A stretch of 54,940 nt of DNA from a virus: the IMG/VR virus record IMGVR_UViG_3300020452_000389, positions 1 to 54,940 of that record; one strand, given 5' to 3'. A program made the position numbers and the translations under genes. Below are positions 1 to 54,940 of the stretch, in pieces; position 1 is the first letter of the stretch; the number at the start of each line of letters is the position of its first letter. Under the pieces are notes generated by a model. The model made no database searches and was not told the origin of the DNA. It saw only the letters and a program-made list of their open reading frames with translations.

Positions 1-148
1 AGAAGACACATGCTGTGAAAAATGGCTTGATGTTACAAGAAGAGAAACTATGGACGGAGCAGAAGCTGCAATTGATGCTTCTATTGAACATTACAAAAAA
101 CGTTTAGACTACGCTAAAGGTCCTAAAGTTGTTAAAACTTTTAAATAA
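1..148 (+). CDS. C-terminal end of an unidentified protein (partial)
   Basis: An open frame enters from the left edge in phase 2 and stops at TAA 146-148, giving about 48 residues that end in KGPKVVKTFK. The piece is charged and probably helical, with an early Cys-Cys pair. I do not recognise the family from this fragment. It lies 28 bases upstream of groEL on the same strand, so it is probably part of the same operon. Confidence 0.6.
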   Translation, partial: EDTCCEKWLDVTRRETMDGAEAAIDASIEHYKKRLDYAKGPKVVKTFK

Positions 149-176
149 AATAAATTAAATTAAATCAAATTAAATC
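149..176 (+). promoter_or_regulatory. A/T-only leader with TTAAA-type repeats before groEL
   Basis: The bases between the upstream stop and the groEL ATG are entirely A and T apart from two C residues and consist of repeated AAATTAAAT-like units. There is no Shine-Dalgarno-like purine run. Similar leaders precede several other genes here, which fits SD-independent initiation as known in Bacteroidota. The role in translation is inferred. Confidence 0.5.
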
Positions 177-1739
177 ATGTCAGACGCAATAGTCAAGAAC
201 CTAAGTTTTGGTAACGAAGCTAAGGATCAAATATTTAAAGGTATAGAAAAACTCACAAAAGCTGTTAGCTCCACTTTAGGGGCTAGCGGCAAGTGTGTAA
301 TAATGGAAGATGGAAAAGGTTATCCTATCATAACAAAAGATGGTGTAACAGTGGCTGATTCTATTATCTTACAAAATCCCATAGAAAATATGGGTGCAAC
401 TCTTTTAAAAGAAGCTGCAAGAAAAACAGTAAGAGAAGCTGGTGATGGTACTACCACAGCAACGGTATTAGCACATTCTATTTTAGAAGAAGCTTATAAT
501 GCACGCCCTGAAGATTCTATAAGAGGAATAAAAGAAGGTATAGAAAAAGTAACTAACAAAGTTATTAAATACTTAGAAAAAATATCAATACCAGTAACTG
601 GTAGTATGATTGATCAAATAGCAACTATATCTACTAACAACGATGAAAAGTTAGGTAAATTAATAGCTAACGCATTTAGAGAGGTTGGTGACACAGGTGT
701 GGTAACAATGGAGCCAACAGAAGGTGGTATTACAGAAATTGAAATTGTAGAAGGAGTTGAATACGGAAAAGGGTATGCTGATCCAAATTTTGTTACAAAT
801 AAAGAAAAAAATATAGTAGAACTAGAAAATCCTTTAGTTTTAATTATGGATTCTAAAATAGAATCAATAAGACAAGTTCAACCGGTACTTGAACATGTTA
901 TAAAAAATAATAAATCTTTATTGTTAGTTGGAGAAGTTCAAGCAGGAGTTTTATCTGCTTTGCTTATGAATAAAATGAAAGGAAATATAAAGATTAATGT
1001 TATAGATCCTCCAGTTTATGGATTAAGAAGAAAGGAAATATTAAATGATTTAGCTTTATTAACTAATTCTATAATAATAAATGAAGATTTAGGTGATGAT
1101 TTAAATGTTATTCAAGTTGATTATTTAGGTTCCTGTGTTAAAGCTACATCTACATCTGATCAAACTGTAATTCAAATTGAAGAAACTTCAGAAGAAGTAG
1201 AAGATATAATTAGCAAAATAAAACAAGATCTTAAGAAGAAAAACAAAGCTCATGTAGTTCATAGTTTAGAATTAAGATTAGCTAGATTATCTGCTAAAGT
1301 TGCAGTTGTTAAAATTGGTGCTAATTCAGCTATAGAATTAAAAGAAAAAACAGATAGAGTCGAAGACGCTATTTGTGCTACTAAAGCCGCTATAAAAGAG
1401 GGTATAGTTCCAGGGGGAGGAATTGCATTGCTTAACGCATCATATTCTATAAAACCTGAAAACACAGGTGAAGAAATATTGTTAAGAGCAATACAATCTC
1501 CATTTAAAACCATTCTTAGTAATGCTGGTATAAATCCAGATAAGCTAAACAGTAAGCAAAAAGTCGGAATAGGATTAGACGTAGTTACAGGAAATATGGT
1601 AAATATGGTTGATTCAGGAATTATCGATCCTTTACTAGTAACAAAAAGTGCATTAGTAAATGCGGCTTCTGTAGCTACTACAATATTATCTACTGATTGT
1701 GTAATTAATAATATGAGAATTGATGAAAGCAATAGGTAG
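177..1739 (+). CDS. groEL: Phage-encoded chaperonin GroEL (HSP60)
   Basis: This is a 520-residue group I chaperonin that should fold phage or host proteins in an ATP-driven ring. The ATP-binding loop DGTTTATVLA sits at residues 90-99 and aligns with the Asp87 loop of E. coli GroEL. The catalytic Asp region RVEDAICATKAAIKEG and the GGG of the late equatorial domain are also present. The protein is shorter than the usual 545 residues and ends in IDESNR, so it lacks the Gly-Gly-Met tail. Sequence divergence from bacterial GroEL is visible throughout the apical domain. It overlaps groES by 17 bases, so the pair is translationally coupled. Phage GroELs are known, but a complete GroEL/GroES pair is uncommon. 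Its position at the head of the virion-gene operon suggests a role in capsid or tail protein folding. Confidence 0.95.
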   Translation: MSDAIVKNLSFGNEAKDQIFKGIEKLTKAVSSTLGASGKCVIMEDGKGYPIITKDGVTVADSIILQNPIENMGATLLKEAARKTVREAGDGTTTATVLAHSILEEAYNARPEDSIRGIKEGIEKVTNKVIKYLEKISIPVTGSMIDQIATISTNNDEKLGKLIANAFREVGDTGVVTMEPTEGGITEIEIVEGVEYGKGYADPNFVTNKEKNIVELENPLVLIMDSKIESIRQVQPVLEHVIKNNKSLLLVGEVQAGVLSALLMNKMKGNIKINVIDPPVYGLRRKEILNDLALLTNSIIINEDLGDDLNVIQVDYLGSCVKATSTSDQTVIQIEETSEEVEDIISKIKQDLKKKNKAHVVHSLELRLARLSAKVAVVKIGANSAIELKEKTDRVEDAICATKAAIKEGIVPGGGIALLNASYSIKPENTGEEILLRAIQSPFKTILSNAGINPDKLNSKQKVGIGLDVVTGNMVNMVDSGIIDPLLVTKSALVNAASVATTILSTDCVINNMRIDESNR

Positions 1740-1983
1740 AAATTTAATTATACAAAAAATTGAACAAGGCACTACTAAAACCGAAGGTGGTTTATTATTA
1801 GCTGAACTTCATAAAGATGACATTAGGTATATAAAAGCTACTGTTGTTGATGTGGGTGAGGAAATAAAAGGGCTTAAAAAAAACGATATAATATTTTATG
1901 ATAAACACGCTGGTCATAAAATTGAAATAGAAGAAAATATTTATCACGTTATAAAAGTTCAAGACGTGGTTGTTGTTTTGTGA
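1723..1983 (+). CDS. groES: Co-chaperonin GroES
   Basis: The product is about 86 residues and forms the GroES beta barrel that caps GroEL. It begins MKAIGRNLIIQKIEQG and contains a mobile-loop segment (TTKTEGGLLLAE) that matches the GroEL-docking loop of GroES, followed by the typical GDIIFYDKHAG-like strand pair. An in-frame TTG lies one codon earlier at 1720, but the ATG at 1723 is the better start. The reading frame begins inside the end of groEL, as expected for coupled translation. With a phage GroEL next to it, the two most likely work as a dedicated pair. Confidence 0.92.
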   Translation: MKAIGRNLIIQKIEQGTTKTEGGLLLAELHKDDIRYIKATVVDVGEEIKGLKKNDIIFYDKHAGHKIEIEENIYHVIKVQDVVVVL

Positions 1984-2420
1984 AAAGGCTAGATGCATCA
2001 GACTTAAAAAATCTGAATTTGTTAAAACACTACCGTATAATACGCAAGTGGGCTTCCAAAAACAACAACCTTAGAGAAGCAGATCTAGAATTATTAATAT
2101 ATCTAGATTGTATAGATTTGTTTACTAAAAAAGATTTTGAATTAGGAGTTTACTCTTATAGCTGGGATAATAGACGATGGAGTAGATTGATTAAAAACGA
2201 CTGGATAAAAGTTTGGAGAACTAGAAATAGAACTACTCAAAAATATAATATTTATAAAGTATCTTTTAAAGGTAAACAACTTATAAATAGAATATATAAA
2301 ATAATGTTAAAAGAAGAAGAGCTTCCTACTAGCATTAGAAGAAATAAAATTATGAAAGGTAATTCATATATGGATAAAGTTATGATTACCTCTATTAAAA
2401 ACGTAAACAAGGATATATGA
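1980..2420 (+). CDS. Basic winged-helix-like protein, function unknown
   Basis: A 146-residue protein starting at a GTG that overlaps the groES stop (GTGA). It is rich in Lys and Arg. Residues about 35-115 read like a winged helix: helical segments, then RRWSRLIKNDWIKVW, then a beta-hairpin-like YNIYKVSFKGKQ before a final helix. This arrangement is typical of MarR or replication-initiator-like wHTH proteins, but I cannot name a family. It may bind DNA or act in virion gene regulation. The start choice rests on the four-base overlap, since the next ATG is far downstream. Confidence 0.7.
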   Translation: MKRLDASDLKNLNLLKHYRIIRKWASKNNNLREADLELLIYLDCIDLFTKKDFELGVYSYSWDNRRWSRLIKNDWIKVWRTRNRTTQKYNIYKVSFKGKQLINRIYKIMLKEEELPTSIRRNKIMKGNSYMDKVMITSIKNVNKDI

Positions 2421-2776
2421 TAAATTTAGCACAATCAGCTCTAGGAATTGGATCAATAGGACGCTCAATTTCTTCTCAAGGTAGAAGCGGTTTTGAAACA
2501 AATGTTATAACAAAACTAGATAGCATAGAAAATAAACTAGGTGGTAATGATAGTGGTGCTATGCCAGTTGAACAACCGCCAGCGATGCCAGTAGGTAACT
2601 TAGGTGGTAACTTAGCTCAACCAGATCCTGTATTACCAGAAATACAAAACACAGGTGGTGGCGATGTAACTCCTATGGAAGGGGGTTTTGACCCTACTAC
2701 ACAACAAGTAGCAAATGATATATACGGGGGAGATCTCGAAAAATCAATGGCTTTACAAAGCAGATCATTAATTTAA
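2417..2776 (+). CDS. Gly/Pro-rich small protein, unknown
   Basis: A 119-residue protein whose ATG overlaps the previous stop (ATGA). The N-terminal 45 residues could be helical and the centre (50-100) is a low-complexity linker rich in Gly, Pro, Asn and Val. The linker contains a short internal repeat (VGNLGGNLAQP), mirrored in the DNA as a repeated TAACTTAG. No catalytic motif is visible. The composition and neighbourhood suggest a minor virion protein, but that is a guess. Confidence 0.6.
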   Translation: MINLAQSALGIGSIGRSISSQGRSGFETNVITKLDSIENKLGGNDSGAMPVEQPPAMPVGNLGGNLAQPDPVLPEIQNTGGGDVTPMEGGFDPTTQQVANDIYGGDLEKSMALQSRSLI

Positions 2777-2787
2777 AAATAAAAATT

Positions 2788-3003
2788 ATGCACAATAAAA
2801 AATACGATCCAGCAATGGAAGAATTAAAACCTGGAAAACACGTTGGTATCGTGGGTGAATCTCACATATGGGATGGGCCACTAGATCAAGCAGGTAGACA
2901 ACACGGTATGGGCTCAAGCTCAGGAATAACAGGTATGCAAGTGTTAAAAGCTCCGGTACCGTATAAACCTCTTAATGCCGTTTTGTGCGCTCAAAGAGAT
3001 TAA
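2788..3003 (+). CDS. Small conserved-looking protein, unknown
   Basis: A 71-residue protein with an ATG after an A/T leader. It has a run of His, Gly and Met around residues 25-50 (SHIWDGPLDQAGRQHGMGS) and ends LCAQRD. I do not recognise it. It lies in the string of short genes between the chaperonins and the terminase. Confidence 0.55.
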   Translation: MHNKKYDPAMEELKPGKHVGIVGESHIWDGPLDQAGRQHGMGSSSGITGMQVLKAPVPYKPLNAVLCAQRD

Positions 3004-3015
3004 AACAATATAAAA

Positions 3016-3588
3016 ATGGGATTATTTAGAACACAAGATTCGATCATAGGTAAAGCTATGCCTTTAACAGGTTTAGTTGGTGCCCCAAATGCTTTGCCCG
3101 CTTGGGTATTTCAAAATAAAACAGGAGTATTAGGTAACTTTTTAGACAGTTCAGTATTATACGTAGGTGTTGCTGGAGATGTATCTGTTATATTATCAGG
3201 TACTAGTTTAAATTCTGTTAGTACATTAAGTATTTTAAGTGGAGGTACTAGTTATTCAAATGCATCAAATTTAGCAACTACTTGTTCTAGTAACTTAGCA
3301 CAAGGATTAACCGTAACTATAACTGTAAATGCTGGTGTTGTTGATTCAATAGCAATAGGTAATGCTGCTGGTTCTGGTTACAATGTAGGTGATATTGTCA
3401 CAATAACACAAGGTGGTTCAGGAGGTAATGCTACCGCAACTATAACAGCTGTTAATAATGGTGTTCCTGTTTCTGCACAAGCATTAACATTTAAAGGAGT
3501 GCAAGCTGGTACAATATTACCAGTTGCTGTAGATTATGTAACTGCTTTAAACACTGTAACTGCCGCAGATATAATGGTAGGTAGATAA
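3016..3588 (+). CDS. Putative virion surface or fibre-like structural protein
   Basis: A 190-residue protein almost free of charged residues and rich in Gly, Ser, Thr, Val and Ala. It contains the pattern GSGYNVGDIVTITQGG followed by NATATITAV, a motif often seen in repeats of tail-fibre and head-decoration proteins of marine phages. A second weaker unit (LSILSGGTSYSNAS) precedes it. The composition predicts a beta-sandwich or beta-helix fold exposed on the particle. It overlaps the next gene by one base. Whether it belongs to head or tail cannot be told from the sequence. Confidence 0.6.
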   Translation: MGLFRTQDSIIGKAMPLTGLVGAPNALPAWVFQNKTGVLGNFLDSSVLYVGVAGDVSVILSGTSLNSVSTLSILSGGTSYSNASNLATTCSSNLAQGLTVTITVNAGVVDSIAIGNAAGSGYNVGDIVTITQGGSGGNATATITAVNNGVPVSAQALTFKGVQAGTILPVAVDYVTALNTVTAADIMVGR

Positions 3589-3839
3589 TGGGAAATTTTT
3601 TATTAACCAGACTTAGAGGTGCTGGTAAATCAATTACTGAGATAAGAGAAGAGCCTGGTAAAAGTAACGCGGGAAAATATCCTAATGTATCACCAAATGA
3701 TTTTGCTGGTCCAGATGGAACTTACCCTATCAATACTTTAGCAAGAGCTAAATCAGCTTTAAAACTAGCACACAATGCTTCTAATCCTGAAGCAATTAAA
3801 AAGAAGGTGTTTGCAAAATACCCAGAATTAAAATCTTAA
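3588..3839 (+). CDS. Small DUF6582-like phage protein
   Basis: An 83-residue protein with the arrangement FAGPDGTYPINTLARAKSAL, then LAHNASNPEAIKKKV and a final KYPEL. This matches a short module common in phage genomes: a YPI motif, an Arg-Ala-Ser/Ala-Leu helix, an NPE turn and a terminal YP. I associate it with the DUF6582-type domain, from memory rather than from a search. The N-terminal 35 residues are basic. Its exact job is not known. Confidence 0.55.
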   Translation: MGNFLLTRLRGAGKSITEIREEPGKSNAGKYPNVSPNDFAGPDGTYPINTLARAKSALKLAHNASNPEAIKKKVFAKYPELKS

Positions 3840-3842
3840 ATT

Positions 3843-4079
3843 ATGAGTTATAATAAAAAAGGACATTACGGACATTATAGTGGAAACGCTAAACATTCAA
3901 GAGTTACAAATTATAATATGGATGCTACTAAACGTGACGACGAAGCACACATGCAATATCTTAAAGAAGATATAAAGTATGACGACAAGCACGGTCACAG
4001 TGATATAGATATGACAGCTGATGAAAAACATATTTCTAAATTAGCTGGAGATCTTAAGTATGATGAAAAACATCATTAA
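3843..4079 (+). CDS. His/Lys/Asp-rich small protein
   Basis: A 78-residue protein of extreme composition, dominated by His, Lys, Asp and Tyr, with no hydrophobic core visible. The last 40 residues contain two similar units (LKEDIKYDDKHGH and LAGDLKYDEKHH). It is likely disordered or metal-binding, and no family was recognised. The gene ends 28 bases before an unusual tandem repeat. Confidence 0.55.
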   Translation: MSYNKKGHYGHYSGNAKHSRVTNYNMDATKRDDEAHMQYLKEDIKYDDKHGHSDIDMTADEKHISKLAGDLKYDEKHH

Positions 4080-4107
4080 AATAAACAGAGTAAACTGCAA
4101 ATCAAAA

Positions 4108-4149
4108 CATTTAACATTTAACATTTAACATTTAACATTTAACATTTAA
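4108..4149 (+). repeat. Six perfect tandem copies of a 7-bp unit (CATTTAA)
   Basis: Six consecutive copies of CATTTAA fill bases 4108-4149, followed by the first C of a further unit. The array ends ten bases before the ATG of the next gene. A perfect short repeat in a leader can vary in copy number by strand slippage and so could tune expression. That function is inferred. Confidence 0.9.
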
Positions 4150-4159
4150 CAAAAAAATC

Positions 4160-4450
4160 ATGGCAAATTACATTAAAATTAAAGCAGCAGATATAAATGT
4201 TGCTAATCAAACTTCAGACGTACTAATTGGAAACGTTGATTCTGTTTACCAAGGACTAGCAAACGGGGGTGGAGATGCTAACAAATTCACAGTTTATGCT
4301 GATGGAAAAAGCTATTTATTTACAGTTACTGCAAAAGGTAAAGAGTGGGCTGATCAATTTATTTCAGCTGTTACGGCTAACCCAGGTGGTATTATGTCAA
4401 TCGTACAAAATGACACAGGCGTAAAAGTAACCGCTATAGTTGTAGCATAA
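4160..4450 (+). CDS. Small protein downstream of a 7-bp repeat, unknown (virion candidate)
   Basis: A 96-residue protein, MANYIKIKAADINVANQT at the start, with alternating polar and beta-branched residues and several Gly turns. The predicted fold is mostly beta with one helix (KEWADQFISAVTANP). It looks like a small structural or decoration protein, but no diagnostic motif is present. Its ATG follows an A-run and the six-copy CATTTAA array, an arrangement unique in this window. Confidence 0.6.
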   Translation: MANYIKIKAADINVANQTSDVLIGNVDSVYQGLANGGGDANKFTVYADGKSYLFTVTAKGKEWADQFISAVTANPGGIMSIVQNDTGVKVTAIVVA

Positions 4451-4452
4451 TT

Positions 4453-4608
4453 ATGCAATCTCAAGGATTAGGCGATAGTATAGCTAAATTCACGGAAAAA
4501 ACAGGGATTAAGACCGTTGTAGAAAAAGTCTCTAACGGTCTTAATATTCCTTGTGGTTGTAAAAGTCGTCAAACATGGTTTAACGAAAAGTTTCCTTATA
4601 AAAAATAA
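4453..4608 (+). CDS. Short Cys-containing phage protein (51 aa)
   Basis: An ATG at 4453, two bases after the previous stop, opens a 51-codon frame that ends TAA 4606-4608 just before the next ATG. The protein starts MQSQGLGDSIAKFTEKTGIK and ends with IPCGCKSRQTWFNEKFPYKK. The pattern of a TGI helix followed by CGC, a basic Arg/Gln and Leu/Phe-Asn recalls small phage proteins with a GCxxRR-LN ending. The tight spacing supports expression. Function unknown. Confidence 0.6.
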   Translation: MQSQGLGDSIAKFTEKTGIKTVVEKVSNGLNIPCGCKSRQTWFNEKFPYKK

Positions 4609-4609
4609 T

Positions 4610-4975
4610 ATGGCATTTAAATTAAAACCTCCTTTTAACCTAGATCTTTTAAGCACATCAATGTTCGAAAGAGATATGGAGGGTGATCCGGTTCACGCTA
4701 GAACACCTAAAAACGGGGTTATTATTTTAAATGAAGATTCATTTTCTATGGATAAAGATCCAAAGGAAAAATTAAAAACCATTGTTCATGAACTTGAACA
4801 TGTACGACAATACAAATCCGGTGATTTAGACTATGGTTATAATGGTGCAGGCAAAGAAGTAGTATGGTGGAAGGGTAAAGAATATGATTACTCTAAAATG
4901 GCTTCTGGAGATCCAAACCAACCTTGGGAAAAAAAACCTTATCAGTTAGAAAAAAAATTAGATAAAAACACTTAA
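4610..4975 (+). CDS. Minimal HExxH metallopeptidase-like protein
   Basis: The best start is the ATG at 4610, giving 121 residues (MAFKLKPPFNLD). A longer frame from 4553 would overlap the 51-aa gene. The zinc-binding motif HELEHVRQY lies near residues 62-70 and is followed by a Gly-Asp and, 30-40 residues on, PWEKKPYQLE, which could supply the third Glu ligand. This HExxHxxQ plus P-x-E layout resembles small DUF4157-like zincins found in phage and contractile-system loci. Possible roles are virion maturation or wall processing. The protease activity is inferred from the motif alone. Confidence 0.65.
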   Translation: MAFKLKPPFNLDLLSTSMFERDMEGDPVHARTPKNGVIILNEDSFSMDKDPKEKLKTIVHELEHVRQYKSGDLDYGYNGAGKEVVWWKGKEYDYSKMASGDPNQPWEKKPYQLEKKLDKNT

Positions 4976-4988
4976 TAAATTAAAACAA

Positions 4989-5648
4989 ATGAATAAAAAT
5001 TACAGAGGTCCTGCTGAATCAAAAGAACTTTCAGAAGACGGGCCAGCAATCGATCAAGCAGACAAAGGTTCTGCTAAACACAAAAAAATGCACAAAGGTT
5101 CTGCTAAATACAAAAAAGGTAGTGCAGATTACGATGTGAAAAAAGGTTCTCATGAGCATCCTCATGGTGCAGCTCAAAGCGATGAAGAGATTTTGAAAAT
5201 GCGCGATGCACATAACAGAATCCTTCAGTATGGAAAAGATACTAAAGCAAAATTGGAAGAAGATGCCACAAGAGCAAGAAATGATTTTTACAACGCAGGA
5301 ATACTAGATTCTATTAATCTGGAAAAAGCTGGGAAAGGTAAAACAGCAAAAGATATATATGGTGAAAACTATGGTCAAAAGGAAGGAAATAGTAAGTCAA
5401 GTTACGATGTAAAAAAAGACATGAGTGATGACAAAAAAAATCAAATTTTAGAAGATTATAAAGCATCTGAATTTTATTCAGGACCAGGTAAAATGGGTTA
5501 TACTCAAAACTTTGGACCAGCTAGACAAAATGGTTACGCAAAAGGCGCGGCTAAAGTCAATGAAATAATGGGTAAAGGTTCTTCAAGACAAAAGTACGGT
5601 GGAAATAAAGGAGACGAGTCTAGAAGCAAGAAAGATTACGAAGGATAG
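4989..5648 (+). CDS. Lys/Gly/Ser-rich repeat protein, unknown
   Basis: A 219-residue hydrophilic protein. Residues 25-55 hold a run of short repeats of the form KGSAK(H/Y)KK or KGSADY, and the C-terminal third has further KGAA and KGSS units with many Tyr and Gly. The middle (65-100) is a charged helix. The protein is probably disordered apart from this helix. No enzyme motif is seen. It may be a minor virion or DNA-contacting protein, given its strong positive charge. Confidence 0.6.
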   Translation: MNKNYRGPAESKELSEDGPAIDQADKGSAKHKKMHKGSAKYKKGSADYDVKKGSHEHPHGAAQSDEEILKMRDAHNRILQYGKDTKAKLEEDATRARNDFYNAGILDSINLEKAGKGKTAKDIYGENYGQKEGNSKSSYDVKKDMSDDKKNQILEDYKASEFYSGPGKMGYTQNFGPARQNGYAKGAAKVNEIMGKGSSRQKYGGNKGDESRSKKDYEG

Positions 5649-5651
5649 AAA

Positions 5652-5861
5652 ATGAAAATATCAAAAACAGGGTACTTAAAAAATAGTCCTGATGTTAATA
5701 GAAAACAAAACTTAATTCCTAGCAATAAAATTACTATGAAGGGTGTTGAGTATAAAGTTAAAGGTGTTGACAACAGGGGTTATACTACTATTATGTATCC
5801 TGGTTATGATTATATTTTTCCTAATGGAACACACGTTTTAGAAACAAAATTAGATGAGTAA
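5652..5861 (+). CDS. Small beta-rich phage protein, unknown
   Basis: A 69-residue protein with KISKTGYLKNSPDVNRKQN at the start, then IPSNKITMKGV, a Gly-Asp-Asn turn and YPGYDYIFPNG before the end. I recall this layout from short proteins next to head genes of other Bacteroidota phages, but no function is known to me. Its last bases overlap the next gene by eight. Confidence 0.6.
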   Translation: MKISKTGYLKNSPDVNRKQNLIPSNKITMKGVEYKVKGVDNRGYTTIMYPGYDYIFPNGTHVLETKLDE

Positions 5862-6315
5862 GCCAAAAAAGAAATTCACAGAAACTACTGTAGGTAAACT
5901 TTTATTTGGTGCTGCATCAATAGTAAATCCTACGTTAGGTAATGTACTTAAAGGAGTAACATCACCAGGAGAAGCTATAGCCGCTATAGGTAAATCAGAT
6001 GCTAGTAGTGAAGATAAAATTAAACTACAACAATTGATACATGAGCAGCAGAATAAAGAAATGCAGGCTATTACTTCTAGATGGGAAGCAGATTCAAAAT
6101 CAGATTCATGGCTTTCAAAGAATGTACGTCCGATGGTTTTAATCTGGTGTATTGTAGTTTTTTCAATAGCTGGTATATTTGATAGTATAGAAACTATACC
6201 TTTTGCTATTCATGATAATTGGAATGATACTTTTGAAAAAGTTATGATGAGTGTTATTTTAGCTTACTTTGGCGGACGAAGTGGAGAAAAGGTTACAAGT
6301 ATATTTAAAAAGTAA
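5854..6315 (+). CDS. Holin-like protein (3TM-holin type)
   Basis: A 153-residue protein with an amphipathic first half, the motif ITSRWEADSKSDSWLSKNVRP at about 73-93, then hydrophobic segments at about 92-112 and 129-143 and a basic tail. The W-E-AD...SWLSKNVRP signature directly before the membrane segments is characteristic of the 3TM holin family known from gene-transfer agents and many phages. It would permeabilise the inner membrane so that the endolysin can reach the wall. Here it is encoded 30 kb away from the M15 endolysin but in the same transcription direction. Confidence 0.75.
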   Translation: MSKPKKKFTETTVGKLLFGAASIVNPTLGNVLKGVTSPGEAIAAIGKSDASSEDKIKLQQLIHEQQNKEMQAITSRWEADSKSDSWLSKNVRPMVLIWCIVVFSIAGIFDSIETIPFAIHDNWNDTFEKVMMSVILAYFGGRSGEKVTSIFKK

Positions 6316-6337
6316 ATAAAATCTGTAACTATATTAT

Positions 6338-6700
6338 ATGAGTGCTTATAGAAATAAAATAAACAAAAGATTAAAAAGAAAAGCTCAGCTACGTGGAGTT
6401 GCACAAGCTCAAGATGGCATATCCGGTTTTGGTCCTCGAGTAAACACCGTAGATCAAGATGAGGTAAAAGAAGCAGCTTTTAATTGGTGGCTAGGTCAAG
6501 ATTTAAATGCAATTCCTGGTGTAGAACCAAGTTCTAATAAAAAAACTCAATTTGAGTCAAAGTGGACGCGAAGAGAGCAATTTGATTTAGAGCAACAACA
6601 AAGACAGTGGGATATGGTTCCAACAATTAACCCTAGACCTACAAAACAATCAACAATGAATGAAAGAAACAAGAAACAAACTTGGCTTTCACAAGGATAA
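6338..6700 (+). CDS. Basic, Gln-rich protein, unknown
   Basis: A 120-residue protein rich in Arg, Lys, Gln and Asn. It begins MSAYRNKINKRLKRKAQLRG and has a Trp-containing centre (FNWWLGQDL). No hydrophobic core long enough for a membrane segment is visible. The basic N-terminus could contact DNA or a capsid partner. No family was recognised. Confidence 0.55.
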   Translation: MSAYRNKINKRLKRKAQLRGVAQAQDGISGFGPRVNTVDQDEVKEAAFNWWLGQDLNAIPGVEPSSNKKTQFESKWTRREQFDLEQQQRQWDMVPTINPRPTKQSTMNERNKKQTWLSQG

Positions 6701-6725
6701 ATAAAATTAAATATAATTAAATTAA

Positions 6726-6908
6726 ATGAAAAATAAACTTAAAATAATTGCTTTAAGTATTGTAACTGTTGTATGTGCCTATACTATAGGTTATACAAAA
6801 GCAGAAAAAAAAATACTAACAATGATATTAGATGAAAACCATCATCCAGAGCTTAAAGCAAAAATAGACTATCATCTGGAAAATAACTTTAAAGAATCAA
6901 CTAAATAA
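6726..6908 (+). CDS. Small single-pass membrane protein
   Basis: A 60-residue protein with a short basic start (MKNKLK), one hydrophobic segment at residues 7-23, and a charged helical tail of about 35 residues. This is the layout of an N-in anchored small phage membrane protein such as an inner spanin or lysis accessory. The start follows a pure A/T leader of AATTAAAT type. Function is not established. Confidence 0.6.
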   Translation: MKNKLKIIALSIVTVVCAYTIGYTKAEKKILTMILDENHHPELKAKIDYHLENNFKESTK

Positions 6909-6924
6909 ATTAAATTAAATTAAA

Positions 6925-7176
6925 ATGGAAGAACAAAAATTAAAAATAACCGACGAACAGTTAAAAGAAGTTCAAGAATCTCAAACAAAAGTAAGTCAAG
7001 TATTAAACCAAATTGGTTTTCTTGAAATACAAAAAAGTGCTCTTAAAGTAGAGTTTAATAAAGTAAACGATGAAGCTGAAGAAGTTAAGAAGAAACTTGA
7101 AGAAGAGTATGGACCAATTAACATTAATTTATCTTCAGGTGAGTACACTGTTGTTGAGGTAAAAGAAGAAGAATAA
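6925..7176 (+). CDS. Coiled-coil small protein
   Basis: An 83-residue protein. Residues 5-60 form an almost unbroken heptad-rich helix (KITDEQLKEVQESQ onward), followed by YGPININLSSGEYTVVE, a short strand pair. The KITDEQL start and YGxINI-L-G ending are shared with small proteins I recall in other Bacteroidota phages. No enzymatic residues stand out. The start follows a repeated TTAAA leader. Confidence 0.65.
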   Translation: MEEQKLKITDEQLKEVQESQTKVSQVLNQIGFLEIQKSALKVEFNKVNDEAEEVKKKLEEEYGPININLSSGEYTVVEVKEEE

Positions 7177-7178
7177 AA

Positions 7179-7406
7179 GTGGATAACGTTGTAAGAAAAA
7201 TCAGTATTGGATCTGATTATAAAAATGATGCTATGCATTATTCTATAGGTCAACAGGTTTATGGAGGGCATGAGATTGCTTATATTATTCATGATACTAA
7301 AGATTCATCTTACAATATTCATATAAGAAAAGGAGATGAAATATTGCCATGGAAAAAATTTAATTCTAACATGGCAATATCCATCGAATATGACTTAGAG
7401 TATTGA
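7179..7406 (+). CDS. Small protein with GTG start, unknown
   Basis: A 75-residue protein that would begin at GTG 7179, three bases after the previous stop. The next in-frame ATG is 18 codons in and would cut into the ordered ISIGSDYKNDAMHYSIGQQV segment. It has alternating beta strands (IAYIIHD, SYNIHIRKG) and no motif I can assign. Its stop overlaps the next ATG by one base. Confidence 0.55.
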   Translation: MDNVVRKISIGSDYKNDAMHYSIGQQVYGGHEIAYIIHDTKDSSYNIHIRKGDEILPWKKFNSNMAISIEYDLEY

Positions 7407-8011
7407 TGCAAAGTTTATATGACTTTATAGTAGAACCATTTGGTAATACTTATGAAAACGAAATAGAGATAGAAAACGTTAAAATAATATTAAACACTAA
7501 GATTGAAAGTTTTAAATTCGTAAACAATGTAGCTAAAGTAATCGAAGTTCCTTTAGCTTTTAAAACTGAAATAAAAAAAGGTGATTTAATTTTAATACAT
7601 CATAATGTTTTTAGAACTTTCTATAACATGAAAGGTGTAAAGAAAAAATCAAGATCTTTTTTTAAAGATAATCAATATTTTTGCTCTTTAGATCAAGTTT
7701 ATTTATATAAAAGAAATTCAAAATGGATGTCAGTAAATGACAGATGTTTTATAAAACCTTTAAAAAACAAAAGTAAATTTAAGGTTGCAAAAGAGCAAAG
7801 TCTTATTGGTATATTAAAAATAGGTAATAGCTCATTAGAAGCGCTAGGAATACACGAGGGAGACACTGTAGGTTATACACCATATGGTGAATATGATTTT
7901 ATTGTAGATAAAGAGCGTTTGTATTGTATGAAATCAAATGATATTGTAATTAAATATGGAGATAAAGAAAACCAAGCTGAGTATAATCCAAGCTGGGCAA
8001 GTAGCGGTTAA
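7406..8011 (+). CDS. Possible second GroES-fold protein
   Basis: Starting at ATG 7406 (an in-frame TTG sits one codon earlier) the protein has about 201 residues. The stretch KVIEVPLAF...IKKGDLILIHHNVFR at about 43-70 recalls the paired strands of the GroES barrel, where a valine-rich strand is followed by a Gly-Asp and a strand to the roof. A second copy-like segment near the end (HEGDTVGYTPYGEYDF) repeats the Gly-Asp-x-Val pattern. I have seen similar proteins annotated as GroES-like in marine phages. The assignment is tentative, and no mobile loop is recognisable. Confidence 0.5.
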   Translation: MQSLYDFIVEPFGNTYENEIEIENVKIILNTKIESFKFVNNVAKVIEVPLAFKTEIKKGDLILIHHNVFRTFYNMKGVKKKSRSFFKDNQYFCSLDQVYLYKRNSKWMSVNDRCFIKPLKNKSKFKVAKEQSLIGILKIGNSSLEALGIHEGDTVGYTPYGEYDFIVDKERLYCMKSNDIVIKYGDKENQAEYNPSWASSG

Positions 8012-8231
8012 AGAATTAATTAAAGTTGCAAAAGAACCTATTATAGATTTTGGCCCAGATATTTCCGCTGATCGTTTAAAAAACGCAGCAGCTACTAAAA
8101 AGTTAGCTATATTTGATGCTTTTGAAATCTTACAAAGAATACAAGAAGAAGAAAGTATATTAAACGAAAAACCTAAAGAAGTTAAAGAAGAAAAAACTTT
8201 TAGAGGTTTTGCTGAAGGAAGATCTAAGTAA
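7956..8231 (+). CDS. Small protein before TerL (small-terminase candidate by position)
   Basis: A 91-residue helical protein overlapping the previous gene by 56 bases and the terL start by one (TAATG). The core ISADRLKNAAATKKLAIFDA followed by a FEILQRIQEEES helix looks like a short helix bundle with an exposed basic face. Small terminase subunits are often short helical proteins encoded just upstream of terL, so this is a positional candidate. No DNA-binding motif is certain. Confidence 0.55.
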   Translation: MEIKKTKLSIIQAGQVAVKELIKVAKEPIIDFGPDISADRLKNAAATKKLAIFDAFEILQRIQEEESILNEKPKEVKEEKTFRGFAEGRSK

Positions 8232-10444
8232 TGTATAAGCAAACATTATTAAAAATAGTTAAACCTATTAAACCTAAAGTAATTAAAAGGTTAAATAGAT
8301 ATAAAAAATGGGAATATGGATACAATAAAGAGTATGATATCGTCGTTATATCAAAAACTGGTGAAATTGGTGAAATATATGAAATCCAAAATCTTAGGAT
8401 AGCTTTACCTAAAAAATCAAAAGATGTAGTAAAGTTTAAAGATAATAAATGGGAGAGAACACCATTACCTACAGCTTTTAAACATATTAAAACTATATTT
8501 GACTGGGAAGAATACGATGTAGATTTTAAAGAAACATGGTATGATTACATTGATAAAGAGTTTGATTACAGAGAAAAAGGATTTTGGTTTATTAATAAAG
8601 ACAAACCTACTTATATTACTGGGACTCATTACATGTACTTGCAGTGGTCCAAGATTGATGTTGGGAAACCAGATTTTAGGGAGTCAAACAGATTATTCTT
8701 TATATTCTGGGAAGCTTGTAAAGCCGACGATAGATCATATGGGATTTGTTATCTTAAAAACAGACGATCTGGTTTTTCGTTCATGGCCTCAGGTGAAACT
8801 GTTAACAGCGCAACAATTTCAACAGACTCAAGATTTGGAATATTATCTAAATCAGGACCTGACGCTAAAACGATGTTTACTGACAAAGTCGTACCAATCT
8901 CGGTTAATTACCCGTTTTTCTTTAAACCAATCCAAGATGGTATGGACCGTCCCAAAACAGAATTAGCATATAGAGTTCCTGCAAGTAAATTTACTAGAAG
9001 AAAACTTGAAACTAATGAAACACTTAGAGAGTTAACAGGGTTGGACACAACTGTTGATTGGAAAAACACAGGAGATAACTCTTATGATGGTGAAAAATTA
9101 AAACTATTAGTACATGATGAGAGTGGTAAATGGGAAAGGCCAAATAATATATTAAATAATTGGCGAGTTACTAAAACAACACTACGATTAGGTAGTAAAA
9201 TTATTGGTAAATGTATGATGGGTAGTACCTCTAATGCATTAGATAAAGGAGGAGATAATTTTAAAAAACTTTATTATGACTCGGATGTCACTAAAAGAAA
9301 CGCCAATGGACAGACTCGCTCGGGATTATATTCTTTGTTCATACCTATGGAATGGAACTACGAAGGATACATTGATTCTTATGGCATACCTGTCTTCAAT
9401 ACACCGGAAAAACCCGTGGAAGACCCGCATGGTATTAAAATAAATTTAGGTGTTATAGAGTATTGGCAAAATGAAGTAGATGGATTAAAAGGAGATCAAG
9501 ACGGTTTAAATGAATTTTATAGACAATTTCCAAGAACTGAAGAACATGCTTTTAGAGATGAGGCAAAATCTTCTTTATTTAATTTAACTAAAATTTACGA
9601 ACAAATAGATTGGAACTCTGATATTAACAATAGTAATGTAATAACACAGGGTAATTTTCAATGGGTAAATGGAGTAAAAGATACCACGGTGATTTTTAAC
9701 CCTACAAATAATGGTAGATTTTTTATATCTTGGGTTCCAGAAGTACATTTACAAAATAATGTAATTTCTAAAAATGGTAAAAAATATCCTGGTAATGAGC
9801 ATATGGGTGCTTTTGGTTGTGACAGTTATGATATATCAGGTACTGTAGATAAAAGAGGATCGAATGGATCTTTACACGGTTTAACTAAATTTAGTATGGA
9901 AAATCACCCTGCTAATCATTTTTTTCTTGAATATATAGCTAGACCTGCAACAGCAGAAATATTTTTTGAAGATGTTTTAATGGCTTGTATTTTTTATGGT
10001 ATGCCAATACTTGCAGAAAATAATAAACCTAGATTATTATATTATTTTAAAAGAAGAGGATATAGAGGTTATTCTATGAACAGACCAGATAAAATATATA
10101 ATAAATTGTCTGTAACAGAAAGAGAAATAGGTGGTATACCTAATTCAAGTGAAGATATAAAACAAGCTCATGCTGCTGCTATAGAATCTTATATACAAGA
10201 TTTTATTGGTCTAAAACCTAATAACGATTATGGTGATTTATATTTTCAAAGAACATTACAGGATTGGGCTAAATTTAATATAAACAATAGAACAATGCAC
10301 GATGCTTCCATTAGTTCAGGGCTAGCTATTATGGCTTGTAATAAAAATAAATATAGACCTATACCTAAACAAGCTTTAGTTAATTATGATTTAGGTATAA
10401 AAAAGTATGATAATAAAGGGGATATTTCAAAAATAATACAATAA
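8231..10444 (+). CDS. terL: Terminase large subunit
   Basis: A 737-residue packaging motor. The ATPase half has a degenerate Walker A at 176-183 (KNRRSGFS) and a Walker B at 292-297 (LLVHDE), the hallmark of TerL, plus the coupling-motif region near MGSTSNALDKGG. The nuclease half has an acidic strand GAFGCDSYDISG and a late Asp in MHDASISSGLAI that fit the RNase-H-like metal site. A 120-residue N-terminal extension precedes the ATPase. It translocates DNA through the portal and cuts concatemers. The gene is directly followed by portal with no gap, the usual packaging order. Confidence 0.88.
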   Translation: MYKQTLLKIVKPIKPKVIKRLNRYKKWEYGYNKEYDIVVISKTGEIGEIYEIQNLRIALPKKSKDVVKFKDNKWERTPLPTAFKHIKTIFDWEEYDVDFKETWYDYIDKEFDYREKGFWFINKDKPTYITGTHYMYLQWSKIDVGKPDFRESNRLFFIFWEACKADDRSYGICYLKNRRSGFSFMASGETVNSATISTDSRFGILSKSGPDAKTMFTDKVVPISVNYPFFFKPIQDGMDRPKTELAYRVPASKFTRRKLETNETLRELTGLDTTVDWKNTGDNSYDGEKLKLLVHDESGKWERPNNILNNWRVTKTTLRLGSKIIGKCMMGSTSNALDKGGDNFKKLYYDSDVTKRNANGQTRSGLYSLFIPMEWNYEGYIDSYGIPVFNTPEKPVEDPHGIKINLGVIEYWQNEVDGLKGDQDGLNEFYRQFPRTEEHAFRDEAKSSLFNLTKIYEQIDWNSDINNSNVITQGNFQWVNGVKDTTVIFNPTNNGRFFISWVPEVHLQNNVISKNGKKYPGNEHMGAFGCDSYDISGTVDKRGSNGSLHGLTKFSMENHPANHFFLEYIARPATAEIFFEDVLMACIFYGMPILAENNKPRLLYYFKRRGYRGYSMNRPDKIYNKLSVTEREIGGIPNSSEDIKQAHAAAIESYIQDFIGLKPNNDYGDLYFQRTLQDWAKFNINNRTMHDASISSGLAIMACNKNKYRPIPKQALVNYDLGIKKYDNKGDISKIIQ

Positions 10445-12853
10445 ATGAAAATAAACTATAATAGTAATAGCACATTTCCAGAACAGGTGGTACCTATCGA
10501 GGAAAAGATGTCTTGGGAGTATGGAAAGCGAGTTGCTGATGCTATACAATCAGAATGGTTTGCGCAAGGAAGAACTAATGGTAATAGATATTTAACAAGT
10601 TTTAATGATTTTCATAATAGAAGATTATACGCGAGAGGAGAGCAACCTGTACAAAAATATAAAGATGAGTTATCAATTAATGGTGACTTAAGCTATTTAA
10701 ACTTAGACTGGAAACCAGTACCCATATTGTCTAAATTTGTAGATATATTAACAAACGGTATATCAGCTAAAGATTATGATATAAAAGCTTATGCTCAAGA
10801 TCCAGAATCTATAAAGAAAAGAACAAAATATGCAGAAGGTCTTGCGAAAGATATGTTTGCCTATGAAATACAACAACAAGTTAAAGCCTCTACTGGTGTA
10901 GATATATCTAATACTAAAATCCCAACAGAAAATTTACCTAAAACTATTGAAGAAATGGAATTGCATTTGCAATTATCTTATAAACAATCAATAGAAATTG
11001 CTGAAGAAGAAGCTATTAGTCAAGTATTAGCACAAAATAAATTTGAATTATTAAAACGTAGAATTAATTTAGATTTAGTTACATTAGGTATAGCTGCTGC
11101 TAAAACAAACTTTAATGCTTCTAACGGTATAACACTTGACTACGTTGATCCAGCATATATGATTTATTCATATACTGAAGATCCAAATTTTGAAGATATA
11201 TATTATGTAGGTGAAGTCAAAGCGATGACAATCCCTGAGGTTAAAAAACATTTTCCTCATATATCTAATGAAGAATTAGAAAAACTACAAAAATATAACA
11301 GTAACAGTAATTATATATATGGTTATGGTGGTTATGATCAAAATACTGTACAAGTATTATTTTTTGAATACAAGTCTTATATGGATCAAGTATTTAAATT
11401 AAAGCAAACAGATAATGGATTAGAAAAAATATTAGAAAAACCTGATACATTTAACCCACCACAATCCGATTCTTTTTCTAAAGTTAGTAGAAGTATAGAA
11501 GTTTTATTTGAAGGTGTTAAAGTTTTAGGTACTGATGTAATGTTAAAGTGGGAGTTATCTGAAAACATGACTAGACCTATGTCTGATACAACTAAGGTAG
11601 AAATGAACTACGCTATATGTGCACCTAGAATGTATAAAGGTAGAGTAGAATCTTTAGTTACCAAGACAATGGGTTTTGCTGATATGATTCAATTAACTCA
11701 TTTAAAATTACAGCAAGTACTTTCAAGAATGGTACCAGATGGAGTGTTTTTAGATATGGATGGTTTAGCTGAAGTTGATTTAGGAAATGGTACAAACTAT
11801 AATCCAGCTGAAGCTTTAAATATGTATTTTCAAACAGGTTCTGTTGTAGGTAGATCTTTAACCCAAGATGGTGAGTTGAATAGAGGAAAAGTTCCAGTAC
11901 AAGAATTAACCTCATCAGCTGGTCAAGCTAAAATTGGTGCTTTAATATCTACATATAATTATTATTTACAGATGATTAGAGACGTAACCGGACTTAATGA
12001 AGCAAGAGATGGTACGTTACCAGATAAAGATACATTAGTAGGATTACAAAAAATAGCTGCTCAACAATCAAATATAGCAACAAAACATATTAATAATGCT
12101 AGTTTGTTTATGACTTTAAGATTATGTGAAAACATATCTAAAAAATTAGCTGATGTACTTAACAATCCTTTAACAGCTAACGCTTTAATGGAAAGTATTT
12201 CAGTTTACAATACACAAACATTAAACGAAATTAAAAACTTATCTTTACATGATTTTGGTATTTTCTTAGAACTAGAACCTGATGACGAAGAAAAAGCACA
12301 ATTAGAACAAAACATACAAGTTGCTTTACAAGCTGGTGGTATTGAGTTAGAAGATGCTATAGATTTAAGACAAATAAAAAACTTGAAACTTGCTAATCAA
12401 ATGTTAAAACAAAGACGTAGAATAAAGCAAGAAAGAGATCAAGCAATACAGGAAAGAAATATACAAGCCCAAGCTGAAGCTAATGCTCAATTAGCAGAAA
12501 AAACAGCTATGGTTGAAACACAAAAACAACAAGTATTAACAGAACAAAAAGTTAATATAGAACAAGCTAAATCACAATTTGAAATACAAAGAATGCAGAC
12601 AGAAGCAGAAATAAAACGTATGCTTATGGCTGAAGAATTTAATTACAATGTTGAGTTAGCAAGAGCACAAAGAGAAACTGAATCTTTAAAAGAAACAGAA
12701 ATAGAAAATAGAAAAGACAAAAGAATTAAATTGGAAGGATCACAACAGAGTCAAATGATACAACAAAGACAAAATGATGGTCCACCAATAAATTTTGAGT
12801 CAAGCAACGATAGCATAGGGGATTTTGGATTAGAAGCTTTTAGCCCTAAATAA
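10445..12853 (+). CDS. Portal protein
   Basis: An 802-residue protein placed between terL and the scaffold and capsid genes. The first 600 residues are the mixed alpha/beta body, including a stem-like region around ITGL/VTGLNEARDG. Residues 620-760 are a long Gln/Glu/Arg-rich helix (ERDQAIQERNIQAQAEANAQ and onward) that fits the barrel or coiled-coil crown of short-tailed phage portals. It would form the dodecameric channel at one vertex. The identification rests on size, order and the helical C-terminus rather than on one diagnostic motif. Confidence 0.82.
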   Translation: MKINYNSNSTFPEQVVPIEEKMSWEYGKRVADAIQSEWFAQGRTNGNRYLTSFNDFHNRRLYARGEQPVQKYKDELSINGDLSYLNLDWKPVPILSKFVDILTNGISAKDYDIKAYAQDPESIKKRTKYAEGLAKDMFAYEIQQQVKASTGVDISNTKIPTENLPKTIEEMELHLQLSYKQSIEIAEEEAISQVLAQNKFELLKRRINLDLVTLGIAAAKTNFNASNGITLDYVDPAYMIYSYTEDPNFEDIYYVGEVKAMTIPEVKKHFPHISNEELEKLQKYNSNSNYIYGYGGYDQNTVQVLFFEYKSYMDQVFKLKQTDNGLEKILEKPDTFNPPQSDSFSKVSRSIEVLFEGVKVLGTDVMLKWELSENMTRPMSDTTKVEMNYAICAPRMYKGRVESLVTKTMGFADMIQLTHLKLQQVLSRMVPDGVFLDMDGLAEVDLGNGTNYNPAEALNMYFQTGSVVGRSLTQDGELNRGKVPVQELTSSAGQAKIGALISTYNYYLQMIRDVTGLNEARDGTLPDKDTLVGLQKIAAQQSNIATKHINNASLFMTLRLCENISKKLADVLNNPLTANALMESISVYNTQTLNEIKNLSLHDFGIFLELEPDDEEKAQLEQNIQVALQAGGIELEDAIDLRQIKNLKLANQMLKQRRRIKQERDQAIQERNIQAQAEANAQLAEKTAMVETQKQQVLTEQKVNIEQAKSQFEIQRMQTEAEIKRMLMAEEFNYNVELARAQRETESLKETEIENRKDKRIKLEGSQQSQMIQQRQNDGPPINFESSNDSIGDFGLEAFSPK

Positions 12854-12877
12854 TTACTAATTTTATAATATTATATC

Positions 12878-14113
12878 ATGTCAGAAGAAACAAAAACAAA
12901 TAAACCTGTTAAACAGGAAGGTGACTTTAAATTAAAAACAAAGAAAAAGACACCTAAAAAACTTGGTGAAATTAATAACGATCCAATTAAAGTAGATTTA
13001 ACAAAACCAGAGGCTACTGGAGAAATAGTTCCAGAAGTTACAAAGGTTACAATACCTAAAGAAGATGCCATTTCAGAGCCAGAAACAGGAGGATTACTTG
13101 AAGATAAACAAACCGGAGATATACAAGAGGTGGATAAAGAAGTACGGTCCAGCGAAAATGTGGAAGTACAAGAACCCAAAGAAGAAGATTCTGTCGTTGA
13201 AATCCAAGAAATAACTGAAGAACAAGAGGTTAAAGAAATTAAACAAGATATTGCTGAAGCTAAAAGAGACGAGCAAGTACTTGGTAAACCTTTACCTGAA
13301 AATATAGAAAAACTAGTGACTTTTATGGAAGACACTGGTGGTACGGTAGAAGATTATGTGAGATTAAATCATGATTATAGTAAAACAGATGATGTATCCT
13401 TACTTAATGAATACTACAAACAAACAAAACCTCATTTAAATAGTGAAGAAATTTCTTTCTTAATGGAAGATAATTTTAATTATGACGAAGAGGTTGACGA
13501 AGCTAGAGATGTAAGAAAGAAGAAACTAGCTTTTAAAGAAGAAGTTGCAAAAGCCCGTAAGGAACTAGAAACTCTTAAAGATAAATATTACCAGGAAATC
13601 AAGTTGAGACCTGGTATATCTCAAGAGCAAAAGAAAGCTATGGACTTTTTCAATAGATACAATGAGCAACAAAAGACGATGGAAAACAACCATCAGGATT
13701 TTAAAACTAAAACTAATCAATTGTTTAATAATGAATTTCAAGGGTTTGATTTCAACGTTGGACAAAAAAAGTTTAGATATAAAGTTTCTAATCCTACACA
13801 AGTTGGTGAAACACAAACCGATATTAGTAAATTTATTAATAAATATACTGATGAAAAAGGTATTGTTTCCGATACACATGGTTATCACAAAGCGTTATAT
13901 GCTGCTATGAATGCTGATAAAATTGCTAATCATTTTTATGAACAAGGGAAAGCTGATGGTGTAAAAACTATAGTTGACAGTTCTAAGAATATCGCAGGTG
14001 AAAAACCTAGGCAAGTTGCCGATGGTAACGTTTTCATAAACGGATTAAAAGTAAGATCGATTAGTGGATTAGATTCAACAAAATTAAAAATAAAAACAAA
14101 AAAATTTAACTAA
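12878..14113 (+). CDS. Scaffold-like protein
   Basis: A 411-residue protein between portal and capsid, the classical scaffold position. Residues 1-150 are Glu/Lys/Thr/Val-rich and look disordered. Residues 200-290 are helical and strongly charged (KLAFKEEVAKARKELETLKD). The last 120 residues are more ordered and end TKLKIKTKKFN, a basic tail that could bind the capsid shell. Scaffolds are acidic, helical and poorly conserved, which matches. An alternative is an internal head protein. Confidence 0.65.
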   Translation: MSEETKTNKPVKQEGDFKLKTKKKTPKKLGEINNDPIKVDLTKPEATGEIVPEVTKVTIPKEDAISEPETGGLLEDKQTGDIQEVDKEVRSSENVEVQEPKEEDSVVEIQEITEEQEVKEIKQDIAEAKRDEQVLGKPLPENIEKLVTFMEDTGGTVEDYVRLNHDYSKTDDVSLLNEYYKQTKPHLNSEEISFLMEDNFNYDEEVDEARDVRKKKLAFKEEVAKARKELETLKDKYYQEIKLRPGISQEQKKAMDFFNRYNEQQKTMENNHQDFKTKTNQLFNNEFQGFDFNVGQKKFRYKVSNPTQVGETQTDISKFINKYTDEKGIVSDTHGYHKALYAAMNADKIANHFYEQGKADGVKTIVDSSKNIAGEKPRQVADGNVFINGLKVRSISGLDSTKLKIKTKKFN

Positions 14114-14132
14114 CTAATTAAAAATTAAAATT

Positions 14133-15620
14133 ATGGCTTTAACTCCACAATTTGGGAGTATAATACCCTCTCAATCGCAACAAATCCTAACGGATAACTA
14201 TCTTCAATTTGATAGTGCTGGTGCGAATTCAAATAACTTTGCTCAGCAATACCTACCGGAATTGTATGAACAAGAAGTAGAAAGATATGGTAACAGAACA
14301 TTATCAGGATTTCTACGCATGGTAGGCGCTGAAATGCCTATGACTTCAGATCAGGTTATATGGTCTGAGCAAAATAGATTACATATTGCGTATGATAACT
14401 GTACATCAAATTCAGGAAATGGAACAATTACTATTCCTGTAACTGCTACAACTGCTGCTAATCCTATTTTAAATGTAATATCTCCAGGATCAACAATTGT
14501 TGTAATGGATGACCTCGGAAACGAAGCAAAATGTTTTGTTAGAATATCTGACACGGCTGCTGCTGGTGGTGCTGGTAACCCAGGACAGTTAACTGTAGAA
14601 CCTTACGGTTTTGCTAACTTAGCTGCTGCTGGAATTGCTAATAGTGCTAATAACAAAATATTTGTTTACGGTTCTGAATTCCAAAAAGGAACATCAACTG
14701 CTAATGGTGTTGTAGGTGTAAACACTTACGCTGCTGTTAACAATCCACAAGTAACAGTTACTCCTAGCTTTACACAATATCATAACTCTCCTATTATCCT
14801 TAGAAGTACTTATACTATCAATGGTTCTGACACAGCTCAGATCGGTTGGGTAGAAGTTTCTACTGAAGATGGTACTGGAGGATATTTATGGTACTTAAAA
14901 GCTGAGTCTGAAACTAGACTTAGATTTGAAGATTACCTAGAAATGTCTATGGTAGAAGCTGAGCTATCTGCTGGAGGTCCTGCTGGATTAGTTGCTCAAT
15001 CACTTGGTTCTGAAGGTTTATTCGCTGCTATCAACGCAAGAGGAAACGTTCAAGTAGGATTTAGTGCTGCTGCTGGTTTAGACGCATTCGATGCAATTCT
15101 TAAAAATTTAGATACTCAAGGAGCTATTGAAGAAAACATGCTTTTCTTAAACAGATCTTCTAATCTTGATTTTGATGATATGCTAGGATCTATCTCTGGT
15201 GGTTTCGCTGGTGGTACTGCTTTTGGTTTGTTTGAAAACTCAGAAGAAATGGCTTTAAATCTTGGTTTCTCAGGATTTAGAAGAGGTTCTTATGACTTCT
15301 ATAAAACAGACTGGAAATACTTAAATGATGCTTCTACAAGAGGTGCTCAAGTTGGACCTGCTTCAATCGAAGGAGTTTTAATACCAGCTGGTACTTCAAC
15401 TGTATATGATCAAATTTTAGGTACTAACATTAGAAGACCTTTCTTACACGTAAGATATAGAGCTTCTCAGACTGACGACAGAAGAATGAAGTCGTGGTTA
15501 ACTGGTTCAGTAGGTGGTGCTTTCACTTCATCTTTAGATGCAATGGAAGTTAACTTCTTATCTGAAAGATGTTTAGTTACTCAAGCTGCGAATAATTTCG
15601 TATTATTCAAAGGATTATAA
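14133..15620 (+). CDS. Major capsid protein
   Basis: A 495-residue protein rich in Ala, Gly, Asn and Thr, with a helical N-terminal arm (residues 20-60) followed by a beta-rich body. The late part holds RRPFLHVRYRASQTDDRRMK and a compact end (CLVTQAANNFVLFKGL). Size, position after portal and scaffold, and the strong terminator immediately downstream fit the HK97-fold shell protein. Codon use looks more biased than in neighbouring genes, as expected for a very highly expressed product. No single catalytic motif exists for this family. Confidence 0.8.
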   Translation: MALTPQFGSIIPSQSQQILTDNYLQFDSAGANSNNFAQQYLPELYEQEVERYGNRTLSGFLRMVGAEMPMTSDQVIWSEQNRLHIAYDNCTSNSGNGTITIPVTATTAANPILNVISPGSTIVVMDDLGNEAKCFVRISDTAAAGGAGNPGQLTVEPYGFANLAAAGIANSANNKIFVYGSEFQKGTSTANGVVGVNTYAAVNNPQVTVTPSFTQYHNSPIILRSTYTINGSDTAQIGWVEVSTEDGTGGYLWYLKAESETRLRFEDYLEMSMVEAELSAGGPAGLVAQSLGSEGLFAAINARGNVQVGFSAAAGLDAFDAILKNLDTQGAIEENMLFLNRSSNLDFDDMLGSISGGFAGGTAFGLFENSEEMALNLGFSGFRRGSYDFYKTDWKYLNDASTRGAQVGPASIEGVLIPAGTSTVYDQILGTNIRRPFLHVRYRASQTDDRRMKSWLTGSVGGAFTSSLDAMEVNFLSERCLVTQAANNFVLFKGL

Positions 15621-15640
15621 AATAATCCAACTATAATAAT

Positions 15641-15676
15641 TATCCCCGTCAAATGGCGGGGGTATTTATTTTTTTT
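15641..15676 (+). terminator. Rho-independent terminator after the capsid gene
   Basis: A 10-bp stem (TATCCCCGTC at 15641-15650 with GGCGGGGGTA at 15655-15664, including two G-T pairs) closes on an AAAT loop and is followed by TTTATTTTTTTT. This is by far the most GC-rich hairpin in the plus unit. It would give abundant capsid mRNA and lower readthrough into the tail genes. Confidence 0.9.
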
Positions 15677-15699
15677 AAACTTTTTAATTATATTATATT

Positions 15700-16464
15700 A
15701 TGTCAAAACAAAAAATAACCCAACCTAAAAATTGGGAAATAAAAGATAGAAACTATTATCTAACGGGAGGAAAATCTCCGTTAACTTTTACAATACCTAG
15801 TAAACATAGCAAAAAACATCCTTTACTATGGTTTGATGAAGAAACGGGATCTCAAAGAGAACTAAGATATGCAACTAATCAATCTTCGGTTTTTGTAGAT
15901 GAACAAATAGGAGAAGCGACTATGGGCCATATAACATTTAAAGATGGTGTTTTAAACGTACCTAAAGAAAAACAAAACTTACAAAAACTTTTATCTCTTT
16001 ATCATCCGTTAAAAATACATAGATACAGAGAATTAGAACCTCAAAAGGTTGCAGTAAGTGAATTAGATGAATTAAATTTTGAAATAGACGCGTTAAACGC
16101 TGCTAAATCAATGGATATAGAACATGCAGAGGCTGTATTAAGAGTAGAGTGTGGATCTGAAGTAAATAAGTTAAGCTCAAAAGAAATAAAAAGAGATTTA
16201 CTTTTATTTGCTAAAAAGAATCCTTCGCTATTTATAGAATTAGCTAATGATGAAAATGTTGTTTTAAGAAATTTTGGTATTAGAGCTACTGAAGCAGGTA
16301 TTTTAAAATTATCAGATGATCAAAGATATTTTATGTGGGCTTCTAATGGTAAAAAATTAATGACAATACCATTTGATGAAAATCCTTATTCAGCATTTGC
16401 TGCTTTTTTAAAGACAGACGAAGGTGTAGAAATATATAAGTCTATCGAGAAAAAATTTAAATAA
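15700..16464 (+). CDS. Conserved-looking head/tail-region protein, unknown
   Basis: A 254-residue protein. Residues 1-115 have a compact beta-rich part (NWEIKDRNYYLTGGKSPLTF, then a VFVDEQIGEATMGHITF strand pair). Residues 120-200 are helical with a DLLLFAKKNPSLFIELAND segment, and the end is again mixed. I recall similar sequences between capsid and connector genes in marine phages but know no function. It is placed directly after the capsid terminator. Confidence 0.6.
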   Translation: MSKQKITQPKNWEIKDRNYYLTGGKSPLTFTIPSKHSKKHPLLWFDEETGSQRELRYATNQSSVFVDEQIGEATMGHITFKDGVLNVPKEKQNLQKLLSLYHPLKIHRYRELEPQKVAVSELDELNFEIDALNAAKSMDIEHAEAVLRVECGSEVNKLSSKEIKRDLLLFAKKNPSLFIELANDENVVLRNFGIRATEAGILKLSDDQRYFMWASNGKKLMTIPFDENPYSAFAAFLKTDEGVEIYKSIEKKFK

Positions 16465-16480
16465 CAGGTAATTATAATAA

Positions 16481-16506
16481 CAGGTGGTTACTTATGTGGC
16501 CACCTG
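16481..16506 (+). terminator. Hairpin in the 65-base gap before the connector genes
   Basis: CAGGTGG (16481-16487) pairs with CCACCTG (16500-16506) across a 12-base loop. The following bases (attattaac) are A/T-rich but carry no T run. It may be a weak terminator or an mRNA processing hairpin. No other feature occupies this gap. Confidence 0.5.
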
Positions 16507-16529
16507 ATTATTAACATAATAAAATTAAC

Positions 16530-17327
16530 ATGGCAATAAACGTAAATCAGGTTTATAGTACTGTATTAACAATACTAAACAAAGAACAACGAGGATACAT
16601 TACTCCTGACGAGTTTAATAAAATAAGTACTCAGTCACAATTAGAAATCTTTGAACAATATTTTGAAGATTTAAATCAACAATTACGTGTGCCACAAGCT
16701 GATGTAGATTATTCTGATAGAATAGAAAATATAGATGAAAGAATAGCTACATTCAAAACATTTGGTAATGCTACATATGATAACACTACCACTCCATTAA
16801 ATCCCTATTGGAATTTACCAATAATAGACAGTTATGGTAATACAGTTATATACTCAGGGGTTGAACCTACAAACCCTCCTTTTCCTTCAACAACTGTTTC
16901 TTTTTATAGATTAGGAACAGTAACTTATAATTACTTAGGTATTCCTACAGAAATACAAAGATTACAAAGAAGTGATTATTATCAAATACAAAAATCTCCA
17001 CTTACTAAAGCTACTAATAGCTTTCCTAATTATCTTTACGAAAACAACAAACTTTATATAAGTCCTAGTACTATTGTAAGTGCTGGAGATATAACTGTAG
17101 ATTTTGTAAGAAAACCTAGAAACGTTGTTTGGGGTTATTCTTTAGGAAATGTAGGTCAATATGTTTATGACCCTGCTATATCACAAAATTTTGAACTATC
17201 AGAATCAGAACAAACTGCTTTAATAATTAAAATATTGTTATATGCTGGAGTTGTAATAAAAGATCCTCAACTTATACAAGTGGCTGCAGCAGAAGAACAA
17301 GCTACAGAAATAAATCAAAAAAGTTAA
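16530..17327 (+). CDS. Head-tail connector (adaptor-like) protein
   Basis: A 265-residue protein that begins with a helical MAINVNQVYSTVLTILNKEQ, followed by GYITPDEFNKIS, a helical QSQLEIFEQYFEDLN and a beta-rich centre. The end is again helical (ESEQTALIIKILLYAGVVIK). This helix-beta-helix layout and the position after the capsid fit the ring proteins that join portal to tail in short-tailed phages. Assignment is by position and architecture, not by a specific motif. Confidence 0.6.
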   Translation: MAINVNQVYSTVLTILNKEQRGYITPDEFNKISTQSQLEIFEQYFEDLNQQLRVPQADVDYSDRIENIDERIATFKTFGNATYDNTTTPLNPYWNLPIIDSYGNTVIYSGVEPTNPPFPSTTVSFYRLGTVTYNYLGIPTEIQRLQRSDYYQIQKSPLTKATNSFPNYLYENNKLYISPSTIVSAGDITVDFVRKPRNVVWGYSLGNVGQYVYDPAISQNFELSESEQTALIIKILLYAGVVIKDPQLIQVAAAEEQATEINQKS

Positions 17328-17333
17328 TAGAAT

Positions 17334-18593
17334 ATGGCTATACAACCACCAAACGATGGATTACTTACTGAAAACGCACAACAGTATTTTCAAGGGTCAC
17401 AAGGTTTTAGAGGTAATGCTGGTAATACCGCTGGTCAATCATTTACTACTAGTTTCGATACTGATCTTTATTTAGGGGATTGGGATCCTACAGGTACAAA
17501 TTATGCTTTAAATAATTTTAAAATATACACTAGTCCTACAGCAATACCTGGAACATGGTCTGAATGGGTTACAGCTTTTACAGTTACAAATGCTAAAACT
17601 ATTACTCTTACAGCAGCGCCAGGCGCTAATCAATATATAGTTGTACAATTAAATATATTAACTGGTGGTAAATATGCTTCAACAGAAGCTGAAAAAGCAT
17701 ATGGACAAACCACAGAAGATAACTATGGAAGTTATCAATACACTAAACTTAATGATGTAATTAATAATTTTTTAGTTGCATATGTAGGGGCAGGAAAATT
17801 AATTCCTAGTGTTAAAAGAACTGATGTAATATTTCACGCTAAAAGAGCGATGCAAGAATTCAGTTATGATACTTTAAAAAGTATTAAATCTGCAGAATTA
17901 ACTATACCAGCAGGTTTAACCTTGGTACTACCTCAAGATTATGTTAATTTTGTTAAATGTTCTTGGGTTGATAGGTTAGGTGTTTTACACCCTATTTATC
18001 CTGCTAACAATTTAACAATGAGTCCTTATTATACACAAGTACAAGACTCCGCCGGTATACCCACTCAAGATAGTTTTGGTAATGATATAGAATCTGAATC
18101 CAAAACTCAAGATAGATGGCATACAGCAAACACAAATTGGATTAATGGATTTTTCAACTCAAATGATTTTACAAATGATATGTGGGCTTATAATGCTGAC
18201 ATGTATGGATTTTGGGGAGGAAGATTAGGTCAGCAATACGGTATTGATCCCCAGTATCATCAAGTAAATGGCTGGTTTAATCTAAACGAAAGAGAAGGTA
18301 AAATTTCTTTTTCATCTGATTTAGCTAATAAACTAATAATACTTGAATATGTTTCTGATGGTTTATCATCAGACTTAGATACTAAAGTTCCTAAACTAGC
18401 GGAAGAAGCTATGTACTCTTATATTATTCATGCTGTAATATCCACAAGAATAAATCAACCAGAATATGTAGTTCAAAGATTACGTAGAGAAAAAAGTGCT
18501 AAATTAAGAAATGCAAAGATAAGATTATCTAATATTAAACTTGATGAAATAGTTCAAGTTATGCGTGGTAAATCTAAATGGATAAAACACTAG
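17334..18593 (+). CDS. Head-tail connector / tail ring protein
   Basis: A 419-residue protein. Residues 1-110 form a beta-rich, adhesin-like domain (TWSEWVTAFTVTNAKTIT). The remainder is the connector body with KLNDVINNFLVAYVGAGKLI, a long FHAKRAMQEFSYDTLK helix and, near the end, LIILEYVSDGLSSDLDTKVP plus a KLAEEAMYSYIIHAVI helix. The segment with Tyr-Val-Ser-Asp-Gly then Lys-Val-Pro-Lys is typical of tubular connector proteins of gp4/gp11 type. It likely binds the portal below the previous gene product. The N-terminal domain may be an added decoration. Confidence 0.65.
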   Translation: MAIQPPNDGLLTENAQQYFQGSQGFRGNAGNTAGQSFTTSFDTDLYLGDWDPTGTNYALNNFKIYTSPTAIPGTWSEWVTAFTVTNAKTITLTAAPGANQYIVVQLNILTGGKYASTEAEKAYGQTTEDNYGSYQYTKLNDVINNFLVAYVGAGKLIPSVKRTDVIFHAKRAMQEFSYDTLKSIKSAELTIPAGLTLVLPQDYVNFVKCSWVDRLGVLHPIYPANNLTMSPYYTQVQDSAGIPTQDSFGNDIESESKTQDRWHTANTNWINGFFNSNDFTNDMWAYNADMYGFWGGRLGQQYGIDPQYHQVNGWFNLNEREGKISFSSDLANKLIILEYVSDGLSSDLDTKVPKLAEEAMYSYIIHAVISTRINQPEYVVQRLRREKSAKLRNAKIRLSNIKLDEIVQVMRGKSKWIKH

Positions 18594-18599
18594 AATTAA

Positions 18600-21500
18600 A
18601 TGGCTGAAGTTAAAAATGCTTTTATAAAGTCCAAGATGAATAAAGACCTAGACGATAGGTTAATACCATCTGGAGAGTATCGCGATGCGCAAAATGTTCA
18701 GATAAGTAGATCAGAAAGTTCAGATGTAGGGGCATTAGAAAACGTATTAGGTAATAAAGAAGTATTATTTTCTAGTAATCAAGTTAGTTTTTCTACACTT
18801 GTAGGAGCACCAAATATAAAATGTATAGGTCAATTTGTTGATGAAAACAATACAACAATATATAGTTTTTGGACTGATTACTTTGATGTCCAAGCAGAAG
18901 ATAGAATAATTTATAGCTCAAGTGCTAAGAATTATATTTTATCCTATAATATTAATGGTAGTGATAATTATAAGGTTTTAGTTGAAGGTGCTTTTTTAAA
19001 TTTTTCTCAAACAAATCCCATCATTGGGGTTAACATTATAGAAGGTCTCTTGTTCTGGACAGATAATAGAAATCAACCTAGAAAAATAAATGTTAACTTA
19101 GCTAACACAGCTACAAACCCATCTAACACCTACGCAGTTCCTACTTATTATGCAGATGAAGATTCTATCTCCGTATCTAAATACAATCCTTATCAAACTA
19201 TAGAAGTTTTAAACGTTAGTTCTTTAGCAGCAGCAAATATTGTAACAGCTGATGTTAATGGTGCTGTTAATAATTCAAAAACTATTGTAATTGATGGTGT
19301 TACTGGAACAGTTGCTTTAGGATTAGGTGTTTCAGGAACAGGTGTAAAAAGCGGTACTATAGTAACTAAAATAAATAGTGCTACTAGCTTTGACACTAAT
19401 AAAGCTAATACTATAGCTGATAATACTGCTTTAACATTAAGAGGATTAGAAACAACAATGTATGATGTTACATCTGATAAGTTACCTGATGGCACTACTA
19501 ATAATCCTTATTACGACGCTAACTACGGGGGTGATCCACAGTTTTTAGAAGATAAATTTATAAGGTTTAGTTATAGATTTAAATTTGATGATGGTGAATA
19601 TTCTGTATTTGCTCCATTTACACAGTCAATGTTTATTCCTAAACAAGATGGTTATTTTAAAGGTGATGATGAAAAATTAACCTATGAAAGTACTATAGTA
19701 GATTTTATGGAAAATAAAGTTACTAAAATAGATTTACTTGTTCCACTTCCAGCTACAAGATCTGTTTTACAAAACATAGAAACTTCTCCAATAAAAATTA
19801 CTGAAATAGATATTTTATATAAAGAATCTGATGGCCAAGCTATAAGAGTTGTTGATACTATTAAAGTAGAAAATAACACACCATGGAACACTAATTCAAC
19901 AGATGATGTTTTTATATATACTTATGAATCTACAAAACCATATAAAACTTTACCTGAAAGTGAATTAGTTAGGGTTTATGATAGAGTACCTGTTAGAGCT
20001 AAATCTCAAGAGTTAATAAGTAATAGAGTGGTTTATGGAAACTTTCAAAACAAACACACGCCACCCGCTTCATTAAATTATCAAGTAGGTATTTCAGATA
20101 AATATGCTGATACTATAAGTTCTAGTAGTTATTCTACAACTGAATACCCTAATCACACTGTTAAACAAAACAGAAACTATCAAGTTGGTGTAGTATTATC
20201 TGATAAATTTGGTAGACAATCAACCACAATACTTTCTAATAATCAAGCAACACAACTTGTAAATGGATTTGGTGCTGATACAGTATATAGTCCTTATCGT
20301 ACAGCAACAGATACAGTCGCGCCAGAATGGCCAGGTGAATCTTTAAAAGTTTTATTTAATGAAACAATAAATAGTAATTCACCAGCTGTAGTAAGTAAAA
20401 CATTAGGCACACCAGGTTTATATAACTCGGATAAAACTAGTGCAAGCTATAACCCTTTAGGATGGTACTCGTATAAAATAGTTGTTAAACAACAAGAGCA
20501 AGAATACTATAATGTATATTTACCTGGAGTTATGAAAGGTAATCCAGATGCTACAAACACTGGTGGAGCATTATCAAATATTGTATTAATAAATGATAAT
20601 ATAAATAAAGTTCCTAGAGATCTTACTGAAGTTGGACCACAACAAAAACAATTTAGAAGTTCTGTACAATTATTTGGTAGAGTTCAAAATGATACTTTAG
20701 CCGCTTCTACAAGTGGTAATGAACAGTTTTATCCTGGAAGATTAAGTGATACAGTTAGTATAATTCAAGACCTAAGAGATTTATTTGATACTCCAGCTGC
20801 AACACCAATTGCTACAACAGTACCAATAAATGGATTTTATAATGCAAAATCTAATCCTTTAATAGGACAAGTAATAACAACTCAAGCATTTGGGGTGAAC
20901 AATACTTCTTCTCCCGGTCCTTATCCTACATTAGATAATTTAGCTATTTTTGAAACAGAACCTGAAGTTTCTAGATTAGATATATATTGGGAAACATCTA
21001 CTGCAGGTTTAATATCAGATTTAAACACAGCGGTAGCTACAGATACAGGTGGAGTACAAACAACAACAGGTTTTACTTTTTCATTAAACGAAGGTCAAGC
21101 AAGTGCTACAGCAGTAGCTGGTCCTTTCTATGGTGAAGATATAATTGGTGCAAGAATTGACAATGCAAGAATAGATGTAAATCCTGCAAATGGAAAATGG
21201 TCTGTTGTTAACAACTCTGGAACAAACATGACAAGTAGGTTTACATTAGTTGAAGCTGGGGCAGGTACAGGCATATCACCTTATGAATATACATTAAAAA
21301 CTAATGATACTTTTTATTACGGACCTAATGCAACAGTTATTGAAAACTATACATTTAGTTTTACATATGAAACAGGTGGTGTAGAAACAACACCTCCAGT
21401 TAAAACAGGTCAACTACAAAATATAGCTCCGACAATAGACGGAACTTGTCCTAGAAGTTTAACAATAACTTCTAATAATCTACCTACAATTACTACGTTA

Positions 21501-22670
21501 ACTGGTAAAAATGGATCAGCTGATACAACAAGAGATACTGATGATTTAACATGGTCAATAGTTTCTCAAACACAAAATTCATCTCCAGTTAATGTGTTTA
21601 CTATGACTACAACAAATAACCAAGGTGTATTAACCGCTCCAAGTGGTGCTGCAACTTATGTAGTTGTGGTTAAAGTAACAGACGCAGGTGGATTATCCTC
21701 ATCTAATTGTACTTTGAATATAACCATAGGTCAACCAGAGGTGAACAGTATATTTAATATATCTAGTATTGCGCCATTATATGATGGTGATGGGGTTAGA
21801 TATTATTTCACAAATAATTATACTAATTTAGATCAAGATATGGGCGCTATTAGTTCTAATTATATTTATGGAACTAGCTTAGTCAGTCCTGCTACACAAA
21901 ATACATCAAACAAATGTACTAACCCAGGAGAAATTGGTAACTATCAATTTACAAGAAAAAAATTATCAGGAGGATTAGGCGTAGGTGAAGGAGCTTTTTA
22001 CGTACAGTTTTTTGCTGACGCTCCTGTTACAACAATATCCACAACATCTCAAACTTTTAACCCTGTGTCTTTAACAGTAGAATATAGAGCAAGTTCTGCT
22101 TCAAACTGGAGTATGGCGGTTGATGTTGATGGTACAACTACTAATGCTAAAGCTCAATACAATACCGGTTTAACCAACGTTCCAGTTGGTGAATCAGGTT
22201 TTCAATCAGTGAGCGGAAATAATAATGAAGTAACATTAACTGGTAGCGTAAGTCAAACTTCAGGTATCAAAAGAGTTTTTGCTTTTGATTTACCAGGTGA
22301 ATATAGAATAACAATGGGTGCTTTAAATGGTCAAGTTTGTAACTATTCAAATTGTTCTGTTACAAAGAACCAATCAGCAACACAAGGTTTTATAGTAGGT
22401 GATTATAATTATGGTGGTGGAGTAAGCACTCCACAACAATATCAATACAATGTAGGTGGAACTACTTATTACGCTAAAGAACATATTACAAAATATGTCT
22501 CTCAACTATATACAGACTTAGCATTAACAACAACCGCTACGTTAGTAGCAGGGACATATACTTTCTTTAGACCGAATGTTAATTGGGAGTATACAAAAGA
22601 TGGATCTTACACCGCTAATTTCAACTCTTCGGGTCAAAGAACTAATGCCTCTAGTCTAGTATCTTATTAG
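18600..22670 (+). CDS. Nozzle/stabilisation protein, N-terminal part with Ig-like insert
   Basis: A 1356-residue protein. Its start, KSKMNKDLDDRLIPSGEYRD followed by DVGALENVLGN, is the recognisable opening of tail nozzle or stabilisation proteins of short-tailed phages. A region with VYGNFQKNHTPPA-like sequence (KNKHTPPASLNYQVG) lies near residue 485. From about 930 on the protein changes to Thr/Ser/Asn-rich beta modules, one with the cadherin/Ig-like ending VVVKVTDAGGLSSSNCTLNI. The stop is real, with several stops in all frames in the 30 bases before the next gene. The expected C-terminal half of the nozzle is found in the next gene, so this looks like a split protein. Confidence 0.65.
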   Translation: MAEVKNAFIKSKMNKDLDDRLIPSGEYRDAQNVQISRSESSDVGALENVLGNKEVLFSSNQVSFSTLVGAPNIKCIGQFVDENNTTIYSFWTDYFDVQAEDRIIYSSSAKNYILSYNINGSDNYKVLVEGAFLNFSQTNPIIGVNIIEGLLFWTDNRNQPRKINVNLANTATNPSNTYAVPTYYADEDSISVSKYNPYQTIEVLNVSSLAAANIVTADVNGAVNNSKTIVIDGVTGTVALGLGVSGTGVKSGTIVTKINSATSFDTNKANTIADNTALTLRGLETTMYDVTSDKLPDGTTNNPYYDANYGGDPQFLEDKFIRFSYRFKFDDGEYSVFAPFTQSMFIPKQDGYFKGDDEKLTYESTIVDFMENKVTKIDLLVPLPATRSVLQNIETSPIKITEIDILYKESDGQAIRVVDTIKVENNTPWNTNSTDDVFIYTYESTKPYKTLPESELVRVYDRVPVRAKSQELISNRVVYGNFQNKHTPPASLNYQVGISDKYADTISSSSYSTTEYPNHTVKQNRNYQVGVVLSDKFGRQSTTILSNNQATQLVNGFGADTVYSPYRTATDTVAPEWPGESLKVLFNETINSNSPAVVSKTLGTPGLYNSDKTSASYNPLGWYSYKIVVKQQEQEYYNVYLPGVMKGNPDATNTGGALSNIVLINDNINKVPRDLTEVGPQQKQFRSSVQLFGRVQNDTLAASTSGNEQFYPGRLSDTVSIIQDLRDLFDTPAATPIATTVPINGFYNAKSNPLIGQVITTQAFGVNNTSSPGPYPTLDNLAIFETEPEVSRLDIYWETSTAGLISDLNTAVATDTGGVQTTTGFTFSLNEGQASATAVAGPFYGEDIIGARIDNARIDVNPANGKWSVVNNSGTNMTSRFTLVEAGAGTGISPYEYTLKTNDTFYYGPNATVIENYTFSFTYETGGVETTPPVKTGQLQNIAPTIDGTCPRSLTITSNNLPTITTLTGKNGSADTTRDTDDLTWSIVSQTQNSSPVNVFTMTTTNNQGVLTAPSGAATYVVVVKVTDAGGLSSSNCTLNITIGQPEVNSIFNISSIAPLYDGDGVRYYFTNNYTNLDQDMGAISSNYIYGTSLVSPATQNTSNKCTNPGEIGNYQFTRKKLSGGLGVGEGAFYVQFFADAPVTTISTTSQTFNPVSLTVEYRASSASNWSMAVDVDGTTTNAKAQYNTGLTNVPVGESGFQSVSGNNNEVTLTGSVSQTSGIKRVFAFDLPGEYRITMGALNGQVCNYSNCSVTKNQSATQGFIVGDYNYGGGVSTPQQYQYNVGGTTYYAKEHITKYVSQLYTDLALTTTATLVAGTYTFFRPNVNWEYTKDGSYTANFNSSGQRTNASSLVSY

Positions 22671-22700
22671 TAATAAAATAAATAAATAAGTGATAATAAT

Positions 22701-24137
22701 ATGGGAGCTATTATAGAAGTAAAATACTTTAATTCTTTTCTTTTGAAAAAGACCTATAACAATGCTACAAGCGCGCCGGGGTGGAATGGTTCTTTTGGTA
22801 TACCTACTGGGGTTGCGGGTACTTATCCTGTATTTGCAACCAATCCTGCTGCAAACGCTAATAGTTGGGCTATAGAAGAAGCTAGAATAAGAGGTGGATA
22901 TAATAACACTAATGTAGATTATGGTGTTAAAGCTTATTTAGTAGAAGATGAACCTAATTCTTCTGTTAGATTTAATTCTATGATTTATTCTGGAGTTTTC
23001 AACTCACGAACAGGTGTAAACAACACTAATGAGTTTTCGGTTGGTACAGACATTACCAAATCAACAGATCCTATCAATGGTTCTATACAAAAATTATATG
23101 CTGAAGATACAGCGTTAATTATATTTCAACAAGATAAAGTAAGTAGAGCTCCAATAGATAAAGATATTATATACAATGCTGAGGGTGGTGGAAGTTTAAC
23201 AGCTTCTAATATGGTTATAGGTGATATAATACCTTTTGCAGGTGAATATGGAATTAGTAATAATCCAGAAAGTTTTGCAGTATATGGTTATAGAAAATAC
23301 TTTACTGATAAAAATAGAAATGCTGTTTTAAGATTATCTAAAGATGGTATAACAGAAATATCTAACTATGGAATGATTGATTATTTTAGAGATCAGTTTG
23401 GGTTGTTAGATAACTCTGTGTGGGGAGCTGGAAAAGCCATTGGCGCTTATGATATATATAACAAACAATATGTATTATCACTACAACAAAGTTCTAAAGC
23501 ACCGGATGGTCAAACAAACCCTAGCCCATCTACAGCTACATTAGCTTTTGATGAAAGAGTATTAGGTTGGACGAGTTTCTTTTCTTATATACCTGATCAA
23601 ATTATTAGTTTACAAAGCAACTATTATAGTTTTAAAGATGGTGGTTTATTTAAACATTATGATTTAACACAAAATAGAAATACATTTTATAATACAGCAT
23701 ATGACTCTTCTATAAAGTTTGTATTTAATCCTAGTGTAAGTTTATCTAAGGTATTTAAAACAGTTAACTATGAAGGTGGAAACGGTTGGGAAGTTAGTAA
23801 GTTTGAAGCAGCAAGATCTTTTGAACTAATTGACTCATGTAAACCAGTTTTAAGTTATAATGACGGGGCTTACGATTCTGCTACACCACCTAACACAGGT
23901 ACTGCAGCGGTAGTACAACCAATATTCCACGCAGGCTTTGTTAAAAAAGAAGGTAAATATTTTGCTAACTTAATAAACTCAAGTTCTGCAACAGCAGGTG
24001 AAGTTATCTTTGGTGCATCAATGACTGGTGTTAAAGGTTACTACGCAACTGTTACAATAGAATCAGACGCAACATCTAGAGTTAATCCTATGGAGTTGTT
24101 CGCTGTTTCATCTGACTACGTAGAGTCATCATATTAA
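22701..24137 (+). CDS. Nozzle/stabilisation protein, C-terminal part
   Basis: A 478-residue protein starting 30 bases after the previous stop. It contains INGSIQKLYAEDTALIIFQQ, then KVSRAPIDKDIIYNAEGGGS, then GEYGISNNPESFAVYGYRKY and LRLSKDGITEISNYGM. These are the propeller-like repeats that in related phages follow directly after the kind of N-terminal sequence found in the preceding gene. The two products probably assemble into one tail nozzle. The first 60 residues, before these repeats, are poorly ordered. A plain structural role as a second tail protein cannot be excluded. Confidence 0.65.
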   Translation: MGAIIEVKYFNSFLLKKTYNNATSAPGWNGSFGIPTGVAGTYPVFATNPAANANSWAIEEARIRGGYNNTNVDYGVKAYLVEDEPNSSVRFNSMIYSGVFNSRTGVNNTNEFSVGTDITKSTDPINGSIQKLYAEDTALIIFQQDKVSRAPIDKDIIYNAEGGGSLTASNMVIGDIIPFAGEYGISNNPESFAVYGYRKYFTDKNRNAVLRLSKDGITEISNYGMIDYFRDQFGLLDNSVWGAGKAIGAYDIYNKQYVLSLQQSSKAPDGQTNPSPSTATLAFDERVLGWTSFFSYIPDQIISLQSNYYSFKDGGLFKHYDLTQNRNTFYNTAYDSSIKFVFNPSVSLSKVFKTVNYEGGNGWEVSKFEAARSFELIDSCKPVLSYNDGAYDSATPPNTGTAAVVQPIFHAGFVKKEGKYFANLINSSSATAGEVIFGASMTGVKGYYATVTIESDATSRVNPMELFAVSSDYVESSY

Positions 24138-24147
24138 ATCAAATTAA

Positions 24148-24549
24148 ATGAATACAAGAACATTAACTGAGTCTGATTATTTAATATTATCAGACTGGTG
24201 GAAAGCATGGGGTTGGCCTGTGTTAGAAAAAGATCTTCTTCCAGACAACGGAACTGGAGGTATAATGATAGAAAATGAAGGTGAAAATATAGTAGCTGGA
24301 TTTTTATACTGGAGTAATTCTAAACTAGTATGGCTTGACTGGATCATATCAAACCCTGATGCAGATAAAAAAATACGCAAACAAGCTATAGAAATGTTAA
24401 TACTTACAGCAGAACAAATGATTAAAGATGCTGGTAGTAAATACATCATGTCAATAAGCAGAAGTAATAGCTTATTAAAAATACATGAAAAATTAGGGTG
24501 GAATATAGATAAAACTCCATCACACGAAATGATAAAAATTATAAATTAA
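24148..24549 (+). CDS. GNAT-fold acetyltransferase-like protein
   Basis: A 133-residue protein with the GNAT layout: a helical RTLTESDYLILSDWWKAWGW start, a central beta segment IVAGFLYWSNSKLVWLDWII, then a helix after a NPDADKKIRKQAI turn, and the late SNSLLKIHEKLGW helix that in GNATs follows the acetyl-CoA loop. The canonical R/Q-x-x-G-x-G/A loop is not clear; the equivalent is SNPDADKKIR. Such proteins recur in tail clusters of podoviruses and may be structural rather than catalytic. It might equally modify a host target. Confidence 0.6.
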   Translation: MNTRTLTESDYLILSDWWKAWGWPVLEKDLLPDNGTGGIMIENEGENIVAGFLYWSNSKLVWLDWIISNPDADKKIRKQAIEMLILTAEQMIKDAGSKYIMSISRSNSLLKIHEKLGWNIDKTPSHEMIKIIN

Positions 24550-24560
24550 AACTAAAGTAT

Positions 24561-25331
24561 ATGGCAATAGCAACAGCAACACTTGTAACCGTAGGTGCGG
24601 TAGCGGCAGGAACAGCAGCAACAGCTGCCGTTGTTGGAGGTGCAGTACAATCAGGCCAAGAGCACAAAGCTATGGTTAATGCAAGAAACGCAAAAGAAAT
24701 AGCAGCAGCGAAAGTAAAATCACTACAAGACGGTAGACAAACCATACTCAATCCTTACGCAGGAGTAAGTGATCTATCTAGTATGGCGAAAGATTTAAGT
24801 AGTATGATGAGTAATCCTTTTGAAAGCTTAGGTGTTGCTACACAGGCTGCTGAAATACAAGCAGAAGAAGCTGATATATCTTTAGCTAACACATTAGATA
24901 TGTTAAGAGCTACAGGTGCCAGTGCAGGTGGAGCTACAGCTTTAGCACAAGCAGCATTAGCTAGTAAGAAAGGAGTGAGTGCAAGCATAGAGCAACAAGA
25001 AGCTCAAAACGAAAGATTAAGAGCTCAAGGTGAACAAAACTTAATACAAGCACAAGTAGCAGAGCAACAAAGATTACAAAGTGTTGCTATAACAGAAGGG
25101 CAAAGAGTACAACAAGCACAAGCTCAAGGAGAATTATTTAAATTCCAAGCTAAAGAAGATAGGCAAAATTCAGATATTGCTTACAACATATCTAAAGAAA
25201 CAGGCGCTGCTCAAAGACAAGACGCAGCAAGGCAACGTAGGGATAACGCTACTGCTGGTATATTTACTGGTGTTGGTAATGTTGCAAGTGGTGTAGCAAG
25301 TGCCGCGTTTACTGGAGCTATGGGAAAATAG
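24561..25331 (+). CDS. Ejection-type internal virion protein, likely extended by frameshift
   Basis: The zero-frame product has 256 residues. It begins with an Ala/Gly/Val hydrophobic segment (residues 6-30) and contains DMLRATGASAGGATALAQAA, then a long Gln/Ala/Glu/Arg helix (residues 145-225), and ends near a second glycine-rich hydrophobic patch. This is the composition of small internal head proteins that line or cross membranes during DNA ejection (T7 gp14 is an analogy only). It precedes two further internal proteins. The stop TAG at 25329 lies directly after a GGGAAAA slippery heptamer, and the -1 frame stays open for 36 more codons to the edge of the next gene. The longer form may be the main product. 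Confidence 0.75.
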   Translation: MAIATATLVTVGAVAAGTAATAAVVGGAVQSGQEHKAMVNARNAKEIAAAKVKSLQDGRQTILNPYAGVSDLSSMAKDLSSMMSNPFESLGVATQAAEIQAEEADISLANTLDMLRATGASAGGATALAQAALASKKGVSASIEQQEAQNERLRAQGEQNLIQAQVAEQQRLQSVAITEGQRVQQAQAQGELFKFQAKEDRQNSDIAYNISKETGAAQRQDAARQRRDNATAGIFTGVGNVASGVASAAFTGAMGK

Positions 25332-25438
25332 GAGCCGGGGGCGGCAATAATACTCCAACAGGTCATGGCGGAACTTATAAACAATATAAAGCTGGAGGAG
25401 GAAAAGGAGATAGAAAATTTTTTAGATCAATAAGATAA
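25322..25438 (+). other. Candidate -1 ribosomal frameshift site and trans-frame tail
   Basis: GGGAAAA (25322-25328) is in the exact X XXY YYZ phase: zero-frame codons are ATG GGA AAA TAG. A shift of -1 on AAA continues with ATA GGA GCC at 25328 and runs to TAA 25436-25438, four bases before the next ATG. The tail would be 36 residues, rich in Gly, Lys and Arg, with TGHGGTYKQYKAGG and KFFRSIR. Directly downstream is GGAGCCGGGGGCGGC, strikingly GC-rich for this genome and able to fold. An assembly indel in the A run is the main alternative. Confidence 0.6.
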
Positions 25439-25442
25439 TAAT

Positions 25443-27101
25443 ATGGGATATAAAATACCAGGTGCAGATTACACATCACCTGCTCAATTACAAACAAACG
25501 TTGGAGCTGAGGTAGGTAAAAGTTTAGGAAACGTTTTTGCTCAATTCGGACAACAGTTAAGGCAAGCTAACGAGCAAGCTAAAAAAACTGCTGCAGTAGA
25601 AGGTCAAATTAAAGATACTATAAGGATAAATTATAGTAAATCTGTTAATAAAATTCTTAGTGCTGGTAAAGAACAGTTTGGTGATGATCAAGTTTTATAT
25701 AACGAATGGAAATCAACAGTTATTGAAAAAGGTGAAGAAGCAACTCAAGCTCAAATAGATTTTCAATTTGGAGAATTAGATGCTAAACAGAAAAAAGAAA
25801 AGTTAGATATAGTTGGAGGATTTGAAACATGGTTAGCCGAAAGTAAACAAAACTACGGTAGATTTTTAACTGACGTAACTGACATGAATACAGATGGTAT
25901 GCGAATTGTAGGTGACACAACAAATGGTGAGCAACAGTTGAATCAAATAATTTTAACCGCAAATAGTGGTGGAAATGCAGTTTCTCTTTTTGGTGATGGA
26001 GCTACAATGACAAGATCATTAAGTGGAAATAATAAAGAAATTATAAATACTACTGTAAGAATACCCGTTAACTCAGAAACAATAAAAACATTAAACAGCA
26101 AAAGCGGTGGCACATCAAATAATGTGTTTGAGCAAGGTGTATTAGATGGGATAATAAAAAAGGTAGATGATGGTACTGGAAAAGAATATTATGAATTTAA
26201 AAAAAATATAGATACAAGTAGATATGGTTCGGGCCAACATGATTTTGTGATACCTGTAGAAACAGCAATGAAACCAGGTGAAACGTTTAAAGAGTTAGGA
26301 TTAGTTGATGATAAAATGACTATACAACCAAATTTATATGCTAAAACAGCTAGTGGAGATCCTGCAATTTATACAACCACTTCTAGTGAAAACGCTCCAC
26401 CAGGAAAAGAAAGAACAACAACGTCTGAAATTATTAACATAGCTCAAATAAGAGGTAACGAGGCTTTACGTGTACAAATTAATTCTGAAGTTGATGGTAT
26501 ATTATTAGACAGTAGAAATACTGATGCAAAATTAGCTAGTTTCAGTGCTTACGGTATAGAAAGTTTAGATAATTTTAAAGATCTAAAATATGATAAAGAA
26601 GAAAATCCTAACGGTTATAAAAGCTTAAGAGAGTTTTTAGATAAAGCAGATGCTAATGTAGTTAAAACTTTTACCGACAATGTAGTTACACAAACTTTGT
26701 TTGATGGTTTATTTAACAAAACAGATGGTTCTGGTAATAGAACTTATACACAAATGTCAGCTGATAAGAAGATGGTTAATTTTTTAAATAAAAATAACAT
26801 ACTAAATGAGGCTGGTGAAGCATATAAAACTGGTGATGTTGTTTATGTTAAAAATAAAGTAACAGAACAAGACAAAGAGAGTGGTGAAGGAAATGTATAT
26901 CAAAATATTTTAAATCAATTAAACGCTCCAGATGCAAATCCAGCATCAATTCTTTCTTCTCCAATTCAAATTCCAAAAGGTAACAAAATAGGTTATGACG
27001 CAATTTCAGGAGAATATGTTATTTATGGAAGTGATGGTACACCAGGTGATATAACTTTAACGCTTGACGAGGTTAAAATGCAATTACAAAGAGGAATTTA
27101 A
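25443..27101 (+). CDS. Second internal virion (ejection) protein candidate
   Basis: A 552-residue protein. The first 60 residues are helical (VGKSLGNVFAQFGQQLRQAN onward), followed by a mixed-charge middle with many Lys, Asn and Asp, and a late beta segment (KIGYDAISGEYVIYGSDG). No catalytic motif is seen. The position between the ejection-type protein and the giant protein, and the helical opening, suggest one of the internal core proteins of a short-tailed phage. The role is inferred from neighbours. Confidence 0.6.
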   Translation: MGYKIPGADYTSPAQLQTNVGAEVGKSLGNVFAQFGQQLRQANEQAKKTAAVEGQIKDTIRINYSKSVNKILSAGKEQFGDDQVLYNEWKSTVIEKGEEATQAQIDFQFGELDAKQKKEKLDIVGGFETWLAESKQNYGRFLTDVTDMNTDGMRIVGDTTNGEQQLNQIILTANSGGNAVSLFGDGATMTRSLSGNNKEIINTTVRIPVNSETIKTLNSKSGGTSNNVFEQGVLDGIIKKVDDGTGKEYYEFKKNIDTSRYGSGQHDFVIPVETAMKPGETFKELGLVDDKMTIQPNLYAKTASGDPAIYTTTSSENAPPGKERTTTSEIINIAQIRGNEALRVQINSEVDGILLDSRNTDAKLASFSAYGIESLDNFKDLKYDKEENPNGYKSLREFLDKADANVVKTFTDNVVTQTLFDGLFNKTDGSGNRTYTQMSADKKMVNFLNKNNILNEAGEAYKTGDVVYVKNKVTEQDKESGEGNVYQNILNQLNAPDANPASILSSPIQIPKGNKIGYDAISGEYVIYGSDGTPGDITLTLDEVKMQLQRGI

Positions 27102-27115
27102 TAAAATAATAATAT

Positions 27116-30100
27116 ATGGAAGTATATATAGTAGACGGTAGAGAACTTACTTTAGAACAGTTCGAAGCTTTAGCAAAAGAAGCTGGTTTGAGTACCGAAA
27201 AATATAAAGCTTTATACAACGTAGAAGTAAAGCAAGACCCCAATGCTCTGGATGCGGCTGCGGGAGAGGACAAAGCATCCTGGGAATCACAATTGGCAAA
27301 TTTACGATCGGAATACAGAAAAACTTGGGGAGATAAATTTTGGATGCCAGAAGATACTCCTGACGTTACTTCAGGAAGAGGTGAAATGCGAAAGCGTGAA
27401 GTAAAAAGAATTGAATTTACTAAAGCCGAGAAAGAGTTAGTTAATAAAATTAAATCTTACAATGAAAATCCAAATAATATAGATTTTGCTGATTGGCAAA
27501 CTGTTATTAATCAAGGTGAAGATGCTATTAAGTCATATTTAGCTCAGGAATTTCCTTTTTTAAGAGCAAAAGATGGCACTATAGGTAACGCTATAAAAGT
27601 ACAATTAGCTAACGGAGAATTTAAAGAAATTGATTTAAAACCTATATTTAGTGGTCAAAAAAAACAAGCTATAGAGGTTATAAAAGAAATAAACGCAACT
27701 AAAGAAGAATATAATAATAGAGAAATTATTCAAGCTAATATGAATAATTTAGCGGGTAGTATAGAAAGATCTGGTAATGTTAACGCTGTTAACGCTTTGT
27801 TAAAAGACAATACTCCTTATCAACTTGAACAAATAACAGAAAAATACGATGAATTTGCAGCATCTGATATTAAATCATACAATGTATATAAAAATGGGGA
27901 GCTTATAAGCACTCAATTACCTATAACTAAGGTTGATGATTTTTTAAGGGAAAATATTACAAAGGTAGAGTTTGATAATATGGTTACAACTTCTGTAAAA
28001 GCTATAGATGAAATGGCTGCTTTACAAAGAGCTTATATAGAAAGAGAATCTCAAGTTATAGAAGAAAAACCAGAAACTAAAGTAAAGTATTATAAAAAAA
28101 ATTATCAAAACGATGTATTGGATTTGGTAAAATCTTTAGGGGATTTTAGCCAAGAAGAATTAGACGAAATAGAAGCATACATAACAAGAACTCAAAGACA
28201 ACAATTTCCAACTGGAACATTGACGTCTAGAGGATATATTCCTAATACAAATACAGGTTTATCACCTGATGAAATAATAAGACAACTTACATCTTTAGAA
28301 GGTTTATCTGCGGATATTAAAAACAAGTTGGTACAACGAGGTTTTATTAATGAAATGAAAGAAAAAGTTTCTAATGGTATAAGCAACATTGCATTACAAG
28401 AAGCTAAAGAAGGTTCTAAAACTTTATTACAAAACGCTCTTACTGATATAGATAAAAACTATTTATTAGATTTAGCAAATTATCATAATGATAATACGTT
28501 AAATAAAAGAAAAAAAATAAATTTAGAAAATTTAGGTGGTCTTGAAAATGATGACACTAAAGAATTACTTACAATAGCAGGATCAATTAAAGGTACTGAT
28601 CTTGTATTGAGAAAAAGAAATTTTGAAAAAGATAATAAAAACGCAGTAAAAGCTTGGGAGGATTTTTATAATCCAAAACTTGAAACAATACAAAAAGAAT
28701 TTGCAAATTTACTTAATCAACTACCACCAACAGTTAGTGTAGAAAGTAGTGAAACACCCTCAGGACCTTTATTTAAAATAGATAGTACAAAAGATTTAGG
28801 TGATACTGAAAACAAAAGAGTAAATAATTTAATAAATAAAATTACGGCTTTACAAAGTACATATCATAACTTAGTATTTGACGCTAATAAATCTAAAGAA
28901 AAAATTATAAACAATTATAGCGCTTTTAATGCTCAATTGGCAGAGTATACTAAAAGCGATTATATAATAGACGAAGCTAATAAAGAATATGGTTTATTTA
29001 ATTTAGTTACTAAAGATGTTAATGATGCTTTTTCTCAATTGTTTTTAACTGTACCTACTTTGCTTAATTCAGATTGGGCTATTAGAAGAGAGAAACAGTT
29101 AAAAGATAAAAACAATTATTATAAAGAAATGGTTGATCCAGAGTTTAGTTTAGAATATATAACTAGAACTTTAGGTCAACAGTCAGCTAATATTACTATG
29201 GCTATAGGAATAGCTGGGTTAGGTTCAATACCTGCTTTAGGTTTAAGTGATATTGCTATTAGTAATGCAATAGGGGTTAGCTTTGGTTTAAGCTCTGGTA
29301 CTCAAACTTTTAGAGATTTAAGTATTCAAAGAGATGCTGCTGAAGAAGCGAAGCTACTAGCAGTCAGATATAAAGAAGCATTTGATGCTGGTGAAATAAG
29401 TGAGTACAACTACACTATAGCTATGAGAGATATAAATACTACTATAGCTATGGGTAAGTTAGATGATAATCAAATATTAAACGCATCTATTGCTAATGGT
29501 ATAATAGAGGGAACACTTACTAAATACATAGGTACAGCTTCAAACAGTATAGCTTTAGTTAAAAACTTTACTCAAGTTGATCGAGCTACTATTGCAAAAA
29601 CTTTATTCCAAGGTAATCCTACAAAATTTTATGAATTTATAGGTAAACCTTTAGTCACTAGAACAGGATTAGAGGTTGTAGAAGAAGAACTTATATTTGG
29701 TGGTCAACAGTTTGTTACTGAAGCTGGTATTTTAGGTAGAGATATAGATAGAGAAAAGTTTTTAAAAGGAGCTAATGATACTTTTTGGGCCACAGTGGTT
29801 ACCGCGGGTATGTCACAATCTACCGGTATAGTTTACAGCGGTATGAACGCTTATGGTATAACAAAAAAATATGAAAAAGTTATAAACAAAAGCAAGCTTG
29901 TTTTAAACGATATATCAGCATCTATACAAAACCTTGCGAAAGGAGATGAAGGGACAAAAAATAGTTTACTGCTTGGTATGTTTGAGGAATTAAAATCTAT
30001 GGGATTAGCTATTGATCAAAATTCTATAGATCTTTTAAACTTAAGTAAAGAAAATAAAAACGGAGAGTCTGATTTAAAAACATTAATAGGAACACAATTA

Positions 30101-33100
30101 GTTAAGCAAGATTATTTAAGAAGTTTAGGTATTGAAGGTGGAACAAAAGCAGAACAAGAATCAGCTTTAGAAGCGTACAAAGCTACGCTAACTGAAGGTC
30201 AATTAAAAAATTTAAATGATACATTAAATGCTTTTGATACTCAAATAAATAATATAAAAGAAAAAGCTAGTAAAGCTTCTAACTACGATGTAGCAAAAGA
30301 AGCGTTAGGTAATATTTATACTATTTATGATGAATCGCTTAAAAATGATACAGAATATAAAGCTGCTAACACACAAGGTAAACTTGTAAAAATAATAAAC
30401 GCTTTAAGAGAGGACATGCGTCTACAGAATATTGAAAACGCTAAATCAAATCCTTCCATTGTTGAACAAGTAGAGAATATGCCGTTTGCTCCATTTACAA
30501 AAGAAGGAGCTGAACAACAAAGAGATAAAATTTATGAGAAGCTTGGTAATGAAATGGCTTTACAAGAAAGTAGAGGATTTAGTACTCAATTAAATGTAAA
30601 TAGACAGGCTAGTTTATTAATAGGTGGTGATTTAAAATCAGTTAATGTTGTAAGTTATAAAAATGATGAAGAGCTTAAAGATAGATTAGAAGCTGTTGGC
30701 TTAAAGAAAGGTAGTCCGGATTTTATGGAAGCTTTTAATAAGCTAAAACAAGGAAAAGTTTTTGGGCTTGTGTTTGGTAAAACTATTATAACACAAAATG
30801 AAGATGCTGTAAAAGCAGATCTTGAAGCTGGAGTTATTAGAGCTGGTACAGTTGTGTTACATGAACTTACACATATTATTAAAGATGCTCAAATGAAATC
30901 TCCTGAATCAAAAAAGAAATATTTTGATAATCTATTTTTAGCAGCATCGACAAGTAATAATTTAGCGTTAAAAAGTATACATGATCAGACCGTGAATATG
31001 ATGAATAGATTATACGGTGATAAAGAAGGTGAAAATAAATTAAAATGGCAAGATGAATATACTATATTCTTGCAAGAGCAATTGTATGCTTATGAAGATT
31101 TTGTTCAAATAGAAACAGATGATAGCTTTCTTACAAAAATATTTAATAGAACAAACCCAGCTAATTTAAATACACCTGAAAAAGCTTTAAATTATTTAGC
31201 AGCTAGCAATGCTGCTTTTAGAAGAGGTAAAATTTCTAGATCTACAAAAAAAGCTGTAGAACGTTTTGAAGGAACCAACATCAAAGAATCTGGTAGAGAT
31301 ATAAATGATTTAGCTAGAGATTATAAAACTTTACCTGTTGATCAAAGAGCTAGTTTTTTATTAGACACTGATTTTTATAGACAATACCTTAACACTTCTT
31401 TAGCGGCAATGGGCTTTAATATTAACAAAGGTGATATAGCTACTGAACAAGCAGAAGGTTTTGCTGTTGATGCTTTTGATAGAGTAACAAAAAGTTATAA
31501 ACCAGAAGATGGTTCGTTTACTAACTGGATATATTCAACTGTGGGTAGAGAAGGTAGAGCTAAAATAGGAGAGGAAATAGAAAGAAAGAAAAAGTTAGTA
31601 CGTCAAAGTCAAGCTCAAGAACAAACTAGATTAGTTGCTAAAGAAACCGCAGAAGACGCTGTAAGCTTAGAAGAAAGAAAAAAAGCAGAAGGTACAGGTA
31701 GAACACTAGTAGATCCTAGAAAATTACCAGGAGTACCTTCAAACATTGACAATATAGTAGAAATAAATAAAGACGATGTTGTAATAAATCCTGAATCAAG
31801 ATCTTATACAACAGATTTTAGAAGTATATCAGATCAATATGGTCCTAAGGTAGCAGGTGAAATTTATGGTATAAACCCTAGTAAACTTAAAAAAGGTGCT
31901 GATCTTACATATGGTCAGAATAAAGTAGTTGATGGTAGAAAAGTAAGTTCTGAAGCTGAAAAAATACAAAGCGAGTTTACCAATGCTCAAAACGTTAAGA
32001 AGTTTATTTCTTTATTTCCTGAATTTAATATAAGTACACCTACAGCTGTAACTACACAACAAGGTCAAGAAACTAAAGTTGATAAAGATGTGCAGGGTAG
32101 ATCATTAGGTATTGCCCCTAGTGTACAAAACTATTTTTATGAAAATTACGTTGACCCTAGATCTTTAAATAAAGAAACTAAAAAAGATGCTATAACAAAT
32201 CCTAAAGGAAGATCTAAAGGTACTACTAGTCAAACGCAAGTAAAAAGATTAAAGCCTGAATTTAGAGGCACCATATCTAATGAGACTATTAAAAAGCTAC
32301 AGAATGATTTAGGTATAACTGCAAAAGGTGAATTTAACGTTCCACCAAAAGGTAAAGCAAGAACTGAGTTTGGTAGACTACTTATAGGTTTAGCAAACTT
32401 AAAAGGTGCTATTGTAGCTAATACTGTTGTAGATCAAAAGATACAATCACTTATTAAGAAAGGTGAAATTAAATCTGTTAGAACTCCAGAACAAATCACA
32501 GCAAGCACAAGAGCTGGTAGAAGTAAAATACAGTATAGTGAAAAAGCTCCTTCTGAGTATGTTGTTTCTTTAATGCAAAAACTAAGGGTGTTAAATAAAG
32601 AAAGCGGTACTAAAAAAGCTACACGAGAAGGTGAATTTTTAACTAGAGGTATACAGCAAACAAGACTAAGTGACGGTACAGAAAAAACTATAATAGATAG
32701 AGATAAATATTTATCTGATGAAGTTGCTGCGTTTAAAGGAGAAATGTTTTTAGAAGGTATGACAAGGGTGATAAATGATTTCTTAAAAACATATCCTGAA
32801 TTTAGAAACTTTTTTAAACAGGCTACTGTGTTTGGAATGGATAGATCTGCGTTTGGTGTTGCACCGCTTTATAATAAAAATATTTCTACTACTAAAAGTA
32901 AACAAGCTAATGTTAACAGAGAGTCAATGACTTCTAATAAAAAGTTAACAAACGCTTATGTAAATGAAATTGAAAACAATACAAAAAGTTATGTAGCTAA
33001 ACAAAAAGATAAAATACAAGTGCTATATGATTTTGCTAAAGCAGTTGAATCTTATTTAGAACAAGAGACTGAAGTAGAAATAGATGGTAAAATTAAAAAA

Positions 33101-36100
33101 GTAAAAGCTAATAAAAAAAATGCATGGGTATTTGATGAAATTAGAGCTGAAGCAACTAACTCTCAACAATCTCCATTTAGAACATTATTCCCTGTTTATT
33201 TAGTTGAAGTAGATTTTCAAGGTAAACCACTCAGAAATGTTAAAGGTACAGAAGAGCATTCAACTCCTCAAAACCAAATAGGAACGTTGTTAATTCAAGC
33301 TGCAATTGATCAGAAAGTAGATGAAGTTTTTCCTATTGTAAAAGCTTTAGCTATGCAAGGTTGGTTATCAGATGATGTAGATAATAAGCTTAACGAAGAT
33401 TATAGTAAATCTATGCCTTACAATTTGCTTAAAACAGGTATAGAGCTTTACAACAAAGGTGAATTAAAATTACCTGATGGTACTTTAGCTGCTATAAGAA
33501 TGAGTGAATCAGATGTTGATCTTAGTTTTCAAATGTATATTCCAACAGGTCAAACTTTATCTCAAATATTTTTTGGCACTGAAGATGTTAAACTAGTAGA
33601 TCAAAAACAATTAATGAGAGACTTGTTTAGCGGAAAAAGAACTCAAGCAGAAGTAAAACAAGAAGCTAAAAGATTAGTTAAAATACAACAAAAAGTAGAT
33701 GAAACTTTTAAACCTGAAGCACCTGTAGCTATAGATAGAAACAATACGGCTGATAAAGCTATGGCTGATGCTAGAAACAGTGTTAAATATAAAGAGTCTA
33801 GAAAAGGTATTAGTGTGTTTGATTTTGATGATACACTAGCTCAATCAAATAGTAAAGTTCTTTACACTATGCCTGATGGAACAACAGGTTCTCTTACGGC
33901 AGGTGAATTTGCATTAGAAGCATCGGGGTTAACTGAGTTAGGTGCTGAGTTTGATTTCAGTGAATTTAACGAAGTTAAAGAAGGTAGAAAAGGTCCATTA
34001 GCAGATCTTGCTTTAAGACGTCAAGAAAAATTTGGCAGCCAAGATATATTTGTATTAACAGCTAGGCCTCAAGCGTCAGCTATAAATATTAAACAATTTT
34101 TAGATGAAATTGGTTTAAATATACCTTTAGCAAATATAACTGGTTTAGCTGATGGAAGACCAGAAGCTAAAGCTAATTGGATGATTGAGAAATATGCTGA
34201 TGGTTATAATGATTTTTATTTTGCAGATGATGCTTTTAAAAATGTAGAAGCAGTTCAAAATGTATTTGATGTATTAGATGTTAAATCTAAAGTGCAACAA
34301 GCAAGGGTTAAGTTTAGCGAAAAACTAGATAAAGATTTTAACGACATGATCGAAAGAAACATGGGCGTTCCATCTGAAGCAACATACTCAGATATTGTTG
34401 CAAGAAGAATGGGTAAAAATCAAAAAAGATTTGCATTTTTTATTCCACCTTCAGCAGATGACTTTAGAGGTTTAACAATGTACACATTTGCTGGTAAAGG
34501 GAAGCAAGGTGAAGCTGATCAAGAGTTTTTTAATAAAGCATTAATAAAACCTTATATGGCTGGTGTTAACGCTATGAACTTGTCTAAAAATAGAGTTAAA
34601 AACGCTTATAAAGTTTTACAACAAACTAGTCCTGAAGTTAGAAAAAAATTAAACAAAAAAATTGGTGGTACTAAATACACTCATGATGCAGCTATAAGAA
34701 TTTATTTATGGAGTAAAGATGGAACTAAAATACCAGGTTTATCTAAACGAGACCAGGAACAAATAGTAAAATTAGTAGAAGCTGATACAGATTTAGTAGC
34801 TTATGCTGAAGGAGTAAAACTAATTACTAAACAAGATGTTTATCTTCCACCATCTGAATTTTGGGATGGTACTACTATAATAGGAGATTTATCTAAATTA
34901 ACTAAAGATGTTAAAAGAGAAGAGTATTTAAAAGATTTTTCGCGTAACGTTGATATTATATTTAGTCCTAAAAATTTAAATAAAGTAGAAGCTATTTATG
35001 GTTTTAGAGTAAGAGAAGCTTTAGAAAATATTATATACCGAATGAAAACAGGTAGTAATAGAAAGGCTGGTGCTGATAGAATTGTAACAGCATGGAATGA
35101 TTGGACTAACAGATCTGTTGGTGCTATAATGTTCTTTAATAGAAGATCAGCATTGTTACAGATGTTATCTGCTGGTAACTTTGTTAATTGGTCAGATAAT
35201 AATCCATTAAAAGCAGCGGCTGCATTTGCCAATCAACCTCAATACTGGAAAGATGTAGTTTATCTTTTTAATTCTCCTAAATTAAAAGCTAGAAGATCTG
35301 GTTTAGAAGGAGACATTAATGAAGCAGAAATAGCACAAGCTTCTAAAAAAGGTGGTATGGAAGGTGTGTTATCTTATTTATTAAAAATAGGTTTTACACC
35401 TACTCAAATAGCAGATAGTATAGCTATATCTACAGGTGGTGCATCGTTTTATAGAAATAGAATTAACACATATAAAAAACAAGGATATACCACTGAAGAC
35501 GCAGAGAAAAAAGCTTTTGAGGATTTTTCAGCTATATCAGATGAGACACAACAGTCAGCAGATCCAATGTTAATATCTATGCAACAAGCAGGTACTATGG
35601 GTAGATTAGTATTAGCATTTCAAAACACGCCAATGCAGTATACTCGTTTAATGAAAAAAGCTGGTCAAGATATTATAAATGGAAGAGGAGATTTTAAAAC
35701 TAATTTTTCTAAAATATTATATTACGGGTTTATACAAAACTTAATTTTCTCTACATTACAAAATGCTATGTTTGCTTTATTACCTGGATTTGAAGATGAA
35801 GAAGAACCTGATTTTAAAACAGATAAAGAAAAGGAAGAGTGGTTAGCTAAACAAGATAACAAAATGGACAATAAAACAACTAGAGTAGTTAACAACATGT
35901 TAGATACTTTACTAAGAGGATCTGGTTTAGCTGGAGCTGTTGTTGCTACAACTAAAAATGTTATCATGGAATATAACGATCGTCAAGATATGACTATTTT
36001 AGAAAAATCTAGAAACAACGCTGACTTATTAATAGCTTTATCTAGTATATCACCTCCAATAAGTTCTAAGTTAAGAAAAATAAATAATGCTTTAAATCTT

Positions 36101-36586
36101 GAAGACTTTGAAAGAGATATAATAGCAGAAAGAGGTTTTAGTGTTACTATTGATGGTAAGTTTCAGTTAAGCCCACAATACCAAGTTGTAGGTGAGGTTG
36201 CTTCTGGTTTATTTAATTTACCTTTAGATAGGGTATTTAACGAGGTTAATTCTATTACAGAAGCTTTAGATGAAAGGAATAGTGCTTACCAAAGAATAGC
36301 ACTAGCGTTAGGTTGGAAAACGTGGGATGTAGGAGCTAAGATTGAAGAGCATGAATTAATAAAAACCCTAGCAAAAGAGAAAAGAAAAAAGGAAGGAATA
36401 GAAAAAGGAAAGCAAACTAGAAAAACTAATAAAGAATTAGAAAAAGAGCACGAAAGACTTAGAAGAAGTATTATATTTAAACTACCTAAACCCATAAAAG
36501 ATAGTTTAATAAAAAAAGAAAGAGAAGACAAAAAGATAACTGCAATTTATAAGTTAAATCAATTGAAAGCTAAATACTTAGAATAA
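27116..36586 (+). CDS. Giant polyvalent virion protein with zincin, sigma-2-like and HAD domains
   Basis: This 3156-residue protein is the largest gene of the window and is probably carried in the head and injected. Visible parts in order are a helical start, a hydrophobic Gly/Ala-rich segment at about 685-720, and a zinc metalloprotease motif HELTH at 1249-1253. A stretch at about 1440-1490 reads like sigma-70 region 2 (FDRVTKSYKPEDGSFTNWIY). Further on is a HAD-type phosphatase with DFDDT at 2236-2240, Thr2315 in VLTARP and FADDAFKN near 2370. The C-terminal part has NTPMQYTRLMKKAG near 2838, a membrane-like segment at about 2866-2892 and a basic Lys/Glu helix at the end. This mix of toxin-like and enzymatic modules matches the polyvalent protein concept described for phage and mobile-element giants. 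Which domains are active is unknown. Confidence 0.8.
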   Translation: MEVYIVDGRELTLEQFEALAKEAGLSTEKYKALYNVEVKQDPNALDAAAGEDKASWESQLANLRSEYRKTWGDKFWMPEDTPDVTSGRGEMRKREVKRIEFTKAEKELVNKIKSYNENPNNIDFADWQTVINQGEDAIKSYLAQEFPFLRAKDGTIGNAIKVQLANGEFKEIDLKPIFSGQKKQAIEVIKEINATKEEYNNREIIQANMNNLAGSIERSGNVNAVNALLKDNTPYQLEQITEKYDEFAASDIKSYNVYKNGELISTQLPITKVDDFLRENITKVEFDNMVTTSVKAIDEMAALQRAYIERESQVIEEKPETKVKYYKKNYQNDVLDLVKSLGDFSQEELDEIEAYITRTQRQQFPTGTLTSRGYIPNTNTGLSPDEIIRQLTSLEGLSADIKNKLVQRGFINEMKEKVSNGISNIALQEAKEGSKTLLQNALTDIDKNYLLDLANYHNDNTLNKRKKINLENLGGLENDDTKELLTIAGSIKGTDLVLRKRNFEKDNKNAVKAWEDFYNPKLETIQKEFANLLNQLPPTVSVESSETPSGPLFKIDSTKDLGDTENKRVNNLINKITALQSTYHNLVFDANKSKEKIINNYSAFNAQLAEYTKSDYIIDEANKEYGLFNLVTKDVNDAFSQLFLTVPTLLNSDWAIRREKQLKDKNNYYKEMVDPEFSLEYITRTLGQQSANITMAIGIAGLGSIPALGLSDIAISNAIGVSFGLSSGTQTFRDLSIQRDAAEEAKLLAVRYKEAFDAGEISEYNYTIAMRDINTTIAMGKLDDNQILNASIANGIIEGTLTKYIGTASNSIALVKNFTQVDRATIAKTLFQGNPTKFYEFIGKPLVTRTGLEVVEEELIFGGQQFVTEAGILGRDIDREKFLKGANDTFWATVVTAGMSQSTGIVYSGMNAYGITKKYEKVINKSKLVLNDISASIQNLAKGDEGTKNSLLLGMFEELKSMGLAIDQNSIDLLNLSKENKNGESDLKTLIGTQLVKQDYLRSLGIEGGTKAEQESALEAYKATLTEGQLKNLNDTLNAFDTQINNIKEKASKASNYDVAKEALGNIYTIYDESLKNDTEYKAANTQGKLVKIINALREDMRLQNIENAKSNPSIVEQVENMPFAPFTKEGAEQQRDKIYEKLGNEMALQESRGFSTQLNVNRQASLLIGGDLKSVNVVSYKNDEELKDRLEAVGLKKGSPDFMEAFNKLKQGKVFGLVFGKTIITQNEDAVKADLEAGVIRAGTVVLHELTHIIKDAQMKSPESKKKYFDNLFLAASTSNNLALKSIHDQTVNMMNRLYGDKEGENKLKWQDEYTIFLQEQLYAYEDFVQIETDDSFLTKIFNRTNPANLNTPEKALNYLAASNAAFRRGKISRSTKKAVERFEGTNIKESGRDINDLARDYKTLPVDQRASFLLDTDFYRQYLNTSLAAMGFNINKGDIATEQAEGFAVDAFDRVTKSYKPEDGSFTNWIYSTVGREGRAKIGEEIERKKKLVRQSQAQEQTRLVAKETAEDAVSLEERKKAEGTGRTLVDPRKLPGVPSNIDNIVEINKDDVVINPESRSYTTDFRSISDQYGPKVAGEIYGINPSKLKKGADLTYGQNKVVDGRKVSSEAEKIQSEFTNAQNVKKFISLFPEFNISTPTAVTTQQGQETKVDKDVQGRSLGIAPSVQNYFYENYVDPRSLNKETKKDAITNPKGRSKGTTSQTQVKRLKPEFRGTISNETIKKLQNDLGITAKGEFNVPPKGKARTEFGRLLIGLANLKGAIVANTVVDQKIQSLIKKGEIKSVRTPEQITASTRAGRSKIQYSEKAPSEYVVSLMQKLRVLNKESGTKKATREGEFLTRGIQQTRLSDGTEKTIIDRDKYLSDEVAAFKGEMFLEGMTRVINDFLKTYPEFRNFFKQATVFGMDRSAFGVAPLYNKNISTTKSKQANVNRESMTSNKKLTNAYVNEIENNTKSYVAKQKDKIQVLYDFAKAVESYLEQETEVEIDGKIKKVKANKKNAWVFDEIRAEATNSQQSPFRTLFPVYLVEVDFQGKPLRNVKGTEEHSTPQNQIGTLLIQAAIDQKVDEVFPIVKALAMQGWLSDDVDNKLNEDYSKSMPYNLLKTGIELYNKGELKLPDGTLAAIRMSESDVDLSFQMYIPTGQTLSQIFFGTEDVKLVDQKQLMRDLFSGKRTQAEVKQEAKRLVKIQQKVDETFKPEAPVAIDRNNTADKAMADARNSVKYKESRKGISVFDFDDTLAQSNSKVLYTMPDGTTGSLTAGEFALEASGLTELGAEFDFSEFNEVKEGRKGPLADLALRRQEKFGSQDIFVLTARPQASAINIKQFLDEIGLNIPLANITGLADGRPEAKANWMIEKYADGYNDFYFADDAFKNVEAVQNVFDVLDVKSKVQQARVKFSEKLDKDFNDMIERNMGVPSEATYSDIVARRMGKNQKRFAFFIPPSADDFRGLTMYTFAGKGKQGEADQEFFNKALIKPYMAGVNAMNLSKNRVKNAYKVLQQTSPEVRKKLNKKIGGTKYTHDAAIRIYLWSKDGTKIPGLSKRDQEQIVKLVEADTDLVAYAEGVKLITKQDVYLPPSEFWDGTTIIGDLSKLTKDVKREEYLKDFSRNVDIIFSPKNLNKVEAIYGFRVREALENIIYRMKTGSNRKAGADRIVTAWNDWTNRSVGAIMFFNRRSALLQMLSAGNFVNWSDNNPLKAAAAFANQPQYWKDVVYLFNSPKLKARRSGLEGDINEAEIAQASKKGGMEGVLSYLLKIGFTPTQIADSIAISTGGASFYRNRINTYKKQGYTTEDAEKKAFEDFSAISDETQQSADPMLISMQQAGTMGRLVLAFQNTPMQYTRLMKKAGQDIINGRGDFKTNFSKILYYGFIQNLIFSTLQNAMFALLPGFEDEEEPDFKTDKEKEEWLAKQDNKMDNKTTRVVNNMLDTLLRGSGLAGAVVATTKNVIMEYNDRQDMTILEKSRNNADLLIALSSISPPISSKLRKINNALNLEDFERDIIAERGFSVTIDGKFQLSPQYQVVGEVASGLFNLPLDRVFNEVNSITEALDERNSAYQRIALALGWKTWDVGAKIEEHELIKTLAKEKRKKEGIEKGKQTRKTNKELEKEHERLRRSIIFKLPKPIKDSLIKKEREDKKITAIYKLNQLKAKYLE

Positions 36587-36587
36587 T

Positions 36588-37049
36588 ATGGAAAATATAA
36601 GTAAAAATATAACATATGCTGAAGCGATTCATTCTAGCACAGCTAAAAGAGAAAGTATAGATAATACACCAAATCAGAAAGAATTAGAATGTATGAAGCT
36701 TTTAGCAGAAAAAGTTTTTGAACCTTTAAGAGAATGGGTTGGAGGTCCAATTAAAGTTAATTCATTTTTTCGTTCTGTAGCATTGAATGAAGCAATTGGT
36801 GGTGCTGCATCTAGTCAACACTGTAAAGGACAAGCAATTGATATTGATGATGTATATGGTGTAAAATCTAATGCTGAAATGTATAATTGGATTAAAGAAA
36901 ACTTAGATTTTGATCAGATGATATGGGAATTTGGTACTGATACACAACCTAACTGGGTACACATATCTTATGTTTCAAAAGAAGATAATAGAAACAAATG
37001 TTTAAAAGCATATAAAGAAAATAGACAAACAAAATATAGAGTAATATGA
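36588..37049 (+). CDS. Endolysin, M15 family peptidase
   Basis: A 153-residue peptidase_M15_3-type protein. The zinc site is complete: His78 and Asp85 in SSQHCKGQAIDI, and His125 in PNWVHISY, with Glu114 of IWEFG as the likely catalytic base. It should cut a peptide bond in the stem of peptidoglycan and so lyse the host. There is no signal peptide, so it depends on a holin. It is encoded directly after the giant virion protein and overlaps the next gene by four bases. Confidence 0.88.
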   Translation: MENISKNITYAEAIHSSTAKRESIDNTPNQKELECMKLLAEKVFEPLREWVGGPIKVNSFFRSVALNEAIGGAASSQHCKGQAIDIDDVYGVKSNAEMYNWIKENLDFDQMIWEFGTDTQPNWVHISYVSKEDNRNKCLKAYKENRQTKYRVI

Positions 37050-37555
37050 AAAATAAAAAAGGCCCTAGCCAAAACTGGTCACGACCAAACAACGAAAAAA
37101 ACGAGCACAACGAGCATGCTGAACGTACTAATGAATATAAAGACAATATATCTCATCACGGTTCTATAAATCCAGCTCCGAGTAAAATTACCCAGTTTTT
37201 TAGAAAATTTAAAGCTAATCCGTTTGTACAAGATATAGCTAAAGTAGCTGCTATAACAGCCCCTATTGGTTTTATAGGAAAAGCAAATGCTATAAAAAAC
37301 GTAGGATCAGCTTTTGGTAATACAGCTAAACAATATTTAAGTAAAGGCACATCTATTGGTAAAGAATATAGAGTTGGTGGTGAATTATATGGTCATTTTA
37401 CTAGAGGCGGTAAATTAACTAATAAACATGTGCCTGTAGTTGGTAAACCTGGTACAACAGCAAGTGTACCTAAAAGCTCTTCAACTCAACAAGTATCTTA
37501 TGCTAACCCTAGAATAAGCATGACTAAAGCAGAAAGAGAAGCAGCTGGTTATTAA
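37046..37555 (+). CDS. Unknown protein with a basic, His/Asn-rich N-terminus
   Basis: A 169-residue protein. Residues 1-50 are Lys/Asn/Glu/His-rich and probably disordered. A helical, weakly hydrophobic stretch follows (VQDIAKVAAITAPIGFIGKA at about 65-85), then a Gly/Lys-rich end with KAEREAAGY. It overlaps the endolysin stop (ATGA). It may be a lysis accessory or a minor virion protein; nothing is diagnostic. Confidence 0.55.
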   Translation: MKNKKGPSQNWSRPNNEKNEHNEHAERTNEYKDNISHHGSINPAPSKITQFFRKFKANPFVQDIAKVAAITAPIGFIGKANAIKNVGSAFGNTAKQYLSKGTSIGKEYRVGGELYGHFTRGGKLTNKHVPVVGKPGTTASVPKSSSTQQVSYANPRISMTKAEREAAGY

Positions 37556-37566
37556 AATTAAAAAAA

Positions 37567-37929
37567 ATGAAATTATGGAAAATTGCCCTTTTTGCACTAA
37601 TTGCTATTGCAAGTAGTTGCTCAATACAAAAAAGACCACAAATACAAATAACTCACGTTTTAGCTGTTACACAAGAAGGTGATACGTTAAAAATACCTAT
37701 AGATGTTATAAGACCTATAAACTATAGAATTATAAATTATAGTTCTGGATATGGTTATAACAATTGGTATAAACCTTATCATAATACTTATTATAATTAT
37801 AATTATAGTCAAGGATCTACTAGAAGCAGTAATAACAATTCAAATAACAATAACAGTAATAAAATTGTACCTCGAGATAACCCAGACAAAAGACCTTCAG
37901 GTGAAGTTTTATTAAAAGGAAGAAAATAA
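37567..37929 (+). CDS. Small lipoprotein (outer-spanin candidate)
   Basis: A 120-residue protein with a signal sequence (MKLWKIALFALIAIASSC) whose lipobox-like A-S-S-C places the lipidated Cys at residue 18. The mature part has IQITHVLAVTQEGDTLKIPI, a Tyr/Asn-rich middle and a Ser/Asn low-complexity run. Small lipoproteins beside an endolysin and small membrane proteins often serve as outer spanins that fuse the membranes at lysis. The spanin role is inferred from neighbours; the lipoprotein call is from the signal. Confidence 0.7.
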   Translation: MKLWKIALFALIAIASSCSIQKRPQIQITHVLAVTQEGDTLKIPIDVIRPINYRIINYSSGYGYNNWYKPYHNTYYNYNYSQGSTRSSNNNSNNNNSNKIVPRDNPDKRPSGEVLLKGRK

Positions 37930-37930
37930 A

Positions 37931-38083
37931 ATGGATTTTACCGATATGAAACTATACGCAATTAATTCGGCTACATTAATGATAAGCTTTACTAATCTAG
38001 AAATGTGGTTGAAAATAATTTTACTTTTATCTACTATAATATACACATGGTTAAAAATTAAAAAACTAAACAAAGAAAAATGA
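37931..38083 (+). CDS. Small membrane protein (50 aa)
   Basis: An ATG one base after the previous stop opens a 50-codon frame ending TGA 38081-38083, which overlaps the next ATG by four bases. The protein has one hydrophobic segment at about 24-42 (EMWLKIILLLSTIIYTWLKI) and a lysine-rich end. Its location in the lysis cluster suggests a holin partner or inner-spanin helper. It is supported by the tight overlaps on both sides. Confidence 0.65.
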   Translation: MDFTDMKLYAINSATLMISFTNLEMWLKIILLLSTIIYTWLKIKKLNKEK

Positions 38084-38382
38084 AAGTAGACGAAACAACT
38101 GAATTAACATTAGACTTAAAAACTATAAGTATGATCGTAGGTGGAACAATTGCTCTAGCAGGTATGTGGTTTACCTTACAGGCTGATATTCAAGATCTTA
38201 ACAATAAGCTAGAAAATTTTAGTGGAGATGAATTTGTTCAAAAAATGGAGTTTCAACTAAAAGACGAATTGGTAAGATCGACAATTATACAGATTGAAAA
38301 ATCAACAGACGGATTAAAAGAGGATATATTAGATAACAAAGAATCAATCAAAGAATTAGAAGATAAAGTTTATAAAAGATGA
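38080..38382 (+). CDS. Membrane-anchored coiled-coil protein (inner-spanin candidate)
   Basis: A 100-residue protein with one membrane segment at about 14-32 (TISMIVGGTIALAGMWFTLQ) and a charged helix of about 60 residues behind it. The start TTELTLDLKTISMIVGG is a layout I know from small proteins near phage lysis genes. A membrane anchor plus periplasmic coiled coil next to a small lipoprotein fits an inner/outer spanin pair. It overlaps the next gene by four bases. Confidence 0.6.
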   Translation: MKVDETTELTLDLKTISMIVGGTIALAGMWFTLQADIQDLNNKLENFSGDEFVQKMEFQLKDELVRSTIIQIEKSTDGLKEDILDNKESIKELEDKVYKR

Positions 38383-38705
38383 AAAATTTAATTACAATTA
38401 TATTATTAATGTTTGCTTTTACAGCAACAGCACAAGATTTAACTTTACTACACGTTAATGCAAAATGGAATCAATCAAATGATTTTGATTTAAGAGGTAT
38501 TAAACATGCTAAAGTAATAATGGCAAGATTAGAGGATCAAAGTGAGAGCTTGAGAGCTAGCATTAAGTCGGTTCCTACTGTTGTTTTATTAGATAAGAAT
38601 GGTAAACCTAAAGGCCAATGGGCTGCAGGTTTAAATTTTAAATTAAACATAGAGAAAGAAGTAATTCAAAATAGAATTAATTTCTTATTGTTTCAAGATA
38701 AATAG
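38379..38705 (+). CDS. Secreted thioredoxin-fold protein without the CXXC motif
   Basis: A 108-residue protein with a signal peptide (MKNLITIILLMFAFTATAQ), so it should enter the periplasm. The mature part has the thioredoxin pattern: LLHVNAKW, then a helix, then KVIMARLED, and VPTVVLLDKNGKPKGQWAAG with the typical cis-proline. The site after NAKW, where Cys-x-x-Cys belongs, reads NQSN. The protein therefore lacks the redox cysteines and would act as a binding or chaperone module rather than an oxidoreductase. It is the last gene of the plus unit, 45 bases before the terminator. Confidence 0.65.
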   Translation: MKNLITIILLMFAFTATAQDLTLLHVNAKWNQSNDFDLRGIKHAKVIMARLEDQSESLRASIKSVPTVVLLDKNGKPKGQWAAGLNFKLNIEKEVIQNRINFLLFQDK

Positions 38706-38750
38706 GAACAAAAAAAAATAGGCGTACCATACCTAAAGTTCCTGTAACTA

Positions 38751-38785
38751 AGAAGGGGATCTCATTTGAGGTCCCCTTCTTTATT
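38751..38785. terminator. Long-stem terminator between the convergent units
   Basis: A 14-bp stem (38751-38764 with 38767-38780, one G-T pair) with a two-base TT loop, followed on the plus side by ttattataac. It lies between the last plus gene and the 3' end of nrdA on the minus strand. On the minus strand the tail has only one T before mixed sequence, so it probably serves the plus unit best but may stop both. Confidence 0.85.
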
Positions 38786-38817
38786 ATAACTAACTCCCAC
38801 CAACCACTCATTTCCTT

Positions 38818-38845
38818 CGTTAGTGATCAACCTAACGAACGTTAG
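38818..38845. repeat. Three-arm inverted repeat CGTTAG/CTAACG
   Basis: CGTTAG (38818-38823), CTAACG (38832-38837) and CGTTAG (38840-38845) occur within 28 bases. The middle arm can pair with either neighbour, so two alternative hairpins are possible just past the nrdA stop on the minus strand. Function unknown; it might shape the minus-strand 3' end. Confidence 0.6.
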
Positions 38846-40576
38846 TTATCCGTCGCAGCTAAGACAGCTGTCGTCCATTGCTTGTTCAGCAATATCTCCA
38901 CGTAACACCGACTCAGTTCTAGTATAATATAAGGTTTTAATACCTTTTTTCCAAGCTTCAAAATGTACTTTATTAATCCATTTAGGTGTTGCTACACTAG
39001 GGAATGCTAGATTTAAACTAACTGACTGATCGATATACTGTTGTCTAATACCTGCTTGGTTTATTAATTCTAATTGATTAATTTCTTTGAAAGTTTTGAA
39101 GACTTCTTTGATTTGTATACCGTGAGGACCTAATATAATTTTGTCTAATGCTTTTATTCCCTGTATAGACCCTCCGTCTTTTAGTATTTGATTCCATATT
39201 TTTTCGTTATCAAGCTTATGTTTTCTTAAGATTTTTTTGAGCGTTGGGTTTTTTCTGATGAAGGTACCCTTAGCGGATTGCTCAGTGAAAACATTAGCCG
39301 CCCATGGCTCAATACCCGGGCTGACATTTCCACTAAGCTTAGAGTTAGAGACAGTAGGAGCAATAGCGCGTAGATGGGTATTACGTAAACCAGTACCGAC
39401 ACACCAAAGAGGTTCTCCAAAAGTTTCTGCCAAAGCTCGTGAAGCTCGTTCAGATTCGATTTTAATTTGACTAAATATTTTTCTTGTTTCATATTGTGAT
39501 AATAATCCTTCAAAAGGTAAACTTTTTTCTTGTAGGTATGTATGCCAACCAAGAACTCCTAATCCTAAAGCTCTACCTTTTTCAGCAGATCTAACAGAAT
39601 TATGAAATCCAACTTTACCTTTTGATTTTTGTATAAATTCTTCTAATACGCCATCTAAAAACCAAGTGGCGTCATATATTAAATTGGTTCCTTTCCATTC
39701 GTCATACTTAGCTAAGTTTAACGAGGATAAACAACAAACAAAGCTATGAGATTCATCTGTATGTAATGTAATCTCAGAACATATGTTTGTCATATGTACT
39801 TTTAATCCATGCTTTTTGTAAGCTGATGGATTACTTTTGTTTGTATTGCCTTTAAATAAGATATAAGGCTCTCCAGTTGCTTTACGCTTTTGTAATAACT
39901 TTCCCCATAGTCTTCTAGCATCTTTATCTCCAGTTTCAACTCTTCGCATAAACTTATCGCCGACCACAGCGCACTGGTGTAAGTTGAGCGATTGACGATT
40001 AACGTCTCCTTTAGGTTCTCGTATTTCGAGCCACTCTTCAAAATCGGGGTGCTCAATATTAATGTTAACGCTTGCAGCTCCTCTTCGGACAGATCCTTGA
40101 TTAGTGGCAAGTATTGTGCTATCGTAAATTTTACAAAACGGCACAGTTCCATCAGATGTTCCATTACCTTTAATTGTTGCTCCGGCAGGACGAATTTGAT
40201 TAACACCTATACCAACTCCCCCACCGTGTTTTGCTAATAACATCATTTCTAAATTTTTATTGCCGATATCATAAATACTATCTGCAACATCGATGCCAAA
40301 ACAGGATATTGGTAAACCTCTATCTGTGCCTGTATTAGACAACACAGGAGAGGCTAAACATAGCCAACCTTTCCATATATATTCAAAGAAAGTTTTAGCT
40401 AATTCTGGACGTTCTAAACGTCTCGCAACGTGATGACAAACACGCTTATAAGCTTCTTTAGGTGTTTCATCGTTATATAAATAACCACCACCTATTGTTT
40501 TTTTATATACATCGGTATCACCCCAAGTAGGATAATCAACTCCTTTTTTCCAGTCTTTATTCCACATCTGTTTCAA
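38846..40576 (-). CDS. nrdA: Ribonucleotide reductase large subunit, class I
   Basis: A 576-residue reductase that makes deoxyribonucleotides. Cys92 in LPISCFG and one of the Cys at 281/282 (FVCCLSSLNL) form the active-site redox pair. Asn264, Cys266 and Glu268 in NICSEI form the catalytic triad, and the paired tyrosines are in KTLYYTRTES near residue 550. The C-terminal CLSCDG tail carries the shuttle cysteines. It is about 180 residues shorter than E. coli NrdA and starts with a Trp-rich segment (MKQMWNKDWKKGVDYPTW), so the ATP-cone domain is missing and dATP feedback should be weak. It lies downstream of nrdB in one operon, with three small genes between. Confidence 0.93.
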   Translation of the reverse strand: MKQMWNKDWKKGVDYPTWGDTDVYKKTIGGGYLYNDETPKEAYKRVCHHVARRLERPELAKTFFEYIWKGWLCLASPVLSNTGTDRGLPISCFGIDVADSIYDIGNKNLEMMLLAKHGGGVGIGVNQIRPAGATIKGNGTSDGTVPFCKIYDSTILATNQGSVRRGAASVNINIEHPDFEEWLEIREPKGDVNRQSLNLHQCAVVGDKFMRRVETGDKDARRLWGKLLQKRKATGEPYILFKGNTNKSNPSAYKKHGLKVHMTNICSEITLHTDESHSFVCCLSSLNLAKYDEWKGTNLIYDATWFLDGVLEEFIQKSKGKVGFHNSVRSAEKGRALGLGVLGWHTYLQEKSLPFEGLLSQYETRKIFSQIKIESERASRALAETFGEPLWCVGTGLRNTHLRAIAPTVSNSKLSGNVSPGIEPWAANVFTEQSAKGTFIRKNPTLKKILRKHKLDNEKIWNQILKDGGSIQGIKALDKIILGPHGIQIKEVFKTFKEINQLELINQAGIRQQYIDQSVSLNLAFPSVATPKWINKVHFEAWKKGIKTLYYTRTESVLRGDIAEQAMDDSCLSCDG

Positions 40577-40784
40577 ACTTTTTTTCTGGTTTGTTTTTTT
40601 CTTCTAATGTTTTTATTTTTTCTACAAGCTTTTTCCATTTGGTTTTTCCTATATACAGTTGGAAGGCTGTTAGAGTTCCTTCAGATAAACCCGCATTTAT
40701 TTGAACCTCATTAATTAAAGCTTGTACAACTTTAGTTAACGACTCTATTTTTTTTTCCATTAAAATTAATTTATTTTCTTTCAT
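40557..40784 (-). CDS. Small coiled-coil protein between oxygenase and nrdA
   Basis: A 75-residue, mostly helical protein (KKIESLTKVVQALINEVQ onward) with a Lys-rich tail. It overlaps the nrdA start by 20 bases and the end of the upstream gene by 14, a packing that supports it being real. It has no catalytic motif. A role as small partner of the reductase is possible but not shown. Confidence 0.6.
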   Translation of the reverse strand: MKENKLILMEKKIESLTKVVQALINEVQINAGLSEGTLTAFQLYIGKTKWKKLVEKIKTLEEKNKPEKKFETDVE

Positions 40785-41334
40785 ATTTATAAAACATTAC
40801 TATTACTATTCTTTGATCTTTGTATTCATTAGGATATTTGCTATGAAAATAATTACACGGGTATGATAATAACCTATTACCCTTATAACCTATAATAGAA
40901 TTTAATTTCCATTTACTTTTATCATTAGCATCTTCTTTTAGCATACGGTTAAACTCTTTTGTGTTAGACTCTATGTAAGTATGCCCATAATTTTCGTGTT
41001 CCCAAAAAGCTGTTCCGTGTAATTTATCCTCATTAGCTTTAAGAAATAAAACCACCGCTCTATCTGGTTGTTGTCCTTCTATTATAGTATCATTATGTAT
41101 ACGCCATGTGTTGTCTTGATTCTCTTTAGCTTCTCTTGCAAAACATAATATATTTTTAATTTTTTTACCTTCAATTTTTTGTAATGACTTTTCTATATAG
41201 TTTACAAATGTGACAGGTAGTTCTTTGATCCAAAAAGATTTACCAGGTGTTTTAACTTCTTTAAATTCATCACAGTATTTTAATACTTCTTTATATAATG
41301 CATCAGGTAAAAAATTATCTTTTATATATATCAT
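40771..41334 (-). CDS. 2-oxoglutarate/Fe(II)-dependent oxygenase-like protein
   Basis: The best start is the ATG at 41334, which overlaps the stop of the upstream gene (ATGA), giving 187 residues. The iron site is visible as His80 and Asp82 in WRIHNDTI, and His164 in NYFHSKYPN. Arg175 in DQRIVIVMF would bind 2-oxoglutarate. This is the complete double-stranded beta-helix signature of the superfamily. Phage members oxidise nucleic-acid bases, proteins or other targets, and the substrate here cannot be read from the sequence. Its place between nrdB and nrdA makes a nucleotide- or DNA-related target attractive. Confidence 0.72.
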   Translation of the reverse strand: MIYIKDNFLPDALYKEVLKYCDEFKEVKTPGKSFWIKELPVTFVNYIEKSLQKIEGKKIKNILCFAREAKENQDNTWRIHNDTIIEGQQPDRAVVLFLKANEDKLHGTAFWEHENYGHTYIESNTKEFNRMLKEDANDKSKWKLNSIIGYKGNRLLSYPCNYFHSKYPNEYKDQRIVIVMFYKYERK

Positions 41335-41576
41335 GATATTAAATGTTTGATCCAAGCAAATAAACCGTTTATATTTAATGCTACTAAATTCCATTGTTTA
41401 CGCGCTGCTGTTTGTACCATTACGCAAATAAACCCTGCAATATATAATTTAGGTTCTATAGTCCATTGCGCTGCAACTAAAAAGCCAGCACCCATATAAC
41501 CAATACGAGTGGACATTTTTTCAACAGGTGTTAACCTTTTAGTTGTTGCAATTATTTTTAGTAACTTTCTATTCAT
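41331..41576 (-). CDS. Small two-segment membrane protein
   Basis: Starting at the ATG that overlaps the nrdB stop (TAATG), the product has 81 residues. It has two hydrophobic segments, around IGYMGAGFLVAAQW and IAGFICVMVQTAA, with positive residues before and a conserved-looking WNLVALNINGLFAWI end. A GTG two codons upstream is an alternative start. The role is unknown; similar small membrane proteins sit near nucleotide genes in other phages. Confidence 0.6.
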   Translation of the reverse strand: MNRKLLKIIATTKRLTPVEKMSTRIGYMGAGFLVAAQWTIEPKLYIAGFICVMVQTAARKQWNLVALNINGLFAWIKHLIS

Positions 41577-42562
41577 TACCACACATCTTCAAAGTCTTCA
41601 CCCTCATTAGCTTTACTATAATCAGTCGGCCTAATTGCAAAAAAATCTGTATGGGTATGACCACCGGTAAGATGATCAAACCAAGACATATTTTCAATAC
41701 ATTTGGTGTCGTAGAACGTGAAGTCCCATTGCTTATACTTTTTAGTTGTGTAACCCAGCTCCGCAAGCTTGTCACCAACTCTTTTCTTGATAAAATGTTT
41801 AAGATCATATTGTGTTATACCTTCTATATCGCCCATCTCAAATATCTTACTAATGTAAGTCATTTCAGCATTGTGCATTGTTAAGGCTGCTTCAAATATA
41901 TGAGGTTCACATTCGGCTTTTAATCCCGGTATTTGTGAACACATATGTCTAAATAGTTGGCAACCCATCTTACTATGTAGACTTTCATCTCTTACAGACC
42001 ATTTCATCTGTTGCCCGATACCCTTAAGTAAATTACGCATTTGAAAAGAATAAAGGACTGCAAAAGCGGAATATAGAGAAACTCCTTCTGCGAAAGCAGA
42101 AAAAGTAGCCAATGACTTTCCGATACCCACGGGATCATTGCCATCATATGCAACGAGATTGTCAAAACGAGCAGCCGTAGCTGGTTCATGTAAAAATGCT
42201 TCGTAATCTTCGAGTCCAAGTGTTTCATTTAAATAACTATAAGCTACAGCGTGTATTGTTTCTTGTGAGCCGAACATCATAGCCATTTGCTGTATCTCAT
42301 GTTTAGGAAACCATGATACGACTTTCTGTGTCCAATAATCAGACACTGCACATTCTGTTTGTGCAAAACCTAATAATATATTACCTACTAAGTTTTTTTC
42401 TTCTGGAGTTAATTTTTCATTCCAGTCTTTTACATCACCACTCATTGGTATTTCAGTATGCAACCAAAATGCTTGGGCTTGTTTTAACCAACCTTCTGTA
42501 TAATACTCAGGGTATTCAAAAGGCTTATAAGGTATTCTTTCTGTAAATAATGGTATTGCCAT
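41576..42562 (-). CDS. nrdB: Ribonucleotide reductase small subunit, class I
   Basis: A 328-residue ferritin-like radical subunit. Metal ligands are visible as Glu70 (QTEC, where many homologues have Asp or Glu), Glu101 and His104 (SQETIHAVAY), Glu159 (FAEGVSL) and Glu193 with His196 (RDESLHS). Tyr108, four residues after His104, sits where the radical tyrosine is in E. coli (Tyr122). The C-terminus ends EDFEDVW, which resembles the peptide that docks into NrdA. It thus looks like an intact, tyrosyl-radical class I enzyme. It starts the nrdB to nrdA stretch of the minus operon. Confidence 0.93.
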   Translation of the reverse strand: MAIPLFTERIPYKPFEYPEYYTEGWLKQAQAFWLHTEIPMSGDVKDWNEKLTPEEKNLVGNILLGFAQTECAVSDYWTQKVVSWFPKHEIQQMAMMFGSQETIHAVAYSYLNETLGLEDYEAFLHEPATAARFDNLVAYDGNDPVGIGKSLATFSAFAEGVSLYSAFAVLYSFQMRNLLKGIGQQMKWSVRDESLHSKMGCQLFRHMCSQIPGLKAECEPHIFEAALTMHNAEMTYISKIFEMGDIEGITQYDLKHFIKKRVGDKLAELGYTTKKYKQWDFTFYDTKCIENMSWFDHLTGGHTHTDFFAIRPTDYSKANEGEDFEDVW

Positions 42563-42563
42563 A

Positions 42564-42725
42564 TTAATAATATATTTCTAAAGCTATATCTACAAAAGGT
42601 AAATATAACACGTGAGTTGTTTGATTTTTTTCTTCATAAGTTCTTATTCCGATTAAAATACCAGGATAAAAACCAATTGACAAAGTCCAGTTATCCTTTA
42701 CCTTGCCCTCTGTATTTTTTGACAT
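42564..42725 (-). CDS. Short conserved-looking protein (53 aa)
   Basis: An ATG at 42725 opens a 53-codon frame ending one base before nrdB. The product begins MSKNTEGKVKDNWTLSIGFY and continues PGILIGIRTYEE with a hydrophobic end (HVLYLPFVDIALEIYY). The WTLSIGFYPGIL-G-RTYEE pattern is familiar from small proteins of other marine phages. It overlaps the upstream gene by 35 bases. Function unknown. Confidence 0.6.
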   Translation of the reverse strand: MSKNTEGKVKDNWTLSIGFYPGILIGIRTYEEKNQTTHVLYLPFVDIALEIYY

Positions 42726-42828
42726 AATATTTACTTGATTTTAAATTAGATGATTTACACTTAGAGTGTCTACCAGGTCTTTTTTTTCTAGGTTTTAGCC
42801 TATAAGTTGATAATACTATTCTAGCCAT
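42691..42828 (-). CDS. Very basic short protein (45 aa)
   Basis: A 45-codon frame whose ATG at 42828 overlaps the upstream stop by eight bases. The product has KPRKKRPGRHSKCKSS and ends KYYVKKYRGQGKG, and is dominated by Lys, Arg, Ser and Gly. The RPGxHSK and Y-K-x-YRGQG elements recur in short basic proteins of other phages. It may bind nucleic acid. Confidence rests on the overlaps and the recognisable composition. Confidence 0.6.
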   Translation of the reverse strand: MARIVLSTYRLKPRKKRPGRHSKCKSSNLKSSKYYVKKYRGQGKG

Positions 42829-42994
42829 AGCATTTTATATTATATTGTTTTTGTAACCGGCTTATATCTTTAAACTTTACATAACCCTTTTTACTTATTG
42901 ACCACTTGACAAACTTATCTATTTGTCTTTCGCCATATTTTATTCTAGCTATTCTTTTATTTTCTTTAAAATTAGCTCTACGGTTTTGTCGCAT
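42821..42994 (-). CDS. Short basic protein (57 aa)
   Basis: A 57-codon frame from ATG 42994, nested in the last 46 bases of the nuclease gene and ending over the next ATG. The product (MRQNRRANFKENKRIARIKY, then ERQIDKFVKWSISKKGYVKF) is strongly basic with a helical middle and a possible small strand pair. No family was recognised. The gene chain of three nested small genes is read without gaps, which supports it. Confidence 0.55.
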   Translation of the reverse strand: MRQNRRANFKENKRIARIKYGERQIDKFVKWSISKKGYVKFKDISRLQKQYNIKCYG

Positions 42995-43401
42995 TCTTTT
43001 TGATTTTGAGGTTTATAAAGTGTAAATGGCTCTATTTTGTTTTCAGCTACTAGTTTCTTAAACATTTTCCATCTCAATGGAAAAGATTCATTAGCTCTAC
43101 CTTTTGTTTCAATAATAAAACCTTTGCCTACAAAATCAGGGGTATATTTAATATTAAGTATTTTTTTGTTACCTCTGTTTTTATAATCTCCTTTATTATT
43201 ACCACAACGTTCATATGATTCAAACGGAAAATTAAAACCCTCTATTAGTTCAAATGTTTCCCCTTCATATAATGCTTTAATTTTTGCTTTTTTCAAAGCA
43301 ATGTACATATATTTTTCAAGTCCTGACGCAAATATAATACCGTCGTGTTCTATTTTTTTACTACGTACAGGACCTCGTTTTTTAGAGTATCTCTTCTTCA
43401 T
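42949..43401 (-). CDS. PD-(D/E)XK nuclease (DUF1064 / T7 endonuclease I-like)
   Basis: A 150-residue protein. The fold signature is Glu29 in SGLEKYMYIALK, Asp89 in YTPDFV, then Glu98 and Lys100 in IIETKGR, with hydrophobic strands around them. The N-terminal 20 residues are very basic, for DNA binding. This arrangement matches DUF1064-type proteins and Holliday-junction endonucleases of T7 endo I type. A likely role is branch resolution during recombination or host DNA breakdown. It ends over a nested 57-aa gene. Confidence 0.78.
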   Translation of the reverse strand: MKKRYSKKRGPVRSKKIEHDGIIFASGLEKYMYIALKKAKIKALYEGETFELIEGFNFPFESYERCGNNKGDYKNRGNKKILNIKYTPDFVGKGFIIETKGRANESFPLRWKMFKKLVAENKIEPFTLYKPQNQKECDKTVELILKKIKE

Positions 43402-43669
43402 GTACTTCTATATTATCTACTTGATTTTCATATTGATTTAACAAACATTCTTCAACTTCATCTTGTAAACATCTTTTTGCTGCTTCAATATATAATAATG
43501 CGTCCATTAATTCTTCTTGCACGTCAACTAAAAATCTATTTAGATCTTTCTTTTCATTTTTAATTTCTTGCATCATTGTAGCGCCATACTTTTTTTGGCC
43601 CATTAAACTACGCTCATCCATCTTTCTTAAGACAGCTTGAACTACTTTATCTTCTGTTTTAATTCTCAT
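43382..43669 (-). CDS. MazG-like helical protein
   Basis: A 95-residue all-helical protein with RSLMGQKKYGATMMQEI followed by DVQEELMDALLYIEAAKR. The EELMDA helix resembles the first metal-binding helix of the MazG/all-alpha NTP pyrophosphohydrolase family, and short proteins of this type are common near thymidylate genes of phages. A second acidic helix with E-x-x-D is only weakly visible. If active it would remove a pyrophosphate from a dNTP. It lies directly after a clear MazG fusion. Confidence 0.6.
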   Translation of the reverse strand: MRIKTEDKVVQAVLRKMDERSLMGQKKYGATMMQEIKNEKKDLNRFLVDVQEELMDALLYIEAAKRCLQDEVEECLLNQYENQVDNIEVHEEEIL

Positions 43670-44435
43670 CTTTAATAAATGTTCCGTTAATCATTTTTCC
43701 TTTTCTTTCACATATTTCAATATATGCTGATTCAATACAATCTTCAATAAATAAACCTTCAAGATATGCAAGATTTGTTAATACAACAATCATATCACCA
43801 ATACCATCTACTATTTCTGGTCTGTCGTTTTTTAATAAAGCTTTTGCTAATTCACCAGCCTCTTCTTGAAGCTTAACATATTGCGTGTGGCTATTACCAC
43901 CTTCATATATACCTCTTACAGCAGCCCAGTTTCTGATTAAATCAAATTGAGGATTTTTTGGTGCAATAGGTCTTAGATCAGGATTATGTTTTGGATTAAA
44001 ATAAGCTTCGTAAAAAGCTTTATTGTAAATATAACATCTTTCTTTGTTATACATAGAAGTTTTAACATTAGCTAATATCCAAGAGGTATTATCTTCTTTT
44101 ATTTCTAATTGGCCAAACTCAGGGTGTGACCAAGTAAGTCCTATATTATCTAATAATAAAGGAGCTAAATTTTCTACACTACAAGGGAACGTAGTGGTTT
44201 GATCTGTTACGTTAATTTTCATTTTATTAAATAAATTTTTATATAATTTTCTATCTTTCTTGTAGCCATAAGACTGTTGAAGTTCTATTTCGCGATCTGA
44301 TATATAATCTATATCTTCCGATTGCTCAAGAACTTCGTATTCATTCTCCTTATAACCTTGTATAAGGGTTACCCTGTTATTAAGATCACGTGTTACACCG
44401 ATCTTTTTACCTGGTATATGGTATAAATAATACAT
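43659..44435 (-). CDS. Fusion of GIY-YIG-like and MazG domains
   Basis: A 258-residue protein. The first 65 residues read like a diverged GIY-YIG module (YYLYHIPGKKIGVTRDLNNR). A middle part (75-150) starts KINVTDQTTTFP and has no known role. The end from 165 is a MazG domain: WAAVRGIYEGG, EEAGE at 191-195, Glu207 and Asp210, and Asp214 in GIGDMIVV, the metal-binding set. MazG-type enzymes split NTPs to NMP and pyrophosphate. The GIY-YIG tyrosines and Arg are present in part, so nuclease activity is uncertain. The fusion links a possible nuclease to dNTP control next to a TS-fold gene. Confidence 0.72.
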   Translation of the reverse strand: MYYLYHIPGKKIGVTRDLNNRVTLIQGYKENEYEVLEQSEDIDYISDREIELQQSYGYKKDRKLYKNLFNKMKINVTDQTTTFPCSVENLAPLLLDNIGLTWSHPEFGQLEIKEDNTSWILANVKTSMYNKERCYIYNKAFYEAYFNPKHNPDLRPIAPKNPQFDLIRNWAAVRGIYEGGNSHTQYVKLQEEAGELAKALLKNDRPEIVDGIGDMIVVLTNLAYLEGLFIEDCIESAYIEICERKGKMINGTFIKDEN

Positions 44436-44438
44436 AAT

Positions 44439-45083
44439 TTAAATTTTATTGTTATATAAATGCATGTTGTGTGCATAATGATAATAATTTCCGATTTCAA
44501 TATTTAATCTATCTGCAATCATTTGTTGTAACATTGAAAATTGATATTGATCATTACAAAAACCGTACCAGAGATCATTAGAACGCATCAGAACAGCCAT
44601 ATTAAGCCTATGGTTTAGTATTGTAAATTGAATCGCATATGTACAGGGTGTATCTTTTCTGTACAATTGATGTTCTTTACAATCATAAATAGAAATAGCC
44701 GCGTGTCTAGTGTCTTTTTCTCTTCTAAGCTTTGCAACAACATAATCAATTTGATTTTCTCTTTGCCATTGCCAACCATAGTTAGACATTACATTACCAT
44801 CGCTGTTAGCCATCTTTACCCATATAGGTGGTATACTACCATATAGTTGGCCTAACTTTCTAATATTTCTGTCACCAGATAAATACCACTGCCATTCAGC
44901 AGCGGCGTACGCGAGTTTCCATTGTCTTTCTTTATTTAATATATAATTTTGCATTGGATTTTCTAATGTAAAACCAATATTAAATAAAGCTTTTGTGTCG
45001 CCAAATGGAATACCATCTTGAATAATCTTATCTAAAAAGTATTCATATGCTTCGTTAGCGTTTTTAAACTTTGTTTTTGTCAT
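44439..45083 (-). CDS. Thymidylate-synthase-fold pyrimidine enzyme (possible dCMP hydroxymethylase)
   Basis: A 214-residue member of the ThyA superfamily. Cys147 in DTPCTYAIQF is the nucleophile, Arg167 and Asp170 are in RSND, and His208 with Tyr210 are in HNMHLY. The helix Glu of AAEWQWYLSGD is kept. The position of E. coli Asn177 is Asp178 (GFCNDQYQF, aligned without gaps). In dCMP hydroxymethylases, and in TS mutants that act on dCMP, this Asn is Asp. The protein ends four residues after the HLY motif, so the C-terminal lid of ThyA (about 55 residues) is absent. It could make hydroxymethyl-dCMP, dTMP or neither. Neighbouring MazG genes fit a dCTP-to-dCMP route. Confidence 0.75.
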   Translation of the reverse strand: MTKTKFKNANEAYEYFLDKIIQDGIPFGDTKALFNIGFTLENPMQNYILNKERQWKLAYAAAEWQWYLSGDRNIRKLGQLYGSIPPIWVKMANSDGNVMSNYGWQWQRENQIDYVVAKLRREKDTRHAAISIYDCKEHQLYRKDTPCTYAIQFTILNHRLNMAVLMRSNDLWYGFCNDQYQFSMLQQMIADRLNIEIGNYYHYAHNMHLYNNKI

Positions 45084-45327
45084 AATAAAATCTATATAAT
45101 TCGAATATCTTATTGTTCAACTCTCTACCGTTGTAAGTTTTAGGTGATCTACGTTTGACCCCATTAACTTCTACGTCTATCCACCAATGAAAATTATCTC
45201 TATCATTTGATGCTGCAAATGGACCTATTTTAATTCCATTGTTTACACACCAGTTATAAGCAATTCTATCTTCATCAGTCCATTGTGGTGGAACTATTTT
45301 ACTTTTACGTTTTCTAGCTGGAGGCAT
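45064..45327 (-). CDS. Small basic Trp-rich protein, unknown
   Basis: An 87-residue protein that starts in the stop of the primase-helicase gene (TAATG) and overlaps the TS-fold gene by 20 bases. It begins MPPARKRKSKIVPPQW and contains EDRIAYNWCVNNGIKIGPF, then NFHWWIDVEVNG and a helical YNGRELNNKIFELYRFYYDK end. The basic start and beta-helix layout are compatible with DNA binding. I do not recognise the family. Confidence 0.6.
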   Translation of the reverse strand: MPPARKRKSKIVPPQWTDEDRIAYNWCVNNGIKIGPFAASNDRDNFHWWIDVEVNGVKRRSPKTYNGRELNNKIFELYRFYYDKNKV

Positions 45328-47057
45328 TATTCCCAGGGCATTGCCTCTTCATTACCTATAGTTGGTAATTCATGAGGTATAAAACATCCTGATCTATGCT
45401 CCCATTTAAAATGTGCTTCAGCTCCATTTTCCCCTAAATTCTGAAACTTAACTTTTAAAACTTTTGCTTTAACAGTTTTAGCTTCATAATCTCTGTGAAC
45501 TAGTATACCGTGATAACTAGCATCATACCATTCACCACCACCTTTAATGTTGTACATAGTTGGTTCTTCAATTTTACCATTACTATCTTTATACATTTTA
45601 GTTGGGTGTGCAACAATAAATACTAAGACATCAAACTTTTTAGCAAACGTTTCAATTTTAGTTAGATACTCCATTGTATACCTATTTACATCTTCAGTTT
45701 TGCAATCTACGTCTCTAATCTTATTAAATGGATCAATAACAAGGCATTTAATACCTTTACGCTTAACTAACTCCGCACCTTTACGTAAAACAGATTCTAA
45801 TGTATATCTTTCCATATCAATAAAATAAAAATTATCATTAACATGTTGCGATACTTGTTTCCATTTACTTCCACCAATATCTGATCTGGTTGGCATATCT
45901 TGCCATACTTTTCTCATTAACTTATGAGCATGTAAATATGTTGGTGCGTTTTCAGGAGATGCAAATGCAGTTTTCCAGCCATAATTGTTATTATAGCCAA
46001 CACACATTTGATCTACAAAATCTGATTTGCCAGATGAAGGAATACCAGTAACTGTAATAAACTGACCAGTATATGTACTGAATATCCTATCAAAATTACT
46101 AAGACCAACTTGAAAACCAGGTTTGAATCCATGTTTAACAAAGTCTGTAACTTCGTCTTCCACGTCTTTAAACGTTGTGACATTTTCCAATGGCACCGGT
46201 CTAGCATTTTTGATTTTTTCTGATAGTTTTTCTTTTCCATATTTTATTAAATAATCATTAGCGTCTTTACATTCTTCAAAGCTAGCTAAGAAGCAAACTT
46301 CTGCTCCTAACCTTCTAACTAATTCATTCTGTAAAGCTATACCAGCTTCATCATTGTCGACAGCTAATATTATTTTTTCTTTATCTGTAAAATAATCTAT
46401 ACAATTATCTAAATAATCTAAGTTATTATGAGTGATTGTAGCTCCATTAGGAACAGATACGACATTTGTTATACCAGCTTCATGTAAAGCTAACACATCC
46501 ATTTCACCCTCTGTTATAATGCAATTGTCATATCCTACAATACTATTAATATTATAGAACACTTTTTCAGCACCTTTATATAATTTAAAGTTTTTACGAC
46601 CATCTCTATATTTAACATTAATAAGCTGATCGCCCATAAAGTATTGAAACTTTATAGTATTCTCGGTCTTGCCGGTTTGAGGCATCCACTCAGAGCCTTG
46701 TCCAACCTTTAGGTCGAATAAGGTCTCTGGTGATATTCCTCTAGTTTCAAACCATTTCAATATCTTATCTTCTAATCCATAAGCTTTGCCTGGATATTCA
46801 GGATCTGGTTGATCAGGTCTAACATAGACCCTTTCACTAGCTCCTTTACGTTGATAAGTATGTAGTTGAAAAGACGTGTTACAATTATGACATGTACCGA
46901 GACCACGTTCCCAATCATATGAAGCACATTTTTTCTTGTGATTCTTGGGTTGTCTGCATGTGGTAGAATTAGGACAAACTCCTTGGTTCTTACCAGCTTC
47001 TAGACCGTGTTGATTGAACTTGTCAATCACAAATCCATTGATCTCTGTTGTCTGCAT
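45327..47057 (-). CDS. Primase-helicase (T7 gp4-like)
   Basis: A 576-residue fusion that unwinds DNA and makes primers at the fork. The zinc-binding start has cysteines at 28, 34, 44, 56 and 59. The TOPRIM primase core shows Glu183 in TEGEMDVLAL and Asp234/Asp236 in AVDNDEAG. A DnaB-type helicase follows, with Walker A GIPSSGKS at 338-345, a Walker B-like CLVIDP near 433 and later VAHPTKMYKD. A short acidic end (NEEAMPWE) could contact a polymerase, as the tail of T7 gp4 does. Length and layout equal the 566-residue T7 protein. It starts after an A/T leader with TTAAA repeats and reads into the TS-fold genes. Confidence 0.9.
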   Translation of the reverse strand: MQTTEINGFVIDKFNQHGLEAGKNQGVCPNSTTCRQPKNHKKKCASYDWERGLGTCHNCNTSFQLHTYQRKGASERVYVRPDQPDPEYPGKAYGLEDKILKWFETRGISPETLFDLKVGQGSEWMPQTGKTENTIKFQYFMGDQLINVKYRDGRKNFKLYKGAEKVFYNINSIVGYDNCIITEGEMDVLALHEAGITNVVSVPNGATITHNNLDYLDNCIDYFTDKEKIILAVDNDEAGIALQNELVRRLGAEVCFLASFEECKDANDYLIKYGKEKLSEKIKNARPVPLENVTTFKDVEDEVTDFVKHGFKPGFQVGLSNFDRIFSTYTGQFITVTGIPSSGKSDFVDQMCVGYNNNYGWKTAFASPENAPTYLHAHKLMRKVWQDMPTRSDIGGSKWKQVSQHVNDNFYFIDMERYTLESVLRKGAELVKRKGIKCLVIDPFNKIRDVDCKTEDVNRYTMEYLTKIETFAKKFDVLVFIVAHPTKMYKDSNGKIEEPTMYNIKGGGEWYDASYHGILVHRDYEAKTVKAKVLKVKFQNLGENGAEAHFKWEHRSGCFIPHELPTIGNEEAMPWE

Positions 47058-47067
47058 TTAATTTAAT

Positions 47068-47397
47068 TTAAAATGGTAAATCGTCTTCCGCTTGTACTGC
47101 TGCAGGAGCCGGACTCATACGCCCTGTACTCTGTGCTGGCTGGTCTTGTCTAGGAGTAACATTAACGTTATCTCCATTTGTCCACACTACTTTTACATTA
47201 CCAAGATAAGTTTTTTCAACTTTAGCATCTCTTTCCTCTTTCGTTTGTTGAACGACTACAGGACCTTGATTACCAAACTGATCAAGCTCATCATTTAACG
47301 TAATAGTAATTGGTAAGTATTTCCCTTTTTTACCATCGATAATTTTATCTTTAGGTATTTTAGTAAGATCAATACTTGTAGCTATTATACTTGCCAT
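47068..47397 (-). CDS. Single-stranded DNA-binding protein
   Basis: A 109-residue protein. Residues 1-80 have the beta-strand pattern of an OB fold (MASIIATSIDLTKIPKDK, then KYLPITITLNDE, and TYLGNVKVVWTNGDNV). A Pro/Gln/Ala linker leads to the acidic tip EDDLPF, which closely copies the DDIPF tail by which bacterial and phage SSBs recruit partners. It should coat ssDNA during replication. It lies just upstream of the primase-helicase and downstream of the recombination pair. Confidence 0.75.
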   Translation of the reverse strand: MASIIATSIDLTKIPKDKIIDGKKGKYLPITITLNDELDQFGNQGPVVVQQTKEERDAKVEKTYLGNVKVVWTNGDNVNVTPRQDQPAQSTGRMSPAPAAVQAEDDLPF

Positions 47398-47398
47398 A

Positions 47399-47575
47399 TT
47401 AATAATTATTTATTTGGTGAAACATTCTTTGTAACTGATCCTTTGTAGCACCAGTTGTTCTTCGTAGATTATCTACGGCTTTAACATGGTTTTGATTAGT
47501 ATAAAAATTATTTACATTAGTTTCTAAACCTGTTACTGTACAAACTCTTGTTTGATTTTTTCTTGTTCTTGCCAT
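47399..47575 (-). CDS. Small basic protein (58 aa)
   Basis: The ATG at 47575, four bases after the exonuclease stop, is the credible start; a longer frame into the exonuclease gene has no support. The product has 58 residues (MARTRKNQTRVCTVTGLETN) and ends RTTGATKDQLQRMFHQINNY. It is short, basic and helical at the end. It lies between exonuclease and SSB and may bind nucleic acid. Unknown family. Confidence 0.55.
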   Translation of the reverse strand: MARTRKNQTRVCTVTGLETNVNNFYTNQNHVKAVDNLRRTTGATKDQLQRMFHQINNY

Positions 47576-47579
47576 ATAA

Positions 47580-48311
47580 TTAAAGTGTTTTGTTAATAAA
47601 ATATTGGGTAGGATCAAAGCCTTCAGACTTATAAAATAATTCATAAGCCTTCGCTGCTCTTTCAACTTTGTCCATACCACGTTCATAAAACTCGGGTGAG
47701 CAGTCAAATATACCTATTTGTTCTGTATTTTTATCAATGGCAATAAATACCATTTCGTAGCCAAATAGTTTACTATAAATATAAGCTTGTGAATCGTAAT
47801 TGTACTTAGATGCTGAGTATTTAAATTTTTGAAGATCTGCTGTGGTTTTTAAATCAACTACTAATTTTTCTTCATGATTTATAATATCAGCTTTACCTTT
47901 CCATAATTGATTCGCAAGCTTTGTAATCGCTGGTTTTTCGTATTCATTAGTCTTATTACGAATTAAATCAAAGCAAATTTTATTAGATAACATTGTTTCT
48001 GTTAATTTTTCTATTTTATCTACTTCATGCTGTAATAAGCATAATTCACCACCAGACATCTCTTTATAAGCTTTAGTATTTCTAGTTGTAGATTCTATAA
48101 CCTTAAATTTTTTAATTTTATCCGGTTCAAGAATAGCTGTGTGAAAATAACCACCAACTAAAAATGCAGGTCTTTGTTCAGACTGTTTACCTAAAGCTAA
48201 AGGATTGTTAAGTAACGTGCCAATGTCAGAATTACTAAGATATTGTTTACCAAAGTCTCCGTAATAATGTTTATCGTCTCGTAACTTTTCAATTACTTTT
48301 TCGTTTGTCAT
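47580..48311 (-). CDS. RecE/Cas4-like PD-(D/E)XK exonuclease
   Basis: A 243-residue protein with the PDDEXK set: a helical YLSNSDIGTLLNNPLAL opening, HTAILEPDK near 53, GKADI and then VVDLKTT for the Asp and Lys of the active site, and YDSQAYIYSKLFG for the following helix with Gln and Tyr. This is the signature of phage exonucleases of RecE or DUF3799 type. It would resect double-strand DNA ends 5' to 3'. It starts at the stop of the annealing gene, so the two form a recombination pair. Confidence 0.82.
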   Translation of the reverse strand: MTNEKVIEKLRDDKHYYGDFGKQYLSNSDIGTLLNNPLALGKQSEQRPAFLVGGYFHTAILEPDKIKKFKVIESTTRNTKAYKEMSGGELCLLQHEVDKIEKLTETMLSNKICFDLIRNKTNEYEKPAITKLANQLWKGKADIINHEEKLVVDLKTTADLQKFKYSASKYNYDSQAYIYSKLFGYEMVFIAIDKNTEQIGIFDCSPEFYERGMDKVERAAKAYELFYKSEGFDPTQYFINKTL

Positions 48312-48820
48312 TATAATGTTTTAAGTTCCTTTTCTAATTCAGGTGTTACTTGGTATTTCTTTTTAATTGTTTCAATTTTACCGCCAGATTTTACAAAAGC
48401 TTTAGCTTTATTTATAGCTGTTTTATCCATAGCTATACCGTTTAAAGCATCGCTATCTGCAGTATCATCAATTAAAAATAAATTTCCTAATGCGTACTTC
48501 TTACCATAACTCGATGCAGTACCGAATTGCTGGGGTGTTTGCATGCCTTTTTGATTAAGATCTACACCAACTATTGCTGTGGCATTTAACGTTTGTTCTC
48601 CGTCCGTTATTGTTGCTGTAGTCTCTAATATAGGCATGGGATCTGAAGCTAATAATTTTTCATTAATAACTACTGATACTCCTAATTCTAATAAATAGGG
48701 TTTTGTTGCTTCGAGAATGTCTTCGGCTGATCTGAAGTAATATTTGCCGAATGAGTTAAACCTACTTTTTTTCGATTTAAACTTTGTCTGGATCGTTGCC
48801 AGTTTAGTGTTTATTGTCAT
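48311..48820 (-). CDS. ERF-family single-strand annealing protein
   Basis: A 169-residue protein. It has YYFRSAEDILEATKPYLLEL near 28-46 and then QFGTASSYGKKYALGNLFLI near 100-118, with Asp-rich DDTADSD behind it. These are the two conserved blocks of the ERF family (YRSxEDI, and Q-G-SY-RRYAL followed by acidic residues). The protein pairs ssDNA and works with the exonuclease encoded next. A promoter-like box lies 54 bases upstream. The C-terminal 45 residues are basic and helical, typical for DNA contact. Confidence 0.83.
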   Translation of the reverse strand: MTINTKLATIQTKFKSKKSRFNSFGKYYFRSAEDILEATKPYLLELGVSVVINEKLLASDPMPILETTATITDGEQTLNATAIVGVDLNQKGMQTPQQFGTASSYGKKYALGNLFLIDDTADSDALNGIAMDKTAINKAKAFVKSGGKIETIKKKYQVTPELEKELKTL

Positions 48821-48873
48821 ATGGTATATTGGTTTTTCTTATTAATATAATTACACATAATTTTTAGTTTTTA

Positions 48874-48881
48874 CAAAGGTA
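48874..48881 (-). promoter_or_regulatory. Bacteroidota-type -7 promoter box (TACCTTTG) upstream of ERF gene
   Basis: Reading the minus strand, TACCTTTG matches the TAnnTTTG -7 consensus of Bacteroidota sigma factors in every fixed position. It lies in the 63-base gap between the sigma gene and the ERF gene, 54 bases before its ATG. A TTG-like -33 element is at the wrong distance (13 bases), so it is only partly convincing. Confidence 0.45.
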
Positions 48882-48883
48882 AA

Positions 48884-49648
48884 CTACAGATAGTCAAGCA
48901 CTTGCGAGTGGTCCACACTATCTATTAATTTATCTACTGCTTGTTTTTTTAGCTCTGAAACACGAACATAATTGCTAACTCCATCTATATTTAATTTTGT
49001 TGCTATTTCTTTAGCTGAATGTTTTTCACAGTCTAATCCGTAACTTAACCTTAATACTTCATATTCTTTTTCATTTAAATATTTAGTCATTAAACCTTTT
49101 AAATAAATATTAAGAAGTTGTATATTATATGGTTCAGATTTATCAGGTATTTGGAACATAATGTTTTCTCCATCACTATTTACTGGTTGTGAATCAATAG
49201 ATAAAAATATACTATTAAAAAACATAGCAACCATTTTCTGATCTTTACCATTATCTTTACGCATCTCATTGAGCTTGTGTTCTGGTATTCTTATATCTCC
49301 TCTTGCAGCATCAATTTTTCTACGTAAATGACCTTTGATTCTTTTACTAAAAAAAGATTTTAGGGTTTTTTCTATATCTTCACTTTCTTTTAATGTATCT
49401 CTATCTAATTTAGCAATAGCTCTAGTCAATGCTTCACCTCCAATTTGTATAAAATCATTTATAGTTAATACACCAGAAGCTTGCTGTGATGTTGAGAATT
49501 TTCTAGCTAAATTTTCTACTAAAGGTAAGAATAAAACTTTAAATTCTTCATCTGTATAATCAATCCATTTTTTATGAGGAATTAATTTTAAAGATTCTTT
49601 TAAATCTTCTTTATACCTAATGTAATTTTGTATATTATATTTCTTCAT
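48884..49648 (-). CDS. Sigma-70-family RNA polymerase sigma factor
   Basis: A 254-residue protein. Residues 35-125 fit sigma region 2: VLTINDFIQIGGEALTRAI, and the helix FFSKRIKGHLRRKIDAARGD, then a strand-like IRIPEHKLNEMRK. A poorly ordered stretch precedes region 4 at 190-245 with YLNEKEYEVLRLSYGLDC, a SAKEIATKL recognition helix and VRVSELKKQAVDKLI. It would let host RNA polymerase read phage promoters, so it could set the order of gene expression. It overlaps the upstream HTH gene by 14 bases. Confidence 0.82.
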   Translation of the reverse strand: MKKYNIQNYIRYKEDLKESLKLIPHKKWIDYTDEEFKVLFLPLVENLARKFSTSQQASGVLTINDFIQIGGEALTRAIAKLDRDTLKESEDIEKTLKSFFSKRIKGHLRRKIDAARGDIRIPEHKLNEMRKDNGKDQKMVAMFFNSIFLSIDSQPVNSDGENIMFQIPDKSEPYNIQLLNIYLKGLMTKYLNEKEYEVLRLSYGLDCEKHSAKEIATKLNIDGVSNYVRVSELKKQAVDKLIDSVDHSQVLDYL

Positions 49649-50297
49649 TTAATATTTGTTTTTCGTTTTTAAGCTGTTGGCTTAATTTTCTATAAATAGT
49701 TCTTGTAGAACAATTAAGTAATCCTGCTACTCTGCTCCATGTTATTTTTTTATTCATATCATTTAAATCAAGCATGCATTGATATATAGCCTCTTCATCA
49801 ACCATCGATGATCTACCTATTAATTGACCTACAATTTTTAACTTACTACTCAAGTCTAACCCAGAGTACGGTTTAAATATTACTTTACGTAGCTTGTTAG
49901 CAGGTGGATCACCACCTTGACTATATACATCTATAATCATTTGATCGAGTATTTTTTCTTTAATAAAAAAAGTTACAAAGCCATTATCTTTGTTGGCTAT
50001 AAATCTAGCTACATGCTCAAAGAAAGGACTTAGTCCATACTCATTATCTTGATTTAAATAGTATAATACAAGCATGTGCCACTTTAATGATTTGTATGTA
50101 GTTATTTTAGCCTTGCTATTAAACAAGTGATAACAACCATGCGTACCATTCTCATAAAACTTATATTGGTCTGTTTCTATAGTAGGGATATCATTGCCAT
50201 CAAATCGATATATAACCCTTCTATCGTTCAACCATTTTATATTCCTAGCATGTGACATTTGCCTATTACTTTCTTTTATTCTTAAACCTATTGTCAC
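49635..50297 (-). CDS. HTH-containing protein, unknown (regulator or replication)
   Basis: The frame opens at a GTG (50297) four bases past a hairpin, giving 220 residues; the ATG at 50258 (MSHARNIKWLND) gives about 207 and is the safer start. The first 150 residues are mixed alpha/beta with no known motif. The end has NKKITWSRVAGLLNCSTRTI followed by YRKLSQQLKNE, a clear helix-turn-helix with recognition helix STRTIYRKL. It lies just before the sigma gene. Possible roles are a transcriptional regulator or an initiator-like protein. Confidence 0.65.
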   Translation of the reverse strand: MTIGLRIKESNRQMSHARNIKWLNDRRVIYRFDGNDIPTIETDQYKFYENGTHGCYHLFNSKAKITTYKSLKWHMLVLYYLNQDNEYGLSPFFEHVARFIANKDNGFVTFFIKEKILDQMIIDVYSQGGDPPANKLRKVIFKPYSGLDLSSKLKIVGQLIGRSSMVDEEAIYQCMLDLNDMNKKITWSRVAGLLNCSTRTIYRKLSQQLKNEKQILNEEI

Positions 50298-50301
50298 GTC
50301 T

Positions 50302-50365
50302 AGGCTTTTGAAAAGCCTTTATTTTGTCTGTAATGCCAAAAACATTTGTTTTTATTAAATGTTTT
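50302..50365. other. Two adjacent hairpins in a 71-base gap of the minus unit
   Basis: AGGCTTT (50302-50308) pairs with AAAGCCT (50312-50318). AAAACATTT (50339-50347) pairs with AAATGTTTT (50357-50365) over a nine-base loop. On the minus strand the second hairpin runs into a short T run, so it may terminate transcription of the upstream secreted-protein gene. The first ends four bases before the GTG of the HTH gene and could hide its start. Confidence 0.5.
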
Positions 50366-50368
50366 AAA

Positions 50369-50716
50369 TTAGTTATTGTGCTCATATAATTCAATTTTTA
50401 CGTTATTCCATTTTCCATACTTCATAGTTGTGTCAACTAAAAAGTCTATTCTATTTGTCCATCGTTTATTCATACGATCTCTTATGACCCAAAGGCCATT
50501 CATTTCGCCAGCATTGCTAATTAAAACAACGCTATTCATTTTAAAACCTTTAGCTTCAAGATCTCGAGACACAGCTATTATTCTGTGTGACTCGGGATTA
50601 TCCATGTTAATTTTAAAATTAGTAGCAGTTCTATCAGGCGTACTATCAGTTTGAGCTGGAGTTGCATGATATATTGTAGCGGTTACTACAATAATCTTCA
50701 ATGTTTTTAATATCAT
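50369..50716 (-). CDS. Secreted 3D-domain-like (wall-associated) protein
   Basis: The ATG at 50716 gives 115 residues with an N-terminal signal-like segment (MILKTLKIIVVTATIYHATP). The end has SVVLISNAGEMNGLWVIRDR, then MNKRWTNRIDFLVDTTM and a final strand. The V-R-D-x-MN-x-R-x-x-N-R-IDFLV pattern matches the 3D domain (double-psi barrel) found in MltA-type and resuscitation-promoting wall proteins. It may act at the envelope. It overlaps the upstream gene by 71 bases, so translation needs a start inside that frame; an alternative upstream start would overlap even more. Confidence 0.62.
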   Translation of the reverse strand: MILKTLKIIVVTATIYHATPAQTDSTPDRTATNFKINMDNPESHRIIAVSRDLEAKGFKMNSVVLISNAGEMNGLWVIRDRMNKRWTNRIDFLVDTTMKYGKWNNVKIELYEHNN

Positions 50717-51182
50717 ATAGTTTTTCTTTTTTAATATTACATATAGAGCTTTTGTCACCAATATAGTATTGCCAATAGGCTCTTAAACTATCGCCTTCAA
50801 CTTTATATTCATCAGGCATACACTGTGGAGGTTGTGTGAACTCTTTACCCTGTATATACAGCGGAGGTTTAGCCAGAAAGTCTTTACATTTAGTTATTGT
50901 TAAATGTGTTTTATCGTATCGCTTTGTATACTCATCACCAAGAGCTATCATGTGATCGTATAACCACATGTAAGTAGATCTTGATTTTCTAGCCCATACA
51001 GTTGATGGGTGATTTAAATGAGCCTGTTTATAAGGTACATTTTTCCTCTGCCATTTATCACCATAACAATGATGAGATGTACAAAGCATCTGGGCTGATT
51101 CTAAGATCATTTTAACAACATGCTTATTATATTGTAGCTTTGCTGCTTTAACAGGATCCTCGTGTAAATAAAATATATTCAT
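50646..51182 (-). CDS. Conserved phage protein with KHVVKMILE motif, unknown
   Basis: A 178-residue protein starting MNIFYLHEDPVKAAKLQYNK and continuing HVVKMILESAQMLCTSHHCY. Later blocks are HPSTVWARKSRSTYMWLYDH, LGDEYTKRY and CMPDEYKVEGDSLRAYWQYYI. This string of conserved blocks is familiar from T4-like and marine phages, where it is usually left without a function. His, Glu, Arg and Tyr residues suggest an enzyme. It overlaps the next gene on both sides. Confidence 0.65.
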   Translation of the reverse strand: MNIFYLHEDPVKAAKLQYNKHVVKMILESAQMLCTSHHCYGDKWQRKNVPYKQAHLNHPSTVWARKSRSTYMWLYDHMIALGDEYTKRYDKTHLTITKCKDFLAKPPLYIQGKEFTQPPQCMPDEYKVEGDSLRAYWQYYIGDKSSICNIKKEKLYDIKNIEDYCSNRYNISCNSSSN

Positions 51183-51289
51183 TTATATCTTTTATTGTCT
51201 AATCTATTATAATGTTTGTCTAATAAGAGGTTTGCCACCTCTTCTGATATTAAGTTGTCGTTGTATAGTTGCCATATTAATTTACTCAT
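51179..51289 (-). CDS. Very short protein (36 aa)
   Basis: A 36-codon frame from ATG 51289, whose start overlaps the end of the ligase gene and whose TGA overlaps the next ATG (ATGA). The product (MSKLIWQLYNDNLISEEVAN, then LLLDKHYNRLDNKRYK) is helical and charged. It would otherwise leave a 99-base gap in a densely packed operon. The two overlaps make it credible, but nothing else supports it. Confidence 0.5.
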   Translation of the reverse strand: MSKLIWQLYNDNLISEEVANLLLDKHYNRLDNKRYK

Positions 51290-52121
51290 AATTTCTAATG
51301 CATTTAAATAGCGGGTGTCTGTAACTACCCGCGTTAGTTCTTTGAAAGTACGTAAACGTAGCTCTTTTACCTATATAGTTATCTATATTTTTAAGCATAT
51401 TAGCCATATCTTTATAAGTAAATCCTTTACCAGGAGGACAGCCGAATTGTATACCTTCGTCATCTAACATTATAAATTTACCAAGTGTACCTGTTCGTTT
51501 ACCTTGACCTAATTCATAGTTAATAATAGTAGCCTCAGCATCAGAGAAGTCTTTAAACTTCATAAGATCATAAGATCTACCGTGTTTGTATAAACCATCA
51601 AGCCTAATGATGGAACCTTCATAACCTTGATCTAAAAATTCTGCGTGTATTTCTCTAGCATAATTATAGCTATCAACTAACTTTGAAGGTACATACTTAA
51701 TTTGAGCGTCATATATGTCAGACGTTACAAGTTGTTGCATACGAGTTTTGTAGCTGTCATACATAACACCGTCAAAATAATCGTATACGTGAAACTGTAC
51801 AAGATGTTGAGCATCTAATCTATCAATATCAGTTGGCTTTTGTTTTCTAACAAGAGATATAATTTTTTCAAAATTATGTTTAAGCTTGTGATTATATAAT
51901 TCACCGTCAAGTATAACGTCAGGTTGTTGATTGAAAAAAGGTTTAAGAGCCATTTCAATATGTTTCACATTCATAAATTGTTTATGATTACGTGAATATG
52001 CGCCGTTTGAGGTAAATAAACATCTAACACCATCAAGTTTTGGTTGTATATATACGGGTTGATCCCAGTCTACTCTAGACTTATTAAACTTGTGTGCAAG
52101 CATTGCTTTTTTAATTGTCAT
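51282..52121 (-). CDS. ATP-dependent DNA ligase
   Basis: A 279-residue ligase that seals nicks in replicated or recombined DNA. The nucleophilic Lys28 is in QPKLDGVRC (motif I), motif III is ILDGELY near 70-76, motif IV is YEGSIIRL near 167, and motif V is DLMKFKDF near 184. The adenylation domain is followed by a short OB-fold region of about 80 residues, so this is a minimal phage type rather than a T4-size ligase. It works with the primase-helicase and SSB of the same operon. Confidence 0.9.
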   Translation of the reverse strand: MTIKKAMLAHKFNKSRVDWDQPVYIQPKLDGVRCLFTSNGAYSRNHKQFMNVKHIEMALKPFFNQQPDVILDGELYNHKLKHNFEKIISLVRKQKPTDIDRLDAQHLVQFHVYDYFDGVMYDSYKTRMQQLVTSDIYDAQIKYVPSKLVDSYNYAREIHAEFLDQGYEGSIIRLDGLYKHGRSYDLMKFKDFSDAEATIINYELGQGKRTGTLGKFIMLDDEGIQFGCPPGKGFTYKDMANMLKNIDNYIGKRATFTYFQRTNAGSYRHPLFKCIRNYE

Positions 52122-52356
52122 CTAATTTTTTTTCTATTCTTTTAATTTTATTTAATATTATCGCTGCTTTACGATATTCCTCTTTACTTTCTAACATAGC
52201 TAGAATAGTATTTAATCTAGCTAATTCAGAAATTAAGATTTCTTCTTCGTTTGCTAACAAAGTTAGGGGACTAATGTCCCCGTATTTTTCCAATATTTTT
52301 GCTAACACTAAGTCTGCTAACAAATCAATATTGTGTTCGTTATTTATATTATCCAA
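52111..52356 (-). CDS. Small helical protein, unknown
   Basis: An 81-residue protein that must start at TTG 52356, as no ATG exists upstream in frame before a stop. The product is helical throughout (LLADLVLAKILEKYGDIS; SELARLNTILAMLESKEEYR), with a Lys-rich end. It overlaps the ligase start by 11 bases. No motif is recognised; it may be a helper protein with coiled-coil contacts. Confidence 0.55.
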   Translation of the reverse strand: MDNINNEHNIDLLADLVLAKILEKYGDISPLTLLANEEEILISELARLNTILAMLESKEEYRKAAIILNKIKRIEKKLDDN

Positions 52357-52368
52357 TTGTTTTTGTAT

Positions 52369-52854
52369 TTAATTTGTATTTTTAGGAGAATCAGAAGCAT
52401 AAATATGAACTTGTTTATCATTTCTAGTTTCACCATTAGCAAAATCTGTATAATCCATATCCTCCATATACTTAGATATAATCTTTTCTGGTTTTAATAC
52501 AAATACATTTCTATTACTGTACTGATCCCAACAACTAATCCATATGTCAGGTTTACCTGTCCATATAACATAAGTATAATGGTGATCTATATGTTGATGG
52601 TCTTGATATAAGTAGCAACTGTCATAGTAATGATCGTGTACTAGCTTTGCAGCTAATGCACTACCATCTTGTCTACCATTAGTGTGACACCAGTTTGCTA
52701 ACTGTACACCCTGCCATTCAGGATAACCATCGTGATGTAAATACATATTTACATAGCTTTTGTCACTGAAATGACAAGGATCTGCAGCAAATCCTAGCTC
52801 GTTTTCTTCTGCATGTTTTCGGTCTACGACCATTGTTAAATTTCTAGTACTCAT
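52369..52854 (-). CDS. Aromatic- and His-rich conserved protein, unknown
   Basis: A 161-residue protein with KSYVNMYLHHDGYPEWQGVQ followed by LANWCHTNGR, then LVHDHYYDSCYLYQDHQHID. Trp, Tyr, His and Asp are unusually abundant. The SYVNMYLHHDGYPEWQG block is familiar from phage hypothetical proteins. The dense His/Asp pattern could bind a metal, but there is no known active-site arrangement. Its start overlaps the end of a 40-aa gene by 11 bases. Confidence 0.6.
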   Translation of the reverse strand: MSTRNLTMVVDRKHAEENELGFAADPCHFSDKSYVNMYLHHDGYPEWQGVQLANWCHTNGRQDGSALAAKLVHDHYYDSCYLYQDHQHIDHHYTYVIWTGKPDIWISCWDQYSNRNVFVLKPEKIISKYMEDMDYTDFANGETRNDKQVHIYASDSPKNTN

Positions 52855-52966
52855 CTTTATATTTTTTGTATTCTTCTTTAGTTATCCACTTATCTATTTC
52901 AGAGACGAAAACCATTTCGCCTCTAAATATTAAGCCATTAAAATTTCCTGGTTTTAAAAATTCCAT
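52844..52966 (-). CDS. Short protein (40 aa)
   Basis: A 40-codon frame from ATG 52966 to TAG at 52844-52846. The product is MEFLKPGNFNGLIFRGEMVF followed by a helical VSEIDKWITKEEYKKYKDEY. It fills the gap between two larger genes and overlaps the downstream start by 11 bases. The ordered Gly-Asn/Phe-Asn pattern suggests a real small protein. Function unknown. Confidence 0.55.
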   Translation of the reverse strand: MEFLKPGNFNGLIFRGEMVFVSEIDKWITKEEYKKYKDEY

Positions 52967-52967
52967 A

Positions 52968-53426
52968 TTATTCTTCGTATATATAACCGTTACTTTCTAA
53001 TTCATCAACTTTGTCATCATGTAGCCCATCATAAACATCGTGATACCATTCTGCTAATTCACAGTCTAAATCATCTTCAATTTCATCCCATATATGTTCA
53101 GCAACCCAAACATCTTGGTTGTTAACTAAAGTATCTAGTATTCTTTCAGCAAACTCATTACCATCAGCGTAGTAATATATATCACTAGCAAAATCTCTAA
53201 CGCCGTCATGTTCATGTGTACATGCATATACATCATAAGTATCTGCAGTTGTTTCAGTATATACCAGTAAGCCTTCAGCACCTTGTGCCCAGCTACTCGT
53301 GTTATCTAAGTTACCACCGTAGTTAGCGGTAATATATTCAAGAATCCAGTTCATATCTGGTTCTTGCATTATGCCGTCAGCTTCTAATTTTTCTGCGACG
53401 TCATCATAATTAATTATTTCACTCAT
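52968..53426 (-). CDS. Highly acidic protein, paralogue A
   Basis: The ATG at 53426 (MSEIINYDDVAEKLEADGIM) gives 152 residues. A longer frame would run through the tRNA-Gly gene and is wrong. Asp and Glu make up roughly a third of the protein. It has LLVYTETTADTYDVYACT, then FASDIYYYADGNEF, and ends NGYIYEE. These blocks are shared with the 150-residue protein encoded at 53997-54449. A protein of such charge may mimic DNA, for example to block a restriction or repair enzyme, but that is inference only. Confidence 0.68.
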   Translation of the reverse strand: MSEIINYDDVAEKLEADGIMQEPDMNWILEYITANYGGNLDNTSSWAQGAEGLLVYTETTADTYDVYACTHEHDGVRDFASDIYYYADGNEFAERILDTLVNNQDVWVAEHIWDEIEDDLDCELAEWYHDVYDGLHDDKVDELESNGYIYEE

Positions 53427-53446
53427 TGTATTTAATTTAAAATTAG

Positions 53447-53519
53447 AGCGAAAAGTGGGACTCGAACCCACAACATTCACCTTGGAAGGGTGATGCTCTA
53501 CCAATTGAGCTATTTTCGC
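53447..53519 (-). tRNA. tRNA-Gly (anticodon TCC)
   Basis: All four arms close without mismatch: acceptor GCGAAAA/TTTTCGC, D stem GCTC/GAGC, anticodon stem TCACC/GGTGA with loop CTTCCAA, and T stem GTGGG/CCCAC with loop TTCGAGT. The anticodon TCC reads GGA and by wobble other Gly codons. The discriminator is U and no CCA is encoded. It may supplement host tRNA for the phage's AT-rich codon use. Confidence 0.95.
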
Positions 53520-53522
53520 ATT

Positions 53523-53617
53523 AGAGGAGATGCCCCGATTTCCGGTTGGATTCAAAAGGGTTTGTACTCAGGACCTTTCTACTGTTACCGGTTTTCGGGA
53601 ACGACTTACACTCCTCT
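53523..53617 (-). ncRNA. Structured RNA candidate beside tRNA-Gly
   Basis: The 95 bases fold into a nested rod. AGAGGAG at one end pairs perfectly with CTCCTCT at the other (7 bp). Inside, CCCGA pairs with TCGGG and CCGG with CCGG around a symmetrical AAA/AAA internal loop (minus strand). Inside that, AAAGG pairs with CCTTT. It lies three bases from the tRNA and one base over the stop of the next gene. It does not fold as a tRNA. A processed small RNA or a 5' tRNA leader is possible. Its class is unknown. Confidence 0.6.
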
Positions 53618-53874
53618 TAGTCTAATAAGACCATATAAGCTTCAGAGTTGTTTGTTCTGAACCAACTTAAAGCTTTATCAAAGTCATTAATCATTTTTTG
53701 GTTATATTTTCCTGTTTCAAAAATAGATTGACACCCAATTATGAAATCATAAATACTTAATTCTTCTGCGGTCAACTCGTGGCTTTCGCCAGAAAAAGGA
53801 TTAGTTACTTCTCCACCGCTTGTGTATAAGCTTCCTTTAAACCATTTAGGTAATTTTTGTTTAGATTTTAACAT
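53617..53874 (-). CDS. Small conserved phage protein, unknown
   Basis: An 85-residue protein with PKWFKGSLYTSGGEVTNPFS, then GESHELTAEELSIYDFIIG and a late ALSWFRTNNSEAYMVLLD. These three blocks, in this order, are familiar from hypothetical proteins of T4-like and marine phages. There is no obvious active site. The stop overlaps the structured RNA candidate by one base. Confidence 0.65.
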   Translation of the reverse strand: MLKSKQKLPKWFKGSLYTSGGEVTNPFSGESHELTAEELSIYDFIIGCQSIFETGKYNQKMINDFDKALSWFRTNNSEAYMVLLD

Positions 53875-54007
53875 TTTTATTTATTATGAGTGGAGACTCA
53901 TCTTTATTTGTTTTAATATAATAGACCGAATCTCCTTCTTCTATTATAATATTTTTGTTTTTAAACCTTTTAGGGTAATTTTTTAACACATATTCTTTAA
54001 TCTTCAT
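53861..54007 (-). CDS. Short basic protein (48 aa)
   Basis: A 48-codon frame from ATG 54007, overlapping the end of the acidic gene by 11 bases and the start of the next gene by 14. The product begins MKIKEYVLKNYPKRFKNKNI and continues with strand-like IIEEGDSVYYIKTNKDE. It fills an otherwise empty 122-base gap. Composition and packing support it; function is unknown. Confidence 0.55.
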   Translation of the reverse strand: MKIKEYVLKNYPKRFKNKNIIIEEGDSVYYIKTNKDESPLIINKNVKI

Positions 54008-54449
54008 AGCTATATCCTTCTTCTATTAATCCTTTTATTATTTCTTCTTCTTTTAAATTAGATAAATCTATATAAAGATCTTCAATAGCGTCATTAACAT
54101 AGTAATCGCTTTGATCTTCAATTCTTATTGTATAGCCACTGGTTATTGCATCTTTTAGACATTGTGTTAATTCACAGTCATAATAATGAATATCACTACC
54201 TACACAGATATTTTGATCATCTTCAGTAGCAATATAAACACTGTAACCATCCGCTGTAGACTCTTCATATATAAAATAGTCACAACTAATTGTACCAAGT
54301 GTAGAATGAGGATCTATTAATTTAGCGTTATAGTATTCTAAAACTACATTTTGCATATGAAATTCATCGTGTGCTAAATCTTCATTAAACTCTGTTTTGT
54401 TTAATAATTCCTCTACTAATTCAGGTGTTATTAATTTTTTAATTCTCAT
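53997..54449 (-). CDS. Highly acidic protein, paralogue B
   Basis: A 150-residue protein with many Asp and Glu. It has CDYFIYEESTADGYSVYIAT, then CVGSDIHYYD and ends EEGYSYED. The same order of blocks (Y-x-E-x-TAD-x-Y-x-VY, SDI-x-YY, GY-x-YE) is found in the protein at 52968-53426, so the two are paralogues. The helical N-terminus (TPELVEELLNKTEFNEDLAH) differs. Acidic phage proteins of this kind can be DNA mimics. No enzymatic motif is present. Confidence 0.68.
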   Translation of the reverse strand: MRIKKLITPELVEELLNKTEFNEDLAHDEFHMQNVVLEYYNAKLIDPHSTLGTISCDYFIYEESTADGYSVYIATEDDQNICVGSDIHYYDCELTQCLKDAITSGYTIRIEDQSDYYVNDAIEDLYIDLSNLKEEEIIKGLIEEGYSYED

Positions 54450-54454
54450 AATTA

Positions 54455-54691
54455 TTACTTTATTAAAAATTTACTACCGCCATACATTATATCACTAGCG
54501 GATATTTCATGAGTATATAAACTTGCATATGTCATTAAAGAGCTAATTTCACTTATTGTTAACTCATGCCACATTGTGCTACTCATTAATTTATATTTTA
54601 ATCTTTTAGCACTATCATATTGTCTAGCGCTAGCTTGCAACTCTGATTTAATAGGTTCAACAAGTCTTTGGTAAATTGATTTTAATTTCAT
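54455..54691 (-). CDS. Small helical protein, unknown
   Basis: A 78-residue protein starting MKLKSIYQRLVEPIKSELQA. It contains TMWHELTISEISSLMTYAS and ends GGSKFLIK. It is almost fully helical and slightly basic. Its ATG follows a run of ATA/AAT triplets. It is the first complete gene of the minus unit in this window and lies 43 bases downstream of the tRNA-like 3' end. Confidence 0.55.
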   Translation of the reverse strand: MKLKSIYQRLVEPIKSELQASARQYDSAKRLKYKLMSSTMWHELTISEISSLMTYASLYTHEISASDIMYGGSKFLIK

Positions 54692-54733
54692 ATTATTATT
54701 ATCTTATTATTATTGTATTTTGTTTGTAATTAG

Positions 54734-54940
54734 TGGAAGTGGGCGGAGTCGAACCGCCGTTTACTAGACGACCACATATTTGTGGGTATTAGTACTTACC
54801 TTATCACTCCCATAAGATAGCAGTCGCGGACTGGTAGTTAACTAGTATTGTCATTTATCCGCTCTTTCTGTTTTGCTAAAGTTATAGCTGCTTATATAAG
54901 CTTTTTCCGCCTTACCCTTTAACTAACGTGACCAGTAGGC
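54734..54940 (-). ncRNA. tmRNA-like or tRNA-like RNA, 3' part (runs off the window)
   Basis: Bases 54742-54758 form a perfect T arm (GGCGG/CCGCC with loop TTCGACT) followed by an acceptor 3' strand CACTTCC and discriminator A at 54734. Upstream on the minus strand are a CTTA/TAAG stem interleaved with TGGG/CCCA, which looks like a pseudoknot, a CCACA/TGTGG hairpin and a GCGGA/TCCGC stem. A normal D arm and seven-base anticodon loop are not found, which favours tmRNA with its 5' end beyond 54940. I could not read a tag ending in LAA, so an unusual tRNA (5' strand GGGAGTG) is an alternative. Confidence 0.45.

Follow-up and report, generated by a model that had tools for sequence, protein, structure and literature searches.

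Does a gene for a small, putative internal virion protein, found in a family of viruses that infect marine Bacteroidota, end at its stop codon, or do some ribosomes slip at that point and add a short tail? We investigated this question in a stretch of viral DNA of 54,940 nucleotides (IMG/VR record IMGVR_UViG_3300020452_000389), hereafter the window. An earlier note, made from the sequence alone, had proposed a programmed -1 frameshift in an ejection-type virion gene, yielding a long and a short protein in a fixed ratio. Comparison with homologues supports programmed frameshifting, which very probably occurs although it rests on sequence evidence alone, while the fixed ratio and the identity of the gene are inferred.

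A slippery heptamer lies flush with the stop codon

The gene at 24561-25331 (plus strand, as are the heptamer, hairpin, tail and the two genes that follow) encodes a 0-frame product of 256 aa and ends with ATG_GGA_AAA_TAG. The heptamer GGGAAAA (25322-25328) is therefore in X_XXY_YYZ phase, directly followed by the TAG stop (25329-25331). In the -1 frame, the sequence reads GGG AAA ATA GGA and remains open for 36 tail codons (25328-25435) up to a TAA at 25436-25438, 4 nt before the next ATG at 25443. The tail, IGAGGGNNTPTGHGGTYKQYKAGGGKGDRKFFRSIR, is Gly/Lys/Arg-rich with a net charge of +6. The GC-rich block behind the site folds as a hairpin with a spacer of 5 nt, formed by GCCG (25334-25337), a GGGG loop and CGGC (25342-25345). 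The earlier note was thus correct on the heptamer, its phase, the open -1 frame and the GC-rich sequence behind it.

Taken alone, however, the window provides only marginal evidence. The hairpin is no better than shuffled sequences (z -0.42, with 60 of 200 shuffles as good), an open tail of this length has a P of about 0.05, and the 0-frame read-through frame is also open for 33 codons. With homologues, the arrangement is clearly more than chance.

The arrangement recurs in 29 of 188 homologues

We scanned viral contigs with seven proteins of the family and with a divergent homologue (L240; such labels denote individual homologues), and also scanned bacterial genomes. After removing duplicates, this gave a first set of 139 genes and then 49 further ones. 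Among these 188 non-redundant homologues, 29 carry a frameshift arrangement, with a -1 tail of about 24-60 codons: 24 in the first set and 5 in the set fetched after the rule had been framed (L340, L388, L391, L393 and L454). L388 lies on a contig of a Bacteroidetes genome bin. The heptamers are GGGAAAG (14), GGGAAAT (3), GGGAAAA (2), GGGAAAC (2), AAAAAAG (3) and GGGTTTC/T (3), and two members are irregular (L166 with TTTGGGG, and L065 with no canonical heptamer). Overall, 28 of the 29 have a heptamer at or within 9 nt of the stop.

Among 478 other gene ends on the same contigs, none has GGGAAAN, which is carried by 21 of the 29 members. A chance origin is thus contradicted. A-run heptamers are common in these AT-rich genomes (77 A/T-type heptamer matches over the 478 ends), so that the AAAAAAG members weigh less than the GGGAAAN ones. 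We also considered a sequencing or assembly error in the G/A run, as homopolymers are error-prone and the gene spacing looks like that of one continuous gene ending at the -1 stop. The same transition is nevertheless found in 29 divergent homologues from different metagenomes, nearly always at a slippery site and with a hairpin that an in-frame gene would not need. This recurrence rules out a one-off error and makes the error explanation very unlikely.

The remaining 159 homologues lack the arrangement. The earlier note had listed homologues without any such tail as evidence that would refute its reading, but their distribution on the tree (see below) reflects patchy gain and loss rather than disproof.

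Hairpins behind the heptamer score higher than codon usage explains

We next examined structures behind the heptamer in the 25 frameshift-type genes of the first set, which at this stage included L280, a gene with a 15-codon tail that is left out of the count above. Of these, 20 have a perfect stem of 4-7 bp starting 2-7 nt behind the heptamer, with loops of 3-7 nt and stem sequences that differ widely. The mean hairpin score, a measure of our own design, was 10.4 against 3.7 in 114 control genes (P 2e-8) and 5.3 in shuffles (P 2e-4). Dinucleotide shuffles of 45 nt gave a mean z of -1.0 in frameshift genes and +0.15 in controls, and GC content just behind the site was 59% against 22% in controls. 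As tails begin Gly/Ala/Pro-rich, which by itself raises GC, we redrew synonymous codons from the usage of the same region: 0 of 400 redraws (6.4 +/- 1.0) reached the observed mean. Some members lack a clear hairpin (L036, L213 and L065). In L240, L391 and L393, the GGGTTTY heptamer lies 9 nt before the stop and is followed after 5 nt by a GGGG-TAG-CCCC hairpin with the stop in its loop. L240 scored no hairpin when anchored at the stop, and its arrangement was read by eye, while L391 and L393 did score one once anchored at the heptamer.

These features fit what is known of -1 signals. In E. coli, G_GGA_AAG and A_AAA_AAG are among the three most efficient -1 motifs, and stimulatory structures generally start 5-8 nt downstream, as in the IS3-family signals that produce transposase fusions in insertion sequences (PMC4066793). 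The window, however, has GGGAAAA rather than GGGAAAG, a one-base variant of the form in its near relatives.

The -1 tail is under purifying selection

The tails behave as coding sequence in the -1 frame. Median open length after the stop is 32 codons in -1, 7.5 in read-through and 6 in +1. The -1 stop lies a median of 13 nt before the next ATG, close to the stop of tail-less relatives (14 nt), while the 0-frame stop lies 110 nt before it. Most -1 frames hold no start codon near the junction. Gene callers thus cut these proteins about 100 nt short. Across aligned tail pairs, changes by codon position are 63/39/85, with pN 0.195 against pS 0.450 (pooled pN/pS 0.43; Fisher 1e-10). Two pairs do not show this pattern (L036/L213, 1.44; L011/L169, 1.16), and the codon alignment was made in the -1 frame, which favors that frame somewhat in divergent pairs. 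The three well-aligned pairs, L061/L067, L003/L281 and L166/L065, give 12/3/28.

Read-through of the stop is an alternative to a -1 shift. TAG is indeed enriched as the 0-frame stop of frameshift-type genes (19/25 against 12/114 others) in a family that otherwise uses TAA, and the read-through frame of the window is open. However, this frame closes early in the family, selection acts in the -1 frame, and the heptamer is kept, even where it lies 9 nt before the stop. Read-through is therefore very unlikely. The shift could also be mainly regulatory, with ribosomes that shift terminating next to the following gene and coupling or tuning its translation, since the -1 stop lies 4-31 nt before the next ATG in nearly all members, the usual gene spacing. 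However, tail-less relatives simply end next to the following gene, tails are under purifying selection, and homologous tails recur on divergent cores. We consider a mainly regulatory role unlikely.

Altogether, the best explanation is standard tandem tRNA slippage at G_GGA_AAN stimulated by a simple hairpin. In the window, most ribosomes would stop at TAG and make the 256-aa form. A minority, paused by the hairpin while GGA and AAA occupy the P and A sites, would slip back one base (GGA to GGG, AAA to AAA) and add 36 residues, giving a 292-aa form with a predicted junction of ...GAMGKIGAGGGNNTPTGHGG... The efficiency of the shift and the presence of the long form in virions are inferred. The tail is usually a Gly/Ser/Thr/Asn/Pro-rich linker ending in a short conserved stretch, and we infer that it may be a docking peptide carried by only a few copies of the protein in the ejection complex.

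The gene probably encodes a gp14-like internal virion protein

Relatives of the terminase and portal are flavobacterial podoviruses: elemo phages, Cellulophaga phi38:1, and Maribacter and Tenacibaculum phages. The portal is 33% identical to that of phi38:1 and 41% to those of elemo phages, and the virion gene order matches that of phi38:1-type podoviruses (Pervagoviridae and kin). The genes correspond by position to phi38:1 gp98-gp99-gp100-gp101, all annotated as structural by similarity, and to the elemo phages, where the counterpart is annotated as a structural protein. The upstream 133-aa gene (24148-24549; phrog_17252, function unknown) is related to gp98. The gene under study is followed by a 552-aa virion gene (25443-27101), in the position of gp100 but with no sequence match to it, and by a giant virion gene of 3156 aa (27116-36586), in the position of gp101 and elemo gp18. 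Protein sizes are 256-552-3156 aa here and 200-549-1691 aa in phi38:1. The giant ORF contains a weak polynucleotide-kinase-like stretch at residues 2225-2412 (phrog_415, E 1e-5) and has no Pfam or NCBIfam hit. Further upstream (18600-24137), two adjacent genes of 1356 and 478 aa both match phrog_14478, best at profile positions 189-333 and 918-1261, as if one virion protein of relatives were split in two here.

Sequence searches gave little support for the identity of the gene itself. Homologues occur in hundreds of viral contigs, but no relative of the window protein was found by sequence in named phage genomes, so that isolates could be compared only by gene order. Pfam, PHROGs and NCBIfam gave nothing for the window protein, and T7_gp14 (PF24072) matched the homologue L061 only below the cut-off (E 0.021). 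Profile comparison was suggestive with gp99 (probability 83%) and negative with elemo. A sequence search of solved structures returned only a designed repeat protein (E 0.077). The predicted structure is a chain of long helices (pLDDT 72), for which the best viral fold match in BFVD is an 'Internal virion protein' (E 2.6e-4), while PDB matches are generic helical bundles. An internal virion (ejection) protein is therefore the likely, but not proven, identity. It resembles T7 gp14-type proteins in its position before two larger virion genes; the long-helix model and the weak fold and N-terminal matches do not decide the matter, and there is no significant family hit.

Phage frameshifts described in the literature that was open to searching affect other genes. 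A review lists tail chaperones, T7/T3 and Listeria coat proteins, and A2 head and Listeria major tail proteins (PMC5009743). In T7/T3 gene 10A/10B, a -1 shift near the end of a virion gene also gives a minor C-terminally extended form, but of the major capsid protein, whereas the gene described here is in the internal virion protein position and its tails look exchanged between divergent cores. In lambda gpG/gpGT, a -1 shift with a ratio of 30:1 (PMC5009743) concerns an assembly chaperone of long tails that is absent from virions; no such tail is present here. The kuravirus-like phage YF01 carries GGGAAAG near the stop of a podovirus virion gene and makes a -1 extended isoform, but in the capsid gene, with an extension of several hundred residues and in a different host group (PMC9965538). 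In the literature that was open to searching, which left out most subscription papers, we found no frameshift in an internal virion or ejection gene. A conserved one would mean that ejection complexes may need two subunit forms in a set ratio. The 29 signals, with different stems and heptamers, also form a natural series for the study of -1 frameshifting in Bacteroidota.

The cassette is scattered across the family

We then mapped the arrangement on a core tree of the 139 genes of the first set. The label needs at least 16 changes, 10 of them forced by well supported branches, and is clustered relative to shuffles. The window's own clade holds L001, L003 and L006 with the cassette and L002 and L004 without. 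L003 and L281 have cores 49% identical but tails 86% identical, and L166 and L065 have values of 57% and 87%. Their following proteins do not match (for L003/L281, BLAST returned no hit), and linkage of the tail to the following gene was not consistent. The heptamer, hairpin and tail are thus distributed as if gained, lost or exchanged as a unit. One tentative possibility is that this compact recoding cassette acts as an exchangeable C-terminal module of phage ejection proteins, alternating with no tail or with in-frame C-terminal modules, so as to place a docking peptide on only a minority of subunits.

We also searched for in-frame homologues of the tail. L247 resembles the window tail only at chance level (21 of 500 shuffles as good), and the similarity of L054 to L011/L281 is suggestive but is one of thousands of comparisons. 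Annotated isolates leave no room for a tail, as the phi38:1 and elemo genes end at the next start. Other relatives end without a tail or carry in-frame C-termini. One such in-frame module, found in L275, L063, L303 and L181 and recurring on divergent cores, resembles the Peptidase_S74 endosialidase chaperone domain (E 0.0003-0.012, below Pfam's cut-off).
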